From: Comamonas testosteroni
GTDB lineage: Bacteria > Pseudomonadota > Gammaproteobacteria > Burkholderiales > Burkholderiaceae_C
Assembly: GCF_030505195.1 (NCBI RefSeq)
Contig: NZ_CP129672.1
Coordinates: 2,638,501-2,702,500 of the forward strand
DNA: 64,000 nucleotides
Direction of reading: 5' to 3'
In this document: positions 1 through 64,000 of the stretch, piece after piece
How positions within the stretch are numbered: the first letter of the stretch is position 1
How the letters are laid out: every line of letters starts with the position of its first letter
Program-made: the position numbers and the translations under genes
The notes under the pieces: generated by a model
The model's database searches: none
Told to the model about the DNA's origin: nothing
What the model saw: only the letters and a program-made list of their open reading frames with translations

Positions 1-235
1 CCAGCACCTGGTCATGCGACTGCAGCATCTGCCGCGCAGACTCCAGCAGCGTGCGTCCGGCCGGAGTGGGAAAGACCGGGCTGGCCCGCATCAGCAGCTG
101 CACGCCTGCTTCGCCCTCAAGCTTTTTGATATGGGCCGTGACATTGGATTGCACGGTGTGCAGCCGCTGGGCTGCGGCACCAAAGCTGCCGCTTTCGCAG
201 ACGGCTTCGAACATGCGCAGGGATTTGAGTTGCAT
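1..235 (-). CDS. LysR-family regulator, N-terminal part only
   Basis: Only the first 78 or so residues are in the window; the gene runs off the left edge. They read as a LysR winged helix-turn-helix: MQLKSLRMFEAVCESGSFGA, then an AAQRLHTVQSNVTAHIKKLE-type recognition helix and a TPAGRTLLESA segment. The start at the cat ending at 235 puts the DNA-binding domain at the usual distance from the N-terminus. It diverges from the MFS transporter gene with about 55 bp between, the usual arrangement of a LysR protein with its target. The ligand cannot be told because the effector domain is missing. Confidence 0.85.
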   Translation of the reverse strand, partial: MQLKSLRMFEAVCESGSFGAAAQRLHTVQSNVTAHIKKLEGEAGVQLLMRASPVFPTPAGRTLLESARQMLQSHDQVL

Positions 236-248
236 AGGCGGCTCCAAT

Positions 249-263
249 ATCTTGAATTGAGAT
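249..263. promoter_or_regulatory. Candidate LysR-type operator between divergent genes
   Basis: ATCTTGAATTGAGAT has ATCT/AGAT arms and contains a T-N11-A core. It sits in the short gap between the LysR gene and the MFS gene, where an autoregulatory site would be expected. The match is short and could be chance. Confidence 0.35.
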
Positions 264-290
264 GCAAGTCATCATTTTGAATCATTGGAC

Positions 291-1523
291 ATGATTGCGT
301 CGCAGCGTTTAGGCTTGATGCCAATTTCCCCCGGAATCCGAGCTGTGATCGAGCGCAAAGAACTTCCCCTGCTGTTGACCGGCTTCATGGCCACCCTGAG
401 CGGCGTCGGCCTGGCGCGTTTTGCCTATACGGCGCTGATGCCGCAGATGGTGCATGCGGGCTGGTTCAGCGGCGAGCAGGTGGCTTATCTGGGCGCAGCC
501 AATCTGCTCGGTTATCTGATCGGGGCGCTGGTCGCCGCGCCGCTGGCCGAGCGCTGGGGCGCGCTGCGCGTGCTGGTGATCTGCTGGGTGGCCGTGATGC
601 TGAGCTTTGCCGGCTGCAGCCTGCCCCAGCCCATGGGCTTGTTCTTTGTCTGGCGGCTGATCTCGGGCATTGCCGGGGCCGCGCTGATGGTGCTGGGCCC
701 GTCGGTGGCCATGGCTGCAGCCGCGCCGCAGCGCCGTGCTGCGTTGGGTCCGCTGATGTTCTGCGGCATTGGCGTGGGTGCCTTGCTGGCCGCCACCCTG
801 GTGCCCATGTTTGCGCGCAGCAGCCTGAGCGCCGTCTGGTGGGCATTGACGGCGCTATGTGCGCTGGCGCTTTACAGCGGCTGGCATGCTGCGCGCCAGA
901 TCCCGCTGCATGCGCCGGTGGCGGTCCAGCCCACGGCGGTCGCAGCTTCCTGCACAACGCCGTGGAGCCTGGCGGTGATTCTGGTGCTGACTGCCTATGC
1001 CTGCGACGCCTTCGGCTTTGTGCCGCACACCGTGTTCTGGGTGGACTATCTGGATCGGGAGCTGCAGTTGGGCGGCGCCTATGCATCGACGCAATGGGCC
1101 TTCTTCGGGCTTGGCGCGATGGTCGGGCCGCTGTGTGCGGCCTACTGCGCTACGCGCTGGGGCTGGTGGGGTACGACCACGGGCGCCTACGCCCTCAAGG
1201 CCGTGGCCATCGGCCTGCCGCTGGTCTGGGCCGGTTTCGGCGGCCATGCGCTGTCGGGCTTTGTGGTGGGAGCGCTGTCACCGGGCATGGCGGCCATTAC
1301 CTCGGGCTATCTGATGCAGCTCATTGGACCCGGCCAGCACAAGAAAATGTGGGGCTATGCCACGGCTGCATTTGCGCTGTTGCAGGCCAGCTCCGGCTAT
1401 CTGATGGCATTTGTCTACGTCAGTACCGGCAGCTATCGCCAGCTGTTCGTGCTGGGCTGCGCGGCGCTGGGCCTGGGCGCGCTGCTGGTGGCCTCTAGCC
1501 GCCTGGCCCGCACCGCGCAATGA
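291..1523 (+). CDS. YbfB/YjiJ-family MFS transporter
   Basis: A 410-residue, strongly hydrophobic protein with about 12 membrane segments. The N-terminal block LLLTGFMATLSGVGLARFAY followed by LMPQMV is typical of the YbfB/YjiJ branch of the major facilitator superfamily, whose substrates are mostly unknown. It acts in the inner membrane. ATG 291 is used; TTG 285 and ATG 318 (with a weak AGG upstream) are alternatives, and the true start is uncertain because no strong ribosome site is visible. The divergent LysR gene probably controls it. The next gene, a nitronate monooxygenase homologue, follows 33 bp downstream on the same strand and may be co-transcribed. Confidence 0.8.
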   Translation: MIASQRLGLMPISPGIRAVIERKELPLLLTGFMATLSGVGLARFAYTALMPQMVHAGWFSGEQVAYLGAANLLGYLIGALVAAPLAERWGALRVLVICWVAVMLSFAGCSLPQPMGLFFVWRLISGIAGAALMVLGPSVAMAAAAPQRRAALGPLMFCGIGVGALLAATLVPMFARSSLSAVWWALTALCALALYSGWHAARQIPLHAPVAVQPTAVAASCTTPWSLAVILVLTAYACDAFGFVPHTVFWVDYLDRELQLGGAYASTQWAFFGLGAMVGPLCAAYCATRWGWWGTTTGAYALKAVAIGLPLVWAGFGGHALSGFVVGALSPGMAAITSGYLMQLIGPGQHKKMWGYATAAFALLQASSGYLMAFVYVSTGSYRQLFVLGCAALGLGALLVASSRLARTAQ

Positions 1524-1556
1524 TCAGGATCGAGATGTGAAACCGGGAGACGCGCG

Positions 1557-2624
1557 ATGAGCAAACTACCTTCATGGATGACAGGACTGGGCCTGCAGCA
1601 TCCCATCATTCAGGCCCCGATGGCCGGGACCTCGACCCCGCAGCTGGCGGCCGCCGTGAGCAATGCATCGGCCCTGGGCTCGGTGGGCATAGGTGCCTAT
1701 GGCCTTGAGCAGGCGCGCCAGCACATCGAGCAGACGCGCGCGCTGACCGAGCGGCCCTTCAACGTCAACCTCTTCTGTCACCGTGCGCCAGCAGCAGATG
1801 CAGAGCGTGAAGCACAGTGGCTGCGCTATCTGGCGCCGGAGTTCGAGCGCTACGGCGCGTGCGCGCCGCCCGCCCTGCGCTGCATCTACGAGTCCGCGCT
1901 GGGCAATGCGCGATTGCAGGCCATGCTGCTGGAGCTGCGTCCCGCCGTGGTGAGCTTTCATTTCGGCCTGCCTGAGCAGGGCTTTGTCGATGCCTTGCGC
2001 GCCGCCGGCATCACCACGCTGGCCTGTGCCACCAGTCTCGACGAGGCGCGCCAGATCGAGCAGGCCGGGGTGGATGTGATCGTGGCCCAGGGCATGGAGG
2101 CGGGCGGCCATCGCGGCGCTTTCGTGCCAGAGCAGGACACTCTGATGGGAACCATGGCGCTGGTGCGACTGCTGGCGCGCGAGTCCCGCCTGCCCGTGGT
2201 CGCCGCTGGCGGCATCATGGACGGTGCAGGCATCGCTGCCGCTTTGCAGCTGGGAGCCTGTGCCGTGCAGATGGGCACGGCCTTCATCCTCTGCCCTGAA
2301 TCCGCAGCCAGCCAGGCCTACCGCGCCGAGCTGCAAAGCGACAGCGCGCAGCACACGGCCATCACCGCCGCCATTTCCGGACGCCCTGCGCGCGGCATGT
2401 TCAACCGTCTGCACCAGCTGGGACGAGACTATGCGGGTGCACTGCCCGCCTACCCCATGGTGTATGACGCGGGCAAGGCGCTGCACCAGGCCGCCAGCGC
2501 GCAGGGCAGCAGCGACTATGCCGCGCACTGGGCCGGCCAGGGCGCACCGCTGGCACGCGCCCTGCCTGCCGCCGAGCTCGTGCGTACGCTGGCGCAGGAG
2601 CTGGAGCAGGCGACCTCGGCCTAG
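1557..2624 (+). CDS. Nitronate monooxygenase-family flavoprotein
   Basis: A 355-residue FMN-dependent TIM-barrel enzyme of the 2-nitropropane dioxygenase/nitronate monooxygenase family. Visible signatures are [15 protein letters not shown] near the N-terminus, the FNVNLF strand, MEAGGHRG in the middle, [10 protein letters not shown] for phosphate binding, and [10 protein letters not shown]. Class I members oxidise alkyl nitronates such as propionate 3-nitronate, but many relatives are uncharacterised NAD(P)H-dependent flavin oxidoreductases, so the substrate is open. GGGAG about 10 bp upstream supports the start. It probably shares a transcript with the MFS gene and ends tail-to-tail with a CoA-transferase gene. 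Confidence 0.85.
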
Positions 2625-2675
2625 CCCGTATCAGGCGCGGTCCACCCAAACAAGGCATGGAGCGGTCTTGCGAGG

Positions 2676-4004
2676 CTAGAGCACCTGTTTGTCGCGCAGC
2701 GCCTGCAGTTGTGCAGCGTCGAGCTGCAGTCTTTCACGCAACACCTCCTCGGTGTGCTGGCCCAGGGCTGGAGGCGCATAGCGCAGTGTGGCTGGAGTGT
2801 CGGACAGGCGCAAAGGGCTGGCCGTGGTGACCACCTGGTTGATGCACTCGCCCTGCGGCAGCTGGCCATCCGGGTAGCGCTGCTGCGTGATGCGCAGGCC
2901 ACGTGCCTGCACCTGGGGGTCTTCAAAGGCCTGATGGATGTTGTTGATGGGGCCGCAGGGCACGGCGCGGGCTTCCAGCAGCGCGATCCAGTCGGCCGTG
3001 CTGCGGCTGACGGTCAGCTCGGACATCATGTCCACCATCTCCACTCGGTGAATGACCCGGCCCGCGTTCGTGGTGAAGCGCGCGTCCTGGTGCCAGGCCA
3101 CGCCGGCTGCTTCGCAAAAGCGTGCGAACTGGCCGTCGTTGCCTATCGCCAGCAGCATATTGCCGTCGGCTGTGGGAAAGTCCTGATAAGGCACCACGCT
3201 GGGGTGGGTGTTGCCCTGGCGGCCCGGAATGCTGCCGGTGTTCAGGAAACCTGTGCCTTGGTTGGCCAGCACTGCCATGGCCACGTCCAGCAGCGCCATA
3301 TCGATATGCTGGCCCCGGCCCGTGTGGTGTCGTGCTTCCAGCGCGCTCAGAATGGCGCTGGTGGCATACATGCCGGTGAACAGATCGATCACGGCCACAC
3401 CCACGCGCAAGGGGCCGCTGCCGGGCTCGCTGTCCGCGCGCCCGGTGATGCTCATCAGACCGCTCATGGCCTGGATCAGCAGGTCGTAACCTGCGCGCGG
3501 CGCATAGGGCCCGGTATGGCCGAAGCCGGTGACGGAGCAGTAGATCAAACGGGGATTGAGGGCCGCAAGGCTGGCGTAGTCCAGGCCGTAGCGCTGCAGG
3601 CCGCCGGTCTTGAAGTTCTCCACCACGATGTCGCTGTCCCTGGCCAGCTCGCGGATGATGGCCTGGCCTTGCGGGGTTGCCATGTCGACCGTGACCGAGC
3701 GCTTGTTGCGGTTGCAGGCCGCGAAGTAGCAGGCATGTGCGGAGGCATCGCCCTGTGCATCGGCAAAAAAGGGCGGGCCCCAGTGGCGGGTGTCATCGCC
3801 TTCGCCGGGCTTTTCGATCTTGATCACGTCGGCGCCCATATCGGCCAGATTCTGCGTGCACCAGGGGCCGGCGAGCACGCGGGAGAGGTCCAGTACGCGC
3901 AGATGGCTCAGGGCACCTGTGCGGGCAGTGTCAGAAGAGGCAGGGGAAGCAGCAGTCATGGAGGCGGAAGGAGGGTTCAGGTCCGAAAAGAGGCTAGCAG
4001 ACAT
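2676..4004 (-). CDS. Class III (CaiB/BaiF) CoA-transferase
   Basis: About 440 residues. The family core begins with LRVLDLSRVLAGPWCTQNLA and continues with GADVIKIEKPGEGDDTR, RNKRSVTVD, VVENFKTG and GYDLLIQAMSGLMSITG. Such enzymes move CoA between carboxylic acids through a covalent aspartyl-CoA intermediate. Sequence style is close to succinyl-CoA:glutarate and related dicarboxylate transferases, which is inference only. The start is uncertain: ATG codons at 4037, 4004 and 3959 all precede the conserved core and none has a clear ribosome site. It is divergent from the LysR gene at 4117, the likely regulator. Confidence 0.85.
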   Translation of the reverse strand: MSASLFSDLNPPSASMTAASPASSDTARTGALSHLRVLDLSRVLAGPWCTQNLADMGADVIKIEKPGEGDDTRHWGPPFFADAQGDASAHACYFAACNRNKRSVTVDMATPQGQAIIRELARDSDIVVENFKTGGLQRYGLDYASLAALNPRLIYCSVTGFGHTGPYAPRAGYDLLIQAMSGLMSITGRADSEPGSGPLRVGVAVIDLFTGMYATSAILSALEARHHTGRGQHIDMALLDVAMAVLANQGTGFLNTGSIPGRQGNTHPSVVPYQDFPTADGNMLLAIGNDGQFARFCEAAGVAWHQDARFTTNAGRVIHRVEMVDMMSELTVSRSTADWIALLEARAVPCGPINNIHQAFEDPQVQARGLRITQQRYPDGQLPQGECINQVVTTASPLRLSDTPATLRYAPPALGQHTEEVLRERLQLDAAQLQALRDKQVL

Positions 4005-4092
4005 CGTAGGCAAGCCCGGCCGCTGCGTGTTTCGCATTTGTGGAAGCCGGGTTTATCCGGGCCGACCACGCCAATCCGCGACAGCCGATCAC

Positions 4093-4117
4093 TGGCTGCA
4101 TTCATACAATGCAGCCA
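4093..4117. promoter_or_regulatory. Perfect inverted repeat at the LysR start codon
   Basis: TGGCTGCATT and AATGCAGCCA are exact reverse complements, 10 bp each, separated by catac. The right arm ends on the A of the LysR start codon at 4117. The ATT-N5-AAT centre suits a LysR-type site. Binding here would block the regulator's own translation start region and the divergent CoA-transferase promoter. Confidence 0.6.
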
Positions 4118-5040
4118 TGTCCATGCACTTTGACCTCGTAGACCTGCGCCTGATGACCCATATCGCGGAGGCCAACAGCATGACTCGTGGTGCCGAACTC
4201 TCGTGCATTTCATTGCCGGCCGCCAGCACGCGCATCAAGAATCTGGAAGACAGCATCGGCACCAAGCTGCTCTACCGCACCAGTCAGGGCGTGACGCTGA
4301 CGCCGCCCGGCCAGGCGTTTGTGACCCATGCGCGCATGGTGCTCAGCCAGATCGAGCACCTGCGCGGTGACATGCAGGAGTATGTGCGTGGCATCAAGGG
4401 CCATCTGCGCGTGTATGCCAACACCACTTCGCTGAGCGAATTCCTGCCGCCGGTATTGCGCGAGTTTCTGGGTCGCAATCCGGATGTGAATGTGGATCTG
4501 CGCGAGCGTCTGTCCCACGACATCGTGCGCGCCGTGACCGAAGGGCAGACCGACATCGGCATCGTGGCCGGTCTGGTGCGCACCGAGAACCTGGAAACCC
4601 TGCCCTATCGAAAGGACAGGCTGGTGTTGGTGGTGCCCAAGGGGCATGCGCTGGATGGGGTGATGCAGCTGGCGTTCTCCGACACGCTGGATCTGGACTA
4701 TGTGGGCCTGCACGAGTCCAGCGCCATCCATGCTTTTCTGCGTCAGGCCTCGGACCATCTGCACAAGCCCATCAAGCAGCGCATCCAGGTCGGCAACTTC
4801 GAGACGGCTTGCCGCATGATCGAGTCCGGCGTGGGCGTGGGCGTGCTGCCGGAGTCGGCGGCCAGCCGCCATGCGGCAGTCATGAACATCGCCATCGTGC
4901 CGCTGTCGGATGCCTGGTCGGTTCGCGATATGCAGATCTGCATGCGCAGCCTGGATGCGCTGCCCAGTTTTGCCAAGGAGCTGGTGCAGCTGCTGGTGAT
5001 GGATGCTGCGGGAACGTCCGATACCGGCGAGCTGCTCTAG
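4117..5040 (+). CDS. LysR-family transcriptional regulator
   Basis: A 307-residue LysR protein. The N-terminal helix-turn-helix includes SMTRGAELSCISLPAASTRI and KNLEDSIGTKLLYRTSQGVT, and a substrate-binding domain follows to the C-terminus. ATG 4117 gives MSMHFDL; ATG 4123 is possible. Neither has a clear Shine-Dalgarno site because a perfect inverted repeat occupies the region. The gene diverges from a class III CoA-transferase gene, so it probably senses the acid or CoA ester handled by that enzyme. Confidence 0.85.
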   Translation: MSMHFDLVDLRLMTHIAEANSMTRGAELSCISLPAASTRIKNLEDSIGTKLLYRTSQGVTLTPPGQAFVTHARMVLSQIEHLRGDMQEYVRGIKGHLRVYANTTSLSEFLPPVLREFLGRNPDVNVDLRERLSHDIVRAVTEGQTDIGIVAGLVRTENLETLPYRKDRLVLVVPKGHALDGVMQLAFSDTLDLDYVGLHESSAIHAFLRQASDHLHKPIKQRIQVGNFETACRMIESGVGVGVLPESAASRHAAVMNIAIVPLSDAWSVRDMQICMRSLDALPSFAKELVQLLVMDAAGTSDTGELL

Positions 5041-5140
5041 GAGCGTCAACACTTTCTAAAACGAGAGCGCACTGCGCCCGTAAAGTGGAGGTTTCAAGGT
5101 GATTTAAGTCTAAAACCGTGGTTTCACGGGCGATGACTGC

Positions 5141-5584
5141 TCACTTTTCGAGTGTGGTTGGGGCCTTCCAGTACTTGAACGTGCCCTGGGCGGTAGCCAC
5201 CAGCGTGCCTTGTGCGTCGGTGATCCTGGCGGCGCAGCTGCACAGGCTGCGGCTGGCTTGCACGACCCAGCCTTCGGCCAGCAAGCCACCGCGACCGGGA
5301 CGGTGAAAACGGCTGCTCATCTCCACCGTCACGGCGGTCTGCGATGGCGCCTGGGGCAGCGCGCTGGCGGCGCGCGACATCACCGAATCCAGCAGGCTCA
5401 TCAGCACGCCGCCATGGGCGGCAGGCAGCTGGTTGAGCAGCTCCTCGGGCAACTCGGGCAGTCGTATCTGCACCATGCCGGGGGGCGCATCGGCCACCTG
5501 GCAAGCGCCCAGCAGGCGCATGAAAGCGCTGCGCTCATGGGCGGATGCTGCGGGCATTGTGGTCGAAGGGGTGAGGACGCTCAT
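5141..5584 (-). CDS. PaaI-like hotdog thioesterase
   Basis: A 147-residue single hotdog-fold protein with HGGVLMSLLDSVMSRAA, the PaaI/YigI-type block HGG-x-hydrophobic, followed by TAVTVEMSSRFHRPGRGG and ATAQGTFKYW at the end. Such enzymes hydrolyse acyl-CoA thioesters and recycle CoA from dead-end intermediates. Its ATG overlaps the stop of the upstream acyl-CoA dehydrogenase gene by four bases (TCAT at 5581-5584 on the plus strand), so the two are translationally coupled. It is the last gene of the minus-strand CoA run. Confidence 0.8.
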   Translation of the reverse strand: MSVLTPSTTMPAASAHERSAFMRLLGACQVADAPPGMVQIRLPELPEELLNQLPAAHGGVLMSLLDSVMSRAASALPQAPSQTAVTVEMSSRFHRPGRGGLLAEGWVVQASRSLCSCAARITDAQGTLVATAQGTFKYWKAPTTLEK

Positions 5585-6741
5585 GCGTTGGCGCGGGCTT
5601 CGCGAACCATGTTGCGGGCAATGATGATCTGCTGGATCTGCGTCGTGCCCTCGTACAGCCGGAACAGACGCACATCGCGGTAGAAGCGCTCGATGCCGTA
5701 TTCGGACATATAGCCCGACCCGCCCAGGATCTGCACCGCGCGGTCGGCCACGCGGCCGCACATCTCGGTGGCGAACATCTTGGCGCTGGAGGCCTCGGTC
5801 GACACATTGCCGCCGTCGTCACGGCGGCGGGCCGCATCAATCGTCATGCATTCGGCCGCGTACAGCTCCGCCTGGCTGTCGGCCAGCATGGCCTGCACCA
5901 GCTGGAAGTCGCAGATCGGCTGGCCGAACTGCTTGCGCTCCAGCGCGTACTGCAGGGCATCGCGCAGAATGCGTCTGGCGCAGCCCACGGCCACGGCGGC
6001 AATGTGAATGCGGCCTTTTTCAAGCACCTTCATGGCGGTCTTGAAACCCTTGCCTTCCTGCAGGCCGATCAGATTGGCGGCCGGCACCTTGACGTTGTCA
6101 AAGATCACATCGCAGGTGTGGGCGCCGCGTTGGCCCATTTTCTTGTCGTATTTGCCGAAGCTGATGCCCGCAGACCTGGCGTCGACGATGAAGGAGGACA
6201 CACCACCCGCGCCCTTGTCCTCGGGGTTGGTGCGGGCCATCAGCGTGAACATGCCCGCGTGCGGCGCATTGGTGATGAAGCGCTTGGTGCCGTTGACGAT
6301 GTAGTGGTCGCCGTTCTTGACCGCCGTGGTGCGCAGCGATGCCGCGTCAGAGCCGGCTTCGGGCTCGGTCAGCGCGAACGAGGCAATCACCTCGCCAGTG
6401 GCAAGCCTGGGCAGCCACTGGGCCTGTTGTTCGGGCGTGCCATCCATCAAAATGCCTTGTGAGCCAATGCCGACGGTGGTGCCGATGACGGAGCGAAATG
6501 CCGGTGCAGTCTGGCACAGCTCCAGCAGCACGCGGACCTCTTCCTCCATGGTCAGCTCCAGCCCCCCGAAGCGCTCGGGAATGGTCAGCCCGAAGAGGCC
6601 CAGATCGCGCATCTCCTGCACGATGGTGGCGGGGATTTCGTCGGTATCGGCCACTTCGTTTTCGGCAGGCACCAGACGCTCACGGACAAAGCGGCGCACG
6701 CTGTCGAGCAGGGCTTCAAGGGTTTCGGGGTCGCGAATCAT
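5581..6741 (-). CDS. Acyl-CoA dehydrogenase
   Basis: A 386-residue flavoprotein of normal family length. FAD and substrate motifs are clear: SFALTEPEAGSDAASL at about 121-136, FITNA, and GGSGYMSEYGIER near 341. The catalytic base is the usual Glu in LYEGTTQIQ, about residue 364. It would introduce an alpha-beta double bond into an acyl-CoA and pass electrons to ETF. It is coupled to a thioesterase downstream and lies 185 bp after a thiolase homologue whose 3' end carries a dispersed repeat. The chain-length or branching preference cannot be read from sequence alone. Confidence 0.9.
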   Translation of the reverse strand: MIRDPETLEALLDSVRRFVRERLVPAENEVADTDEIPATIVQEMRDLGLFGLTIPERFGGLELTMEEEVRVLLELCQTAPAFRSVIGTTVGIGSQGILMDGTPEQQAQWLPRLATGEVIASFALTEPEAGSDAASLRTTAVKNGDHYIVNGTKRFITNAPHAGMFTLMARTNPEDKGAGGVSSFIVDARSAGISFGKYDKKMGQRGAHTCDVIFDNVKVPAANLIGLQEGKGFKTAMKVLEKGRIHIAAVAVGCARRILRDALQYALERKQFGQPICDFQLVQAMLADSQAELYAAECMTIDAARRRDDGGNVSTEASSAKMFATEMCGRVADRAVQILGGSGYMSEYGIERFYRDVRLFRLYEGTTQIQQIIIARNMVREARANA

Positions 6742-6811
6742 TGGCGTGATTTCCTTGTCAGTTATTCAGGGGGTGAAGCATCGCCTATGGCAAACGCAGG
6801 TGGCGCAGTTC

Positions 6812-6936
6812 AGGCCAGAGGCAGCGAGCAAGGGCCTTGGCGGCCCCGCCGCCCCGCGGCGAGGCTGTCGTCCCCCTCCGGCGAAGCGAGAGAGGACGCC
6901 CGGTCAGGGGGAAGGCGCGAAGCGACTCAGGGGGTG
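6812..6936 (-). repeat. 3'-end repeat, copy A (overlaps thiolase stop codon)
   Basis: On the minus strand this copy begins CACCCCCTGAGTCGCTTCGC and continues with CCTTCCCCCTGAC, a CTCTCTCGCTTCGCC segment, GGAGGGGGACGAC, and a GC-rich tail ending near TGCTCGCTGCCTCTGGCC. The TGA in CCCCCTGAG is the stop codon of the thiolase homologue (6927-6929). Orientation is the same, relative to the gene it follows, as in every other copy in the window. Confidence 0.8.
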
Positions 6937-8135
6937 AAGTTCCCCAGAACCGCCGTGGCCTGGCTGGACAGCGTGCCGCCATTGCCATGGACCACGGCCG
7001 TGCGGTGGCGTGCCAGTTGCCGCTGGCCGGCCTGACCGCGAAGCTGGCGCACGGCCTCGATCAGCAGGAACACGCCATACATGCCCGGGTGGACGCAGGA
7101 CAGACCGCCGCCATTGGTGTTCACGGCCAGGCGGCCGCCGGGGGCGATGGCACCGCCTTGCACAAAGGAGCCGCCCTCGCCTTTGCGGCAAAAGCCCAGG
7201 TCTTCCAGGAACAAGAGGGTGTTTATCGTGAAGGCGTCGTACAGCTGGGCCATGTCCATGTCGGCTGGCGTCAGCCCCGCCATGGCAAAGGCCTGCCGGC
7301 CGGATTGGGTGGCCGAGGTCACGGTCAGATCGGGCATGCAGGAGATCTGGCGGTTCCAGCAGGCCGTGGCACTGCCCAGGATGTAGACGGGGGGCTGTGG
7401 CAAATCCTTGGCTCGGTCCGCGCGGGTGAGCACGATGGCACCGGCACCGTCGGTGACCAGACAGCAGTCGCGCACGCCCAGGGGGCTGGAGACCATGCGC
7501 GCCTTCAGCACATCGTCGATGGTGAGCGGGTCGCGCATAAAGGCTTCGGGGTTGAGCTGGGCCCAGGCACGGGCTGCTACTGCCACCTCGGCCAGCTGCT
7601 CGCGCGTGGTGCCGTACTGGTGCATATGGCGCTGGGCGGCCAGCGCATAGGCAGAGGCCGGCAGCAGCGGCTCGTAAGGGTGTTCGTAGGGCTGAGGGTC
7701 CATGGTGCGCCGAGCGGCCACGATGTCCTTGCGGCCCGCGACACCGGAGCGCTGGGCGCTGCCGTAGCAGATCAGCACGGCTTTGCACTGCCCTGCTTCC
7801 AGCGCGCGCATGGCGGGCAGCAAATGGGCCACGAAGCTGCTGCCACCCAGCATGGTGCCGTCGATGTAGGTGGGGTTGATGCCCAGATGTTCGATCACCG
7901 GCATGGCCCACATGCTGGCGGTGACGCTGCAGGTGGCAAGGCCGTCGATGTCCTGCATGGACAGGCCGGCATCGGCCACTGCCGCGTGGGCAGCACGTAC
8001 CAGCAGCGTCATATCGTCCATGCCGGGGGATTCGCCGCAGCCATAGGTGGCAGCGCCGGCAATGGCTACTTTGCCGCGCAGGGCGCGATTCGCGGCTGCG
8101 GCATCCAGGCTGGATGAAGGCAGAGAAGCACTCAT
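6927..8135 (-). CDS. Thiolase-superfamily protein lacking the active-site Cys (SCP2/Ltp2 type)
   Basis: A 402-residue thiolase-fold protein of the sterol-carrier-protein-thiolase branch. It has LVTDGAGAIVLTRA, YDAFTINTLLFLEDLGFC, and NTNGGGLSCVHPGMYG near the C-terminus. At the position where SCP-type thiolases have the nucleophilic Cys (NNCSTGS-like), this protein reads MLGGSSFVAH, with Ser at 99 and 100. Relatives without Cys and paired with a DUF35 protein can be retro-aldolases, such as Ltp2 in steroid side-chain breakdown, rather than thiolases. The DUF35 gene is directly upstream with a four-base overlap. The stop codon lies inside a dispersed repeat. Confidence 0.8.
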   Translation of the reverse strand: MSASLPSSSLDAAAANRALRGKVAIAGAATYGCGESPGMDDMTLLVRAAHAAVADAGLSMQDIDGLATCSVTASMWAMPVIEHLGINPTYIDGTMLGGSSFVAHLLPAMRALEAGQCKAVLICYGSAQRSGVAGRKDIVAARRTMDPQPYEHPYEPLLPASAYALAAQRHMHQYGTTREQLAEVAVAARAWAQLNPEAFMRDPLTIDDVLKARMVSSPLGVRDCCLVTDGAGAIVLTRADRAKDLPQPPVYILGSATACWNRQISCMPDLTVTSATQSGRQAFAMAGLTPADMDMAQLYDAFTINTLLFLEDLGFCRKGEGGSFVQGGAIAPGGRLAVNTNGGGLSCVHPGMYGVFLLIEAVRQLRGQAGQRQLARHRTAVVHGNGGTLSSQATAVLGNFTP

Positions 8136-8521
8136 GCGACCTCTCCTGGTGCATTGACGGCGGGGTGGAATACGACCAGTCCCTTGCCGTTGTGCTGGAT
8201 CGTCTGGGCAGTGACCCGCATGCCGATCTGCACGCGCTCGGGTGCAATGCCTTCGATGCGGCTCATCATGCGCACGTCTTCATCCAGATCGATCAGCGCC
8301 ACGTTGTAGTCACCGCCGGCTTCGGCTTTGCGGGCGATGGTGGTGGTGGAGTAGACCGTACCCTTGCCGCTGGGGCGTACCCAGCGCAGCGGGCTGGCAC
8401 CGCAGTGCGGGCACAGCTCGCGCGGGGTGAACACATGTTGCTGGCAGGCCGTGCATTGCTGGATGGCGAATCGGCCGGCATCCAGTTCGGCCTGGTAGTG
8501 GGTCTGTGCGCTTAAGTGCAT
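8132..8521 (-). CDS. DUF35 OB-fold protein with zinc ribbon
   Basis: A 129-residue protein. The N-terminal half has a rubredoxin-like zinc ribbon with two CxxC pairs (CTACQQHVF and LCPHCGAS), followed by an OB-fold with GKGTVYSTTTIARK and YNVALIDLDEDVRMMSRI. This is the DUF35/Zn-ribbon plus OB family that partners thiolase-like enzymes. The start used is the ATG ending at 8521; a longer open frame upstream lacks family similarity and runs into a repeat-like region. Overlap with the following thiolase-homologue gene (8132-8135) suggests coupled synthesis of a two-subunit complex. Confidence 0.85.
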   Translation of the reverse strand: MHLSAQTHYQAELDAGRFAIQQCTACQQHVFTPRELCPHCGASPLRWVRPSGKGTVYSTTTIARKAEAGGDYNVALIDLDEDVRMMSRIEGIAPERVQIGMRVTAQTIQHNGKGLVVFHPAVNAPGEVA

Positions 8522-8607
8522 GGGTGAGGCTCCGGGTTTCCTTGTTTTGAGGTCAGCATGCCTGCATCGCGCCCCGGTCTCAATTCGTGAATCTGAAACA
8601 CCGTCTT

Positions 8608-8700
8608 CACGGAATATGGCGCCGCTCCGGGAGTGCCGCGAAGCGGGCGAGCGCGCATGGCGCGAAAGCGACAGAAGCGCCTCAGGCATGCTGTTTTCCT
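8608..8700 (-). repeat. 3'-end repeat, diverged copy I
   Basis: Minus-strand sequence GCCTGAGGCGCTTCTGTCGC, then TTTCGCGCC and a CGCTTCGCGG segment, resembles the CCCCCTGAGGCGCTACGCGCC and CTCGCTTCGCGAG parts of the better copies. It lies about 33 bp after the stop of the Bug-protein gene, in the same relative orientation. This is a weaker match than the others. Confidence 0.45.
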
Positions 8701-8732
8701 CCGGGACCATGGCTGCGTGTTGAGACAGGGGG

Positions 8733-9722
8733 TCAGCCGGCCTTGATGCCTGCGGTCTGTATCACCTTCTGCCACTTCCGCAGCTCGCCTTTCAGGCGCT
8801 GGCGCATCTCTTCGGCCGTGCCGGGATCGCCTTCGGCGCCGGCCTCCAGCAGACGGGTCCTGACGGCAGGGTCGTTCAGGGCCAGGTTGAAGTCGGCGTT
8901 CAGCTTGGCCAGCACTGTCTCCGGCGTCTTGGCTGGTGCAAACAGCGCAGCCCATGAATAGGCTTCGTAGTTCGGTAGACCGCCGGATTCTGCAATCGTC
9001 GGCACCTGGGGCAGCATGTCCGAGCGCTTCTTGCTGGCCACGCCCAGCACCTTGATACGGCCTGTCTTGATGTGTTGCAGGGCTGAAGGGGCATCGGCAA
9101 ACATCAGCTGGATCTGCCCGCCCAGCAAGTCGGTCATGGCCGGTGCACTGCCCTTGTAGGGAATGTGCTGCAGCTGGGTGCCGGCTTCCATGTTGAAAAG
9201 CTCGCCCGCCAAGTGGGTGCCGCCGCCATTGCCGGATGAGCCATAGCTGAGCACCGTGCCTTTTTGGGACAGCGCAATCAGCTCTTTGACGTTGTTCGCC
9301 GGCACGGAGGGATGGGCCACCAGAAAGACCGGGAACAGCGCGGCAAAGCTGACGGGGACGAAGTCCTTTTCGATGTCATAGGACAGCTTGCCCATCAGCC
9401 AGGGGTTCACCGCATGGTGGATGGAGCCGACAAAGAAGTTGTAGCCATCGGCTGGGTCCTTGGCCGCAGCTGCGGCACCGACCACGCCGCCCGCGCCGGC
9501 GCGGTTGTCGATGATGGCGGCCTGGTTCCACATCGTGGCCAGCTTTTGCGTGAAGATGCGCGCCGTGGTGTCCACCGGGCCACCGGGAGGAAACGGCACG
9601 GTGAACTTCACGGCCTTGACTGGCCAGTGGCTGGCCTGGGACCAGGAGGCATTGCCCAGGGAGCTGAGCACGGCTGCTGCGAGCAGATGGCGGCGGTTCA
9701 GGGAAACGGCGTGGGATGGCAT
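8733..9722 (-). CDS. Bug-family TTT solute-binding protein
   Basis: A 329-residue periplasmic binding protein of the Bug/TctC family. A signal sequence (LNRRHLLAAAVLSSLGNASW, twin-arginine-like only in having RR) precedes KFTVPFPPGGPVDTTARIFT, the carboxylate-loop hallmark. Later blocks are NRAGAGGVVGAAAAAK, YGSSGNGGGTHLAGEL, HIPYKGSAPAMTDLLGGQI and VPTIAESG. It should capture an organic acid for uptake. No TctA or TctB membrane gene is nearby, so it must share a remote transporter or act as a sensor. It sits between an acyl-CoA ligase gene and the DUF35 gene and so probably binds the acid activated by that ligase. Confidence 0.9.
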   Translation of the reverse strand: MPSHAVSLNRRHLLAAAVLSSLGNASWSQASHWPVKAVKFTVPFPPGGPVDTTARIFTQKLATMWNQAAIIDNRAGAGGVVGAAAAAKDPADGYNFFVGSIHHAVNPWLMGKLSYDIEKDFVPVSFAALFPVFLVAHPSVPANNVKELIALSQKGTVLSYGSSGNGGGTHLAGELFNMEAGTQLQHIPYKGSAPAMTDLLGGQIQLMFADAPSALQHIKTGRIKVLGVASKKRSDMLPQVPTIAESGGLPNYEAYSWAALFAPAKTPETVLAKLNADFNLALNDPAVRTRLLEAGAEGDPGTAEEMRQRLKGELRKWQKVIQTAGIKAG

Positions 9723-9760
9723 GGAGGATGTCTCACTGGATCTTGGCGGAGGCCCTGGCC

Positions 9761-11272
9761 TCACATGGGAAGGGATTCGGCCTGGGCATGCAGCAGGCGT
9801 TTGACGATTTTTCCGTTCGGGTTGGTGGGCAGCGCGGCCACCGTCTCGATGCGGGATGGGCGCTTGTAGGGCGCCAGTCGTTCGCGCAAATGGGCTTGCA
9901 GGGCCGGGATATCCAGCAGGCAACCGGGGCGCAGTTCCACGAAGGCAATCACCTGTTCGTTGCCATCGGCCTCCTTGCGCCCCACCACGGCCGAGCGCTC
10001 GATGCTGGGATATGCATTCAGTGCGGTCTCGACCTCGGCGGGATAGACGTTGAAGCCGGAGCGAATGATCATTTCCTTCAGGCGGCCCACCACCCACAGA
10101 GCACCGTCTGAACTCAGCTCGCCCAGGTCGCCGCTGGCATACCAGCCGCCGGGGCGCATGGCTGCAGCGGTGGCTTGCGGGTCGCGGAAATAGCCGGGCA
10201 TCAGACCACGGCCGCGCACCCACAGCTCTCCGCGCTCTCCGCAGGGCAGGGCCTGGCCGGTGGCTGGGTCGGTCACCTGTACTTCAGCCTCGGCTACGGC
10301 ATAGCCAGCGCTGGTGTCCTTGCGCCACTCGCGCATGCGGGTGATATGGACCGAGCCCGCGTATTCCGACAGGCCGTAGCCATGGTGCAGGGCCTGACCG
10401 AAGAGGTTTTCCACACGTTCTTTGAGCGCCATGTCGAGAGGGCCGGCGCCGGTATAGACAAAGCGCAGCGCCGGAGCCTTGACCTGATCTATGCCTTGCT
10501 CCTGCAGATAGGCCAACAGACGCGAGAACAGTGCGGGCGGGCCTTGCAGTTGCGAGACTCCATGGTGTTCGAGTGCATCCAGCAGATCGGCCGGGTCGAA
10601 CTGGGGGCGCATTACCAGCTGGGCCCGCGCATGCAAGGCCGTGAGCATGACGGTGGCCAGGCCAAAGATGTGCGTCATGGGTACGAAGGCATAGCAGCGG
10701 TCAGCCGGCGACAGCGCACGCGAGGCCGCAGATTGCTGCGCAAAATGGCACAGCGCATCATGGCCCAGCATCACTCCCTTGGGCTGGCCGGTGGTACCCG
10801 AAGTGAAGATCAGGCCTGCCACCTCGGATTGCAGCGGCCCGGTTTCGCTGAGGCTGTCCGCCTTGATGGGGCTGTAGGCCATGCCTGGCAGACAGCTGGG
10901 CAGGGCCTGGTAGCGCCGGGCATGTGCTTGTGCGCTGGCGGAAGCGCTGGCCGTGAAGTACACGGTGCGCGCATCGGCACGTTCGGCGAAGGCATCGATT
11001 TCGGCCGGCGCCATGCGCGCGTTGACGCCGCAAGACCAGGCGCCTATGCGGCTGCAGGCAAAGATCAGCGCTGCGTGTTCGGGGCAGTTCTCGGCGACGA
11101 CCATTACGCGGTCGCCGGGGCGGACCTGCAGGCTGCGCAACTCCTTCTCGGCCTGATCGGCCAGGCGGGAGATGTCTCCAAAACTGAGGCTGTGATCGGG
11201 CAGCAGAATGAAGGGGGCATCGGCTCCCTGCTCCAGGCTGCGTTCCAGCAAATGGTGGATGCGTGCAGTCAT
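9761..11272 (-). CDS. AMP-forming acyl-CoA synthetase
   Basis: A 503-residue ANL-superfamily ligase. The phosphate loop is LIFTSGTTGQPKGVMLG, followed by FVPMTHIFGLATVM, HHGYGLSEYAGSVH, and YASGDLGELS. The C-terminal domain has RLKEMIIRSGFNVYPAEVE and the catalytic Lys in PTNPNGKIVKRLL. It activates a carboxylic acid to its CoA ester with ATP. The ATG at 11272 is 2 bp after the stop of an upstream Bug-protein gene, so uptake and activation are co-translated. The acid is unknown; the flanking Bug proteins suggest a soluble organic acid. Confidence 0.9.
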   Translation of the reverse strand: MTARIHHLLERSLEQGADAPFILLPDHSLSFGDISRLADQAEKELRSLQVRPGDRVMVVAENCPEHAALIFACSRIGAWSCGVNARMAPAEIDAFAERADARTVYFTASASASAQAHARRYQALPSCLPGMAYSPIKADSLSETGPLQSEVAGLIFTSGTTGQPKGVMLGHDALCHFAQQSAASRALSPADRCYAFVPMTHIFGLATVMLTALHARAQLVMRPQFDPADLLDALEHHGVSQLQGPPALFSRLLAYLQEQGIDQVKAPALRFVYTGAGPLDMALKERVENLFGQALHHGYGLSEYAGSVHITRMREWRKDTSAGYAVAEAEVQVTDPATGQALPCGERGELWVRGRGLMPGYFRDPQATAAAMRPGGWYASGDLGELSSDGALWVVGRLKEMIIRSGFNVYPAEVETALNAYPSIERSAVVGRKEADGNEQVIAFVELRPGCLLDIPALQAHLRERLAPYKRPSRIETVAALPTNPNGKIVKRLLHAQAESLPM

Positions 11273-11274
11273 GG

Positions 11275-12255
11275 TCAGTTGATCTCGATGCCATGGGTCA
11301 CGGTGGCCCACATGGCGCGCTCCTTGGCGGCGCGGTCGGTCAGCGTCTGGGCAGAGCCGGTCCATTCGTCATAGCCCAGTTCTGCGTAGCGCTTTTTCAG
11401 CTCGGGCTGGCCCAGTGCGGCATTGATGGCTTTGTTCAGTTGCTGCACCAGCTCCGGCGCCATGCCCTTGGGTCCGTAGACTCCATACCAGCCGCCCACG
11501 TCAAAGCCCTTGAGGCCCTCGATGCCGGATTCGGCAAAGGTCGGCACATCGGGCAGAGAGGCGTTGCGCCTGGGCGAGGTCACCGCCACGGCCCGCACCT
11601 TGTGGCTGTGGATATAGGTGCTGGCAGTGCTGATGATGTCCATCATCATGCTGATCTGGCCGCCGATCACATCGTTCATGGCCGGGGCATTGCCTTTGTA
11701 GGGCACATGATTCATCTCGATGCCGCTGCGCGTGGCGAGCAGCAGGGCGCCGAGATGGTTGGAGCCGCCTATGCCGGCCGAGCCATAGCTGAGTTTCTGG
11801 GGATGGGCCTTGGCGTAGCTGACCAGCTCGGCTGTGTTTTTGTAGGGCTCGTTGTTGTTGATCACCAGCACGTTGTAGTAGCTCAGCACGGGGGCCAGTG
11901 CGCTCAGATCCTTGGCCGGATCGAACTGCATCTGCTTCATCACATTGGGGCTGATGGTGATGGTGGGGCTGGCGGCAAACCAGAGGGTCTTGCCGTCGGG
12001 CTTGGCGCGCACCACCTCGCTGCCGGCCAGCGTGGCATTGGCGCCAGTCTTGTTTTCTACAGTGACCGGGCTACCCAGTTCCTTGGAAAGCGCCTGCGCA
12101 AACAGGCGGGCGCCCTGGTCCACAGGGCCGCCGGCCGAGTAGCCGACCAGCAGGCGAACAGGGGCGTTGCCGGCACCGATCTGGGCCACGGCCGTGGTGG
12201 CCGTGCTCAGCGCCAACGCGGACAGTAGAACGTTGCGACGTGTGCGGGTGTGCAT
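11275..12255 (-). CDS. Bug-family TTT solute-binding protein
   Basis: A 326-residue periplasmic protein with signal sequence MHTRTRRNVLLSALALSTAT ending near VAQIG. Family blocks are VRLLVGYSAGGPVDQGARLF, VENKTGANATLAG, YGSAGIGGSNHLGALLL, MNHVPYKGNAPAMNDVIGGQ and DVPTFAESGI. It is the first gene after the terminator at 12440-12470, so it begins a new transcription unit with the acyl-CoA ligase gene that follows. No membrane partner gene is present. Confidence 0.9.
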   Translation of the reverse strand: MHTRTRRNVLLSALALSTATTAVAQIGAGNAPVRLLVGYSAGGPVDQGARLFAQALSKELGSPVTVENKTGANATLAGSEVVRAKPDGKTLWFAASPTITISPNVMKQMQFDPAKDLSALAPVLSYYNVLVINNNEPYKNTAELVSYAKAHPQKLSYGSAGIGGSNHLGALLLATRSGIEMNHVPYKGNAPAMNDVIGGQISMMMDIISTASTYIHSHKVRAVAVTSPRRNASLPDVPTFAESGIEGLKGFDVGGWYGVYGPKGMAPELVQQLNKAINAALGQPELKKRYAELGYDEWTGSAQTLTDRAAKERAMWATVTHGIEIN

Positions 12256-12439
12256 GTCTTTTTCTCCTGGTGATGGGGCCGTTGTGGGTATGCATGAGGG
12301 TCATGCGTATCTGGCCTGGTTTACCGATAAGACGCCATGGTGGGCGAGCCCGCTGCCTACGGGAATCTGCATTTTGCAAACCCGGGCTTCGCCCGTTTTT
12401 ATGGGGTAGTAACCCTGAGCCATCCCTGCGTAGCCACGC

Positions 12440-12470
12440 AAAAAAGCCACCGGCCGAGACTGCCGGTGGC
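12440..12470 (-). terminator. Intrinsic terminator after thiolase gene
   Basis: Arms GCCACCGGC and GCCGGTGGC are perfect 9-bp complements with a 7-nt loop. On the minus strand a T6 run follows. It lies 24 bp past the stop of the thiolase gene and splits the minus-strand CoA run into two transcription units. Confidence 0.85.
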
Positions 12471-12493
12471 AAGCACAACCGAGGAGACGGTGT

Positions 12494-13702
12494 TCAGTAA
12501 CGCTCGAAAACGGCGGCAATGCCCTGGCCACCACCGATGCACATGGTCTCCAGGCCATAGCGGCCTTTGCGCCGTTCAAGCTCATGCAGCAGCGTGGCCA
12601 GAATGCGCACGCCAGTGGCGCCAATGGGGTGGCCCAGCGAGATGCCGGAGCCATTCACGTTCAGCTTGTGCTCGATGGCCGCCTGGTCATGCCACTCCCA
12701 GCCTTTGAGCACGGCCAGCACCTGGCAGGCGAAGGCCTCATTGAGTTCCACCAGATCCATATCGTCCAGCGTGAGGTGCAGGCGTGCCAGCAGCTTCTTC
12801 ACGGCGGTAACGGGGCCTATGCCCATGTGCGAAGGCTCGCAGCCCGCTGCCGCCCATCCCACCAAAGCGGCCATGGGCGTCAGGCCCAGTTCGGCCAGCT
12901 TGTCCTCGGCCACGATCAGGCAGGCCGCCGAAGCATCGTTTTGCTGGCTGGCGTTGCCCGCCGTCACCGTGCCGCCGGGCATCAGCACGCGCAGCTTGGC
13001 CAGGCTGTCCATGGTGGTGGCGGCACGAAAGCCCTCGTCCTGGCTGAACAGCACAGGCTCGCCCTTGCGCTGGGGCACGCTCACGGGAACGACTTCGTGG
13101 TGAAAGCGACCAGCGGCCCAGGCATCGGCGGCACGCTGGTGGCTGCGCATGGCAAAGGCGTCGGCCGCCTCGCGGCTGATGCCGTAGTCGCGGGCCAGGT
13201 TCTCAGCGGTCTCGATCATTCCCGAAATCTTGCCAAAGCGCTCCACGGGCTGCGAGCGCTCACGGCCGCGATCCAGGCGGTCGTACATGCGCACATTGCC
13301 AGAGCGCGCGCCCCAGCGCATGTCGGGGCTGTAGTACTCGATGTTGCTCATGCTCTCCACGCCGCCGGCAATCACCACGTCGGCCGCGCCGCTTTGCACC
13401 ATCATGGCGGCCGTGGCAACGGCCTGCAGACCACCGCCGCAGCGGCGGTCCAGCTGCATGCCCGGCACCTCCACCGGCAGGCCGGCCTGCAAGGCGGCCC
13501 AGCGGCCCACGCAAGGGGTCTCGCTGCTGGCATACGACTGGGCGAACACCACATCGTCGATGCGGGCGGGGTCTATGCCGCTGCGCTCCACCACGGCACG
13601 CACCGTGGTGGCAGCCAGCTCCTCCACGGGAACCGGGCGCAGGCTGCCGCCGAAAGTACCGACGGGGGTGCGAAGCGGGGTGACGATGGCGGCTCTGCGC
13701 AT
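12494..13702 (-). CDS. Thiolase (acetyl-CoA acyltransferase)
   Basis: A 402-residue type II thiolase with all catalytic groups. The nucleophile is Cys88 in LDRRCGGGLQAVATA, the His base lies in ISLGHPIGATGVRI, and the second Cys in ETMCIGGGQGIAA. NEAFACQVLAVL is also present. It would cleave a 3-ketoacyl-CoA to acetyl-CoA and a shortened acyl-CoA, the last step of the beta-oxidation set encoded upstream on this strand (SDR, hydratases). A terminator follows its stop codon. Confidence 0.92.
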   Translation of the reverse strand: MRRAAIVTPLRTPVGTFGGSLRPVPVEELAATTVRAVVERSGIDPARIDDVVFAQSYASSETPCVGRWAALQAGLPVEVPGMQLDRRCGGGLQAVATAAMMVQSGAADVVIAGGVESMSNIEYYSPDMRWGARSGNVRMYDRLDRGRERSQPVERFGKISGMIETAENLARDYGISREAADAFAMRSHQRAADAWAAGRFHHEVVPVSVPQRKGEPVLFSQDEGFRAATTMDSLAKLRVLMPGGTVTAGNASQQNDASAACLIVAEDKLAELGLTPMAALVGWAAAGCEPSHMGIGPVTAVKKLLARLHLTLDDMDLVELNEAFACQVLAVLKGWEWHDQAAIEHKLNVNGSGISLGHPIGATGVRILATLLHELERRKGRYGLETMCIGGGQGIAAVFERY

Positions 13703-13729
13703 GGTGTTGTCTCCTTGGGAATCAATGGA

Positions 13730-15031
13730 TCAGGAAAAGGCTGCGCCGCATTGGCGCAGCAAGGTATGTGCCTGTTGTTCCAGGTCGGCGCGGTGCTCCG
13801 GTGCGGCGATGTCGATCAGCCGTTTCACACGGCGCGACAGCGTCTGGCCGCGCAGGTCGGCCACGCCGTGTTCGGTGACGATGAGGCCGGCATCGCTGCG
13901 CGGCGTGCTGACGGGGCCGGACAGCCGCGCGACGATGCGGGTCGCACCCCTGGCCGTGGCGGGCAGGGCGATGATGGGCAGGCCGCCGCGGCTGCGTGCC
14001 GCGCCGCGCAGAAAGTCCACGGCGCCTCCCACGGCGCCCACGTAGACGCCGCCCGCCACTTCGGAGTTGATCTGGCCCGTGATGTCCACCTCCACCGCCG
14101 AATTGATGGCGGCCAGCCGGTGGCTTGCGGCCAGCACCTCGGGGGCGTGCGTGTAGCGCGTCTCGCGCAGTTGCAGGGCGGGGTTGCGGTGTGCCCAGCG
14201 CCTGAGCGATTCGCCCCCCATGAGGATGCCGCCAATGCCCACGCCGCGGTCCTGGCTCTTGCGTGCGTGGGTCAGCACGCCGGCTTCGGCCAGGGCGGCA
14301 ATGCCGTCGCCCACGGCGCCGCTGTGCAGGCCCAGGTCGCGGTGGCCGTGCAGGGCGGCGAGCACGGCCTCGGGCAGGTTGCCCACGCCCACCTGCAGCG
14401 TGGCGCCGTCTTCGATAAGGGCTGCCACATGGCCGGCAATGGCCTGTTCGGCAGGGCCGGATGCGCTGCGCGCCTGGTCCAGCGGAGGGTGTTCGGCATC
14501 GACCAGCAGCGCGAAGTCGCCGGCCTGCAGGTGCAGGCTGCCGTGCGTCCAGGGAATGGCGGGGTTGACCTCGCCGATCAGCACGCGTGCCTTGCGTATG
14601 GCGGCCGGCAGGTATTCATGCACCAGGCCCAGGCTGTAGCGGCCCTGTGCGTCGGGCGGGGACAGCTGCAGCAGCACCACGTCGGCAGGCAGCAGGCCAT
14701 CGTCGATCAGGCCGGGCAGGTGGGAGTAGTGGCTGGGCAGGATGTCCAGCACGCCCGCCTGGGCCAGTGCGCGGTGGGGGCCGCCGGCCGCATAGCCGAA
14801 GAAGTCGATGGCGTCGGCATGCGCCGGTTGCAGCGTGTCCGATGCGCCCATGCCCACGAAGACGCGCAGCCGGCCCTGGCCACCGTGCCGCGCCAGTGCC
14901 TGGCGCTGCGCGACCACGGCGCGCGTGAGCGTCAGCGGCTCGGCCGTGGCCTGGCCCCACCACAGCGTGTCGCCGGGGCGGATCAGGGCCTGCAGCCTTT
15001 CTTGCAGGGCGTCCGGCGGCAGCACGCTCAT
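13730..15031 (-). CDS. Acetyl-CoA hydrolase/CoA-transferase family protein
   Basis: A 433-residue two-domain CoA-transferase of the acetyl-CoA hydrolase/4-hydroxybutyrate CoA-transferase type. It has LQVGVGNLPEAVLAALHGH, HSGAVGDGIAALAEAGV, and VTEHGVADLRGQTLSRR near the C-terminus. Such enzymes exchange CoA between acetyl-CoA and a carboxylate, or hydrolyse the ester. The start at 15031 overlaps the stop of the enoyl-CoA hydratase gene by four bases. Together with the neighbours it can activate or release the acid of the pathway; which direction is unknown. Confidence 0.85.
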   Translation of the reverse strand: MSVLPPDALQERLQALIRPGDTLWWGQATAEPLTLTRAVVAQRQALARHGGQGRLRVFVGMGASDTLQPAHADAIDFFGYAAGGPHRALAQAGVLDILPSHYSHLPGLIDDGLLPADVVLLQLSPPDAQGRYSLGLVHEYLPAAIRKARVLIGEVNPAIPWTHGSLHLQAGDFALLVDAEHPPLDQARSASGPAEQAIAGHVAALIEDGATLQVGVGNLPEAVLAALHGHRDLGLHSGAVGDGIAALAEAGVLTHARKSQDRGVGIGGILMGGESLRRWAHRNPALQLRETRYTHAPEVLAASHRLAAINSAVEVDITGQINSEVAGGVYVGAVGGAVDFLRGAARSRGGLPIIALPATARGATRIVARLSGPVSTPRSDAGLIVTEHGVADLRGQTLSRRVKRLIDIAAPEHRADLEQQAHTLLRQCGAAFS

Positions 15032-15837
15032 GGCGCGCGGTCCCAGTCGAAGCGCGTGGGCTGCTTGTCCTTGAAGCGCTGTACCGCCTCCTGGTGGTAG
15101 TCGGAGCCACGGCACATCGTCTGGGCATAGGCTTCCAGCTCGGCCATGGCGCGTGCGTCCAGCTCGAAGGCCTGGTTCATGGCTGTCTTGGCCATGCCGA
15201 TGGCGGCTGTGGACGCCTCGCCGAAGCGCCGGGCCAGCGCCACGGCGGCGGCCTGCAGGGCCTCGCCGTCTTCCACGATCTCGTAGACCATGCCCAGCGA
15301 CCTGGCTTCCTCGGCCTGCACGGTGCGCGCGGTGAAGACCAGCTCCTTGGCCTTTTGCAGGCCCACGATGCGCGGCAGCATGTGCATGGCGCCCAGGTCA
15401 GGCACCAGGCCGATGCGGCCGAACACGGCGCAGAACTTTGCGCGCCGCGTGCACAGCACGAAGTCGGCGGCCAGCGCCAGGCTCAGGCCCGCGCCGAAGG
15501 CTGGGCCGTCCACGGCGGCGATCACAGGCTTTTCGAGGTTGACCAGCTCGGGAAACCACTGGTGCAGGCTGCGCATGCGCTGGCGCCAGGGCAGGCCGGC
15601 CTGTCTGGCATCCATCATCTGGCTGATGTCGCCGCCCGAGCAGAAGGCGCCGCCCGCGCCCGTGAGGATGACTGTGTGCACCTGCGCGTCGTCACGCATC
15701 TGCGCCACGGCGGCGGCCAGGGCCGGGCGCATGGCCTGGTTGAGCGCGTTGCGGGCCTCGGGGCGGTTCAGCGTGATCGTGCCTATGCCGTCCTGGACGG
15801 AGGTCAATACGGGGGAGGTTTCAGGTGTTGTAGTCAT
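15028..15837 (-). CDS. Enoyl-CoA hydratase/isomerase
   Basis: A 269-residue crotonase-fold protein. GIGTITLNRPEARNALNQAM opens the fold. ILTGAGGAFCSGGDISQMMD forms the first oxyanion-hole strand, and AAVDGPAFGAGLSLALAADF the second. GLVPDLGAMHMLPRIVG follows, with Asp where many hydratases have a catalytic Glu (typically PExG), so an isomerase or another crotonase reaction is possible. ATG 15837 is chosen over a longer frame that has no similarity. The gene is coupled by overlap to the CoA-transferase gene. Confidence 0.88.
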   Translation of the reverse strand: MTTTPETSPVLTSVQDGIGTITLNRPEARNALNQAMRPALAAAVAQMRDDAQVHTVILTGAGGAFCSGGDISQMMDARQAGLPWRQRMRSLHQWFPELVNLEKPVIAAVDGPAFGAGLSLALAADFVLCTRRAKFCAVFGRIGLVPDLGAMHMLPRIVGLQKAKELVFTARTVQAEEARSLGMVYEIVEDGEALQAAAVALARRFGEASTAAIGMAKTAMNQAFELDARAMAELEAYAQTMCRGSDYHQEAVQRFKDKQPTRFDWDRAP

Positions 15838-15930
15838 GGTGCCGAGGTTGGATTCTTTGAGATCGAAAAAGCTGGAATGTCTTGCTTGCTCCTGCGCGCA
15901 CCTTTGACGAGGCGTCCAAATCGGCATGTC

Positions 15931-16045
15931 CCAAGCCAGGGACACCGAGCAAGGGCCGCCCCGCAGCGAGGGTATCGTCTCCCTCCCGCGAAGCGAGAGA
16001 GGGCGCCGTGCACACGGGGGAAGGCGCGCAGCGACTCAGGGGGTG
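15931..16045 (-). repeat. 3'-end repeat, copy B
   Basis: Minus-strand order is CACCCCCTGAGTCGCTGCGC, CCTTCCCCC, CTCTCTCGCTTCGCGGGAGG, GAGACGATACCCTCGCTGCG, GGGCGGCCCTTGCTCGGTGT, CCCTGGCTTGG. It begins 7 bp after the stop codon of the MaoC-family gene. Confidence 0.85.
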
Positions 16046-16051
16046 ATCCAT

Positions 16052-16945
16052 TCAAGCGAGTTCGGCGTAGCCGTGGCTCAGCACGACCTTGTCGCGTTCG
16101 AGCACGCGGGCGCGCAACTGCAGCTGGCAGGGCTGGTCGGGCGTGTGCCAGATCTCGGTGACCAGGGTTTCGCCGGGATAGACGGGCGAGGTGAAGCGCA
16201 CATCCAGCGCCTTCAGGCGCGCGGGATTGCGGTCGCCGCATTGGCGCAGCACGGCATGGGCCACCAGGCCATAGCTGGCCAGGCCATGCAGAATGGGCCG
16301 CTCGAAGCCGGCCTTGCGTGCCACGGCCGGGTCGGCATGCAGCGGGTTGTAGTCGCCCATCAGGCGGTACAGCAGCGCGGCCTCGGGGCGTATGGCCTGG
16401 GTGTCGGTGAAGTCGGGCGCGCGGTCCTCCGGCGTGGGGCGCAGCGGCGCCAGGGGCGCGTCGCTGGGCTGGCCGCCGTCCAGCAGGCTGTAGCCGCCGT
16501 CGCCGCGCAGAAAGCTGACCTGCTGCACGGTGGCCAGCAGCTCGCCCGCGGCGGTCTCCAGGCGCCGCTCGGTGACCATGATGGCGCCCTTGCCTTCGCC
16601 CTTGTCCGTCAGGTGCGTGATGCGGTTGTGGCCCACCACGTCGGCGCTGGCCGGCAGGGGGTGGTGCAGCCGCATGCGCTGCTCGCCATGCAGCAGCTTC
16701 ACCCAGTCGATGCCGGTATCGGCCTCGCGCGCCCAGAAGCCCGGGTAGCCCAGCACCACGGCCTGCGAGGGCAGGGCGCGCAGCCCGCCCGGCGCCCCTT
16801 CGTAGAAAAAGGGCAGGGCCGCGTCCGACAGCGGATCGCTGCCCAGGCCCAGGCTCAATGCATAGAGCATGGTGTCGCGCTCGCCATAGTGCTGGCGCAC
16901 GGGCTCGAAGGGGCGCTGTTTCAGGTGCTGATAGCTGATGGCCAT
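16052..16945 (-). CDS. MaoC-family double-hotdog enoyl-CoA hydratase (MFE-2 type)
   Basis: A 297-residue protein of two hotdog domains, the layout of (R)-specific hydratase 2. The catalytic C-terminal domain has LLYRLMGDYNPLHADPAVAR (hydratase motif with D, N and H), then RPILHGLASYGLVAHAVL. The N-terminal domain includes FFYEGAPGGLRALPSQAVVL. The product would be a (3R)-hydroxyacyl-CoA, which fits the MFE-2-like SDR encoded just upstream. Repeats flank it on both sides (copies B and C). Confidence 0.88.
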   Translation of the reverse strand: MAISYQHLKQRPFEPVRQHYGERDTMLYALSLGLGSDPLSDAALPFFYEGAPGGLRALPSQAVVLGYPGFWAREADTGIDWVKLLHGEQRMRLHHPLPASADVVGHNRITHLTDKGEGKGAIMVTERRLETAAGELLATVQQVSFLRGDGGYSLLDGGQPSDAPLAPLRPTPEDRAPDFTDTQAIRPEAALLYRLMGDYNPLHADPAVARKAGFERPILHGLASYGLVAHAVLRQCGDRNPARLKALDVRFTSPVYPGETLVTEIWHTPDQPCQLQLRARVLERDKVVLSHGYAELA

Positions 16946-17002
16946 CACGGTTCCTCTCAGTGTTTGATTGCGCTGGCGCGCTTCAACCCTCGCAACTGGC
17001 GC

Positions 17003-17110
17003 GGCCGGACTCAGGGACACCGAGGAAGGGCCGCCCCGCACCGAGGGTGTCGCCCCCCTCCCTCGCGAAGCGAGTAGAGAGGGGGAAGGCGCGTAGCGCC
17101 TCAGGGGGTG
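17003..17110 (-). repeat. 3'-end repeat, copy C
   Basis: Minus-strand sequence begins ACACCCCCTGAGGCGCTACG and CGCCTTCCCCCTC, includes CTCGCTTCGCGAGGGAGGGG, and ends GGCCCTTCCTCGGTGTCCCT. It begins 5 bp after the SDR stop codon at 17115. Confidence 0.88.
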
Positions 17111-17114
17111 TCGT

Positions 17115-18032
17115 TCAAACAGGATCCCAGCTAAACACGTCGGCCGAGCGATCCATGGGTACAAACGAGGCCTTGAGTGCGGGCATGCCGTGCTCGGCAA
17201 TGAACTCGGGTGTCCAGCCTTCGCCGCGATGCACCGAGCGCAGCGGACGTGGCTGGCTCATCAGAAACAGCTCGTTGTTGCGCACGGCAAAGACCTGGGC
17301 GTTCACGTCTCTGGCCTGGTCGGACAGCAGATAGACCGCCAGCGGCGCGATCTTGTTGGGCGTCATCTGCTGGATCTTGGCCACACGCGCCTGCTGCTCG
17401 GGGGTATCGGTGGGAATGGAGCCGATCATGCGGCTCCAGGCAAAGGGCGCGATGCAGTTGGAGCGCACATTGAACTTGGCCATGTCCAACGCAATGGATT
17501 TGGACAGGGCGGTCAGGCCCAGCTTGGCAGCGCTGTAGTTCGCCTGGCCCAGGTTGCCGATCAGGCCGGAGGTGGAAGTCATGTGGACCAGGGCGCCGCT
17601 TTCCTGTTCCTTGAAGTGGTTGGCGGCGGCGCGGCTCATGAAGTAGCTGCCGTAGAGGTGAACCTTGATGACGGCGTCCCACTCCTCCAGGCTCATCTTG
17701 TGAAAGAAGCGGTCGCGCAGAATGCCGGCGTTGTTGACGACACCATCGATGCGGCCGAAGCTGTCCACCGCGCATTGCACAATGCGACTGGCACTGGCCG
17801 CTTCAGAGACGCTGTCGGTACTGGCAACGGCCTGGCCGCCTGCGGCCTTGATCTCGTCGACCACTTTCTGCGCCGGACCGGCGTCGGTGCCTTCGCCAGT
17901 GGTGGACGTGCCGATGTCGTTGACCACCACTCTGGCTCCCGACGCCGCCATGGCCAAGGCGATGTCTCGACCGATGCCGCCTCCGGCGCCGGTCACCACT
18001 ACGACCTTGTCTTGCATCATCTTCTGGTCCAT
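17115..18032 (-). CDS. SDR, (3R)-hydroxyacyl-CoA dehydrogenase-like
   Basis: A 305-residue short-chain dehydrogenase. The NAD(P) site is VVVTGAGGGIGRDIALAMAA, and VVVNDIGTSTTGEGTDAGPA is the extended loop typical of peroxisomal multifunctional enzyme type 2. NNAGILRDRFFHKMSLEEWD and the catalytic TSTSG...YSAAK are present. It would oxidise the (3R)-hydroxyacyl-CoA made by the MaoC hydratase encoded next. It is the first gene of the minus-strand run and diverges from the plus-strand operon at 18243. ATG 18032 places the fold at the normal start. Confidence 0.9.
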   Translation of the reverse strand: MDQKMMQDKVVVVTGAGGGIGRDIALAMAASGARVVVNDIGTSTTGEGTDAGPAQKVVDEIKAAGGQAVASTDSVSEAASASRIVQCAVDSFGRIDGVVNNAGILRDRFFHKMSLEEWDAVIKVHLYGSYFMSRAAANHFKEQESGALVHMTSTSGLIGNLGQANYSAAKLGLTALSKSIALDMAKFNVRSNCIAPFAWSRMIGSIPTDTPEQQARVAKIQQMTPNKIAPLAVYLLSDQARDVNAQVFAVRNNELFLMSQPRPLRSVHRGEGWTPEFIAEHGMPALKASFVPMDRSADVFSWDPV

Positions 18033-18242
18033 GGCTTGTCGTCCTTTGCTGTTGTCGTGAGAGATGAGCCCAGCATGCCGGCAAACCGGTGCGGACGCCA
18101 TTTGCCAATCCCGAGGGCGGACTTCGTCAGCGTGAAAGTCGCTGTTGCGCACCACGGGTTGTCACGCCCTTAGGCAGCGCTGAAGACATGCTTTCAAAAA
18201 CGCGGATTGCCTGCCGGCGGCGCTGCCTCGACCATGGCAGCC

Positions 18243-19217
18243 ATGACAGAACCGCAACCTGCAATCATCGATGACGCCAAGCTGGCACAGCTTCAGGCTT
18301 GGCAGAGCAAAAGCGAAGCCGCGCTCGACATCATCACCGCCGCCCCGCTGCGTGCCCTCTCGGCAACGCTGGACCGTGACGACCCCGTGCCAGAAGACGG
18401 CTCAGCCGTGCCTGCGCTGTGGCACTGGCTATATTTCCTGCCGCATGCGCGCCAGAGCGAGATCGGTCCCGACGGGCATGCGAGGCGCGGCGGCTTTCTG
18501 CCGCCAGTGCCGCTGCCGCGCCGCATGTGGGCCGGCGGACGGCTGCGCTGGGAAGCGGGGAATCCGCTGCGCGTGGGGCAGCAGGTGCAGCGCGTCTCCA
18601 CCATCCGCAGCGTGCAGCACAAGACAGGACGCTCGGGCGAGCTGCTGTTCGTGCTGGTGGAGCATCGTTTCTCGAACCAGGACGGTTTGGCGTTGGTCGA
18701 GGAGCATGACATCGTCTACCGCGCGGCTGAACGGCCCCCCACGCTCGGCACTGGCGTGTCCTCGCTGCCCCCCGAGGGGGCCCTCGCGGCTAGGGGCGGC
18801 CCGTCGCCGCTCAAGCCCGGCGATCCCGCGCCCACGCCGCAGAAGCCACCGCTGGACGGCCAGCAAACCTGGTCTCGCACCATCGTTCCCGACGACGTGC
18901 TGCTGTTCCGCTACTCGGCCCTGACCTTCAACGGCCACCGCATCCACTACGACCGCCAGTATGTGACCCAGGTCGAGGGCTACCCGGGTCTGATCGTGCA
19001 TGGTCCGCTGATCGCCACGCTGCTGCTCGATCTGCTGCGCCGCCAGCTGCAGGACGCCAGGGTGGTCGCGTTCGACTTCAAGGCCTTGCGGCCGACCTTC
19101 GACCTTCACCCTTTCAGCGTGCACGGCAAGCTGCACGAGGACGGCAGGACCATCGACCTGTGGGCGCAGGACCATGAAGGGCTTCTGACCATGCAGGCCA
19201 CGGCCACCGTGGCTTGA
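18243..19217 (+). CDS. FAS1-type MaoC/HTD2-like hydratase (mesaconyl-C4-CoA hydratase family)
   Basis: A 324-residue double-hotdog protein. The N-terminal FAS1-like domain includes VPALWHWLYFLPHARQSEIG and GFLPPVPLPRRMWAGGRLRW. The C-terminal domain has LFRYSALTFNGHRIHYDRQY and YPGLIVHGPLIATLLLDLLR, as in mitochondrial HTD2 and mesaconyl-C4-CoA hydratases. It should add or remove water on an unsaturated acyl-CoA. The linker between domains, about 178-205, contains repeat-like DNA. ATG 18243 is preferred; ATG 18234 and an earlier one at 18207 are possible. First gene of a seven-gene plus-strand operon. Confidence 0.85.
   Translation: MTEPQPAIIDDAKLAQLQAWQSKSEAALDIITAAPLRALSATLDRDDPVPEDGSAVPALWHWLYFLPHARQSEIGPDGHARRGGFLPPVPLPRRMWAGGRLRWEAGNPLRVGQQVQRVSTIRSVQHKTGRSGELLFVLVEHRFSNQDGLALVEEHDIVYRAAERPPTLGTGVSSLPPEGALAARGGPSPLKPGDPAPTPQKPPLDGQQTWSRTIVPDDVLLFRYSALTFNGHRIHYDRQYVTQVEGYPGLIVHGPLIATLLLDLLRRQLQDARVVAFDFKALRPTFDLHPFSVHGKLHEDGRTIDLWAQDHEGLLTMQATATVA
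18764..18812 (+). repeat. Repeat-like GC-rich segment inside a coding region
   Basis: CTGCCCCCCGAGGGGGCCCT followed by a GGGGCGGCCC tract resembles intergenic GC-rich repeats of this family and shares GGGGCGGCCC with the 3'-end repeats. It is read in frame as LPPEGALAARGGPSPL between the two hotdog domains. Confidence 0.5.
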
Positions 19218-19278
19218 AGACTGAAACCCATCGCTGAGAGCGCTTGCTGGACAAGCGTTTGTCGCCAAAAGGCTTGAA

Positions 19279-20448
19279 ATGATTGAACACACCAGCTCCA
19301 ATAACCACCACGAGATCCGCGACGCCATCCGTGCGCTGTGCGCCGAGTTTCCCGACGAGTATTTCCGCAAGATCGACGAGCAGCGCACCTACCCCGAAGC
19401 CTTCGTCAACGCGCTCACGCACGCAGGCTGGCTGGCCGCGCTGATTCCGCAGGAGTACGGCGGCAGCGGCCTGGGCCTGACCGAGGCCAGCGTGATCATG
19501 GAGGAGATCAACCGCTGCGGCGGCAACTCGGGCGCCTGCCACGGCCAGATGTACAACATGGGCACGCTGCTGCGCCATGGCTCGCAGGCGCAGAAGGAGA
19601 AATACCTGCCGCGCATCGCCTCGGGCGAATGGCGGCTGCAGTCCATGGGGGTCACGGAGCCCACCACGGGCACGGACACCACCAAGATCAAGACCAGCGC
19701 CGTGAAGAAGGACGGGCGCTATGTGATCAATGGCCAGAAGGTCTGGATCAGCCGCATCCAGCACAGCGACTTCATGATCCTGCTGGCGCGCACCACGCCG
19801 CTGGCCGAGGTGAAGAAAAAGAGCGAGGGCATGTCCATCTTCATGGTGGACCTGGCCGAGGCACAGAAGAGCGGCCTGACCGTGCGCCCCATCCCCAACA
19901 TGGTCAACCACGAGACCAACGAGCTGTTCTTCGAGAACCTGGAAATCCCCGAGGAGAACCTGATCGGCGAGGAAGGCAAGGGCTTCAAGTACATCCTCGA
20001 CGGCCTGAACGCCGAGCGCACGCTGATTGCGGCCGAGTGCATTGGCGACGGCTACTGGTTCCTGGACCGCGTGACCAACTATGTGCGCGACCGCAACGTG
20101 TTCGGCCGCCCCATCGGCCAGAACCAGGGCGTGCAGTTCCCGATCGCCGATGCTTTCATTGAGGTCGAGGCCGCCAATCTGATGCGCTGGAAGGCCTGCG
20201 AACTGTTCGACGCGAACCAGGCCATGGGCGCCCAGGCCAATATGGCCAAGTATCTTGCCGCCAAGGCCAGCTGGGAGGCGGCCAATGCCTGCATCCAGTT
20301 CCACGGAGGCTTCGGCTTTGCCTGCGAGTACGACGTGGAGCGCAAGTTCCGCGAGACCCGCCTTTATCAGGTGGCGCCGATCTCCACCAATCTGATCTAT
20401 TCCTATGTGGCCGAGCACATCCTCGGGCTGCCCCGTTCGTTTTGACAT
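19279..20448 (+). CDS. Acyl-CoA dehydrogenase with IVD-like catalytic Glu position
   Basis: A 388-residue acyl-CoA dehydrogenase. SMGVTEPTTGTDTTKIKTSA at about 122-141 and WISRIQ match the flavin region; FHGGFGFACEYDVER at 341-355 is the dimer-interface block. The usual catalytic Glu in the YEG motif is absent: the sequence is LYQVAPISTN, with Gln364. Instead Glu246 in GLNAERTLIA matches the position used by isovaleryl-CoA dehydrogenase. This points to a branched or dicarboxylic short-chain substrate. It follows the hydratase gene by about 60 bp and precedes a class III CoA-transferase gene. Repeat copy D follows the stop. Confidence 0.88.
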
Positions 20449-20453
20449 GAAGT

Positions 20454-20548
20454 ACCCCCTGAGTCGCTACGCGCCTTCCCCCAAAGGGGGACGACACCCT
20501 CGGGGCGGGGCGGCCCTTCCTCGGTGTCCCTGGCCTTGGGCCGCGCCA
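20454..20548 (+). repeat. 3'-end repeat, copy D
   Basis: Plus-strand sequence begins ACCCCCTGAGTCGCTACGCG and CCTTCCCCC, then AAAGGGGGACGACACCCTCG, GGGCGGGGCGGCCCTTCCTC, GGTGTCCCTGGCC. It lacks the CTCGCTTCGCGAG hairpin seen in longer copies. It begins about 6 bp after the acyl-CoA dehydrogenase stop. Confidence 0.85.
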
Positions 20549-20586
20549 GTTGCACAGGCGGCGCCAAAGTGCAATGGATTTTCAAG

Positions 20587-21795
20587 ATGAAAAAGCATAG
20601 TCTTCGACCCCTGGACGGCATCACCGTCGTCTCGCTGGAACATGCGGTGGCCGCACCGTTTTGCACGCGCCAGCTCGCCGATCTGGGCGCGCGCGTGATC
20701 AAGGTGGAGCGCCCCGGTGCGGGCGACTTTGCGCGCGGCTATGACCAGCGTGTGAACGGCCAGTCCTCGCACTTCACCTGGATCAACCGCAGCAAGCAAA
20801 GCCTGGCGCTCGATCTCAAGCGGCCCGACGCACTGGAGGCGCTGATGCAGCTGCTCGAAGGCGTCGATGTGCTGGTGCAGAACCTGGCACCGGGCGCGGC
20901 CGCGCGCATGGGACTGTCCTGGGAGGTGCTGAAGGCCCACAACCCCCAACTCATCGTCTGCGACATCAGCGGCTACGGCGCAGAAGGCCCCTACCGAGAC
21001 AAGAAGGCCTACGACCTGCTGATCCAGAGCGAGGCGGGGTTTCTCTCGGTCACGGGCACGCCCGATGTGCCCTCCAAGGCGGGCATCTCGGTGGCCGACA
21101 TCGCGGCCGGCATGTATGCGTACACCAACATCCTGTCGGCCCTGCTGCTGCGCGGGCGCACGGGCGAGGGCAGTCACATCGACGTGTCCATGCTGGAGGC
21201 GCTGGGCGAGTGGATGGGTTACCCCATGTACTACGCCTGGGACGGCGCGCCGCCGCCGCCGCGCACGGGTGCATCGCATGCCAGCATCTACCCCTATGGC
21301 CCCTTCGAGGCGGGCAAGGACGTGGGTGATGGCGGCACGGTGATGCTGGGCCTGCAGAACGAGCGCGAGTGGAAGACCTTCTGCGATCAGGTGCTGCTGC
21401 AGCCAGCGCTGGCCGGCGATGCGCGCTTTGACAGCAACGCGCGCCGCAACGCCAACCGCGAGGAGCTGCGAGCGCTGATCCAGGATGTGTTCAACGCGCT
21501 GGATGCGGCCCAGGTCGTGCAGCGGCTGGACGCGGCAGGTATCGCCAACGCCCGCGTCAACGACATGGCGGGCCTGTGGGCCCATCCGCAACTGGCCGCG
21601 CGTCAGCGCTGGTGCAGTGTGGACAGTCCGGCCGGGCCGGTGCAGGCCCTGCTGCCGCCTGGCGTCAACAGTGCCTTTGACTACCGCATGGAGGCGGTGC
21701 CCGCCGTAGGCGAGCACAGCGAGGTCATCCTGGCCGAGCTGGGCTGGTCGGCCGAGCGCATCCGTGCTCTGTATGCCGAAGAAGCAACTCTGTGA
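20587..21795 (+). CDS. Class III (CaiB/BaiF) CoA-transferase
   Basis: A 402-residue formyl-CoA-transferase-like enzyme. It begins LRPLDGITVVSLEHAVAAPF and has GARVIKVERPGAGDFARGYD, NRSKQSLALDLKRPD, VLVQNLAPGAAARMGL, CDISGYGAEGPY and KAYDLLIQSEAGFLSVTG. SHIDVSMLEALGEWMGYPMY follows. This subgroup resembles mesaconyl-CoA, succinyl-CoA:mesaconate and similar dicarboxylate transferases, which is inference from length and motif style. ATG 20587 starts just after repeat D. It would supply the CoA ester for the hydratase, dehydrogenase and lyase of the same operon. Confidence 0.88.
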   Translation: MKKHSLRPLDGITVVSLEHAVAAPFCTRQLADLGARVIKVERPGAGDFARGYDQRVNGQSSHFTWINRSKQSLALDLKRPDALEALMQLLEGVDVLVQNLAPGAAARMGLSWEVLKAHNPQLIVCDISGYGAEGPYRDKKAYDLLIQSEAGFLSVTGTPDVPSKAGISVADIAAGMYAYTNILSALLLRGRTGEGSHIDVSMLEALGEWMGYPMYYAWDGAPPPPRTGASHASIYPYGPFEAGKDVGDGGTVMLGLQNEREWKTFCDQVLLQPALAGDARFDSNARRNANREELRALIQDVFNALDAAQVVQRLDAAGIANARVNDMAGLWAHPQLAARQRWCSVDSPAGPVQALLPPGVNSAFDYRMEAVPAVGEHSEVILAELGWSAERIRALYAEEATL

Positions 21796-21829
21796 AAGCT
21801 GTGCGCACCGTATGCGCGGGAGTGATTCC

Positions 21830-23194
21830 ATGAAGAACGAGACCCAAGTGAGCATTCATCCGCTGGCCCGGTTCGCGGCCACGCTGTGCTGGGAGGACAT
21901 TCCGCAGGAGGTGCGGCGGCGCACCGAAGATCTTTGGGTGGACTGGTTCGGTTCGGTTATGGCAGGCCAGGGCGCGCGCCCCGTGCAGAGCATCACGCGC
22001 TTTGCGCTGTCCCAGGGACCGGCGCAGGGGCCCTGCGAGATCCTGGGCCGTGCCGACACCAGCTCGCCCATGATGGCGGCACTGGCCAATGCCGCGGCCT
22101 CGCATGTGGCAGAGCAGGACGATGTGCACAACGGCTCGGTCTTCCATCCCGCCGCCGTGGTCTTCCCGCCCGCGCTGGCCGTGGCCCAGAGCATTGGTGC
22201 CAGCGGCGTCGAGCTCATGGCCGCCTGTGTGGCCGGCTATGAGGTCGGCATCCGCGTGGGTGAGTTTCTGGGCCGCAGCCACTACCGCATCTTCCACACC
22301 ACGGCCACGGCAGGCACGCTGGCGGCAGCCGCCGCCGTGGGCCGGCTGCTGGGCCTCACGCCCGCGCAGATGCAGCATGCCTTTGGCTCGGCCGGAACGC
22401 AGTCGGCAGGGCTGTGGGAATTCCTGCGCACAGGCGCCGACAGCAAGCAGCTGCACACCGCGCATGCGGCCGCTGCGGGCCTGATGTCGGCCTACCTGGC
22501 CCGGGACGGCTTCACGGGCGCGCAGGACATCTTCACCGGGCCGCAGGGCCTGGCGGCAGGCATGTCCACGGACGCCGATCCCACGCGCCTCACGGATGGC
22601 ATCGGCACACGCTGGGCCACGGCCGAGACATCGTTCAAATGGCATGCCTCCTGCCGTCACACCCACCCTGCGGCCGATGCGCTGCTGCAGGTCATGCAGC
22701 AGCACGACCTCGCGCCCGCCGACCTGGCGCAGGTCACCTGCCATGTGCACCAGGGCGCCATCGATGTGCTGGGCCCCGTGGTCAGGCCGAGCACCGTGCA
22801 CCAGAGCAAGTTCTCCATGGGCACGGTGCTGGCGCTGGCGGCGCGTCACGGCCATGCGGGGCTGACGGAGTTCGATCGAGACTATCTGGCACAGGAAACC
22901 GTGGGGCTGCGCGACAAGGTGAGCATGGAGCTTGATGCCGAAGTCGACGCAGCCTATCCCCGGCGCTGGATAGGCAAGGTCAGCGTGCAGACCACGGATG
23001 GCCGTTTGCTCAAGGGCCGTGTCGACGAACCCAAGGGTGACCCCGGCAACACGCTGTCGCGCGAGGAGATCACGGCCAAGGCGCTGCGCCTGATCGCCTA
23101 TGGCGGAGCCCTGCAGGACGACCCCGCGCAGGCTGCTGTAGCGCGGCTGTGGCAGATCGCGCACTGGCCGCGCGTGCAGCGCCTGCTTGGCTGA
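21830..23194 (+). CDS. MmgE/PrpD-family protein
   Basis: A 454-residue member of the family that includes 2-methylcitrate dehydratase (PrpD), cis-aconitate decarboxylase and iminodisuccinate epimerase. It has WVDWFGSVMAGQ, HVAEQDDVHNGSVFHPAAVV, AGYEVGIRVGEFLG, FHTTATAGTLAAAAAVGRLL, FGSAGTQSAGLWEF and SFKWHASCRHTHPAADALL. The family acts on tri- and dicarboxylic acids. Its place beside a CoA-transferase and a CitE-type lyase suggests that it prepares a dicarboxylate, for example by dehydration or decarboxylation, before CoA activation. ATG 21830 gives the normal N-terminus. Confidence 0.88.
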   Translation: MKNETQVSIHPLARFAATLCWEDIPQEVRRRTEDLWVDWFGSVMAGQGARPVQSITRFALSQGPAQGPCEILGRADTSSPMMAALANAAASHVAEQDDVHNGSVFHPAAVVFPPALAVAQSIGASGVELMAACVAGYEVGIRVGEFLGRSHYRIFHTTATAGTLAAAAAVGRLLGLTPAQMQHAFGSAGTQSAGLWEFLRTGADSKQLHTAHAAAAGLMSAYLARDGFTGAQDIFTGPQGLAAGMSTDADPTRLTDGIGTRWATAETSFKWHASCRHTHPAADALLQVMQQHDLAPADLAQVTCHVHQGAIDVLGPVVRPSTVHQSKFSMGTVLALAARHGHAGLTEFDRDYLAQETVGLRDKVSMELDAEVDAAYPRRWIGKVSVQTTDGRLLKGRVDEPKGDPGNTLSREEITAKALRLIAYGGALQDDPAQAAVARLWQIAHWPRVQRLLG

Positions 23195-23285
23195 GTTTTC
23201 GCGCCGGCCCCGGCCGGCGGACCCACGGGAAAAGTGCCGTCACAGAGCGCCTCCCGCTTCCACCCAAGTGCACAGGAGACAAACC

Positions 23286-24293
23286 ATGCAAAGCACAAAC
23301 CCTTTCCGCCGCCGCCTTGTTCACGCAGCGACCGCCGCCTGCGCCCTTGCCGCCGGAGGGTCGAGCACCGGAGCCCTGGCCGCGGCCTGGCCCGAGAAGC
23401 CCGTCGTCCTCGTCGTGCCCTACAGCGCTGGTGGCCCCACCGATGTGGTGGCGCGCCTGCTGGCCATTCCCATGGGACAGGTGCTGGGCCAAAGCGTGCT
23501 GGTGGAAAACACCGTGGGCGCGGGCGGCACCATTGCGCCCAACCGCGTGGCCAAGGCCAAGGCGGACGGCTACACCATCCTCATCCACCACATGGGCATG
23601 GCCACGGCGCCCGCGCTGTACAAGAAGCTGCCCTATGACCCGCTCAAGGACTTCGAGTACATCGGCCAGGTGCTGGACGTGCCCATGACGCTGCTGTCGC
23701 GCAAGGACTTTCCGGCCAACAACTTTGCAGAGCTGCTGGACTACGTGAAGAAGAACCAGGAGAAGGTCTCGCTGGCCAATGCCGGCATTGGCGCCGTCTC
23801 CCAGCTGTGCGGCATGCTGTTCATGCACCAGGCGGGCGTCAAGCTCACCACCGTGCCCTACAAGGGGGCCGGTCCCGCCATGAACGACCTCATGGGCGGG
23901 CAGGTCGATCTGCTGTGCGACCAGACCACGCAGACCGTGCCCGTGATCAAGGACGGCCAGCGCGCCAAGGTCTTCGGCGTGACCACGCCTCAGCGTCTGT
24001 CGTCCCTGCCCAACATTCCCACGCTGGACGAGCAGGGCCTCAAAGGCTTCGACGTCAAGGTCTGGCACGGCATGTATGCGCCCAAGGGCACACCCAGGGA
24101 CGTGGTCATGGCCATCAACAAGGCGCTGAACGTGGCCATCAAGGACGAGAACGTCAAAAAGCGCATCGCCGAGCTCAGCTCCGACCTGGTTTCGCCTGAG
24201 AAGGCCACGCCCGAAGGCCTGCGCACCCACCTGCAGGCCGAGGTCGCGCGCTGGGACAAGGTCATCAAGGCGGCCGGCGTCTCGGCCGAATAA
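23286..24293 (+). CDS. Bug-family TTT solute-binding protein
   Basis: A 335-residue periplasmic binding protein. A signal sequence runs to about residue 33 (ALAAAW). Family blocks are VVLVVPYSAGGPTDVVARLL, VENTVGAGGTIAPNRVAKAK, NAGIGAVSQLCGMLFMHQAG, VPYKGAGPAMNDLMGGQVDL and NIPTLDEQGLKGF. AGGAGAC lies just upstream of the ATG. It lies inside the seven-gene operon and probably binds the carboxylate that the operon degrades. No membrane component is encoded nearby. Confidence 0.9.
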   Translation: MQSTNPFRRRLVHAATAACALAAGGSSTGALAAAWPEKPVVLVVPYSAGGPTDVVARLLAIPMGQVLGQSVLVENTVGAGGTIAPNRVAKAKADGYTILIHHMGMATAPALYKKLPYDPLKDFEYIGQVLDVPMTLLSRKDFPANNFAELLDYVKKNQEKVSLANAGIGAVSQLCGMLFMHQAGVKLTTVPYKGAGPAMNDLMGGQVDLLCDQTTQTVPVIKDGQRAKVFGVTTPQRLSSLPNIPTLDEQGLKGFDVKVWHGMYAPKGTPRDVVMAINKALNVAIKDENVKKRIAELSSDLVSPEKATPEGLRTHLQAEVARWDKVIKAAGVSAE

Positions 24294-24315
24294 GCAATCC
24301 CGCAAGGACATACGC

Positions 24316-25188
24316 ATGCACGATCTGGCGCGACAGGCCACCTCCTTTCTCTTCGTCCCCGCCACGCGCCCTGAGCGCCTGGGAAAGGCCCTGGACAGCG
24401 GTGCCGACATGGTCATCGCCGACTGGGAGGACGCCGTGGCCCCGGCCGACAAGGAGGGCGCGCGCCAGGCGCTGGCACAGGCCGTGGAAGCGCTGGAAGG
24501 CCCGGCCCGCGCACGCCTGCTGGTGCGCATCAACGCCGAAGGCTCGCCCTGGCATACCGAGGACCTGCGCGCGCTGGCGCAACTGGTGGAGCAGGGCGTG
24601 GCCGGTGCCGTGGTCTCCAAGGCCGAGCGTGCCCAGACCCTGCATGCAGTGGCGCAGGCTGCGGGGGCGCAGGCGGCCTTGCTGCCCCTCATCGAGAGCG
24701 TGGCCGGACTGGACGTGGCCGATGCTCTGGCCGCCGCGCCCCAGGTGGTGCGGCTGGCCTTCGGCCATCTGGACTTCCAGGTCGATGCGGGCATGGCCTG
24801 CGGCCAGGACGAAGAGGAGCTGCTGCCCATGCGCATGGCCCTGGTCCTGGCCTCGCGCCGCGCCGGCCTTGGCGCGGCCGTGGACGGCGTGACGGTGGAC
24901 ACGCGCAACCCCGAGCGGCTGGCCCGGGACGCGGCACGCGCGCGGCGCATGGGCTTTGGCGGCAAGCTGTGCATCCATCCGGCCCAGGTGCAGCCGCTGC
25001 ATGCCGTTTTCGACCCCGACCCCGCCGCCGTGGCCCACGCGCAGCGCCTGCGTCAGACACTGGCCGAGGCAGGCGGCGGGGTCTGCGTTCTGGACGGCCG
25101 CATGGTGGATGCGCCCGTGCTCCATTTGGCGCAGCAGACACTGGCCCGCCACGCCTGGGCCCAGCAGCGCATGCAGCGCACCACCTAG
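24316..25188 (+). CDS. CitE-like CoA-ester lyase (HpcH/HpaI family)
   Basis: A 290-residue TIM-barrel protein of the CitE/citramalyl-CoA and malyl-CoA lyase group. It has SFLFVPATRPERLGKALDSG, VIADWEDAVAPADKE, LLVRINAEGSPWHTEDL, LPLIESVAGLDVADAL (metal-ligand Glu), LAFGHLDFQVDAGM (metal-ligand Asp) and FGGKLCIHPAQVQPLH. Such enzymes cleave 3-hydroxy dicarboxyl-CoA esters, giving for example acetyl-CoA plus pyruvate or glyoxylate. In this operon it is a natural terminal step after the CoA-transferase and hydratase. RBS AAGGA precedes the ATG. Confidence 0.88.
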   Translation: MHDLARQATSFLFVPATRPERLGKALDSGADMVIADWEDAVAPADKEGARQALAQAVEALEGPARARLLVRINAEGSPWHTEDLRALAQLVEQGVAGAVVSKAERAQTLHAVAQAAGAQAALLPLIESVAGLDVADALAAAPQVVRLAFGHLDFQVDAGMACGQDEEELLPMRMALVLASRRAGLGAAVDGVTVDTRNPERLARDAARARRMGFGGKLCIHPAQVQPLHAVFDPDPAAVAHAQRLRQTLAEAGGGVCVLDGRMVDAPVLHLAQQTLARHAWAQQRMQRTT

Positions 25189-25258
25189 TCTTATCGGACG
25201 TTGCCGGGCTCCGCCGTCTGGTTCAGATTCAGGCTGCTTCATGAAACAGGGGAACGGC

Positions 25259-26116
25259 ATGAACCAGGCTTTGGTATGTGTGGTGACGGGGGCCAGCCGT
25301 GGCGTGGGCCGGGGGGTGGCGCTGGCGCTGGGTGCGTCGGGGGCAACCGTCTATGTGACGGGGCGCAGCGTGAAGGAGGGCGACTCGCCGCTGCCCGGCA
25401 CGGTGGGCAGGACGGCTGCCGATGTGACGGCTGCCGGCGGCCACGGCATTGCCGTGGCCTGTGACCATGGCGATGATGCCCAGGTGGCTGCACTGTTCGA
25501 GCGCGTGCGCCGCGAGCATGGCCGGCTCGACATTCTGGTTAACTGTGCGATTGCGATTCCCGATCCCCTGACCGTGCCTGGCCCGTTTTGGCAAAAGCCG
25601 CTGGAGATGACCGGGCTGCTCGATGTGGGTCTGCGCTCCACCTACGTGGCCAGCCATTGCGCGGCCGGCCTGCTGATCGTGGCGCGCGGCCTGGTGGTCA
25701 ATATCTCGTCAGCCGGCAGCCGCTGCTACATGCATGGGCCGGCGTATGGCGCGGGAAAGGCCGGCTCGGACAAGATGAGCTTCGACATGGCCCACGATTT
25801 CAAGCCTGCCGGCGTAAGCGTGGTTTCGCTCTGGCCCGGCCTGGTCAGGACCGAACGCTCCGAACGCGTCTGCGCGGTCGAACCCGACAAGTACGGCGAC
25901 AGCTTCGACAGCGCCGAAACGCCGCAATTCATAGGCCGGGTGGTGCTGGCCTTGCATGCCGATGCCGACTGCCTGGAAAAGCGCTCCGGGGGCGTGTTCT
26001 ATACGGCCGAACTGGCCAGCCAGTATGGCGTGCAGGACATCGATGGCGCGCAGCCGCCGTCACCGCGCGCCTACTTCGGCGCGCCACCGGAGTTCAGCCC
26101 GGTGGTGGTCGAATAA
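25259..26116 (+). CDS. Short-chain dehydrogenase/reductase (DHRS1-like)
   Basis: A 285-residue classical SDR. It begins VCVVTGASRGVGRGVALALG; the active site is NISSAGS then YGAGKAGSDKM (Tyr-x3-Lys). The usual NNAG is NCAI here, a less common variant. Overall layout, including GVSVVSLWPGLVRTE and a long C-terminal tail after residue 240, is close to the DHRS1 branch. AGGGG lies 6-8 bp before ATG 25259; ATG 25241 is an alternative six codons earlier. Last gene of the plus-strand operon; substrate unknown, probably a hydroxy- or keto-acyl intermediate. Confidence 0.85.
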   Translation: MNQALVCVVTGASRGVGRGVALALGASGATVYVTGRSVKEGDSPLPGTVGRTAADVTAAGGHGIAVACDHGDDAQVAALFERVRREHGRLDILVNCAIAIPDPLTVPGPFWQKPLEMTGLLDVGLRSTYVASHCAAGLLIVARGLVVNISSAGSRCYMHGPAYGAGKAGSDKMSFDMAHDFKPAGVSVVSLWPGLVRTERSERVCAVEPDKYGDSFDSAETPQFIGRVVLALHADADCLEKRSGGVFYTAELASQYGVQDIDGAQPPSPRAYFGAPPEFSPVVVE

Positions 26117-26198
26117 GCCGGTGCACTGACAGCACCCAGGAGCAGGGCCGCTGTGGCGACTACACTGCGGCCTTCCTTGTTTTTGCTTTGCCCGGTCC

Positions 26199-26627
26199 GT
26201 GTCTGCTTCTGTCTCATTTTCCCGCCGTTGCTGTCTGCATCTTTTCTTCTCGCTGTCTCTGGCTCTGGGCCTGTCGGCCTGTGCCACGATCACCCCCGAA
26301 CAAAGTCAGGATGAGCTGATCGAGCGCTTTTACGCGCTGGTTGCGGCCGGTGATTTCGACGCCTGCATTGCCCTGGTCTCGGCACGCAATATTTCCAGTG
26401 AGCAGCTGGCGAGTTTTGAGTACAAGCTGCGCCGCCTGCTGGCAGGTGCCAAGGGAATGATCGACTCCAAGGGCGGCCTGGCCAAGGTGGAGGTGGTGGA
26501 AAGAAAAATGTCCGAGGAGGAGCAGGTCCTCAAGCTCAGGGTGCTGGTCAGCTATCGCGATGGCAGCACCCGCCGCGAGCGCATCAATCTGGTCCAGGAA
26601 GAAGGTGTCTGGAAAGTGCGGCTGTGA
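26199..26627 (+). CDS. Small lipoprotein, DUF4878-like
   Basis: A 142-residue protein with a lipoprotein signal: basic start, FFSLSLALGLSAC lipobox with Cys at about 27. The mature part, ELIERFYALVAAGDFDACIA to RERINLVQEEGVWKVRL, has the NTF2-like pattern of DUF4878 proteins. It should be anchored in the outer or inner membrane facing the periplasm. Its stop overlaps the start of the next gene by one base (TGATG), so the two are coupled. Function unknown. Confidence 0.75.
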   Translation: MSASVSFSRRCCLHLFFSLSLALGLSACATITPEQSQDELIERFYALVAAGDFDACIALVSARNISSEQLASFEYKLRRLLAGAKGMIDSKGGLAKVEVVERKMSEEEQVLKLRVLVSYRDGSTRRERINLVQEEGVWKVRL

Positions 26628-27214
26628 TGCTTGCGCGGCTGGCAACGGCCGCTGGTATCGCAGTGTGTGCCTGCTGTGAGGGCCTGGCTTTTGCCATGCC
26701 GCCGTTGCCGCCGCAGGCTGCGCCCGGCGATCTGATCTTTCGCCGGGGTACGGAGAACGTCAGCCAACTGGTGCAAGCCGTGGACGGTGGTGACTTCAGC
26801 CATGTGGGCATGTTGGTCGGACGGCCCGGCCAGTGGCAGGTGCTGCATGCCACGCCCTCCGAACGTGAGGGTCAGCCCGATGCCGTGGTGCTGGATTCGC
26901 TGGACTTCTTTCTGGACGTTCGGCGCGCCCACGCCTATCGCCTGTACCAGGTCACGGCAGACCCTGGGGCGCGTGAGCGGGCCGTGGCCTGGGCCATGGC
27001 CCAGCAGGGCCAGCCGTTTCAGTTGCTGGGCTCGGGCCAGGGCATCTACTGCACCACCTTGGTCTGGCGGGCCTGGTTGCAAAGCGGTGCGGATCTCGAG
27101 GTGGTATTTACCGAGGTGGAACTGCCGATTCTGGGCGGCCGTTATCTGCTGCCGAGCAGCCTGTCGCGCTCCAGCCGGCTGCGCGCGCTGACGCCCTTGC
27201 TGTCGACGCGCTGA
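26627..27214 (+). CDS. YiiX/YebB-like permuted papain-fold hydrolase
   Basis: A 195-residue secreted protein. The signal peptide ends near LAFAMP. APGDLIFRRG, GGDFSHVGMLVG (catalytic His) and GQGIYCTTLVWRAWL (catalytic Cys) are the circularly permuted NlpC/P60 motifs of the YiiX/YebB family. It is probably a periplasmic amidase or peptidase acting on cell-wall or lipid-linked substrates. It is translationally coupled to the lipoprotein gene and convergent with livF. The start ATG 26627 overlaps the lipoprotein stop; GTG 26624 is possible. Confidence 0.8.
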   Translation: MLARLATAAGIAVCACCEGLAFAMPPLPPQAAPGDLIFRRGTENVSQLVQAVDGGDFSHVGMLVGRPGQWQVLHATPSEREGQPDAVVLDSLDFFLDVRRAHAYRLYQVTADPGARERAVAWAMAQQGQPFQLLGSGQGIYCTTLVWRAWLQSGADLEVVFTEVELPILGGRYLLPSSLSRSSRLRALTPLLSTR

Positions 27215-27224
27215 ACCTTGGCTG

Positions 27225-27995
27225 TCAAACGCCCAGATATTGCTGGCGCACGGCCTTGTCGCCAGCCAGTTCGGCCATGCTGGCTGCGTGCACGATCTGG
27301 CCTTTTTCCAGCACATAGGCCCGGTCGGCCACGACCTCGGCAAACGGCAGGTTCTGCTCGCTGAGCAAGATGCCAATGCCCTGTGCCTTCAGCTCCAGAA
27401 TCGTGCGCGCCATCTGCTCGACGATCAGTGGAGCAACCCCCTCGGAGGGCTCGTCCAGCAGCACCAGGCAGGGCTGGCCCATCAGCGTGCGGGCCACGCT
27501 CAGCATCTGTTGCTCGCCACCGCTCATGCGTCCGCCAAGTCGCTCGGGCATCTCGCCCAGGTTGGGGAAAAGCGCAAACAGTTTTTCGGGCGTCCAGTGC
27601 GGCACGGCCTGTCCATCGGGCCAGCGGCGTGGTTTTTGCTTGCCGACCTCCAGGTTTTCCAGCACCGTCAGTTCGGTGAAGATGCGGCGGTCCTCGGGCA
27701 CATAGCCCAGGCCGCGCTGTGCGATCTGGTGCGAGGCTTTTTTCTCTATCGCCTCTCCCATGAAGCGAATACTGCCTTCGCGGCGCGGCACCAGGGCGGC
27801 AATGCTCTTGAGCGTGGTGGACTTGCCCGCTCCATTGCGCCCCATCAGTGCCACGACCTCGCCGCGTCCCACGGCCAGCGATACCTCATGCAGGATATGG
27901 GCTGCGCCATACCAGGCATTGAGGTTCTGGATTTCAAGCAATTTTGGGCTCTTGCCCTTATCCATCAAGAGCTGGTTGCTATGCATTTGATTCAT
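27225..27995 (-). CDS. livF: Branched-chain amino acid-type ABC transporter ATPase (LivF)
   Basis: A 256-residue ABC ATPase. Walker A is MGRNGAGKSTT, the signature is RMSGGEQQMLSVARTLM, Walker B is CLVLLDEPSEG, and the H-loop region reads ILLSEQNL, with Gln in place of His as is normal for LivF. It energises import by the LivHM permease. The first 20 residues (MNQMHSNQLLMDKGKSPKL) are absent from most LivF proteins, and their DNA resembles a dispersed intergenic repeat; an internal TTG (MLEIQNL) is an alternative start. ATGA overlap with livG at 27992-27995 favours the longer form. Confidence 0.9.
   Translation of the reverse strand: MNQMHSNQLLMDKGKSPKLLEIQNLNAWYGAAHILHEVSLAVGRGEVVALMGRNGAGKSTTLKSIAALVPRREGSIRFMGEAIEKKASHQIAQRGLGYVPEDRRIFTELTVLENLEVGKQKPRRWPDGQAVPHWTPEKLFALFPNLGEMPERLGGRMSGGEQQMLSVARTLMGQPCLVLLDEPSEGVAPLIVEQMARTILELKAQGIGILLSEQNLPFAEVVADRAYVLEKGQIVHAASMAELAGDKAVRQQYLGV
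27936..27992 (-). repeat. Repeat-like element forming the 5' end of livF
   Basis: Minus-strand DNA contains CATAGCAACCAGCTCTTGAT, then GGATAAGGGCAAGAGCCCAA and AAT. This resembles the GATAGCTG...GCGCTTGATGGACAAG...-type intergenic element that I associate with Comamonadaceae. Similar DNA is at 58525-58590 and 56703-56760. Family assignment is from memory and pattern, not a search. Confidence 0.5.
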
Positions 27996-28753
27996 TGCTG
28001 TTTTTCAAGAACGAGGCCGGTGCCGAGGTAGGCCTGCTGCACGCGCGCGTCGTCGCGAATGGCCTGCGGCGTACCTTCGGCCAGCAACTGGCCGCGCACC
28101 AGCACGGCCACACTGTCGGCCTGTCCGAAAACCACATCCATGCTGTGCTCGGTAAACAGCACGCCCATGCGGCGCTGCTGCGCAAGCTGGCGCGTCAGCT
28201 GCATCAGGGCCACACGCTCGCCTGGGGCCATGCCGGCCGTGGGTTCGTCCATGAGCAGCAGCAGCGGCTCATGGGCCAGCGCCATGGCCAGCTCCACTCG
28301 TTTCACATCGCCATAGGCCAGGGCGCTGCAGGGGCGATCGGCCTGGGCCTGCATGCCCACCTGCTCCAGCAGGGCCAGGGCGTCGGCACGGCGGTGGCTG
28401 GCGGCACGCGGCCACCAACTGAAGATTTTGCGATCGGCCGACAGCAGCGCCATCTGCACGTTTTCCGTCACGCTGAGCGAGGCAAAAGTCTGTGCAATCT
28501 GGAAAGTGCGTCCCACGCCCTTGCGCCAGATGGCGCGCGGCGGCAGGCCGGTGATGGCCTGGCCGTTCAGCAGCACCTGGCCGCTGTCGGGCGGTAACTG
28601 CCCACCCACCATGTTGAAGGTGGTGCTCTTGCCCGCGCCGTTGGGACCGATCAAGGCCAGCAGCTCGCCGGCCTGCAGGCTGAACGAGACGTTCTGCACG
28701 GCCTGCACACCGCCGAAGGCCTTGCTGATGTTCTTTACTTGCAGCAGGCTCAT
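27992..28753 (-). CDS. livG: Branched-chain amino acid-type ABC transporter ATPase (LivG)
   Basis: A 253-residue ABC ATPase. Walker A is GPNGAGKSTTFN, Walker B is LLLLMDEPTAGMAPGE, and the H-loop is VLFTEHSMD. The signature region reads AYGDVKRVELAMALA rather than a strict LSGGQ, a common LivG variation. GVGRTFQIAQTFASLSVTEN is the typical LivG Q-loop stretch. Four-base overlaps with the permease gene (28750) and livF (27992) show tight coupling. Confidence 0.92.
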   Translation of the reverse strand: MSLLQVKNISKAFGGVQAVQNVSFSLQAGELLALIGPNGAGKSTTFNMVGGQLPPDSGQVLLNGQAITGLPPRAIWRKGVGRTFQIAQTFASLSVTENVQMALLSADRKIFSWWPRAASHRRADALALLEQVGMQAQADRPCSALAYGDVKRVELAMALAHEPLLLLMDEPTAGMAPGERVALMQLTRQLAQQRRMGVLFTEHSMDVVFGQADSVAVLVRGQLLAEGTPQAIRDDARVQQAYLGTGLVLEKQQ

Positions 28754-30657
28754 GCGCGGCCTCCCGCTGCTTGCTTAGGAGCGAGCCTGGCCCACAGCAT
28801 CTGCGCGTACCCGGCAATGCCCTGGGGGGCCAGCAGCACCAGAATCAGCATGGTCGCTCCCATCAACGCGCGCCAGTATTCGGTGTTGCGTGCCACGGTG
28901 TCGTGCAGCCAGGTGAAGGCTGCTGCGCCGACCAGGGGGCCGGCCAGCGTCTGCACGCCGCCCAGCAGCACCATGACCAGCGCATCGACCGATTGGGTGA
29001 CCGACATCGCGTCAGGCGCAACGCCGCCCTTGCTGAAGGCAAACAGCGCCCCGGCCAGGCCGGCGAACAGCCCGGCGATCACGAACGCCGTCCACTGCAC
29101 GCGGCGCACATCGATACCGATGGCATCGGCACGCAGCGCCGAGTCGCGCGAGGCGCGCAGCGCATAACCCAGAGGAGAAAACAGCAGACGGCGCAGCAGG
29201 TATATGCCCAGCGCGCAGAGGCCCAGAGCCAGCCAGTAGAACGCCGGGCCCTGCGATGCCCATTCGGGGGGCCAGACGCCAGTCAGGCCGTTGCTGCCGC
29301 CCGTGAAGTCATCCCACTGAAAGACGATGGCCCAGCTGATCTGCGCAAACGCCAGCGTCAGCATGGTCAGATAGACACCCGACAGCCGCACGCAGAACCA
29401 GCCATAGAGAAGGGCGCCCGCAGCGGCGGCCAGAGGACCGAGCAGCAGCGCGGCTTCCATGGGCAGATCCAGCGTACGCACCAGCAGGGCCGCGCCGTAG
29501 GCACCGAGGCCAAAGTAGGCCGCATGACCGAAGGAGTGCATGCCACCGGGTCCGAGGATGAAATGCAGGCTGGCGGCAAACAAGGCGGCGACAAAGATAT
29601 CGGTCAGCAGCACGGAGGCGTAGCTGCCGGACTCTCCGGCGACCAGCGGAAACAGCACCAGCATGGCCAGCAAGGCCGCCCATGCCGAAGATGCACCTCT
29701 GCCCGCAGCGCGCAGCGGCTGTTCGGGCTCGCCAGCGCTGCGTGCCAGCGCCTGGGGCTTGCCCAGCAGGCCCCAGGGGCGCCAGACCAGCACCACGGCC
29801 ATGACCAGGAACTCCACCACCAGCGTGAGCTTGGAGAACGAGATCTCCAAGCCCGCAATCTCCTGCGCGCCCAGCCAGATGCAAACGGCCTTGAGCTCGG
29901 CCACCAGCAGTGCCGCAACAAAGGCGCCGGGTATGCTGCCCATGCCGCCGACGACGACCACCACAAACGCGGCGCCAATGGTCAGCATGTCCATTTCCAG
30001 GCTGGCAGGTTCGCGCGGCAGCTGCAGCGCACCGCCCAGACCTGCCAGCAGCGTGCCCAGGGCAAACACGGCGGTGAACAGCCAGGCCTGGTTGACGCCC
30101 AAAGCTCCCACCATCTCACGGTCCTGTGTGGCCGCGCGCACCAGCGTGCCGAAGCGGGTTTGGGTCAATAAAAGCGTCAGGCCCACAAGCACGCAAGGGC
30201 CTACAGCGATCAAAAACAGATCGTAAGTGGGGAACTGGCGGCCCAGAATTTCGACCGAGCCTTCCAGCCCCGCCGCGCGCGGGCCGAACAGTTCTTCGGG
30301 GCCCCACAGCCACAGCGTCGCATCCTTGATGACCAGTACCAGCGCAAACGTGGCCAGCAGCTGGAACAGCTCGGGTGCCTTGTAGATGCGGCGCAGCAGC
30401 AGCATCTCCGTCAGTGCACCCAGCAGGCCGCAGGCCAGCGGCGCGAGCAGCAAGGCAGGCCAGAAGCCGATATGGGGCGAAAGCAGATCCACGCTGCTGT
30501 ACGCCATGAAGGCGCCCAGCATATAGAACGAGCCATGGGCAAAGTTGATGGTGCGCGTGACACCAAAGATCAGCGACAGCCCGACGGAGACCAGGAATAA
30601 CGACGATGCGCTGGCCAGACCGTTGAGCAACTGGGCCAGCAGGCCGGATGCACTCAT
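28750..30657 (-). CDS. Fused LivH-LivM ABC permease
   Basis: A 635-residue permease that joins LivH- and LivM-type halves. Residues 1-300 match LivH (SVGLSLIFGVTRTINFAHGS, TLVRAATQDREMVGALGVNQ, VVVVVGGMGSIPGAFVAALL). After a linker at about 300-330, residues 330-635 match LivM (GMHSFGHAAYFGLGAYGAAL, FGWFCVR-like turn, GYALRASRDSALRADAIGID, VMVLLGGVQTLAGPLVGAAA). It makes both halves of the membrane channel in one chain. Substrates of this subfamily include branched-chain amino acids but also aromatic and organic acids, so specificity is open. Confidence 0.9.
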   Translation of the reverse strand: MSASGLLAQLLNGLASASSLFLVSVGLSLIFGVTRTINFAHGSFYMLGAFMAYSSVDLLSPHIGFWPALLLAPLACGLLGALTEMLLLRRIYKAPELFQLLATFALVLVIKDATLWLWGPEELFGPRAAGLEGSVEILGRQFPTYDLFLIAVGPCVLVGLTLLLTQTRFGTLVRAATQDREMVGALGVNQAWLFTAVFALGTLLAGLGGALQLPREPASLEMDMLTIGAAFVVVVVGGMGSIPGAFVAALLVAELKAVCIWLGAQEIAGLEISFSKLTLVVEFLVMAVVLVWRPWGLLGKPQALARSAGEPEQPLRAAGRGASSAWAALLAMLVLFPLVAGESGSYASVLLTDIFVAALFAASLHFILGPGGMHSFGHAAYFGLGAYGAALLVRTLDLPMEAALLLGPLAAAAGALLYGWFCVRLSGVYLTMLTLAFAQISWAIVFQWDDFTGGSNGLTGVWPPEWASQGPAFYWLALGLCALGIYLLRRLLFSPLGYALRASRDSALRADAIGIDVRRVQWTAFVIAGLFAGLAGALFAFSKGGVAPDAMSVTQSVDALVMVLLGGVQTLAGPLVGAAAFTWLHDTVARNTEYWRALMGATMLILVLLAPQGIAGYAQMLWARLAPKQAAGGRA

Positions 30658-30699
30658 GCTGCGTAGCTCCTGAAGCTCGACATAGTGTTTGCGGAGATG

Positions 30700-30728
30700 A
30701 AAAAGCCACCTGCGGCAGTGCAGGTGGC
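30700..30728 (-). terminator. Intrinsic terminator/attenuator between the binding-protein and permease genes
   Basis: GCCACCTGC and GCAGGTGGC pair perfectly with a 6-nt loop; T5 follows on the minus strand. It lies 24 bp past the binding-protein stop codon, inside the operon, so it would make more binding protein than permease. Confidence 0.8.
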
Positions 30729-30751
30729 CTGGTATTTTCGCTGAAGCGAAA

Positions 30752-31954
30752 TCAGTTCGCTGTCGCTGGGCGCAGCTTCTTCACTTCCTCGTCCGTGGGT
30801 TGATAGTTCTTGCCGTCGGCGTAGTGGTAGTTGACCAGTACGCCGCGCCCCAGTTTCTCGTCATAGGCGGTCTTGCCGATATAGGCACCCATGGTGGACT
30901 GGTTGTCCTGGGCGCGGTAGGTGATGGGGCCGAAAGGCGTGGCGACTTCCAGGCCCTTGAAGGCCGCAATCAGTTTCTCGGTGTCGGGGTCGCCCTTGGT
31001 CTTGCGCAGGCCCGCAGCAATCGACTGGATGGCGTTGTAGCCCACGATGGTGCCCAGGCGTGGGTAGTCCTTGAACCTGGCCTGATAGGCCTTGAGGAAG
31101 GCTGCGTGTTCGGGGGTGTTGATGGAATACCAGGGGTAGCCGGTCACGGTCCAGCCGATAGGCGCTTCCCTCTTGAGCGGGTCCAGGTATTCGGGCTCGG
31201 CCGTCAGCAGGCCCACGACTTCGCGGCCCTTGAACAGGCCGCGTGTATTGCCTTCGCGCACGAACTTGCCCAGGTCGGTGGCGAACAGCACGTTGAAGAT
31301 GGCATCGGGCTTGGCATCAGCGAGCGCCTGCACGACGGAGCCGGCATCGATCTTGCCCAGCGCAGGTGCCTGCTCGGCCACAAACTCGATATCGGGCTGC
31401 CTGGCCTTCATCAGCGTCTTGAAGGTGGCAATCGCAGACTGACCGTATTCGTAGTTGGGGTAGACGATGGCCCATCGCTTCTTCTTGAGCTTGAGCGCTT
31501 CCTCCACCAGCATGGCGGTCTGCATATAGGTGGAGCCGCGCAGACGGTAGGTGTAGTGATTGCCGTCGGCCCAGACGATCTTGTCGGTCAGGGGTTCGGA
31601 GGCGAGGAAAAAGCGCTTTTTCTGCTTGGCGTAATCGGTCAGTGCCAGGCCCACATGCGAGAGAAAACTGCCCGTGAGCACATCGATTTTTTCGCGCGTG
31701 TAGAGCTCTTCGGCGGCACGCACGGCATCGCCCGGCGTGGCGTTGTCGTCGCGCACGATGAGCTGCAGCTTCTTGCCGGCAATGCCGCCTGCGGCATTGA
31801 CCTGCTCCACCGCCAGTTCCATGCCCTTCTTGTAGGGCTCCAGAAACGCGGGTTGAGCCTTGTAGCTGTTGATTTCGCCAATCTTGATCACGCCCTGTGC
31901 CCAGGCGGGCAAGGCGGCCAGTGTCAGCAGGGGCAGGGACCAGCGCAGCTGCAT
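30752..31954 (-). CDS. LivK-type ABC substrate-binding protein
   Basis: A 400-residue type I periplasmic binding protein. Signal MQLRWSLPLLTLAALPAWAQ is followed by GVIKIGEINSYKAQPAFLEP. Family blocks are GIAGKKLQLIVRDDNATPGD, AEELYTREKIDVLTGSFLSH and KKRWAIVYPNYEYGQSAIAT. ATG 31954 is chosen because GAGGAG lies 7 bp upstream; ATG 31960 is too close to it. The gene leads the liv operon and has its own promoter and palindrome upstream. The ligand is unknown. Confidence 0.9.
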   Translation of the reverse strand: MQLRWSLPLLTLAALPAWAQGVIKIGEINSYKAQPAFLEPYKKGMELAVEQVNAAGGIAGKKLQLIVRDDNATPGDAVRAAEELYTREKIDVLTGSFLSHVGLALTDYAKQKKRFFLASEPLTDKIVWADGNHYTYRLRGSTYMQTAMLVEEALKLKKKRWAIVYPNYEYGQSAIATFKTLMKARQPDIEFVAEQAPALGKIDAGSVVQALADAKPDAIFNVLFATDLGKFVREGNTRGLFKGREVVGLLTAEPEYLDPLKREAPIGWTVTGYPWYSINTPEHAAFLKAYQARFKDYPRLGTIVGYNAIQSIAAGLRKTKGDPDTEKLIAAFKGLEVATPFGPITYRAQDNQSTMGAYIGKTAYDEKLGRGVLVNYHYADGKNYQPTDEEVKKLRPATAN

Positions 31955-32017
31955 TGTCATTCTCCTCGGTGCTAGGTGGGCGACCATGGTCTGAGGTACT
32001 GGGTCGCCGCAATCACT

Positions 32018-32036
32018 AATGCTCAATTTGAGCATT
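32018..32036. promoter_or_regulatory. 19-bp palindromic operator candidate upstream of the ABC operon
   Basis: AATGCTCAA and TTGAGCATT are perfect 9-bp inverted arms around a single T. The site touches the likely -10 box of the binding-protein gene, so a bound dimeric repressor would block initiation. The regulator is not encoded next to it. Confidence 0.6.
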
Positions 32037-32064
32037 TATATAGACAAATAAAGCGCTTGTTCAA
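32035..32064 (-). promoter_or_regulatory. Likely sigma70 promoter of the ABC operon
   Basis: On the minus strand TTGAAC (32064-32059) and TATAAA (32040-32035) are 18 bp apart; TATATA two bases earlier gives 16 bp. The region is AT-rich compared with its surroundings and lies about 80 bp upstream of the binding-protein start. Confidence 0.55.
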
Positions 32065-32352
32065 AGCGCGTGGGAAATGATCCTAGAGCAGCGTTTTCCC
32101 TGCGTCAAGATGGGTGAGACAGTTTTTCGGCGATCGGGCGGTATCTGAGCGCTTCATTCTGCTTATCACTATTCGATCTCAAGACATTCATGTGTGATTC
32201 ACCCGTTTCTGTGCAATTGCCGGACAATATAGGTCTTGTCCCGCTTGGCAACCGGCAGCCAACGCGCTAGCAGCCCTGACCTGCAGTGCCCCGCCACCGC
32301 CCAGCATTTGCCGCGCAGGTTTTCTGCTTCGAGTTTTTATTTCAGACGAATC
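32037..32352. other. Intergenic region between the ABC operon and fpr
   Basis: A gap of about 320 bp between divergent genes. The right half must hold the fpr promoter and ribosome site, but I see no strong -35/-10 pair there. The left end holds the ABC promoter. No open frame is convincing. Confidence 0.5.
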
Positions 32353-33126
32353 ATGAGTGCTTTTCTTGAAGAACGCGTGCTGTCCGTCCACCACTGGACC
32401 GACCGTCTTTTCTCCTTCACCACCACCCGCGACACATCGCTGCGCTTTTCCAACGGTCACTTCACCATGATCGGCCTGAAGGTGGATGGCAAGAACCTGC
32501 TGCGCGCCTACTCCATCGCCAGCCCCAACTACGAAGAGCATCTGGAGTTCCTGTCCATCAAGGTACCCGAAGGCCCTCTGACCTCCAAGCTGCAGAACAT
32601 CCAGGTGGGTGACACCATCATCGTGGGCAAGAAGCCCACAGGCACGCTGCTGATCGACTATCTGCTGCCCGGCAAGAATCTGTATCTGATCGGCACGGGC
32701 ACCGGCCTGGCTCCCTGGCTGGCCGTGGCGCGCGACCCCGAGACCTATGAGCGTTTCGACAACGTGGTCGTGGTGCATGGCGTGCGTCAGGTGCAGGAGC
32801 TGGCCTATCAGGAGCTGTTCGAGAAGGAATTGCCCGAACATGAATTCCTCGGCGATATCGTCAAGGGCAAGCTGCATTACTACCCCACGGTGACGCGCGA
32901 GCCCTTCCGCAATCAGGGCCGTATCTCGGCACAGATCAACAACGGCACCTTCCCGCAGAATCTGGGTCTGCCCGATCTGAATCCCGAGACTGATCGCGTC
33001 ATGCTGTGCGGCAGCCCCGCCATGCTGTCCGAACTCAAGGAACTGCTGGAAAAGCGCGGTTTCAAGGAAGGCAATACCACCACACCAGGCGACTTCGTCA
33101 TCGAACGCGCATTTGTGGAAAAATAA
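32353..33126 (+). CDS. fpr: Ferredoxin-NADP reductase
   Basis: A 257-residue FAD flavoprotein of the bacterial FPR subclass. RAYSIASPNYEEHLEF is the FAD-binding RxYS motif, VPEGPLTSKLQNIQ the phosphate contact, YLIGTGTGLAPWLAVARDPE the NADP site, and VMLCGSPAMLSELKELL the C-terminal NADP block. The protein ends in AFVEK, as FPR proteins of this type do. It exchanges electrons between NADPH and ferredoxin or flavodoxin, often for oxidative-stress and Fe-S enzyme reduction. A strong terminator follows. Confidence 0.92.
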   Translation: MSAFLEERVLSVHHWTDRLFSFTTTRDTSLRFSNGHFTMIGLKVDGKNLLRAYSIASPNYEEHLEFLSIKVPEGPLTSKLQNIQVGDTIIVGKKPTGTLLIDYLLPGKNLYLIGTGTGLAPWLAVARDPETYERFDNVVVVHGVRQVQELAYQELFEKELPEHEFLGDIVKGKLHYYPTVTREPFRNQGRISAQINNGTFPQNLGLPDLNPETDRVMLCGSPAMLSELKELLEKRGFKEGNTTTPGDFVIERAFVEK

Positions 33127-33148
33127 CAGTCTGTAACGCGACTAATGC

Positions 33149-33180
33149 AAGCCTGCGGATGCGCAGGCTTTTTTATTTTT
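33149..33180 (+). terminator. Intrinsic terminator of fpr
   Basis: AGCCTGCG / CGCAGGCT stem with a GAT-type loop followed by T6ATTTTT. It lies about 23 bp after the fpr stop and ends right at the start codon of the next gene. Confidence 0.9.
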
Positions 33181-33181
33181 A

Positions 33182-34759
33182 ATGCTTCAATCAACAAAAA
33201 TATTTATTTCGGCGGCTATAGCATGCTTGCTGGTTTATGGTCTTGGATACGGGCACCTCGAAGATGCGGGAGACGTCGCAAGAAGCGTATTTTTTATGCT
33301 GTCGACCGGAGCCTTGTTTTTTTACAGCTTACGCAGAAGGTGGGAATGCACAGCAGTCTTTTTCATAGCTCTGTGCTTTGCTTTGTTTATGGCTTTGGGT
33401 GTTGGTATCGATTACGGCGCACCGAACATGAGTCTGGTGGCATCGGCTTTGGAGACGAATGCCAGTGAAAGCCTGGAGTTCCTCGCCAACCTTAATTGGA
33501 GAGATTGCCTGCTCTCGGTTCTAACGATTATTTTGCTTTTTGTGCATCGATTTGTGTTGCTCGAAAAATCGTACGATAAATCGCTGGTTTTCAAGAAAAG
33601 CCTCTGGATTTTTCTTCTGATAGTCAATGTTTTTGGATTGTTCACGTACCACTGCGGCGTAGCCTATAAAAAATATATCAAAGAAAAGCCGGTGGTCGGA
33701 GAAATTCTGAAATCTGTGGATTGGGAAATTCAGGAAATCAAGCACAACCGCAGCTTGAAGGTTCTGGTGGTGGGGGAAAGTGTCAGCAAGCGATATTTGT
33801 CGCTAATGGGAAGCCCTTGGGCTACGACGCCTTTTCTTGCGGCTTCGCCTAAGGTGACGGCATTTACTCATTACTACTCGCCTGCACCCAATACGGTGAC
33901 CAGTTTGAGCCGGACCCTGACTCATTCCCGCTCGTCCGATGGTGAGTTTGATCTGAACCGCAACGTGGTGGCGCTGGCTAAAGCAGCAGGCTATTCAACA
34001 CTTTGGGTTTCGAATCAGCGAAGCATGGGACCGAATGATTCCAACGTGGCGCGAATGGCTCATCAGGCGGACCAGCACCGATTTCTGGACAAAATGCCTG
34101 TCATTGAGCCGGCGAAAGATGATTTCGCTTTGCTGAATTACTTGCGCGACAAACTTGAGCAGCCAAAAGCGTTGCCACAAGACTCTATGGTCTTTCTCCA
34201 CATGCTGGGTTCGCACCCGCATGCCTGTTCACGCGTACCTGACATGCCTGTGAAATTGCGTGCAGGTCATGGTCGTCATATTGACTGTTATCTGACCAGT
34301 TTGCAGAAGCTTGATCTGTTCATGCAAGCTCTAACCGAGTTGCTGGCCAATTACTCCGAAGACTATGAAGTCCTCTATGTGAGTGATCATTCCTTACGCG
34401 TCTCTCCGATGAGCGAAACAGAAAAGCTGATGGATAGTTTTCACCTGCCGACAAAGAATATTTATGTGCAGCCTCAAGTCAGAGAGGCCTATGACACTCC
34501 TTTGTTCTTCATTTCGTCCAAGCAGAAGCAAGCGAAAAAGGTTGAAGTTCCTTTGAGTGGATTTGATTTCTTACATTTGTTCGGAAATTGGCTGGGTGTC
34601 TCAAGTCCTTGGATCAACTCCGCAAAAAATCTGCGAAATCCCAGTAGCAGTGCGCCGATTCAAGTGTTTAACTGGAGCCACATGGTGCCACTGGACTCCT
34701 TGCACGATACGCAGCCCATTGCTCCTCCTGTTGATGGGTCATTGGCTTTTGCTAACTAA
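33182..34759 (+). CDS. Phosphoethanolamine transferase-like sulfatase-fold membrane protein
   Basis: A 525-residue protein with about four or five N-terminal membrane segments (to about 155) and a periplasmic alkaline-phosphatase-fold domain. VLVVGESVSKRYLSLMG matches the nucleophile motif of lipid A/cell-envelope pEtN transferases, with Ser in place of the Thr of EptA. PAPNTVTSLSRTL and FLHMLGSHPHACSRVP also match. The metal motif YVSDHSLRVS departs from the usual SDHGE(S), so activity is uncertain. GC is clearly lower than in its neighbours (two 60-base lines count 38% and 50%). The ATG follows the fpr terminator directly, with no ribosome site. Confidence 0.75.
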   Translation: MLQSTKIFISAAIACLLVYGLGYGHLEDAGDVARSVFFMLSTGALFFYSLRRRWECTAVFFIALCFALFMALGVGIDYGAPNMSLVASALETNASESLEFLANLNWRDCLLSVLTIILLFVHRFVLLEKSYDKSLVFKKSLWIFLLIVNVFGLFTYHCGVAYKKYIKEKPVVGEILKSVDWEIQEIKHNRSLKVLVVGESVSKRYLSLMGSPWATTPFLAASPKVTAFTHYYSPAPNTVTSLSRTLTHSRSSDGEFDLNRNVVALAKAAGYSTLWVSNQRSMGPNDSNVARMAHQADQHRFLDKMPVIEPAKDDFALLNYLRDKLEQPKALPQDSMVFLHMLGSHPHACSRVPDMPVKLRAGHGRHIDCYLTSLQKLDLFMQALTELLANYSEDYEVLYVSDHSLRVSPMSETEKLMDSFHLPTKNIYVQPQVREAYDTPLFFISSKQKQAKKVEVPLSGFDFLHLFGNWLGVSSPWINSAKNLRNPSSSAPIQVFNWSHMVPLDSLHDTQPIAPPVDGSLAFAN

Positions 34760-34814
34760 TCTGTGCATCTACTAATGGCTGCCAGTGCTTATCCAGAAAG
34801 CGCTCTTGACCAAC

Positions 34815-35795
34815 TTATATGCCCTCCCCCGCGTTCTTTGGCAGTCGCTCCAGATCCATAAGGCGAGGGCTGGACAGCTTGGGTGAGGTGAAAGGCATGC
34901 GCAGCTTGAGCTTGGACTTGCTGCAGGCCTTGGCCGTGGCGGCCGAGAACAGCAGGATGGCCGAGGTGAAATAAAACCACATCAGCACCACCACCAGCGA
35001 GCCGGCTGCGCCATAGGCCGAGACCACGGCGGCGGTGGACAGGTACCAGGCCAGGGCCTGTTTTCCGATGGTGAACAGGGCTGCTCCCGTCAGCGAGCCC
35101 AGCAGCAGGTATTTGGTGACGGGTTTGATGCTGCTACCCATGCGCATCAGACCCCAGAACAGCAGCACCGCGATGCTAAAGGACAGGCCCTCGTTGATCA
35201 GCCCCATCAACGGGCCCAGCGGCACAAGCTGCAGCTCGTCATTGGCCCATTTGGTGATCATCTGGATGGCGGTTGAAAGCACCATGGACACCAGCAGCAA
35301 AAAGCCCAGGCCCACGACATAGCTCAAACCCCAGAGACGGGAGATGGCCATGCTCCACCAGGGCTTGTTTTCCTGCGGGCGAGACTCTTCGCCCATGGAC
35401 CAGAGCTTGTCCAGCGAAGCCTGCAGCTCCACAAACACGCCCGTGGCGCCCGAGAGCATCATCACCAGACCGAGCACGGACGCGAGCGAGCCCTGATTGG
35501 CATTCTGGGCGCTGGCCAGAGCGCTCTTGACGACCTGTGCCGCACGTTCCCCGACCACGCTCTGTATCTGGCTGATCAAGGTGCTTTCCACATAGCTGCG
35601 ATCCAGCCACCAGCCCAGCAGCCCCACGACGGCCAGCAACAGCGGAGCCAGGCTCAGCATGCCGTAAAACGACATGGCGGCACTCATGCGCAGACCGTCG
35701 GCCTGCAGCCAGAGTTGTACGGAGTCGATCAGCGGTTGCAGGGGGTGGGCGAGGCGTCGCAGCTTGTGCTGCCAGCCGGAGGTATCAAAAGCCAT
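34815..35795 (-). CDS. YihY/BrkB-family inner-membrane protein
   Basis: A 326-residue protein with about six membrane segments. ADGLRMSAAMSFYGMLSLAP is the hallmark N-terminal block of the YihY (formerly RNase BN/BrkB) family; GATGVFVELQASLDKLW, YLLLGSLTGAALFTIGKQAL and VLMWFYFTSAILLFSAA follow. Family function is unclear; no nuclease role is established. It is convergent with the phosphoethanolamine transferase-like gene. Confidence 0.88.
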   Translation of the reverse strand: MAFDTSGWQHKLRRLAHPLQPLIDSVQLWLQADGLRMSAAMSFYGMLSLAPLLLAVVGLLGWWLDRSYVESTLISQIQSVVGERAAQVVKSALASAQNANQGSLASVLGLVMMLSGATGVFVELQASLDKLWSMGEESRPQENKPWWSMAISRLWGLSYVVGLGFLLLVSMVLSTAIQMITKWANDELQLVPLGPLMGLINEGLSFSIAVLLFWGLMRMGSSIKPVTKYLLLGSLTGAALFTIGKQALAWYLSTAAVVSAYGAAGSLVVVLMWFYFTSAILLFSAATAKACSKSKLKLRMPFTSPKLSSPRLMDLERLPKNAGEGI

Positions 35796-36160
35796 GTGTC
35801 GAATTCTGGTTGCTGAACCATGGTGGTTTTGTCAGCCTATGTCTGCTGGCAGTGAGTACAGGCAAATATTTTGTAATTTCCGCCTGCATTCTGGCAACTC
35901 TGCCATGGTGGTTGATTTCAGCGGTTTCAAGTTTTCATCCTTTATCCGGTGAGCGATAGATGCTCACTTTTTTGAGTTATGAATCCAATTTCGTTGGCTT
36001 CTTTCAAGAAAGCGCATCGGGGTTTTCTCTAGTCAACTACGCTTGGCGACTCTCTGTGTGTCGTAGTTCAATCCGGGTTTGCACCAGTCAAAGTGCAACT
36101 CTTCAACTACAAAAAAATACCATCCCTCTTCAAGAAGGCTGGCAGGACGAGACACATTAC
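35796..36160 (+). other. Leader region of succinate CoA-transferase
   Basis: A 365-bp region with visibly higher AT content than the genes around it. It holds an intrinsic terminator (35949-35973) about 190 bp before the CoA-transferase start. An open frame continues upstream from the CoA-transferase to 35960, but its sequence has no family similarity and I do not treat it as coding. Confidence 0.5.
35949..35973 (+). terminator. Orphan intrinsic terminator in a 5' leader
   Basis: GTGAGC and GCTCAC pair around a 7-nt loop and are followed by T6. No plus-strand gene ends before it: the upstream gene (YihY) is on the minus strand. It may be an attenuator of the CoA-transferase gene or the end of a small RNA starting after about 35800. 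Confidence 0.7.
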
Positions 36161-37699
36161 ATGCAGACTTCCTTTTCCACCGCATCTCCTGCAGATCGCG
36201 TGCTTTGCCCTGTCTTGCGCGAACGCATCATGACGGCTGACCAGGCCGCCGGCCTGATTCAATCCGGCATGACACTGGGCATGAGCGGCTTCACACCCGC
36301 TGGCGCACCTAAGGCCGTGCCTCAGGCATTGGCACGCCGGATCGAAGCGCAGAACGCCAATGGCGGAAACTTCCGCATCAGTCTATGGACGGGAGCTTCG
36401 ACCTCACCCGAACTCGATGGCGCACTGGCCAAGGTGCATGGCATTGAACGCCGTCTGCCCTACCAGTCGGACCCCACGGTGCGCAAGGAGATCAACGAGG
36501 GGCGCATGCAGTATGTGGACATCCATCTGTCCCATGTGGCGCAGCATGTGTGGTTCGGCTTCCTCGGCCATCTTGACGTGGCGGTGATCGAGGTGGCGGG
36601 TGTTTTGCCCGATGGCCGCCTGATTCCATCGACCTCGGTGGGCAACAACAAGACCTGGCTGGAACAGGCCGACAAAGTCATTCTCGAAGTCAACAGCGCC
36701 CAGCCTGCCGAGCTCGAGGGCATGCACGACATTTACTACGGTGCGGCCGTGCCCCCAAAGCGCAAGCCCATACTCATGGAGCATCCGTTCGATCGCATTG
36801 GCGAGCCCTATCTGCATTGCGATCTGAGCAAGGTGATTGCCGTGGTGCCAACGGCCCAGCGTGACAGGCTGGCAGCGTTCACGGCACCCGATGAGGGCTC
36901 CATGCGCATTGCCGAGAACATCATCGATTTTTTGCAGAACGAGGTAAAAGTGGGCCGCCTGCCGCCCGAGTTGCTACCGCTGCAGTCGGGCGTTGGCAAT
37001 ATCGCCAACGCCGTGCTGGCGGGACTGAACAACGGCCCGTTCGACCACCTGAACGCCTATACCGAGGTGCTGCAGGACGGCATGCTGGACATGCTGGAGT
37101 CGGGCAAGCTCGATACCGCATCGACCACCTCGCTGGCGCTGAGCCCGGCGGCCATGGAGCGCTTTCTGGCCAATATCGACTATTACCGCCAGCGCATCAT
37201 GCTGCGCCCGCAGGAGATATCGAACCACCCCGAGCTGATCCGTCGCATGGGTTTGATTTCGATGAACGCGCTGATCGAGGCCGATATGTACGGCAACGTC
37301 AACAGCACGCATGTCATGGGCTCGTCCATCATGAACGGCATTGGCGGCAGCGGTGACTTTGCGCGCAACGCCTATCTGTCGATCTTCATGACACCTTCCA
37401 CGGCCAAGGGCGGCAAGATCAGCTGTATCGTGCCCATGGTCTCCCATGTCGATCACACCGAGCATGACGTGCAGGTCATCGTGACCGAGCAGGGTCTGGC
37501 CGATCTGCGCGGCCTGGCACCGGTGCAGCGCGCACGTCTGATCATCGAGAAATGCGTGCACCCCGACTACAAGGCGGCGATGAGCGAGTATCTGGAGCGC
37601 GCGCTGCGCGATGCACCGGGCAAGCACACGCCACATTTGCTCGATCAGGCTTATGCCTGGCATCAGCGCTATCTGAAGACGGGCTCCATGCAGGGCTGA
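36161..37699 (+). CDS. Succinate CoA-transferase (acetyl-CoA hydrolase/transferase family)
   Basis: A 512-residue class I CoA-transferase, the length of AarC/Cat1/ScpC-type succinate CoA-transferases. It has SGMTLGMSGFTPAGAPKAVP, STSVGNNKTWLEQADKVILE, LLPLQSGVGNIANAVLAGLN, NVNSTHVMGSSIMNGIGGSG, GKISCIVPMVSHVDHTEHDV and VIVTEQGLADLRGLAP. It swaps CoA between succinate and acetate or propionate. ATG 36161 matches the family N-terminus. It stands alone, with an attenuator-like terminator upstream and a perfect hairpin downstream. Confidence 0.9.
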   Translation: MQTSFSTASPADRVLCPVLRERIMTADQAAGLIQSGMTLGMSGFTPAGAPKAVPQALARRIEAQNANGGNFRISLWTGASTSPELDGALAKVHGIERRLPYQSDPTVRKEINEGRMQYVDIHLSHVAQHVWFGFLGHLDVAVIEVAGVLPDGRLIPSTSVGNNKTWLEQADKVILEVNSAQPAELEGMHDIYYGAAVPPKRKPILMEHPFDRIGEPYLHCDLSKVIAVVPTAQRDRLAAFTAPDEGSMRIAENIIDFLQNEVKVGRLPPELLPLQSGVGNIANAVLAGLNNGPFDHLNAYTEVLQDGMLDMLESGKLDTASTTSLALSPAAMERFLANIDYYRQRIMLRPQEISNHPELIRRMGLISMNALIEADMYGNVNSTHVMGSSIMNGIGGSGDFARNAYLSIFMTPSTAKGGKISCIVPMVSHVDHTEHDVQVIVTEQGLADLRGLAPVQRARLIIEKCVHPDYKAAMSEYLERALRDAPGKHTPHLLDQAYAWHQRYLKTGSMQG

Positions 37700-37713
37700 G
37701 GGAGCATGCGCAA

Positions 37714-37747
37714 ACCAGAAACGCTGCCATATGGCAGCGTTTCTGGT
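37714..37747. terminator. Perfect 34-bp palindrome after the CoA-transferase gene
   Basis: ACCAGAAACGCTGCCAT and ATGGCAGCGTTTCTGGT are exact reverse complements with no spacer. It lies 14 bp after the CoA-transferase stop, in a convergent gap with the galactarate dehydratase gene, so it could end transcripts from both sides even though no long T run follows. Confidence 0.65.
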
Positions 37748-37780
37748 GATTCTGTCTGTGCCCTGATGGCGGCTTTTCCA

Positions 37781-37803
37781 AGCGCTCTGGATTCGAGAGC
37801 GCT
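37781..37803. repeat. Second inverted repeat in the same gap
   Basis: AGCGCTCT and AGAGCGCT are exact 8-bp complements with a 7-nt spacer. It lies 25 bp before the end of the convergent galactarate dehydratase gene and may help stop or protect that transcript. Confidence 0.5.
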
Positions 37804-37828
37804 CTCGAGGTGAGGGCGCCGTACGGAT

Positions 37829-39394
37829 TCAGGTCACCGGAGCCGGGTTGAACAGCACCAGCGCGTTATGCAACTGCCAATGCTCGGCCCAGGTCTTTTT
37901 GCGGCCGCTGGCGACATCGAGCATCAGCCTGAACATTTCCCAGCCGATGTCTTCGATCGTGGCCTCGCCGTCGGCAATGCGCCCGGCGTTGATATCCATC
38001 AGATCGTGCCAGCGGCGCGCCAGGTCGCTGCGCGTGGCCACCTTGATCACCGGCACCTGAGCCAGACCGTAAGGCGTGCCGCGGCCCGTGGTGAAGACAT
38101 GCAGGTTCATGCCCGCTGCCAGCTGCAGCGTGCCGCAGATGAAGTCGCTGGCCGGCGTGGCCGCATAGACCAGGCCCTGACTGATGTCGCGATCGGCCAG
38201 CCGCTGACCCGGCGACAGCACGCCGGTGATGGGGGCTGTCCCGCTCTTGATGATGGAGCCCATGGCCTTTTCAACAATGTTCGACAATCCGCCTTTTTTA
38301 TTGCCGGGCGTGGTGTTGGCGCTGCGGTCCACCTTGCCCTTGTCCAGGTAGGCGTCGTACCAGGCCATTTCCTCGATCATGGCTTCGGCCACTTCGGGGC
38401 TTGCAGCGCGTGATGTGAGCTGGTCGATGCCGTCGCGCACCTCGGTCACCTCGCTGAACATCACGGTGGCGCCCGCGCGTACCAGCAGGTCGGTGCAAAA
38501 GCCCACGGCCGGGTTGGCGGTGACGCCGCTGAAGGCGTCGCTGCCCCCGCATTGGACTCCCACCACCAGGGCGCTGGCAGGCACTGTCTCGCGGCGGCGG
38601 GCGTCGAGGCGGCGCAGATGCTGCTCGGCCTGGCGCATGATGGAGTCGATCATGGACATAAAGCCCACATGGGCCTCGTCCTGCAGACAGACCACGTCCA
38701 GTTCGGTTTCACGCTCGTCGACGATGGGAAAGCTGCCCGGCGGCAGCAGGCGCTCGGGTTGCAGCTTTTCACAGCCCAGGCTGACCACCATGACCTCGCC
38801 GCCGAAGTTCGGGTTGCGGCTGATATTGCGCAGCGTGCGCTGCGGTATCTCGGCTCCTACGGCATCGATGGCCACGCCGCAGCCGTAGCTGTGCTCCAGA
38901 CCCACCACGTCGTCCACATGAGGGTAGCGGGGCAGCAGCTCGGACTTGATGCGGCGCACCGCAAAGTCGAGCACCCCGGCCACGCATTGCACCGTGGTGG
39001 TGATGGCCAGGATGTTGCGCGTGCCCACCGTGCCGTCCGCATTGCGGTAGCCCTCGAAGGTATAGCCTGCCAGCGGCTCCAGCGCGGGCGGCTTGACGGT
39101 GGCGATGGGCAGGCCCTCAAGCGAGCGAGCCTCGGGCATCTGCAGCAAGCGCTCATGCACCCAACTGCCGGCGGCAATGGGCTTGAGCGCATAGCCGATG
39201 ATCACGTTGTAGCGGCGCACCGCACCGCCCTCGGGAATGTCCACCAGCGCCACTTTGTGCGCCTGCGGTACCTTGTCGACCAGCACCATCCCCCCGGGCA
39301 TCACCGTGCCCGCAGGCAACCCCCCGTCATTGGCCACGATGGCTACGTTGTCGGCCGGATGCATGCTGATGGAAAGCGGAAGTGGGGTACTCAT
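37829..39394 (-). CDS. garD: Galactarate dehydratase (UxaA/GarD family)
   Basis: A 521-residue protein, almost the length of E. coli GarD. It has an N-terminal SAF-like domain (about 10-95; [40 protein letters not shown]) and a large catalytic domain ([80 protein letters not shown]). These iron-dependent enzymes dehydrate galactarate to 5-dehydro-4-deoxyglucarate; altronate dehydratase relatives are shorter in general. The product is the substrate of the KdgD enzyme encoded at 44244. Confidence 0.88.
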
Positions 39395-39475
39395 GACAAT
39401 GTCTTTTCAGTTTCTTATCGCTGTCCGCTGGGCACAGCCCGCCCAAGCAAGCGGCACAGCCCACGCAACAGGCGC

Positions 39476-39600
39476 AGCCCAAGGCGATGGACACCGAGGA
39501 AGGGCCGCCCCGTACCGAGGGTGTCGTCCCCCTCCCTTGCGAAGCAAGTAGAGAGGCGCCGTGCAACGAGGGGGAAGCGGCGCAAGCCGCTCAGGGGGTG
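39476..39600 (-). repeat. 3'-end repeat, copy E
   Basis: Minus-strand sequence begins CACCCCCTGAGCGGCTTGCG, then CCGCTTCCCCCTCG, an inserted CGGCGCCTCTCTACTTGCTT segment, GGGAGGGGGACGACACCCTC, and GGCCCTTCCTCGGTGTCCAT. It begins 7 bp after the Bug-protein stop at 39607. Confidence 0.85.
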
Positions 39601-39606
39601 CTTTAT

Positions 39607-40608
39607 TTACTCAGCCTTTATTCCAGCAGACTTGATCACCTTGGCCCACTTGCTCACTTCGGCCTTCTGATAATCGGCCAGTTCGACGGTGCTCATGTTC
39701 GACGACAGCATGCCGAAGTTCTTGAGGCGGGCCTGGACTTCGGGGGTGGCGACGATCTTCAGGATTTCGGCATGCAGGCGGTCCACGATGGGCTTGGGCG
39801 TGCCTGCAGGGGCGAAAACGGCCTGCCAGGAGCCCATGTCGAAACCCTTCTCGCCGGCTTCCGCAATCGTGGGTACATCGGGCAGCGATTCCAGGCGCTT
39901 GGAGCTGCTCACGGCGATGGGGCGCAGCTTGCCGGACTGGATGTGCGGGCCGACGACCAAGGCAGTGTCGAACATCATGTCCACCTGTCCTCCCATGACA
40001 TCCTGCACGGCGGGGCCGCTGCCCTTGTAGGGCACATGGGTGAACTTCACGCCGCTCTGGTAGGCCAGCAGTTCCAGCGCCATGTGGTTGGAGGTGCCGT
40101 TGCCCGGGGAGGCAGAGGTCAGACCGCCCGACGAGGCCTTGGCCTTGCTGCCGGCCAGTACGTCGGCCAGAGTCTTGTAGGGGCTGGAGGCGGGCACCAC
40201 CAGCACCAGAGGGCCGGAGCCGAGCATGGCGACGGGCGTGAAGGACTTGATCGGGTCGTAGTCCAGCTTGGAGTACAGGCTGACATTGATGGCGTGCGAG
40301 CTGATGGTGCCGCCCAGAATGGTGTAGCCGTCGGCCGGGGCGCGTGCCGCCAGCGCCGAGCCCACGCTGCCGCCGGCGCCGCCCTTGTTCTCGATGACCA
40401 CGGGCGTGCCCAGGGCCTTGCTCAGCGGCTGCGCAATCACGCGTGCCAGGGTGTCGGTATTGCCGCCGGGGGGGAACGGCACCAGATAGGTGATGGGCTT
40501 GCCAGTGGGCCAGTTGCCTTGTGCCAGTGCGGGTGCGGCGACAAGGGATGCGCCCAGCAGCAGGGAGCTGGCGGCAAGGATGGATTGAAGCAGGGTGCGG
40601 CGTTGCAT
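39607..40608 (-). CDS. Bug-family TTT solute-binding protein (aldarate cluster)
   Basis: A 333-residue periplasmic protein. Signal MQRRTLLQSILAASSLLLGA ends near PALAQG. Blocks are ITYLVPFPPGGNTDTLARVI, VIENKGGAGGSVGSALAARA, FTHVPYKGSGPAVQDVMGGQ and DVPTIAEAGEKGF. It follows the glucarate-dehydratase-like gene on the same strand with about 117 bp between, and precedes garD, so an aldarate or related sugar acid is the likely ligand. No TctA/TctB genes are present. Confidence 0.88.
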   Translation of the reverse strand: MQRRTLLQSILAASSLLLGASLVAAPALAQGNWPTGKPITYLVPFPPGGNTDTLARVIAQPLSKALGTPVVIENKGGAGGSVGSALAARAPADGYTILGGTISSHAINVSLYSKLDYDPIKSFTPVAMLGSGPLVLVVPASSPYKTLADVLAGSKAKASSGGLTSASPGNGTSNHMALELLAYQSGVKFTHVPYKGSGPAVQDVMGGQVDMMFDTALVVGPHIQSGKLRPIAVSSSKRLESLPDVPTIAEAGEKGFDMGSWQAVFAPAGTPKPIVDRLHAEILKIVATPEVQARLKNFGMLSSNMSTVELADYQKAEVSKWAKVIKSAGIKAE

Positions 40609-40725
40609 GATGGTTGTCTCCGGTTGAAAAGCGTCTTTTTGCGCTGTGCAAAGGGGTGCGATCGGACCAGCTCGGCTTGGGCTGGATGTGGGCTCTGTTC
40701 GGTCTTCCTGTGCAGGGGCTGGAAT

Positions 40726-42021
40726 TCAGAAGCGCGGTTGCTTGCCGGTGAATTCCGGGTCGTATTTGCGCATCTGTCCAAGGTCGTCGCGGTTGCGGAT
40801 GCCGCAATGCAGATAGTTGTCGTGCAGACGGGCCAAGGCTGCGCGGTCCAGGGTCACGCCCAGGCCGGGCGTGGTGGGCACGCGCAGGCTGCCCTGCTCG
40901 AACTGCAGGCGCCCGCCCTCGACGACTTCCTCGTCCTGCCACGGATAGTGGGTGTCGCAGGCATAGGTCAGCAGGGGCACGCTGGCGCACAGATGAGTCA
41001 TGGCCACCAGGCTCACGCCCAGATGGGAGTTGCTGTGCATGGACAGGCCCAGGTCGAAGGTGCGGCACAGCGTGGACAGGCGCTGTGTGGCGCGCAGGCC
41101 GCCCCAGTAATGGTGGTCGCTGAGCACGATCTTCACGGGGCAGCCCATGTCGGCGTTGCGGCGGAACTCGGCAAAGTCCGTCACCACCATATTCGTGGCC
41201 AGGGGCACATCGCACTCGCGAGCCACGGCGGCCATGCCGTCCAGGCCTGGTGCCGGGTCCTCGTAGTACTCGAGCACGCCGCGCAACTGCTGCACGATCT
41301 TCAGGCTGGTCTCCACGGTCCAGTTGCCATTCGGGTCAATGCGCAGTGGTGTGCCAGGGAAGGCCTCGGCCAGCGCCAGGATGCCGGCAGCCTCCTGCTT
41401 GGGCGGCAGCGTGCCGGCCTTGAGCTTGATGCTCTGGAAGCCGTACTGGTCGATCATGCGCCGGGCCTGGGCCACCAACTGGGCCGGCGTCAGGGCCTCG
41501 CCCCAGGCGTCGGGTGCGTAGGGCTGGCCCACATGCTCGGCGTACTTGTAGAAAAGGTAGGCGGAGTAGGGCACGCGGTCGCGTGCGGGTCCGCCCAGCA
41601 GGTCGACGATGGGTGCCCCGGCCATCTGGCCCTGCAAGTCCAGCATGGCGACTTCGAAGGCGCTGACCACCTTGGCCACGGTCTTGGAGACATGGGTGCC
41701 AGGTGCCAGCGAGACCTGCTGACCCAGAAATTCCGAGGCCGTGAGCTGGGGCGGAGTGACCAGGGCGGCGACGCGGGCTTCCATTTCATTGAGCGCCCAG
41801 GGCGAGAGCCCGACCAAGGCAGGTGCGGTCTTGGCCAGCGCATCCAGCATGGGCTGGTCGCCATAGCTCTCGTTGATGCCGACCAGGCCGGAAGCGGTTT
41901 CGATCTCGATGATGGAGCGCAGCGCCCAGGGTTCGTGAATGCCGGCGGCGTTGAGCAGCGGCGGATCACGGAAGGCAATCGGCGTGATGCGGATGTGGCG
42001 GATCTGGTGAGAGGTGCTCAT
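40726..42021 (-). CDS. Glucarate dehydratase-like enolase-superfamily protein (GlucD subgroup)
   Basis: A 431-residue enolase-superfamily acid-sugar dehydratase. The GlucD catalytic set is complete: Lys199-x-Lys201 in SIKLKAG, metal ligands Asp229 (IDPNGNW), Glu254 (YYEDP) and Asn277 (ATNMV), Asp302 (SDHHYW) and His329 (MHSNSH). It differs from the canonical paralogue at 47436 in the N-terminal capping domain and in ending QMRKYDPEFTGKQPRF, so it may prefer another diacid. It diverges from a FadR-type regulator gene, with a palindromic site between. Confidence 0.88.
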   Translation of the reverse strand: MSTSHQIRHIRITPIAFRDPPLLNAAGIHEPWALRSIIEIETASGLVGINESYGDQPMLDALAKTAPALVGLSPWALNEMEARVAALVTPPQLTASEFLGQQVSLAPGTHVSKTVAKVVSAFEVAMLDLQGQMAGAPIVDLLGGPARDRVPYSAYLFYKYAEHVGQPYAPDAWGEALTPAQLVAQARRMIDQYGFQSIKLKAGTLPPKQEAAGILALAEAFPGTPLRIDPNGNWTVETSLKIVQQLRGVLEYYEDPAPGLDGMAAVARECDVPLATNMVVTDFAEFRRNADMGCPVKIVLSDHHYWGGLRATQRLSTLCRTFDLGLSMHSNSHLGVSLVAMTHLCASVPLLTYACDTHYPWQDEEVVEGGRLQFEQGSLRVPTTPGLGVTLDRAALARLHDNYLHCGIRNRDDLGQMRKYDPEFTGKQPRF

Positions 42022-42086
42022 CTTGAGATGACTGATGCGGCGCAGGAGCTGCGGCCCGAAGTTGAAAGAGGGAGTTTGTGTGGTAT

Positions 42087-42099
42087 GTTGTCGTACAAC
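42087..42099. promoter_or_regulatory. Candidate GntR/FadR operator
   Basis: GTTGT-CGT-ACAAC is a perfect inverted repeat (5-bp arms). It lies between the glucarate-dehydratase-like gene and the divergent FadR-type regulator gene, the expected place for its operator. A related sequence lies at 43186. Confidence 0.6.
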
Positions 42100-42122
42100 T
42101 GAAAGCCATTATCATCAGGCTT

Positions 42123-42920
42123 ATGAGTACCCAGACATCGGAATTACCCCAATCAACCCCGTCTTTGCCGCTGACGGAGGGGTACGCCCTGCGCAGCAAA
42201 ACCAGCAAGGGCAGCCGCAGTCTGGCGAATCTGTTGTCCGAGGAGTTCGAGCACAAGATCCGCCAGGGCCTGCTGCATGAGGGCGACAAGCTGCCCACCG
42301 AGTCCGAACTCGTGCGCAGCTACGACGTCAGCCGCACCGTGGTGCGCGAGGCGCTGTCCAAATTGCAGGCTGCCGGGCTGGTCGAGACTCGCCATGGCAT
42401 AGGCACTTTCGTGCTGCCGGCGCGCCAGAGCGCAAGCCCCATGCTCAGCGCGCGCGAGCTCAGCGAGTCCGTCGACGTGCTGGCCGTGCTGGAGCTGCGC
42501 ATCAGCCTGGAAACCGAGGCTGCAGGTCTGGCCGCCCAGCGCCGCAGCGAAGCCCATCTGCAGGTCATGAGCGAGGCCCTGCAGGAGTTCGAACATCATT
42601 TCGCCCTGGGGCACGACACTGTCGAGCACGATCTGGCCTTTCATCTGAGCATCGCGCAGGCCACTGGCAACCGGTATTTCCAGGACATCCTGCAGCACTT
42701 CGGCACGCTGCTGATTCCGCGCAATCGCATCTCCTCCATGCATACGCCGGCACGCGACCCCGACTATCTGCGTCGTGTGAACCGTGAGCACGAGGAGATC
42801 TATGCCGCCATCGCGCGCCAGGATGCCGATTCGGCCCGCGCCGCCATGCGCATCCATCTGACCAACTCGCGCGAGCGTCTGCGCCTGGCCCAGCGCCTGA
42901 GCCTGAGCGCAGAGTCCTGA
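42123..42920 (+). CDS. FadR-subfamily GntR regulator of the aldarate cluster
   Basis: A 265-residue GntR protein. The winged helix is at about 40-105 (SLANLLSEEFEHKIRQGLLH, LPTESELVRSYDVSRTVVRE, ALSKLQAAGLVETRHGIGTF). The helical FCD domain follows, with metal-binding residues expected in VEHDLAFHLSIAQATGN and NREHEEIYAAIARQDADSAR. FadR-type regulators are usually repressors released by the pathway substrate; here probably an aldarate. ATG 42123 is preferred over an upstream ATG at 42078, which would include the operator. Confidence 0.88.
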   Translation: MSTQTSELPQSTPSLPLTEGYALRSKTSKGSRSLANLLSEEFEHKIRQGLLHEGDKLPTESELVRSYDVSRTVVREALSKLQAAGLVETRHGIGTFVLPARQSASPMLSARELSESVDVLAVLELRISLETEAAGLAAQRRSEAHLQVMSEALQEFEHHFALGHDTVEHDLAFHLSIAQATGNRYFQDILQHFGTLLIPRNRISSMHTPARDPDYLRRVNREHEEIYAAIARQDADSARAAMRIHLTNSRERLRLAQRLSLSAES

Positions 42921-43224
42921 CCCTGAGACCCCGAGAGCCTGGTCCGGGCGGGCGCTTGATGGAAGAGGCTGACCGCAGCGGCTGGCTGCCTGCGGCATGC
43001 GGCTGCCACTGTGTCTTCGCTGCGCCGAACACTTGGAAAAGCTTAAAAGTGATAGCTTGAAGAGAGCTTTGGTATTGGGTTTGAAGCCAATTTCATAGAT
43101 TGAATAGGCGCAAGCCAAAGACTGGGGGCCGGCTGCGACCCGTGCTTACCCTTAGAAGAAATGTCTTGGCGTTCAAAAATACCTAGTTGTATGATGACTG
43201 ACCACAACAAGGAGACATTTCACC
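42921..43224 (+). other. Intergenic region before the aldarate plus-strand operon
   Basis: A 304-bp region between the regulator gene and the Bug-protein gene. It holds a GATAGCTTG-containing AT-rich segment around 43045-43115 that may be a decayed copy of the family intergenic repeat, and the operator-like site at 43186. GGAGAC 11 bp before 43225 is the ribosome site. Confidence 0.5.
43186..43198. promoter_or_regulatory. Second operator-like site before the aldarate operon
   Basis: GTTGTATGATGAC matches the 42087 palindrome at 8 of 13 positions, with the whole left arm GTTGT conserved. It lies 27 bp upstream of the Bug-protein start and could let the FadR-type regulator control the plus-strand operon. 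Confidence 0.4.
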
Positions 43225-44202
43225 ATGGTCCGACGCTCGCACTTTCTGCGCTCTCTGCTGGCCCTGGCGGCCAGCGGTTTGCTGTCGTCCACATTGCTGG
43301 CTGCCGATGCTTGGCCGAGCAAGCCCATTCGTCTGGTGGTTCCCTATCCTCCCGGCGGCAGCTCCGACATCATTGCGCGCTCAATCGGGCAGCTGATCTC
43401 CCAGGAGCTCAAGCAGACCGTGGTGATCGACAACAAGCCCGGCGCCAATGGCAATCTGGGCGCTGAATTCGTCGCACGTGCACCGGCCGATGGCTATACC
43501 TGGCTGCTGTGCGATCTCGGTGCACTGGCCATCTCTCCCTCGATCTATACCAAGCTCAGCTTCGACCCTTCCAAGGCGCTGCGTGGTGCGGCCATGCTGG
43601 CTTATTCGCCTCATATGCTGGTGGTACATCCCTCCGTTCAGGCCAGCAATCTCAAGGAGCTGGTGGAGCTGTCCAAGAAGCAGGACCTGAACTTTGCCGT
43701 CACTGCATCGGGCAGTGCCCCCCATCTGGCCGGCGTGGAGCTGGCCCGCATCACCGGCGCCAAATGGGTGTACGTGCCCTACAAGGGCGGCGTGCAGTCG
43801 GTGCAGGACACGGTGGCAGGCCAGACCCAGGTGCTGATGAACGGCATGCTGGCCACCTATCCGCATGTGCAAAGCGGCAAGCTCAAGCTGCTGGGCATTT
43901 CCAAGAACACCCGCATGCCACTGATTGCCGATGTGCCGACGTTGGCAGAGCAGGGCGCACAGGGTTTCGCCTCGGGCACCTGGCAGGGCGTGGTGTTGCC
44001 CGCCAAGACGCCTGAAGCCGTGGTGCAGCGCGTGAACCAGGTGCTGCTCGCTGCCATCCGCTCCACCGAGGTCCGGTCTCGCCTGACCGGCCAGGGGGCC
44101 GAGGTCGTCACGATGACGCCCGCCGAAACCGACAAATTCTTCAACGCCGAGCGCGCGCGCTGGCGCGCCGTGGTGCAAGCCGCCCAACTGCAGCTGGATT
44201 GA
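43225..44202 (+). CDS. Bug-family TTT solute-binding protein (aldarate operon)
   Basis: A 325-residue periplasmic protein with signal [20 protein letters not shown] ending near LLAADA. Blocks are [60 protein letters not shown] and [21 protein letters not shown] precedes the ATG. It leads the operon that encodes KdgD, a second Bug protein, GudD and the semialdehyde dehydrogenase, so its ligand is probably glucarate, galactarate or a close relative. Confidence 0.9.
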
Positions 44203-44243
44203 GCTGCCAGATCTTTTTTGCTCCCCTCTATTCAAGGATTACC

Positions 44244-45155
44244 ATGACACCCCAACACCTCAAAGACGTGATGAGCTCCGGCCTGCTGTCCTTCCCCGTG
44301 ACGGACTTCGACGCCCAGGGCAACTTCAATGCCAAGGGTTATGCCGCGCGCCTTGAATGGCTGGCTCCCTATGGCGCCAGTGCCCTGTTCGCCGCCGGTG
44401 GAACGGGCGAATACTTCTCGCTGTATGGCGAGGAGTACGGCCAGATCATCAAGACCGCCGTGGATACCTGCCGCGGCAAGGTGCCCATCATTGCTGGCGC
44501 CGGCGGCCCCACCCGCACCGCCATTGCCCATGCGCAAGAGGCCGAACGACTGGGCGCCCACGGCATTTTGCTGATGCCTCATTACCTGACCGAAGCCGGC
44601 CAGGAAGGACTGATCGCCCATGTGGAGCAGGTCTGTAAGAGCGTGAAGTTCGGCGTCATCGTCTACAACCGCGACCGCTCACGCTTTACGCCCGAATCCC
44701 TGGCCATCCTGGCCGAGCGTTGCCCCAACCTGGTGGGCTTCAAGGACGGCCTGGGCAATATCGAGACCATGTCCTCCATCTTCATGAAGATGGGTGACCG
44801 TTTTGCCTACCTGGGTGGCCTGCCCACCGCTGAAGTCTATGCCGCTGCCTACAAGGCTCTGGGAACGCCCGTGTACTCCTCTGCCGTCTTCAACTTCATC
44901 CCCAGGACGGCGATGCAGTTCTACGAGGCCGTGCGCATCGATGACCAGGCCACGCAGCACAAGCTGCTCAAGGAATTCTTCATGCCCTATCTGAAGATCC
45001 GCAACCGCGTCGAAGGCTATGGCGTGAGCATCATCAAGGCCGGTGCCAAGCTGGTCGGCCACGATGCCGGTCCCGTGCGCGCGCCCCTGACCGACCTCAA
45101 GCCCGCCGAGATGGAAGAACTCAAGGTCCTGATCGACAAGCTCGGCCCTCAGTAA
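44244..45155 (+). CDS. kdgD: 5-dehydro-4-deoxyglucarate dehydratase
   Basis: A 303-residue member of the dihydrodipicolinate synthase family. The Schiff-base Lys is Lys167 in [10 protein letters not shown]; the Tyr partner is Tyr141 in [10 protein letters not shown]; the carboxylate loop is [10 protein letters not shown]. These match KdgD, which dehydrates and decarboxylates 5-dehydro-4-deoxyglucarate to 2-oxoglutarate semialdehyde. Presence of GudD, GarD and an FYSTGQRCTA-type aldehyde dehydrogenase in the same cluster supports this over other family members. ATG 44244 is chosen; earlier in-frame codons lack similarity. Confidence 0.93.
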
Positions 45156-45211
45156 GACCCGATGCAGGGGTCAGACCAAGAACCGGGCCCCGCGTCTTCA
45201 GGAGACAAAGC

Positions 45212-46171
45212 ATGAAAAAAATACTGATCACGCTGGGCGCCACCCTGGCCCTGGCCGCCCAGGCGGCCGGCAACTTTCCCGACAAGCCCGTCAACATCAT
45301 CGTGCCGTTCCCGGCTGGTGGCTCCACCGACACCGTGGCGCGTGCCCTGGCTCTGAGCATGGGCGAGCAACTGGGCAAGCCCTTTGTCGTGGAAAACCGC
45401 CCTGGCGCCACGGGCACCATCGGAGCGGGCGCCGTCAAGCGTGCAGCGGCCGATGGCTACACCTTGCTGGTGGCCTCGCTGGGCCCTTTCGTGGTGACCC
45501 CTCATATGGTGAAGAACGTGCCCTATGACGCCGGCAAGGATTTCGACTACATCACCGTTCCCGTGCAGGCGCCCAATGTGCTCGTTGCCAGCCCGACGCA
45601 AAAGGCTCGCAGCGTGAGCGAGGTGATTGCCGCGCTCAAGGCCAATCCCGGCAAGATCAGTTTTGCAAGCTCCGGCAATGGTTCCTCGGATCATCTTTCG
45701 GCCGAGCTGTTCTGGCAGCAAACGGGTACCGAAGCCGTGCATGTGCCCTACAAGGGCGGAGCACCGGCAATCACCGATCTGCTGGGCGGTCAGGTGGATT
45801 TCTCCTTCCAGAACGTCAACGCCGTGCTGTCCCATCTGCGCAGCGGCAAGCTGCGTGCCATTGCCGTGACCGGTAGCCAGCGTTCACCTGTGCTGCCCGA
45901 TGTGCCCACACTGGCCGAGGCCGGTGTCAAAGGGGCCGAGGTCTATTCGTGGCAAGGCATGGCAGCTCCCAAGGGCCTGCCGGCCGATGTCAAGGCCAGA
46001 CTGGCCAAGGCCGCCATTGCCGCCCTGCAGCAGCCCGATATCCGCAAGCGCTTTGTGGATCAGGGGCTGGAAATCGTGGGCAACACGCCCGAGGAATTCA
46101 CGCGCTTCCAGGCCCAGGAGAACGAGCGCTGGAAGCAGTTGATCCAGACCAGAAAAATCACGGCGGATTGA
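45212..46171 (+). CDS. Bug-family TTT solute-binding protein (aldarate operon)
   Basis: A 319-residue periplasmic protein. The short signal MKKILITLGATLALAAQAAG is followed by VNIIVPFPAGGSTDTVARAL, VENRPGATGTIGAGAVKRAA, FASSGNGSSDHLSAELFWQQ, VHVPYKGGAPAITDLLGGQV and DVPTLAEAGVKGAE. AGGAGAC lies 7 bp before the ATG. It is the second Bug gene of this operon and the third of the cluster. Repeat copy G lies just past its stop. Confidence 0.9.
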   Translation: MKKILITLGATLALAAQAAGNFPDKPVNIIVPFPAGGSTDTVARALALSMGEQLGKPFVVENRPGATGTIGAGAVKRAAADGYTLLVASLGPFVVTPHMVKNVPYDAGKDFDYITVPVQAPNVLVASPTQKARSVSEVIAALKANPGKISFASSGNGSSDHLSAELFWQQTGTEAVHVPYKGGAPAITDLLGGQVDFSFQNVNAVLSHLRSGKLRAIAVTGSQRSPVLPDVPTLAEAGVKGAEVYSWQGMAAPKGLPADVKARLAKAAIAALQQPDIRKRFVDQGLEIVGNTPEEFTRFQAQENERWKQLIQTRKITAD

Positions 46172-46255
46172 CATGCCGCACCGCCTGCGTCGCTTTGCCC
46201 CTTCGCCCTTCCTGGCTGCGCCGGAGCCGGGCGGGGCGGCCCGTGCGCGGTGCCC
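46172..46255 (+). repeat. 3'-end repeat, diverged copy G
   Basis: The plus strand has GCGTCGCTTTGCCCCTTCGC, CCTTCCTGGC, and GGGCGGGGCGGCCCGTGCGC ending GGTGCCC. It is a degraded form of the CGCTACGCGCCTTCCCCC...GGGGCGGCCCTT...GGTGTCCC layout and again begins right after a stop codon. Confidence 0.5.
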
Positions 46256-46421
46256 ACCACCTCTGCCCGCGCCCGTTGCAAACGGCCTTGAGGACCCCGC
46301 GCACGACGGGCCACTGAGATAGAAATGTGGGTTGGCCCACAGGCCATCTCCGCAGGCCTGCCACCCGGCAGGCCCTTTCCACCGGGCTTCAGGCTCCCGC
46401 AAATTCCAAGGATTTCCCAGC

Positions 46422-47387
46422 ATGGCGACCACCCGACCACGCGTTCTGCAATACGGCAAGATGCCACTACCCCAGCTCGATGCCGAGCTGGCCCAGACCT
46501 ATGCGGTGACGCTGCTGTCCGAGCAGACCGACCCCGACCGTTTCCTGGCCGAGCACGGTGCGCAGTTCGAATACCTGGTCACCTCGGCCGCCATGGGCCT
46601 GCCTGCGCGCGTGGTCGACGCCTTGCCCAACCTCAAGTTCGTGAGCAGCTTTGGCGTGGGTTTTGACGCCCTCGACAAGGACGCCCTGCTGCGCCGTGGC
46701 GCACGTGTGGGCTACACGCCAGGCGTGCTCGACGATTGTGTGGCCGACCTGGCTTTTGCCCTGCTGCTGGACGCCACGCGTGGCCTCAGCGAATCCGACC
46801 GCTTCGTGCGCCGTGGCGACTGGAGTCAGAGCCGCTTCGGCATCCGCACGCGCGCCAGCGGCAAGCGCCTGGGCATCTTCGGCATGGGCCGCATCGGCAG
46901 CGCCGTGGCGCGACGGGCCTCTGGCTTCGATATAGAAGTGGCCTACTACAACCGCCGCCCCGTCGATGGCTCGCCCCACCGGTACCTGCCTTCGCTGCTG
47001 GAGCTGGCACGCTGGGCCGACATCCTGGTCGTCACTGCGGCCGGCGGTGACGGCACACGTCACCTAGTGAATGCCGAGGTGCTGGCTGCCCTGGGCCCTC
47101 AGGGCTTTTTGGTCAATGTGGCACGTGGCAGCGTGGTCGACGAAGCCGCCCTGGCCGATGCCCTGGAGAGCAAGCGCATCGCCGGTGCGGGCCTGGACGT
47201 GTTCGAGGACGAGCCCCGCCCCCTGCCGGCCCTGCTGGCCCTGGACAACGTGGTGCTGGCCCCCCACATCGCCAGCGGCACGCAAGAAACCCGCCGTGCC
47301 ATGGCCGACCTGGTGCTGCACAACCTGCAGCAGTTCATCGCCACGGGCCGGCCTGCGGCTGAAGTGCCTTGGTCTGCTGCGCAGTGA
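46422..47387 (+). CDS. D-2-hydroxyacid dehydrogenase (GHPR-like)
   Basis: A 321-residue NAD(P)-dependent dehydrogenase. NAD(P) binding is at LGIFGMGRIGSAVARRASGF; YYNRRPVDGSPHRY at the end of the second strand has Arg residues that favour NADPH. Catalytic residues lie in VNVARGSVVDEAAL (Arg), GLDVFEDEPRP (Glu) and LAPHIASGTQ (His). It resembles glyoxylate/hydroxypyruvate reductases. No step in the standard glucarate route needs it, so it may reduce a 2-keto by-product or feed a tartrate- or tartronate-like acid into the pathway. ATG 46422 follows the usual family start. Confidence 0.88.
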   Translation: MATTRPRVLQYGKMPLPQLDAELAQTYAVTLLSEQTDPDRFLAEHGAQFEYLVTSAAMGLPARVVDALPNLKFVSSFGVGFDALDKDALLRRGARVGYTPGVLDDCVADLAFALLLDATRGLSESDRFVRRGDWSQSRFGIRTRASGKRLGIFGMGRIGSAVARRASGFDIEVAYYNRRPVDGSPHRYLPSLLELARWADILVVTAAGGDGTRHLVNAEVLAALGPQGFLVNVARGSVVDEAALADALESKRIAGAGLDVFEDEPRPLPALLALDNVVLAPHIASGTQETRRAMADLVLHNLQQFIATGRPAAEVPWSAAQ

Positions 47388-47435
47388 TCGCCCTGTGATC
47401 CCCTTTTTCCTCCGCGTCTGTTGAAGAGCCTTCCT

Positions 47436-48773
47436 ATGTCCACTACCCCGACCATCACCGCCATCGAAGTCATTCCCGTCGCCGGCCGCGACGGCATGCT
47501 CATGAACCTCAGTGGTGCCCACGCGCCCTATTTCACCCGCAACATCGCGCTGGTGCACGACAGCGCGGGCCACATGGGGGTGGGCGAGGTGCCGGGCGGC
47601 GAAGGCATTCGCCAGGCGCTGGAGGACAGCAAGCAGGTGTTGATCGGCCGCTCCATCGGCCAGCATCTGCAGCTGCTGCAAGAGGTGCAGAAATCCCTCG
47701 AAGGCCGTGACACCGGTGGCCGTGGCCTGCAGACCTTTGATCTGCGCATCGGCGTGCACGCCGTGACCGCCATCGAATCCGCCCTGCTGGACCTGATGGG
47801 CCAGCACCTGGGTGTGCCCGTGGCCGCCCTGCTGGGCGAAGGCCAGCAGCGCGACCGCGTGGAAATGCTGGGGTACCTGTTCTTCGTGGGCCCCAGTGAC
47901 AAGACCGGCATGGACTACGTCAAGGCCGGCGAAGACACGCTGGGCACGGACGACTGGACCCAGGTGCGCCACATGACGGCCATGACGCCCGAGACCATCG
48001 TGCGCCAGGCCGAAGCCGCCTACGCGCGCTACGGTTTCAACGACTTCAAGCTCAAGGGGGGCGTGCTGGCCGGCGAGCAGGAAGTGGAGGCCGTCACCGC
48101 GCTGGCCAAGCGCTTCCCCGACGCGCGCGTCACCCTGGACCCCAACGGTGGCTGGCTGCTCAAGGACGCCATACGCCTGATGCGTGACATGCGCGGTGTG
48201 CTGGCCTATGCCGAAGACCCCTGCGGCGCCGAAGGCGGCTTCTCGGGCCGCGAAGTCATGGCTGAATTCCGCCGCGCCACCGGCCTGCCCACGGCCACCA
48301 ACATGGTTGCCACCGACTGGCGCCAGATGGTGCACGCGCTGTCGCTGCAGTCTGTGGACATCCCTCTGGCCGACCCGCATTTCTGGACCATGGCCGGCTC
48401 GGTGCGCGTGGGCCAGACCTGCCGCGATTGGGGCCTGACCTGGGGATCGCACTCCAACAACCACTTCGACATCTCGCTGGCCATGTTCACCCACGTGGCT
48501 GCCGCCGTGCCCGGCAAGGTCACGGCCATCGACACGCACTGGATCTGGCAGGACGGCCAGTACCTCACGCAACAACCCCTGCAGATCAAGGGAGGCTTCG
48601 TTGAAGTGCCAAAGACTCCCGGCCTGGGCGTGACCGTGGACCGTGCCGCGCTGCAGCGCGCCAACGCCCTGTACATGGAGCACGGCCTGGGCGCGCGTGA
48701 CGACGCCATTGCCATGCAGCACCTGATCCCCGGCTGGAAGTTCGACAACAAGCGCCCTTGCATGGTCCGGTAG
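47436..48773 (+). CDS. gudD: Glucarate dehydratase
   Basis: A 445-residue enolase-superfamily protein that aligns to E. coli GudD residue for residue at the active site: Lys205-Leu-Lys207 (FKLKGG), Asp235 (LDPNGGW), Glu260/Glu266 region ([11 protein letters not shown]), Asn289 (ATNMVAT), Asp313 (LADPHFW) and His339 (GSHSNNHFD). It dehydrates D-glucarate (and L-idarate) to 5-dehydro-4-deoxyglucarate. It ends [16 protein letters not shown], typical of true GudD. ATG 47436 gives the family start. Repeat copy F follows the stop by 5 bp. Confidence 0.95.
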
Positions 48774-48777
48774 CGCT

Positions 48778-48899
48778 CCCCCTGAGGCGCTACGCGCCTT
48801 CCCCCTCTCTACTCGCTTCGCGAGGGAGGGGGGCATACGGGCAGCCGGCGACACCCTCGGTGCGGGACGGCCCTTGCTCGGTGTCCCTGGCCTGAGCCA
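48778..48899 (+). repeat. 3'-end repeat, copy F (best full-length copy)
   Basis: The plus strand reads CCCCCTGAGGCGCTACGCGC, CTTCCCCCTCTCTACTCGCT, TCGCGAGGGAGGGGGGCATA, CGGGCAGCCGGCGACACCCT, CGGTGCGGGACGGCCCTTGC, TCGGTGTCCCTGGCCTGAGC. GGCGC-TAC-GCGCC and CTCGC-TT-CGCGAG are small hairpins, and CCCCCTCTC pairs with GAGGGAGGGGG to form a longer stem. It begins 5 bp after the gudD stop. Confidence 0.9.
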
Positions 48900-48988
48900 C
48901 GCCGGTGACAAGCGCCATCCCCTGACCGCCACGCCGCTGCGCTTCTCACACTGCCGCCGATCCCCCTATTTTTCTTACGGAGTACCCC

Positions 48989-50437
48989 ATGTCCCGCTAC
49001 GACAACCTCATCAACGGCCAATGGACGGTCGCCACCACCTACAGTACCAACACCAACCCCAGCGACCTGTCCGATGTGATCGGTGAGTATGCCCAGGGCG
49101 GTGCGTCCGACGTGCAGGCCGCCGTGGCCGCCGCCGCTGCTGCGTTCCCGTCCTGGTCCACCTCGGGCATCCAGGCGCGCTTCGACGCCCTGGACAAGAT
49201 AGGCACGGAGATCCTGGCGCGCAAGGCCGAGCTCGGCGAGCTGCTGGCCCGCGAAGAAGGCAAGACCCTGCCCGAAGCCATTGGCGAAGTCGGCCGCGCC
49301 GGCCAGATCTTCAAGTTCTTTGCCGGCGAATGCCTGCGCCTCACGGGCGAGACCGTACCCTCGGTGCGCCCCGGCATCGGCGTGGAGATCACGCGCGAGC
49401 CGATGGGCGTGGTCGGTCTGATCACGCCCTGGAACTTCCCCATCGCCATTCCCGCCTGGAAGATCGCCCCGGCCCTGGCCTTCGGTAACTGCGTGGTGCT
49501 CAAACCCGCCGATCTGGTGCCCGGCAGCGCCTGGGCCCTGGCCGACATCATCCACCGCTCGGGCCTCCCCGCCGGCGTCTTCAACCTGGTCATGGGCTCG
49601 GGCCGCGTCATCGGCGAAGCCCTGGTGAACCATGCCGATGTGGCAGCCATCAGCTTCACGGGCTCGGTGGGCGTGGGCCGCGGCATCGCGGCAGCCTGCG
49701 TGGCTTCGGGCAAGAAGGTGCAGCTGGAAATGGGCGGCAAGAACCCCCAGATCGTGCTGGACGACGCCGACCTGGAGCAGGCCGTAGAGCTGTCGGCGCA
49801 AAGCGGCTTCTACTCTACGGGCCAGCGCTGCACGGCATCGAGCCGCCTGATCGTCACTGACAAGATCTACCCGGCCTTCATCGAAGCCCTGCAGGCGCGC
49901 ATGGCGCGCATCAAGGTTGGCGATGCACGCGCTGCGGGCACCGACATGGGCCCCGTGGTCAGCCAGGCCCAGCTGGAGCAGGACCTGGGCTACGTGGAAA
50001 TCGCCAAGGCCGAAGGCGCGCGTCTGGCGGCCGGCGGCAGCCGCGTCGCCTGCCACACGGGCAGCGGCAAGCAGGGCTACTACATGGCGCCCACGCTGTT
50101 TGTGGACACCGAAGCGGGCATGCGCATCAACCGCGAGGAAGTCTTCGGCCCCGTGGCCAGCGTGATCCGCGTCAAGGACTACGACGAAGCCCTGGCCGTG
50201 TCCAACGACACGCCGTTTGGCCTGTCGGCCGGCATTGCCACCACCAGCCTCAAGTACGCCACGCACTTCAAGCGCCACAGTCAGGCCGGCATGGTCATGG
50301 TCAACTTGCCCACGGCGGGGGTGGACTACCACGTGCCGTTTGGCGGACGCAAGGGATCGAGCTACGGCCCGCGCGAGCAGGGCCGCTATGCCCAGGAGTT
50401 CTACACCACGGTGAAGACGGCCTATACGCTGGCGTGA
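48989..50437 (+). CDS. 2-oxoglutarate semialdehyde (2,5-dioxovalerate) dehydrogenase
   Basis: A 482-residue aldehyde dehydrogenase. Catalytic Cys281 lies in GFYSTGQRCTASSR, Glu247 in LEMGGKN, Asn149 in TPWNFPIA and Lys172 in VLKPAD. The FYSTGQRCTA context is typical of 2-oxoglutarate semialdehyde dehydrogenases of sugar-acid pathways. It oxidises the KdgD product to 2-oxoglutarate, the last step of the route encoded here. RBS-like ACGGAG lies upstream of the ATG. A copy of its 3' end, broken by a stop codon, is found at 53533-53814. Confidence 0.92.
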   Translation: MSRYDNLINGQWTVATTYSTNTNPSDLSDVIGEYAQGGASDVQAAVAAAAAAFPSWSTSGIQARFDALDKIGTEILARKAELGELLAREEGKTLPEAIGEVGRAGQIFKFFAGECLRLTGETVPSVRPGIGVEITREPMGVVGLITPWNFPIAIPAWKIAPALAFGNCVVLKPADLVPGSAWALADIIHRSGLPAGVFNLVMGSGRVIGEALVNHADVAAISFTGSVGVGRGIAAACVASGKKVQLEMGGKNPQIVLDDADLEQAVELSAQSGFYSTGQRCTASSRLIVTDKIYPAFIEALQARMARIKVGDARAAGTDMGPVVSQAQLEQDLGYVEIAKAEGARLAAGGSRVACHTGSGKQGYYMAPTLFVDTEAGMRINREEVFGPVASVIRVKDYDEALAVSNDTPFGLSAGIATTSLKYATHFKRHSQAGMVMVNLPTAGVDYHVPFGGRKGSSYGPREQGRYAQEFYTTVKTAYTLA

Positions 50438-50571
50438 TGCTTGGGGCTGTTCAAGCAAGTTGCAAAGCTTGAGTGGCCCATTTTTCAGAAGAGGAGCGAG
50501 CATGCCCGGGCCGCGCCGGCCCTGCTGCGAAAGCTGCTACGCTGCGGCCCAGGTTTTCGCTCTTCTCTTCC

Positions 50572-51453
50572 ATGGATTCGCTCACCCCTTTGCGCGCCTT
50601 TCGGCGCATTGTTGAACTAGGCAGCATTGCCAGGGCTGCTGATGCACTCGATCTTTCCTCGGCGGCGCTGAGCAAGCAGTTGCGCGCGCTGGAGGCACAG
50701 CTGGGTGCGGTGCTGATCCAGCGCACCACGCGCCGCATGAGCCTGACCGATACCGGCCGGGCCTACTACGCCGAATGCTGCCGGCTGCTCGATGGCTTTG
50801 ACACGCTGGAGAAATCGGTGCGGGCGCAGTCCGAGCTGGTGACGGGGCGGCTGCGCGTGAACGCGCCGCTGTCGTTTGCGCTGAGCACGCTGGCGCCGCT
50901 GCTGGCGCGCTTCATGCAGCGCCATCCGCAATTGCAGCTCGATCTGTCCATGGAAGACCGGCTGGTGGACGCCGTGGGCCAGGGCTTTGATGTCTCCATA
51001 CGCCTGAGCGCCGAGCTAGCGGATTCCTCGCTGATTGCGCGGCGCCTGGCCTCGCTGTCGCAGATGCTGTGTGCGTCACCGGCCTATCTGCAGCAACACG
51101 GCCGCCCGGCCAGCACAGCCGAGCTACGCGACCATGCGCTGCTGAATTACAGCCTGGCACAGGCCGACGATGGCTTGCAAGTTCCGAGCGAAGCTCGTGC
51201 CAGCGTCAACAACAGTCTTATGTTGCGTGAGTTGCTGGAGGCTGGCCTCGGCATCGGTGCACTGCCGTCCTTTCTGGCCCGGCCCGCCATCGCCCAGGGC
51301 CAGCTGGAGGCATTGAGCCTGCAAGACTGGGCAGAGCCGCCACGCCATGTCTATGTGGTCTACCCGACGCAACGTCACCTGCTGCCCAAGGTGCGCGCCT
51401 TTGTGGACTTTCTGGCAGAAGAGCTGCCTGCGGCCATGGGCGGCGATTCTTGA
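50572..51453 (+). CDS. LysR-family regulator after the aldarate operon
   Basis: A 293-residue LysR protein. The helix-turn-helix has RIVELGSIARAADALDLSSA and ALSKQLRALEAQLGAVLIQR; the effector domain begins at about 90 (GRLRVNAPLSFALSTLAPLL). Its style (ALSKQLRALE...RTTRRMSLTDTG) is that of the large DhmR/PtxE-like subgroup. It lies 134 bp downstream of the aldehyde dehydrogenase gene on the same strand. It may act on the aldarate cluster or on the following DsbA-like gene; sequence does not decide. Confidence 0.85.
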   Translation: MDSLTPLRAFRRIVELGSIARAADALDLSSAALSKQLRALEAQLGAVLIQRTTRRMSLTDTGRAYYAECCRLLDGFDTLEKSVRAQSELVTGRLRVNAPLSFALSTLAPLLARFMQRHPQLQLDLSMEDRLVDAVGQGFDVSIRLSAELADSSLIARRLASLSQMLCASPAYLQQHGRPASTAELRDHALLNYSLAQADDGLQVPSEARASVNNSLMLRELLEAGLGIGALPSFLARPAIAQGQLEALSLQDWAEPPRHVYVVYPTQRHLLPKVRAFVDFLAEELPAAMGGDS

Positions 51454-51530
51454 CGCAGGATTAAGAGTCTCTCAAGCGCAGGCCTCTTACTCCTGCGAGG
51501 CCTGCGCCCTACGCTTGCGGTCCATCAGCC

Positions 51531-52256
51531 ATGAAGGACACAAGCATGACGCAATGCCATGATTTTTCCTGCGCTCTGCCCGCGCAGATCGCAGCCCATC
51601 CCGCCCCTGGCCCGGTCCTGTCCGCGGCAGCGCAGGCTGCTCCCGTCATCGATTTCTTCCACGACGTGGTTTGCGGCTGGTGCTATGTGATGTCGCCGCG
51701 CCTGCGCCAGGTGGCCCGGGAGCTGGGCCTGCGCGTACGTCAGCGCAGCTTTGTGCTGCAAGCTTCCCGCGCCGAGATGGTGGCCCGGTTTGGTTCCATG
51801 GAGCAGGCCAAGCAAACCATTCTCGGGCACTGGGAGGCTTGCGCACGGCATGACGACACACAGCGCATCGACATCGAAGGCATGCGCCGCGAAACCTTTG
51901 AGTACCCCAGCGGCCTGGCTGGCGCACTGGCCTGCCAGGCTGCCCAGATCCTGGAGGGCGACGAGGCCCACTGGAATCTGTTCGATGCCATACAGCACGC
52001 CCATATGAGTGCCCACCGCAACATAGGCGACGCCGAGGTGCTGCTGGACATCGCCACGCACACCGGCTTCGAGCGCAATGCTTTTGCACGCTGCATGGAA
52101 AGTGCCGAGGCCTTGAACCTGGTTCACCAGGACCTCGCACTGGCTCAGCACCTGGGCCTGCGCAGCATTCCCAGTGTCATCGTTCCGGGTCTTCCCACGC
52201 TGCAGACCCTGCCCCTGGACCAGCTGCGTGAACGGCTGCGCGCCCTGGTGGGTTAA
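51531..52256 (+). CDS. DsbA-family thioredoxin-fold oxidoreductase
   Basis: A 241-residue DsbA-like protein. After a variable N-terminus, IDFFHDVVCGWCYVMSPRLR carries the Cys48-Gly-Trp-Cys51 redox pair, followed by an inserted helical domain and the cis-Pro loop GLRSIPSVIVPGLP. It resembles the FrnE/2-hydroxychromene-2-carboxylate isomerase side of the family. No signal peptide is seen, so it is probably cytoplasmic. ATG 51546 (MTQCHDF) is an alternative start. It could be regulated by the LysR gene before it. Confidence 0.82.
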   Translation: MKDTSMTQCHDFSCALPAQIAAHPAPGPVLSAAAQAAPVIDFFHDVVCGWCYVMSPRLRQVARELGLRVRQRSFVLQASRAEMVARFGSMEQAKQTILGHWEACARHDDTQRIDIEGMRRETFEYPSGLAGALACQAAQILEGDEAHWNLFDAIQHAHMSAHRNIGDAEVLLDIATHTGFERNAFARCMESAEALNLVHQDLALAQHLGLRSIPSVIVPGLPTLQTLPLDQLRERLRALVG

Positions 52257-52316
52257 GCCATTCCAGCACTCTTTCATACCCGCGCCGCAAGGTGCACAGC
52301 TTCCTAGGAAACACCC

Positions 52317-53345
52317 ATGAACTTCTCTTCACGCGCCCGTGCCCGGCGCTTACCCTCCCTGTTGCTCGCTATGGCAGCAGCGTTCTCCGGCCTGGCTCAT
52401 GCCCACGGTGGCCACACGCTCCCAGCCGGTGCCAGCCAGGACGTGGGCCGCAGCCCCTGGGGGCCGGGCGACGAGATCGGCCGCCTGAATCTGATCACGC
52501 CTGCCTCGCGCGCCGCCATCCTGCAGCGCATCGCAGGCGGCCAGGTCTATGACCTCGCCACCGAGTACTACGTGGGCATGCCCAGCTGGCAGGACGCCGG
52601 CGATCCGCACTACCAGTTCTGGATGACGCACACGCCACGCGGCACCGTGGTGGACGACCCCATGAACGTGGGCAAGAGCATGAACGCCACGCGCAGCTAC
52701 ACGGGTACGGCGTTCTCCATGTACAGCCATACGGGCACGCACATCGACGCACTCAACCACTTCGGCATACGCGGCAAGATCTGGAACGGCTTCAGCGCCG
52801 ACGAGCATCTGGGTGATCGGGGCTGGCAGCGCACGGGCATTGAGAAATTCCCGCCACTGGTGGCGCGCGGCGTGCTGATTGACGTGGCGGCGGCCAAGGG
52901 TCTGGACATGCTGCCCGACCAGTACCGGATCACCCGGCAGGACCTCAAGGAGGCGCTGGCACGCCAGAACGTGACGCTGCAAAAGGGCGATATCGTGCTG
53001 ATTCGCACGGGGCGCATGAAGCTCTACGAGCAACCCCAGGCCTATATGGCCAAACCCCCGGGGCTAGGCCTGGATGCCGCACGCTTTCTGGCCGAGGATG
53101 CGGGTGCCATGATCATCGGCGCCGACAACCTGAGCCTGGAGACTTTCCCCTCAGAAGTGGACGATGACTATGTGCCGCTGCACAGCTATCTGCTGGCCCA
53201 GCAAGGCATTCCCATCATGGAACTGGTGGCCCTGGACGGTCTCTCGCGCGACAAGGTCTATGAGTTCGCTTTCATTGGAAACCCGCTGAAGATCCGAGGC
53301 GGCGACGCCGCGCCGCTGCGCCCGATTGCCATTCCGGTGCGCTGA
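52317..53345 (+). CDS. Secreted cyclase-family (kynurenine formamidase-like) hydrolase
   Basis: A 342-residue protein with a signal peptide (LPSLLLAMAAAFSGLAHAHG). The metal motif of the cyclase/KynB family is present: SHTGTHIDALNHF with His138, His142, Asp144 and His148. DNLSLETFPSEVDDDYVPLH and LLAQQGIPIMELVALDGLSR also match. Members hydrolyse amide or lactone-like bonds on small acids; several metal-dependent esterases or amidases of this fold are secreted. Its 3' end is duplicated about 1.1 kb downstream. Confidence 0.85.
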   Translation: MNFSSRARARRLPSLLLAMAAAFSGLAHAHGGHTLPAGASQDVGRSPWGPGDEIGRLNLITPASRAAILQRIAGGQVYDLATEYYVGMPSWQDAGDPHYQFWMTHTPRGTVVDDPMNVGKSMNATRSYTGTAFSMYSHTGTHIDALNHFGIRGKIWNGFSADEHLGDRGWQRTGIEKFPPLVARGVLIDVAAAKGLDMLPDQYRITRQDLKEALARQNVTLQKGDIVLIRTGRMKLYEQPQAYMAKPPGLGLDAARFLAEDAGAMIIGADNLSLETFPSEVDDDYVPLHSYLLAQQGIPIMELVALDGLSRDKVYEFAFIGNPLKIRGGDAAPLRPIAIPVR

Positions 53346-53381
53346 GAGCGGCGATTGCCGGAGCCAGTCCCCGAGCGCGGC

Positions 53382-53543
53382 TCAGAAAAACAGTGTCCGC
53401 ACCCAGGGCGCGGCCAGCACGTTCACGGCACCGGCAATCATCATCACCAGCGATGCCATCACGGCCTGCACCTCGCCGGCCTGGCGCGCCCGGGCCACGC
53501 CGCTGCCATGGGCGGCTCCGCCCCAGCTGGCGCCCGTGGCCAG
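53382..53543 (-). pseudogene. 3' fragment of lrgB (duplicate)
   Basis: This stretch copies the last 162 bp of the intact lrgB-type gene at 54548-54709, stop codon included, with only a few differences near its inner end (GGGCGGCTCCGCCCC against GGGCAGCTCCACCCC). It breaks off at CCCGTGGCCAGC, where aldehyde dehydrogenase sequence begins. Confidence 0.88.
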
Positions 53544-53814
53544 CGTGATCCGCGTCAAGGACTACGAAGAAGCCCTGGCCAACGACACTCCGTTCGGCCT
53601 GTCGGCCGGCATTGCCACCACCAGCCTCAAGCACGCCACGCACTTCAAGCGCCACAGCCAGGCCGGCATGGTCATGGTCAACCTGCTCACGGCGGGCGTG
53701 GACTATCACGTGCCGTTTGGCGGTCGCAAGTGATCGAGCTACGGCCCGCGCGAGCAGGGCCGGTATGCCCAGGAGTTCTACACCACGGTGAAGACGGCCT
53801 ATACGCTGGCGTGA
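53533..53814 (+). pseudogene. 3' fragment of the aldehyde dehydrogenase gene (duplicate)
   Basis: This copies 50150-50437 of the 2-oxoglutarate semialdehyde dehydrogenase gene (SVIRVKDYEEALANDTPFGL onward). It has lost a 6-bp GTGTCC and has a G-to-T change that makes TGA after PFGGRK (53731-53733). The flank to about 53860 also matches the DNA after the intact gene (TTCAAGCAAGCTGCAAAGCT against TTCAAGCAAGTTGCAAAGCT). It has no start codon or catalytic Cys and cannot make an active enzyme. Confidence 0.9.
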
Positions 53815-53874
53815 TGATTGGGGTTGTTCAAGCAAGCTGCAAAGCTTGAACGGCCCACTTTCCTCTAGAACTTG

Positions 53875-54141
53875 CTATTTTTTCTGGGTTAGGTTGTAAA
53901 CGATGGCGTGCACAATACCTGGCAGACTGCCCCAATCAAGCAAAAATGCTAACCATGCCAAGCCATTCATGGGATTGTTGGGAAATAAAGAAAACCCAAT
54001 GAACGCAAGAATTCCGCCGAGCAGGGGTATCCAAGATGGCGACGGTTGCTTTTTTATGAACGCCACATAAAAGCAGCGCCAATTCAGGAATGACAGCCAA
54101 GTGCCGACCAGAAGCAACAAAGCGCACAGGACAATCATCAT
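53875..54141 (-). CDS. Small membrane protein, unknown function
   Basis: An 88-residue hydrophobic protein with about three membrane segments: MIVLCALLLLVGTWLSFLNW, SWIPLLGGILAFIGFSLF and LAWLAFLLDWGSLPGIVHAI. It ends in NLTQKK. GC is low for this window (one 60-base line counts 38%). I do not recognise the family. It sits alone between duplicated fragments and looks imported; an immunity-like or orphan protein is possible but unproven. The open frame and hydrophobic pattern make it probably real. Confidence 0.6.
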   Translation of the reverse strand: MMIVLCALLLLVGTWLSFLNWRCFYVAFIKKQPSPSWIPLLGGILAFIGFSLFPNNPMNGLAWLAFLLDWGSLPGIVHAIVYNLTQKK

Positions 54142-54421
54142 GACAAATAAACACCCACGCCCACAGGAGTCAGAATCATAGGCATCAATCTAGCACTGGC
54201 GCTCCCTAGCGCTTGAATCGTGGGAGATTCTGACGTGACTCGCAGTTAGCGCTCATGCAGGTTGTAGCGGCTTGTTTCCCGCGCCAGCAAGACTCTGAAG
54301 GCTTGGCAAAAGTTCTATGAATCATAAAAGAAGCCACCGGCCCAAGCTTAGCGGCTGACGCGGGGTTGCAGGTGGCTTTTTTATTTTTAAGATCGCCCCA
54401 ATGCAGGCTTTCTCTTGCCTG
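54142..54421 (+). other. Low-GC intergenic region between duplicated segments
   Basis: This region holds no convincing gene. It contains short inverted sequences (CTGGCGCTCCCTAGCGCTTG near 54193) and the terminator at 54333. It is the right part of the foreign-looking insert between the two copies of the cyclase/lrgB tails. Confidence 0.5.
54333..54388 (+). terminator. Intrinsic terminator-like hairpin
   Basis: GCCACC and GGTGGC arms enclose a 32-nt GC-rich loop and are followed by T6ATTTTT on the plus strand. No intact plus-strand gene lies just before it, so it was probably carried in with the insert. Confidence 0.6.
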
Positions 54422-54497
54422 ATTCATCGGGGTGCCGCTCAAGATCCGCGGTGGCGACGTCGCGCCGCTGCGCCCGATTGTCATTCCGGTGCGCTGA
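54422..54497 (+). pseudogene. 3' fragment of a cyclase-family gene (duplicate)
   Basis: It reads FIGVPLKIRGGDVAPLRPIV and ends IPVR-stop, against FIGNPLKIRGGDAAPLRPIA...IPVR in the intact cyclase gene ending at 53345. A TGA lies directly upstream in frame. It is more diverged than the lrgB duplicate beside it, so it may come from a related but not identical gene. Confidence 0.85.
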
Positions 54498-54547
54498 GGG
54501 CTGCGCTTGCCGGAGCCAGTCCCTGAGCGTAGGTAGCGCAGGGCCGG

Positions 54548-55243
54548 TCAGAAAAACAGTGTCCGCACCCAGGGCGCGGCCAGCACGTTCACGGCACCGG
54601 CAATCATCATCACCAGCGATGCCATCACGGCCTGCACCTCGCCGGCCTGGCGCGCCCGGGCCACGCCGCTGCCATGGGCAGCTCCACCCCAGCTGGCGCC
54701 CGTGGCCAGCTTGCTGCGGATGCGGGGCAGCACACGCAGCACGGTCTCGCCCAGCAGCATGGCACTGACGCCGGTCAGCAGAACGAACAGGGCCGCCAGA
54801 TCGGTGGGGCCGCCCAGCACTTTCTCGGCCTCGATTGCAAACGGTGTCGTGATGCTGCGCACGGCCAGGCCTTTTTGCAGCGCCTCGGAAAGGCCGAACA
54901 TATCGGCAAACGCAATGGTGGTGGATATGGAGACCAGGCTGGCCACGACCACGCCGGTGGCTATCGACATCCAGTGCTTGCGCAGCAGCTTGCGGTTCTC
55001 GTACAGAGGCAGTGCAAATGCCACCGTAGTGGGGCCCAGCAGCCAGACCAGCCAGTGGGTCTGGGCAATGTACTGCGGGTAGCTGACATGGGTCAGCAGC
55101 GACAGGCCGATCAGCACCATGGGGGTGGCGACTATGGGCATCAGCAACGGGTGGGGATGCTTGCGATACAGACGCTTGTTGACCCAGTAACAGGCCACGG
55201 TGGCCAGCAGCGACAGCAGGCCGATGACTTCATTCGACAGCAT
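54548..55243 (-). CDS. LrgB/CidB-family membrane protein
   Basis: A 231-residue protein with six or seven membrane segments. It has KHPHPLLMPIVATPMVLIGL, VWLLGPTTVAFALPLYENRK and AVRSITTPFAIEAEKVLGG, the core LrgB/YohK pattern. With the LrgA-type protein encoded 3 bp upstream it forms a holin-like pair tied in various bacteria to murein turnover or export of pyruvate or similar acids. The last 54 codons exist as a second copy at 53382-53543. Confidence 0.88.
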   Translation of the reverse strand: MLSNEVIGLLSLLATVACYWVNKRLYRKHPHPLLMPIVATPMVLIGLSLLTHVSYPQYIAQTHWLVWLLGPTTVAFALPLYENRKLLRKHWMSIATGVVVASLVSISTTIAFADMFGLSEALQKGLAVRSITTPFAIEAEKVLGGPTDLAALFVLLTGVSAMLLGETVLRVLPRIRSKLATGASWGGAAHGSGVARARQAGEVQAVMASLVMMIAGAVNVLAAPWVRTLFF

Positions 55244-55246
55244 GGC

Positions 55247-55723
55247 TTACTCCTCATCCAGGGCCGAGGCATCGCGGCTGGACTTGCGCCGTGCCAGCCA
55301 CAACTCGAAGCGATAGACACGATCGACAGCCAGTGCGGTCACGGCCATCACGCAGGCTGTGCTGGCCACGATGACGGCCAGGATGCGCAAGCCCTGGTGG
55401 CGAATCAGGTCGGGGTATTCGGTGACCACCAGCATGGCAGGCACGAAGAACAGCAGCATCTCGGCCAGCAGCCAGTTGGTGCCGCTTTGCAGCCAGCGTG
55501 CTTTGACCAGGCCCGAAAAAAGGCCCACGGCCAGCAGGCCGAAACCGATCAGGCCGGCCGGCATGCTCCAGCCGAAATGCTGGCGCAGCACATCCATGGC
55601 AATCCAGATGGCGCTGAGCAGGCACACTTGCAACGCGGCCCTGAGCAGCTGCCAGAGTGTCCGGGCAAAAGAATGGCTGCCGCCCTGGGCGCGAGGGGCG
55701 ACAGCTTCCGTAATCTGTGACAT
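55247..55723 (-). CDS. LrgA/CidA-family holin-like protein
   Basis: A 158-residue protein with four membrane segments. LLSAIWIAMDVLRQHFGWSM, PAGLIGFGLLAVGLF and LLAEMLLFFVPAMLVVTEYP are the CidA/LrgA core. A 30-residue N-terminal extension and a charged C-terminal tail (RRKSSRDASALDEE) are longer than in many homologues. Three bases separate it from lrgB. It diverges from a LysR gene, the CidR-like arrangement. Confidence 0.88.
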   Translation of the reverse strand: MSQITEAVAPRAQGGSHSFARTLWQLLRAALQVCLLSAIWIAMDVLRQHFGWSMPAGLIGFGLLAVGLFSGLVKARWLQSGTNWLLAEMLLFFVPAMLVVTEYPDLIRHQGLRILAVIVASTACVMAVTALAVDRVYRFELWLARRKSSRDASALDEE

Positions 55724-55755
55724 GCGTGAATTCTAGGGTTTACACCCATATTCAT

Positions 55756-55770
55756 AAAATGACTTATTTT
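55756..55770. promoter_or_regulatory. Candidate LysR operator between lrgA and lysR
   Basis: AAAAT-GACTT-ATTTT is an exact inverted repeat in the 76-bp AT-rich gap between the divergent lrgA and LysR genes. The region TTCATAAAATGACTTATTTT also holds likely -10 elements for both sides. Confidence 0.45.
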
Positions 55771-55799
55771 CATTTTTTCCATGCGTAAAAGGAATTGTC

Positions 55800-56714
55800 A
55801 TGGACTTGCGCGCCCTGCGCTATTTCATTGAGGTGGTGCGCCAGAACGGATTCACCCGTGCGGCCGAAACCCTGCATGTGACCCAGCCCACCATCAGCAA
55901 GATGGTCAAGGCGCTGGAAGATGAATTCGGTGGCCGTTTGCTGCTGCGCGAGGGGCGGGGTGTGCAGCTCACCGATGCCGGCCAGGTGGTCTATGACCGC
56001 GGACTGGAGATTCTTGAACAGGCCCAGCTGCTGCGCCGGCAGGTGGCCGAGGTGGATCACATCACGCGCGGCGAGCTGTCCCTGGGCATCATGCCCACCA
56101 CGGGCCATTACATGGCACCGGTGATCGCGCTGTTCCAGCAGCGCTATCCGGGTGTGAACCTGCAGGTCAACGAGCAGGGCGCGCGTGCCCAGTACCAGCT
56201 GATCCAGGAAGGCAAACTGGATATGGCGCTGGGCCTGTTCGCCGCTCCCGATCCGGCGCTGGAGCGCTACACCGTGGCGCGCCAGAAGACGCGCGTGGTG
56301 CTGCCTGCCCAGCAGGTGTCTGACCCCAGCCAACCCATGCGCTGGAGCGATCTGCGCGACCTGCCGTTTGTGCTCTACACCTCGGACTTTGCGCTGCACG
56401 AGCATGTGCTGCAGCAATGCGAGGCGGCTGGCTTCACGCCACAGGTCAAGCTGCAGACGCGCTACTGGGATTTCATAGGCCATCTGGTCGCGGCCCAGGT
56501 GGGCGTGGCCGTGATGTTCGAGCATGTCATCGCCCGCTATGACCCGCAGCGCGTGGCCAGCCGCCCGCTGGTGGAGCCCGAGATCCCCTGGAATGTGGCG
56601 CTGATGTGGCGGCCCGGCTATCTGTCGCGTGCGGCCCAGGCATGGCTCAACTGCGTGCGTGAGGTGTATCCACAGCCGCTCCTCGGTGCTGCGTTCCCGG
56701 ATTTTCAAAACTGA
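55800..56714 (+). CDS. LysR-family regulator of lrgAB (CidR-like)
   Basis: A 304-residue LysR protein: MDLRALRYFIEVVRQNGFTR, AAETLHVTQPTISKMVKALE, DEFGGRLLLREGRGVQLTDA, then an effector domain (GELSLGIMPTTGHYMAPVIA). N-terminal style and divergent pairing with lrgA match CidR/YwbI-type regulators, which respond to acetate or pyruvate metabolism in other bacteria. RBS AAGGAA lies 6 bp before the ATG. Confidence 0.88.
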   Translation: MDLRALRYFIEVVRQNGFTRAAETLHVTQPTISKMVKALEDEFGGRLLLREGRGVQLTDAGQVVYDRGLEILEQAQLLRRQVAEVDHITRGELSLGIMPTTGHYMAPVIALFQQRYPGVNLQVNEQGARAQYQLIQEGKLDMALGLFAAPDPALERYTVARQKTRVVLPAQQVSDPSQPMRWSDLRDLPFVLYTSDFALHEHVLQQCEAAGFTPQVKLQTRYWDFIGHLVAAQVGVAVMFEHVIARYDPQRVASRPLVEPEIPWNVALMWRPGYLSRAAQAWLNCVREVYPQPLLGAAFPDFQN

Positions 56715-56760
56715 TAGCTGTTTTCCTATGTCCAGTAAGCGATGCAAGGCATTCTGATGC
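56703..56760 (+). repeat. Comamonadaceae-type intergenic repeat, partial
   Basis: AAAACTGATAGCTGTTTTCC followed by TATGTCCAGTAAGCGATGCA resembles the element at 58525-58590. It overlaps the end of the LysR gene by a few codons. Confidence 0.45.
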
Positions 56761-56799
56761 TTGATGTCAGTCCTGGCCTTTGTTGCTAAGCTCGCCGCC

Positions 56800-57435
56800 A
56801 TGCCCCGTCCGTTCTCTTCCAATCGCTCCAGCAACCTGCGCCGCAGCACTGCGGTGCGCCAGCCCTCGCCCCGGCCCGAGGTCACGCGCCTGCTGTGCTT
56901 TCACAAGCCCTATGGAGTGCTCAGCCAGTTCACGCCCGAGGGCAAGTGGCAGGGCCTCAAGGACTGGATCGATGTGCCCGATGTCTATGTGGCGGGCCGG
57001 CTCGATGCCGACAGCGAAGGCCTGCTGCTGCTGACCAATGACGGCCAGTTGCAGGCCCGCATTGCCGACCCGCGCCACAAGATGGAGAAGACCTACTGGG
57101 TGCAGGTCGAAGGCATGCCTGACGAAGCTGCACTGCAGCGCCTGCGCGAGGGCGTGGAGCTGAGCGACGGCAAGACCCTTCCCGCCAGGGCCCGCCTGAT
57201 AGAGCCCCAGCCCAGCATGTGGCCGCGCAACCCGCCGATCCGCGTGCGCCAGAACATTCCCGATTGCTGGATCGAGCTCGTCATCCGCGAGGGCAGGAAC
57301 CGCCAGGTGCGCCGCATGACGGCCGCCGTCGGTCACCCCACGCTGCGGCTGGTGCGCATGGCCGTGGGGCCCTATTCGATTGACGGGCTGGAGCCCGGCC
57401 AGTGGCTGGATGTGTTGCCGCTCAGTGGTTCTTAG
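56800..57435 (+). CDS. rluE: Ribosomal large-subunit pseudouridine synthase E-type
   Basis: A 211-residue RsuA/RluE-family pseudouridine synthase. The catalytic Asp69 lies in AGRLDADSEGLLLLTNDG. LLCFHKPYGVLSQFTPEGKW and IREGRNRQVRRMTAAVGHPT are family blocks. It lacks the N-terminal S4 domain of RsuA and RluB, as RluE does. RluE modifies 23S rRNA U2457. ATG 56800 is used. Its stop codon overlaps the stop of the convergent gene (57432-57435). Confidence 0.9.
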   Translation: MPRPFSSNRSSNLRRSTAVRQPSPRPEVTRLLCFHKPYGVLSQFTPEGKWQGLKDWIDVPDVYVAGRLDADSEGLLLLTNDGQLQARIADPRHKMEKTYWVQVEGMPDEAALQRLREGVELSDGKTLPARARLIEPQPSMWPRNPPIRVRQNIPDCWIELVIREGRNRQVRRMTAAVGHPTLRLVRMAVGPYSIDGLEPGQWLDVLPLSGS

Positions 57436-58517
57436 CGCAAAGCATCGAGCCGCTGCAGCTCATCTTCATCTTGCGGCAAGGCCGCTGCCTGCCAGCGTGG
57501 CAGAGCCGGCCAGGGGCGAAAGCGATTCCAGCCCACTTGCACCTCCTGCAGATTGCCCCGCAGCAATGGAAGAGCGGTTGTCAGCTCGGATTGGCGAGTC
57601 CGCACGCATTCGCGCAGCGATTGCATGGCTTGCTGGCCACGCCCGAAAAAGCGCTGTCTGCCCAACCAATCGGGGGACGGCTGGCATTGGGCATAGGCCA
57701 GTGGCAGGCTGCTGGCCTTTCCTTCCACCACGGAAATCAGGGCCTGCAGATGCATGTTGAGCTGCTCCTGCGGCATCAGACCTGCCAGTTGCAACTCCAG
57801 CGCATCCTCATGAAAGCGATAGCGTGCGGGCAGTGCGGCGCTCAGGGTATAGCTGCTGCCGCTGCGCGAGTGGGCACGGTGACTCAGGATGCGGCTGCCT
57901 TGGTCCAGCATCGGGCGGACCAACTGCAACAAGGCCTGCTGGTGCTCGGCATCGTTGTGCTTCAGGGGGATGATCAGCCGCGTGCTGTCATAGCCGCGCC
58001 ATTGCTCGCGCCAGACCATCCAGCCCGCCGTATGCGGTACGAAGAAAATCAGGGTGATCAGGCAGAGCATGGGCACAATGCCCGCCGCCAGTGACCAGGC
58101 CGCCCTGATCTCGGCAGCGGCAGCGGCCTCCTCACCCAGGCTGACGAGATTGCCGCTCAGCTTGATGAGGGTGGCAAGACTGATGGCAAACACCAGACCA
58201 CAGATCAAAGAAAGCTGCTCGGGCGAATAAAGGCTATCGGGCAGATGAATCAGGGTGGCCAGTGCGGCAGCGCATCCCAGCAGAGTCACGGCTGCGGACA
58301 GCAGATAAAACAGGGCGCAAGGGGCCTGCTGCTGGATATCGAGGGCCGGGTTCTGTTCCAGCTCGCGCCGCAACTGCCTGCGGCGCCACCAGCACAGCAG
58401 CGGCCAGAGCAGGGTTCTGACCGCCAGGCCGGCGAGCATGCTGATAAACAGCGCCGAAAAAGCCCATAGCAGCAAGGCTGCCATCAGTAAGAGACCCAGT
58501 CCGACCAGCCAGTTCAT
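57432..58517 (-). CDS. Membrane protein of unknown function
   Basis: A 361-residue protein with about five membrane segments in the first 170 residues (LGLLLMAALLLWAFSALFIS, LFYLLSAAVTLLGCAAALAT, LICGLVFAISLATLIKLSGN, LAAGIVPMLCLITLIFFVPH) and a soluble C-terminal domain of about 190 residues. I do not recognise a family. The soluble part ends in an acidic LPQDEDELQRLDALR tail. It stands alone, convergent with rluE. Confidence 0.65.
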   Translation of the reverse strand: MNWLVGLGLLLMAALLLWAFSALFISMLAGLAVRTLLWPLLCWWRRRQLRRELEQNPALDIQQQAPCALFYLLSAAVTLLGCAAALATLIHLPDSLYSPEQLSLICGLVFAISLATLIKLSGNLVSLGEEAAAAAEIRAAWSLAAGIVPMLCLITLIFFVPHTAGWMVWREQWRGYDSTRLIIPLKHNDAEHQQALLQLVRPMLDQGSRILSHRAHSRSGSSYTLSAALPARYRFHEDALELQLAGLMPQEQLNMHLQALISVVEGKASSLPLAYAQCQPSPDWLGRQRFFGRGQQAMQSLRECVRTRQSELTTALPLLRGNLQEVQVGWNRFRPWPALPRWQAAALPQDEDELQRLDALR

Positions 58518-58524
58518 GCCCGCG

Positions 58525-58590
58525 ATTGTCCTTTTGAATTGATAGCTGCGTGTGTTTGATGGACAAGCAATCTAGCCTGTTTTAAATGAA
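58525..58590 (-). repeat. Comamonadaceae-type intergenic repeat
   Basis: Plus-strand TTTTGAATTGATAGCTGCGT, then TTTGATGGACAAGCAATCTA and GCCTGTTTTAAAT. The GATAGCTG...TTGATGGACAAG...CTGTTTT layout matches an element that I associate with many intergenic gaps of this family. It directly precedes the terminator at 58589. Confidence 0.55.
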
Positions 58591-58623
58591 AAAACGCGCT
58601 GCCTGCAATCGCAGGTCAGCGCG
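58589..58623 (-). terminator. Intrinsic terminator of the secreted-protein gene
   Basis: CGCGCTGCCTGC and GCAGGTCAGCGCG pair with one bulge around a short loop, and T6 follows on the minus strand. It lies 20 bp past the stop at 58643. Confidence 0.85.
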
Positions 58624-58642
58624 ATGGTTTGATGCTACAGGT

Positions 58643-59125
58643 TTAGCTGCAGCTCTTGTTGTTGGCGCCGTGCATGCCGGCAGCCTTGGCATCGGCCTCG
58701 CTCATGTACTTGCCGTTCTTGGTCGTGCCGTAAAAGCGGGTGCCGGGGCAGTGATAGATCTTGCTGTCCTCATTGGCCCAGACCTTGCCTGCACCGCCGC
58801 CAGGTGCGGCGGCGGCGGCCGGTTTGGCGCCTGCAGCTGCCTTGGCAGTGGCCTGCTGATCAATGCCCTTGCGGCCCGAGCAAGCTCCCTTGGAGGACGC
58901 CGCGCTCATGGTGGTGCCATCCTTGCAGACAAAGGTCTGCATGTCCGCCTTGGCAGCGGCAGGGGCCGGCACTGTCTTGGCTGCGGGTTCTGCCGCCGGC
59001 TTGGCGGGCATGGGGGCTGTTTTGGCAGCTGGTGCGGCAGGTGCCGCTGCCGGTGTCTGAGCAAGGCTCGCCCATGAGCTGCTGACCAGGGCTGAAGCCA
59101 GGCAAATTTTCCATAAACTGCGCAT
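58643..59125 (-). CDS. Small secreted Ala/Pro-rich protein, DUF3761-like
   Basis: A 160-residue protein with signal peptide MRSLWKICLASALVSSSWAS. A long Ala/Pro/Lys linker (about 24-60) leads to FVCKDGTTMSAASSKGACSG, the DUF3761-type cysteine motif, a second Ala-rich linker, and a C-terminal module VWANEDSKIYHCPGTRFYGT...GKYMSEADAKAAGMH...SC seen in many small secreted proteins of Burkholderiales. The C-terminal module with its two Cys may bind metal or DNA; function unknown. Confidence 0.75.
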   Translation of the reverse strand: MRSLWKICLASALVSSSWASLAQTPAAAPAAPAAKTAPMPAKPAAEPAAKTVPAPAAAKADMQTFVCKDGTTMSAASSKGACSGRKGIDQQATAKAAAGAKPAAAAAPGGGAGKVWANEDSKIYHCPGTRFYGTTKNGKYMSEADAKAAGMHGANNKSCS

Positions 59126-59216
59126 ACGAACTCCCTCCAGTGATGTGATGTCACAAGGCGTGACAGGCGCATGCTGCTACGGAAGACCTGATTCCGCAAG
59201 CCTCGGCCGTCAGGAT

Positions 59217-59855
59217 TCAGGTCCCGCTGACATAGGGGTTCAGCTTGCGCTCGCGGCCAAAGCTGCTTTCCGGGCCATGTCCGGGGATGAAGATCGTCTG
59301 GTCCCCCATGGGCCACAGGCGCTGAACGATGGAGTCGATCAGCTGCTGATGATTGCCCTGCGGGAAGTCCGTGCGGCCGATGCTGCCGGCAAACAGCACA
59401 TCGCCGACAAAGGCGCGGTCGATCTGCGGTGAGTGGAAGACCACATGGCCGGGCGTGTGACCTGGGCAGTGGCGCACGTTCAGCGTTTCCTGGCCGATGC
59501 TCACCGTATCGCCGTCATGCAGCCAGCGTGAGGGCACAAAAGGCTCGGAATGGGGAAAGCCGAACATGGCGCCCTGTTGGGGCAGGCCGTCGATCCAGAA
59601 CTGGTCGCCCTCATGCGGGCCAATGATGGGCAGCTCGTACTTGGCCGCCAGCTCGCTGGTGCCGCCCGCGTGGTCGATATGGGCGTGGGTGATCCAGATG
59701 GCCTTGAGATTCAGGCCCAGGCGCTCCACCTCCCACTCGATCTGCTCGATATCTCCGCCAGGGTCGATGACGGCCGCATCCATGGTCTGGTCGCACCAGA
59801 CGAGAGAGCAGTTCTGTTGAAAGGCGGTGACGGGGACAGTGTGATATTGCAACAT
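59217..59855 (-). CDS. Glyoxalase II-like metallo-beta-lactamase-fold hydrolase
   Basis: A 212-residue MBL-fold protein. Metal ligands lie in THAHIDHAGG (His57, His59, Asp61, His62), HCPGHTPGHVVFH, VGDVLFAGSIGRTDFPQGNH and FIPGHGPESSFGRERKLNPY. The family hydrolyses S-lactoylglutathione or related thioesters. The start is the ATG ending at 59855, preceding MLQYHTVPVTAFQQNCSLVW, the normal family N-terminus; the frame extends further upstream without similarity. Confidence 0.9.
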   Translation of the reverse strand: MLQYHTVPVTAFQQNCSLVWCDQTMDAAVIDPGGDIEQIEWEVERLGLNLKAIWITHAHIDHAGGTSELAAKYELPIIGPHEGDQFWIDGLPQQGAMFGFPHSEPFVPSRWLHDGDTVSIGQETLNVRHCPGHTPGHVVFHSPQIDRAFVGDVLFAGSIGRTDFPQGNHQQLIDSIVQRLWPMGDQTIFIPGHGPESSFGRERKLNPYVSGT

Positions 59856-60195
59856 GGGTGACTTGTATTTTTCGGGCGTTTGCGTAGTCTCGCGGGCTGC
59901 GAACCCCGCAAGCATGACACGGCATGGTCGAGGCATCACAAATGCCCGCTCAGATTTCGACGTCATCCCTCATTTGAGCTAGCATGGATGCGAGTGCCCC
60001 ATTTTGGTGCGGGCTGCTAAAACGTATTTGTGCTGCAAGGCAGCGGGCATTCGCTTCATGGGAGGCGGCCCGACACAGTTTCAAGATCGTTCAGGCCGTG
60101 CCAATGCCCATGCAAGCAAGTTCCTCCTGCGGTAGGAATGGTTGGGAGCGGGTCGGCCCGAATGGAACCAGTTTTTAAACTCCAGGAGACTCCTC
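59856..60195 (+). other. Intergenic region before pntA
   Basis: A 340-bp region between divergent genes. The only clear signal is the pntA ribosome site AGGAG at about 60184-60188. I see no convincing promoter pair or small gene. Confidence 0.5.
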
Positions 60196-61854
60196 GTGTC
60201 TACCTCTTCCAACCCGCCGACCGACGTCCAGCGCACTGACGCGCAGCGTAGTGACGCCCAGCGTAGTGACGCCCAACGCATCGGCATTCCACGGGAAACC
60301 TTTCCGTTGGAAAAGCGCGTGGCCACCGTGCCTGATGTGGTCGAAAAGCTCATCAAGCTGGGCTTTTCGGTCGCCATCGAATCGGGCGCTGGCGATGCCG
60401 CCAACTTCAGCGATGACGCTTATCGCGCAGTGGGTGCCGAGGTGCTGCCCAACGCTGCTGCGGTCTGGGCCGCTGCCGACATCCTCTTCAAGGTGCGCCC
60501 GCCCACCTCGGAGGAAGTCGCGCTGATGCGCGAAGGCCAGATCCTGATCGACTTCATCTGGCCGGCCCAGAATCCCGATCTGATGCAGCAACTGGCCGCC
60601 AAGAAGGTGACCGTGCTGGCGATCGACTCGCTGCCCCGGACATTGAGCCGCGCGCAGAAGATGGATGCACTGACCTCCATGGCCGGTGTTTCGGGCTACC
60701 GCGCCGTGATCGAGGCAGCCAACGCCTTCGGCCGCTATTTCAACGGCCAGATCACGGCCGCAGGCAAGGTGCCGCCGGCCAAGGTCTTCATTGCTGGCGC
60801 TGGTGTGGCCGGTTTGTCGGCCATCGGCACGGCGGCCAATCTGGGCGCCATCGTGCGCGCCAACGACACGCGCGCCGAAGTGGCCGACCAGGTCACATCG
60901 CTGGGCGGTGAGTTCGTCAAGGTTGACTACGAAGAGGACGGAGCTGGCGGCGGCGGCTATGCCAAGGTCATGAGCGAGGGCTTCCAGGCTGCGCAGCGCC
61001 AGATGTATGCCCAGCAGGCCAGGGAGGCCGACATCATCATCACCACCGCGCTGATCCCCGGCAAACCCGCGCCCAAGCTCATCACGGCCGAGATGGTGCA
61101 GAGCATGAAGCCCGGCAGCGTGATCGTGGACATGGCGGCCGAGCAGGGCGGCAACTGCGAGCTGACCGTGCCCAATGAGGCCGTGGTGCGCCATGGCGTG
61201 ACCATCATCGGCTACACCGATCTGGCTTCACGACTGGCCAAGCAGTCGTCCACCTTGTACGCGACCAATCTGCTGCGCCTGGCCGAAGAGCTGTGCAAGG
61301 CCAAGGATGGCGTGGCCGTGGTGAATATGGAAGACGATGCGATTCGCGGGCTGACCGTGGTCAAGGACGGCGAAATCACCTGGCCTGCTCCGCCCCTTGC
61401 CCAGGCGCCCAAGCCCGCCCCCAAACCGGCTGCGGCTGTGGTGGAGCAAAAGAAAAGCGGCCACGGCCATGGCGCTGCCGGCCCGCTGCCTGCCAAGACC
61501 TTGGCCATTATTTTTGCGATTGCCGCCCTGGCCTTCTGGTTCATCGGTGCCTACGCGCCGGCGGCCTTCCTGGGTCACTTCACGGTGTTCGTGCTGGCTT
61601 GCTTCATCGGCTACATGGTGGTGTGGAATGTGACGCCTGCGTTGCACACGCCGCTGATGAGCGTGACCAACGCCATCTCTAGCATCATCGCCATTGGCGC
61701 CCTGGTGCAGATTGCCCCGCCTGGAACGGCGGGTACAGCTCGCCCTGATGATTTGATTCGTTGGCTGGCCTTTGCAGCGCTGGTGCTGACTGCCATCAAT
61801 ATGTTTGGCGGCTTTGCCGTGACACGTCGCATGCTGGCCATGTTCCGCAAATAA
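60196..61854 (+). CDS. pntA: NAD(P) transhydrogenase subunit alpha (fused alpha1-alpha2)
   Basis: A 552-residue protein. The NAD(H)-binding domain I covers about 30-400 ([69 protein letters not shown]). A Pro/Ala linker (about 405-430) leads to a four-helix membrane part ([20 protein letters not shown]...). E. coli PntA has the same two-part layout. The start is GTG 60196, with AGGAG 8 bp upstream. Residues 13-28 contain three tandem RxDAQ units not found in typical PntA. It couples proton flow to NADPH production with PntB. Confidence 0.93.
60232..60276 (+). repeat. 15-bp tandem repeat in pntA (three units)
   Basis: Units CGCACTGACGCGCAG, CGTAGTGACGCCCAG and CGTAGTGACGCCCAA are adjacent and in frame. 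They encode [15 protein letters not shown]. The last two differ in one base, which suggests recent slippage. Confidence 0.9.
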
Positions 61855-61881
61855 GAAGAACGAGCACAAGAGAGAAACACC

Positions 61882-63300
<1,419 letters not shown>

Positions 63301-63310
63301 AGTGGAGTGA

Positions 63311-63455
63311 TTTCCCTTGAGGCGCTCTGCGCCTTTCCCCTGGCCGGGCGCCCCTGGCCGGGCGCCCCTGTCCTGCGTTGCCATGCGGGAGGGGCGACAC
63401 CTTCGCCGGGCTTCCCCGCCGCGAGGCGGCTCCTGCTCTGTGCCCTGGCTTGTAG
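63311..63455 (+). repeat. 3'-end repeat, diverged copy H
   Basis: The plus strand starts TTCCCTTGAGGCGCTCTGCG, then CCTTTCCCCTGGCC, a direct duplication of GCCGGGCGCCCCTG, GGAGGGGCGACACCTTCGCC, and CTGCTCTGTGCCCTGGCTTG. It follows the order of copies C and F and begins about 10 bp after the pntB stop. Confidence 0.65.
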
Positions 63456-63471
63456 CCTGTGCCTGCTTTTG

Positions 63472-63502
63472 AAATGCCTGCGGTTTTCGGCCGCAGGCAT
63501 TT
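63472..63502. terminator. Two-way terminator between pntB and lysE
   Basis: AAATGCCTGCGG and CCGCAGGCATTT are perfect 12-bp complements around a TTTTCGG loop. A/T ends on both sides suit termination in both directions between convergent genes. Confidence 0.8.
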
Positions 63503-63508
63503 TGTCTT

Positions 63509-64000
63509 TCACAGATGCTGGACGGCGATCTCGCCCAGCAGCACGGCGGCAATCAGCAGCATCAGCGTGCCCGACAGGCGCGAGACGGCAAGCGCGGCGG
63601 CGGGGCGCGAGCGCAGCACGCTTTGCGAGCCCCAGCCCACGCCGAAGTAGACCACGGCACAACTGGCCGCATGGACGGCGCCCAGCGCCATGATTTGCGC
63701 AAACACCGGCCAGCTGTCGGCGGGCCGCACAAACTGCGGCAGCAGGGCCAGCAGCAGCAATAGCTGCTTGGGGTTGAGGCCGCTGACGCTGGCTCCCTTG
63801 ACCGTCCAGTGCCAGCGCGTGCCGGTCTCGGCATCTGCGGCGGTGCTGATGGCGGCCGGGCTGCGCCACAGGCCCACGCCCAGCCAGGCCAGGTACAGGG
63901 CTCCGGTGGCCGTCAAGGCGGTCAGCAGGGCCGGGTTGCGCGCCACCAGAGCGCCCACGCCCGCTGCCACGGCCAATGTGGCCAGCAGCGCGCCGCAGGC
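63509..64000 (-). CDS. LysE/RhtB-family exporter, C-terminal part
   Basis: The frame is open to the right edge of the window (it reads ACGALLATLAVAAGVGALVA at the edge), so the first 40-50 residues are missing. What remains, about 163 residues, is hydrophobic with LYLAWLGVGLWR, GLNPKQLLLLLALLPQFV and two C-terminal membrane segments, the LysE/RhtB pattern for amino-acid or metabolite export. In full it would be about 205-210 residues. Confidence 0.85.
   Translation of the reverse strand, partial: ACGALLATLAVAAGVGALVARNPALLTALTATGALYLAWLGVGLWRSPAAISTAADAETGTRWHWTVKGASVSGLNPKQLLLLLALLPQFVRPADSWPVFAQIMALGAVHAASCAVVYFGVGWGSQSVLRSRPAAALAVSRLSGTLMLLIAAVLLGEIAVQHL

Follow-up and report, generated by a model that had tools for sequence, protein, structure and literature searches.

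The window analysed here is a 64-kb stretch (G000:C1:2638501-2702500) of a genome of 6.08 Mb (G000). At position 48778 of its forward strand lies a copy of a repeat of approximately 100 bp, which starts 4 nt after the TAG stop codon (48771..48773) of the upstream ORF 47421..48773 on the same strand. Read along the forward strand, this copy starts with CCCCCTGAG and hairpin H1. Hairpin H2, which opens with a second C5 run, comes next, and a copy-specific insert separates it from hairpin H3. The conserved 5′ head CCCCCTGAG occupies 48778..48786, its C run being unpaired in the three-hairpin model, and at least eight of its nine letters are kept in 140 of the 150 copies listed for the host genome. 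Both H1 (GAGGCGC-TAC-GCGCCTT, 48784..48800) and H2 (CCCCCTC...GAGGGGGG, 48801..48833) are given by the model alignment and by DNA folding. The insert separating H2 from H3 (48834..48849) is placed by the model alignment, as is H3 with its inner helices (GACACC...GGTGTC, 48850..48885), a region paired differently when this copy is folded as DNA at minimum energy. A 3′ tail with the consensus ..TGGGCCGCGCCAGTTTT (48886..48911) is weakly conserved in this copy. The short hairpins quoted in the initial annotation are present in the element.

The window also contains two pairs of direct repeats, 50195-50484 / 53572-53861 and 53374-53552 / 54540-54718, with 93% and 96% identity respectively. The first pair starts in the 3′ end of ORF 48989-50437 and looks like a partial duplication, while a 94% similar copy of the start of this ORF is found at G000:C1:3727218.

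Copies within the window

A covariance model (R1) was built from 17 genomic copies, one of which is inside the window (17009), and its matches in the window comprise six strong ones (53 to 101 bits) and two weak ones. On the forward strand the strong matches are 48775-48892, which is the copy described above with a same-strand stop codon 4 nt before it, and 20452-20535, a copy with a short H2 situated 9 nt after the stop codon of ORF 19279..20445(+). Those on the reverse strand are 39483-39601 (8 nt after the stop codon of ORF 39607..40608(-)), 17009-17111 (6 nt after that of ORF 17115..18155(-), and the only strong window copy in the R1 training set), 15934-16045 (8 nt after that of ORF 16052..17200(-), the R1 match covering 15934-16024 of the copy) and 6813-6937. 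The last is positioned at -8 nt, with the TGA at 6927-6929 within CCCCCTGAG being the stop codon of ORF 6927..8135(-).

Nine copies had been listed for the window in the initial annotation. Six are these strong matches, and the two that it called decayed resemble real remnants, with elements present at the syntenic sites of the congener G146. One of them (46172..46255, forward strand) lies directly after ORF 45212..46171(+) and has no R1 match in the window, the syntenic G146 copy scoring 103 bits. The other (63310..63444, forward strand) lies approximately 12 nt after the stop codon of ORF 61882..63300(+), with an E-value of 0.0055 in the window and a syntenic G146 site that was scored as present by script. 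The ninth, a weak copy at 8608-8700(-), gave an R1 E-value of 0.82 and no syntenic pair in G146 and is not supported as a copy.

Copy number and placement in the genome

Across the host genome, all 150 scored candidates matched R1, 149 of them at E < 0.001, giving a copy number of at least 149. A degenerate 28-mer pattern of the head, allowing up to three mismatches, matched 63 times in forward and 58 times in reverse orientation with no match to its reversed control, while a further search of 790 kb yielded 167 matches at E-values up to 1e-4. The search for lone 3′ halves returned 21 matches, none of them away from listed copies.

Stop-codon distances were taken from a purpose-made gene caller. 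By these, 136 of the 150 listed copies begin at a same-strand stop codon (-8..14 nt), with 123 at 0-14 nt, one sharing a single base with the stop codon and 12 ending the gene with the element's own TGA (CCCCCTGAG); the background is that 3.8% of non-coding strand-positions fall 0-14 nt after a same-strand stop codon. Copies in sense with the gene behind them number 144 of 150, and the reverse placement, a 3′ end at most 14 nt from an opposite-strand stop codon, was seen in one of the 150. These genome-wide counts run against random orientation or a lack of enrichment at stop codons, the outcomes which the initial annotation had set against its own proposal. Its statement that the repeat always sits directly after a stop codon in one orientation stands for the 136 copies, with “always” being slightly too strong for the other 14, namely two copies at 20 and 24 nt, six further copies behind a stop-adjacent one and six which break the rule. 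Each of these six is situated upstream of a gene on the other strand and lacks a convincing gene on its own. The genes there include what we take to be argJ and rpsT, and no tRNA genes were found as hidden upstream genes at these loci.

From H3 to the next same-strand start codon the median distance is 80 nt (115 copies), and the module therefore separates neighbouring genes. Three consecutive copies follow a single stop codon at G000:C1:2902164-2902610(-) and 3772517-3773035(-), the former having a single, internally deleted form as its counterpart in G146. Another intergenic repeat, richer in AT and containing stretches of TAGCTGCT and AGCGC, occurs in eight of the 150 element tails and in G146 sequence syntenic to G000:2349039.

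Hairpin structure and covariation

The model of the element has three hairpins with 28 pairs, and their covariation is solid. With two basal H1 pairs left out of the helix counts, 95.2% of cells pair among the 150 copies of the host genome compared with 83.6% when shuffled, with 376 double changes compared with 100.5. The figures for a set of 61 copies taken from Delftia and other genera are 98.3% and 83.2%, and those for an overlapping set of 70 copies from other genera 98.3% and 82.7%; double changes range from 216 to 376 across the sets. The model structure was derived from the first alignment (A2), which had itself not been fitted to it, and alignments A3-A5 were then fitted to that structure. 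H3 retains its fold in distant genera despite a different sequence.

Single-sided helix changes on the sense strand gave G-U versus A-C counts of 39 vs. 73, 12 vs. 6 and 11 vs. 9. G-U is not consistently favoured over A-C, so the counts give no demonstration of selection at the level of the sense RNA. The same covariation would arise from hairpins used as single-stranded DNA, or from one arm being repaired from the other, and the helices may be kept at the DNA level. When sense copies were folded on their own as RNA, the three hairpins formed in four of six, and in the remaining two the 3′ part was paired in another way. Energies were modestly below those of shuffled sequences (z from -0.9 to -3.7), and folding was also seen for the antisense strand of one copy. 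DNA folding produced H1 and H2 in four of four copies and H3 in one of the four. The model predicts that, where an element stands 0-14 nt after its stop codon, stable pairing in H1 begins approximately 8-22 nt behind that codon.

The second C run varies with the G run (p = 3e-10). The first is conserved with no joint variation with the G run (p = 0.31), and a switch between these two was rejected on that value. A conserved run of this kind would also suit a protein-binding DNA site at gene ends, relieving supercoiling behind transcribed genes, for which the gyrase- or IHF-binding BIMEs of E. coli are the model. The chromosomal distribution speaks for it as well, with the 150 listed copies crowding towards dnaA (2,414,048) in numbers of 55, 43, 21, 22 and 9 in five equal distance bins. 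A supercoiling site, however, needs neither proximity to a stop codon within 14 nt nor a single orientation, and this explanation is considered improbable. The copy-poor contig ends were also considered as the origin, which was ruled out by the position of dnaA together with the skew change.

Relation to transcription terminators

The initial annotation doubted that the repeat is a plain intrinsic terminator, and the counts bear this out. Using our own finder (a GC hairpin followed by a T run), terminator-like sites were identified inside five of 138 elements, and still downstream of the element in 12 of 23 convergent cases, compared with 62 of 163 genes without an element and 3 of 23 in shuffles; elements also stand in operon junctions. 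Intrinsic termination as the main role was rejected on the same site counts. A broader version, in which the element is a terminator or attenuator, either intrinsic without a T run or Rho-dependent, could call on the strong hairpins behind stop codons and on those copies that lie at convergent gene ends. We rate it as quite improbable given the scarcity of sites inside elements, the ordinary sites that follow in convergent cases, the next gene being on the same strand after 121 of 150 copies (486 of 672 overall) and the unsupported switch between the two C runs. A function as a 3′-end stabiliser or RNase block would fit the position and the predicted structure.

Occurrence in related genomes

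In the congener G146 the placement rule holds for 53 of 60 copies on 1.2 Mb of contiguous sequence around the dnaA end, a region selected as a whole because it is syntenic with copy-rich stretches of G000. On named contigs (mostly Comamonas, Delftia and Acidovorax), retrieved by a pattern including the CCCCCTGAG head, it holds for 57 of 58 copies, two of 60 matches having been left out as opposite-strand echoes of listed copies. For other genera of the host's family the counts are 29 of 30 (the 30 matches on L141-L168 out of 61, the rest being judged among the named contigs) and 20 of 21 (L321-L340), where the single miss (L327 1501) has by eye a TAA 12 nt before the element at which the gene caller ended no gene. 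On contig L198, two convergent genes each have an element directly behind the stop codon (669-766(+) and 883-964(-)). Two elements with the usual placement were also found on a contig labelled Pantoea sp. 18069 (L184 4078-4146(+), 5139-5236(-)), the label or assembly of which is probably wrong.

The spread of the element is patchy. R1 matched 21 of 120 sampled genomes of the host's family and four of 150 genomes drawn from its order, all four in the same family, while a broader model (R2) matched 108 of 349 genomes and 56 of 141 genera, among which single weak matches may be chance.

At the 48778 junction the locus extends to the upstream gene in 21 congeners. An element directly follows the stop codon in 8 of these, with interior modules that differ in each, and in three others (G125, G128 and G127) the same two genes stand 36, 43 and 70 nt apart with no element between them. 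Comparison of G000 with G146 gave 51 paired junctions (10 of 61 sites being without a pair), at 39 of which the element was scored by script as present in G146. The other 12, read with 2478949 and 2503765 left out, include five that read as empty in G146, two with the element present but diverged in one genome and three that miss tandem extras. One G000 element stands where the G146 genes overlap by ATGA. In the reverse comparison, made with 59 of the 60 G146 copies of which 11 had no pair, two G146 elements, one of them degenerate, occupy sites that are empty in G000. The intact one closes the gene with a TGA of its own, after the same number of codons as the TAG in G000. At orthologous sites with flanks of approximately 95% identity the element interiors differ, modules being swapped.

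Among 69 copies in other genera, 14 stand behind genes with a G000 counterpart that itself belongs to the 138 upstream genes bearing an element. These 14 copies belong to 10 different genes, four of the copies standing behind what is presumably trpA, and 27 of the 69 match any of the 606 G000 genes compared.

Mobility

Presence and absence between congeners together with module swapping suggest that the element is mobile, a feature which the initial annotation did not consider. No signal of target duplication was detected in 69 copies (a mean shared word of 4.65 compared with 4.62 for controls) and terminal inverted repeats are absent, the ends CCCCCTGAG and GCGCCAGTTTT not being inverted repeats of one another; a MITE with target duplication was rejected on the lack of signal. 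Phage records with a match to one copy numbered zero and plasmid records two, so carriage by phages or plasmids is not a main vehicle.

Around Y1 transposase-like genes, no element (E up to 0.01) was identified within approximately 1.5 kb at 12 distinct loci, eight of which are in element-bearing genomes. The Y1 protein is present in 114 of the 120 family genomes, compared with the 21 that have the element. A RAYT as linked mobiliser was rejected, as neither flanking by two inverted element copies nor co-occurrence was found, and a RAYT may act in trans. A match in so many of the family genomes suggests a domesticated protein. In the host genome a gene of this type lies at G000:C1:1821361-1822140(-) (L169), next to a gene which we assume to be gltB-like.

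The main rival to the role proposed below is that the element is selfish and has no function in mRNA. Its insertion machinery would then favour the ends of genes in a single orientation, or insertions placed or oriented differently would be lost, and the hairpins would serve single-stranded-DNA transposition. Much of the above speaks in its favour, including the presence and absence between congeners, the patchy spread (in R1 and R2 counts alike), the swapped modules, the tandem copies, the covariation without G-U preference, and the lack of a target duplication signal, which single-strand transposition predicts. We nevertheless consider it unlikely, if a serious contender. No enzyme was found, the Y1 gene being near universal with or without the element and having none nearby at the loci examined; the sharp 14-nt limit is not explained by survival alone; and the copies in other genera behind the same genes as in G000 suggest long retention or preferred sites.

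Possible role

The reading favoured here, although still tentatively, is that of a REP-like mobile repeat of approximately 100 bp which, once in mRNA, would act as a structural barrier behind the stop codon. Its observed part consists of position, orientation, covariation, family spread, junctions that are empty in relatives and the occasional supply of a stop codon. When transcribed, the hairpins would come to lie directly in front of a ribosome that is terminating, in the space between adjacent co-transcribed genes. There they could block 3′-5′ exonucleases and/or slow termination, and would thereby uncouple expression of the upstream gene from that of the next. Copies would spread as non-autonomous mobile DNA by means of some enzyme, and recombination between copies would overwrite elements. 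Speaking for a barrier are the stop-codon counts in the host genome, the congener and other genera, the rarity of the reverse placement, the paired helices, the predicted distance of H1 from the stop codon, the junctions lacking an element in relatives, the terminator-like sites downstream of elements and the copies in other genera behind the same genes as in G000, with a precedent in E. coli. Against it, the swapped interiors at orthologous sites and some decayed copies are unlike a strictly required regulator. The lack of G-U preference, the modest folding energies, the other fold of the 3′ part in two of six copies, the folding of the antisense strand and the six copies of 150 that break the rule also count against it.

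A further and distinctly unlikely scenario is a mobile element that homes to sites of translation termination in the sense direction, guided by the terminating ribosome, the nascent transcript or the stop-codon context. The stop codon carried in CCCCCTGAG would terminate the reading frame into which the element inserts, and closely packed operon junctions would become insulated.

With roughly 150 sites per genome the element provides a natural experiment in which the same structured module stands at a near-fixed distance behind many stop codons, some orthologous sites being empty in close relatives. The effect of post-stop RNA structure on bacterial mRNAs and operons is thereby directly testable, and one may ask by what route a DNA element reaches the ends of genes in a single orientation.

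Comparison with known repeats

We know of no strict stop-codon anchoring for ERIC, NEMIS, BOX, RUP, bcr1 or SMAG, the last being a further short structured repeat of this kind. The element is about three times longer than a single REP and, to our knowledge, unrelated in sequence to that of E. coli. It resembles REPs generally as a high-copy extragenic palindromic repeat (at least 149 copies, three hairpins). The likeness to ERIC, NEMIS, BOX, RUP and bcr1, as listed in an excerpt of PMC3110155, is that these are short structured repeats, some of which are part of transcripts.

For E. coli, the REPs given as stop-proximal to within 15 nt number 260 of 496 (Liang et al. 2015, as cited in PMC12306157) and 446 of 4,072 (PMC12306157). 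Such REPs are reported to affect both mRNA and the ribosomes that have reached the stop codon (Liang et al. 2015, via PMC12306157). The element shares with these a palindromic repeat close behind stop codons, with 136 of 150 within 15 nt. Unlike the E. coli REPs as so described, of which only part are stop-close, it combines this proportion with one orientation and a three-hairpin unit able to supply the stop codon. REP/RAYT systems, as described in the excerpt of PMC2817692, are similar in being non-coding hairpin repeats with more than 100 copies which look mobile and are mostly extragenic; in contrast to them, no RAYT gene is flanked by the element at the loci checked.

BRE, from excerpted parts of PMC3110155, is the nearest description when reported features are compared. 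It is a betaproteobacterial repeat of approximately 90 bp, GC-rich, usually intergenic, with tandem copies and signs of mobility, found in Bordetella, Delftia, Acidovorax and Polaromonas; the size, GC-richness, intergenic location, occasional tandem copies and occurrence in Delftia and Acidovorax are shared with our element. A Delftia genome has 13 copies, some BREs lie inside coding sequences, and the excerpt states no stop-codon rule or mechanism (PMC3110155). Within the open-access literature searched, the full name of BRE was found in no paper besides PMC3110155, and no title or abstract opening among the search results was seen to describe a stop-codon rule of the present type. The strict rule of stop codon and orientation is new relative to the descriptions of E. 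coli REPs and BRE.

According to the same excerpt, BRE lies within a transcribed small-RNA region in Bordetella (PMC3110155). This observation, and the presence of a structured element behind many genes, would be in keeping with precursors of 3′-UTR-derived small RNAs or with a landing site for an RNA-binding regulator. Such a role is judged very unlikely, as no Rfam family matched at its gathering score in the 64-kb window and interiors swap freely between orthologues. In Table 3 of PMC3110155, as excerpted, none of 13 BRE loci lies between divergent genes, which agrees with a 3′-end rule.
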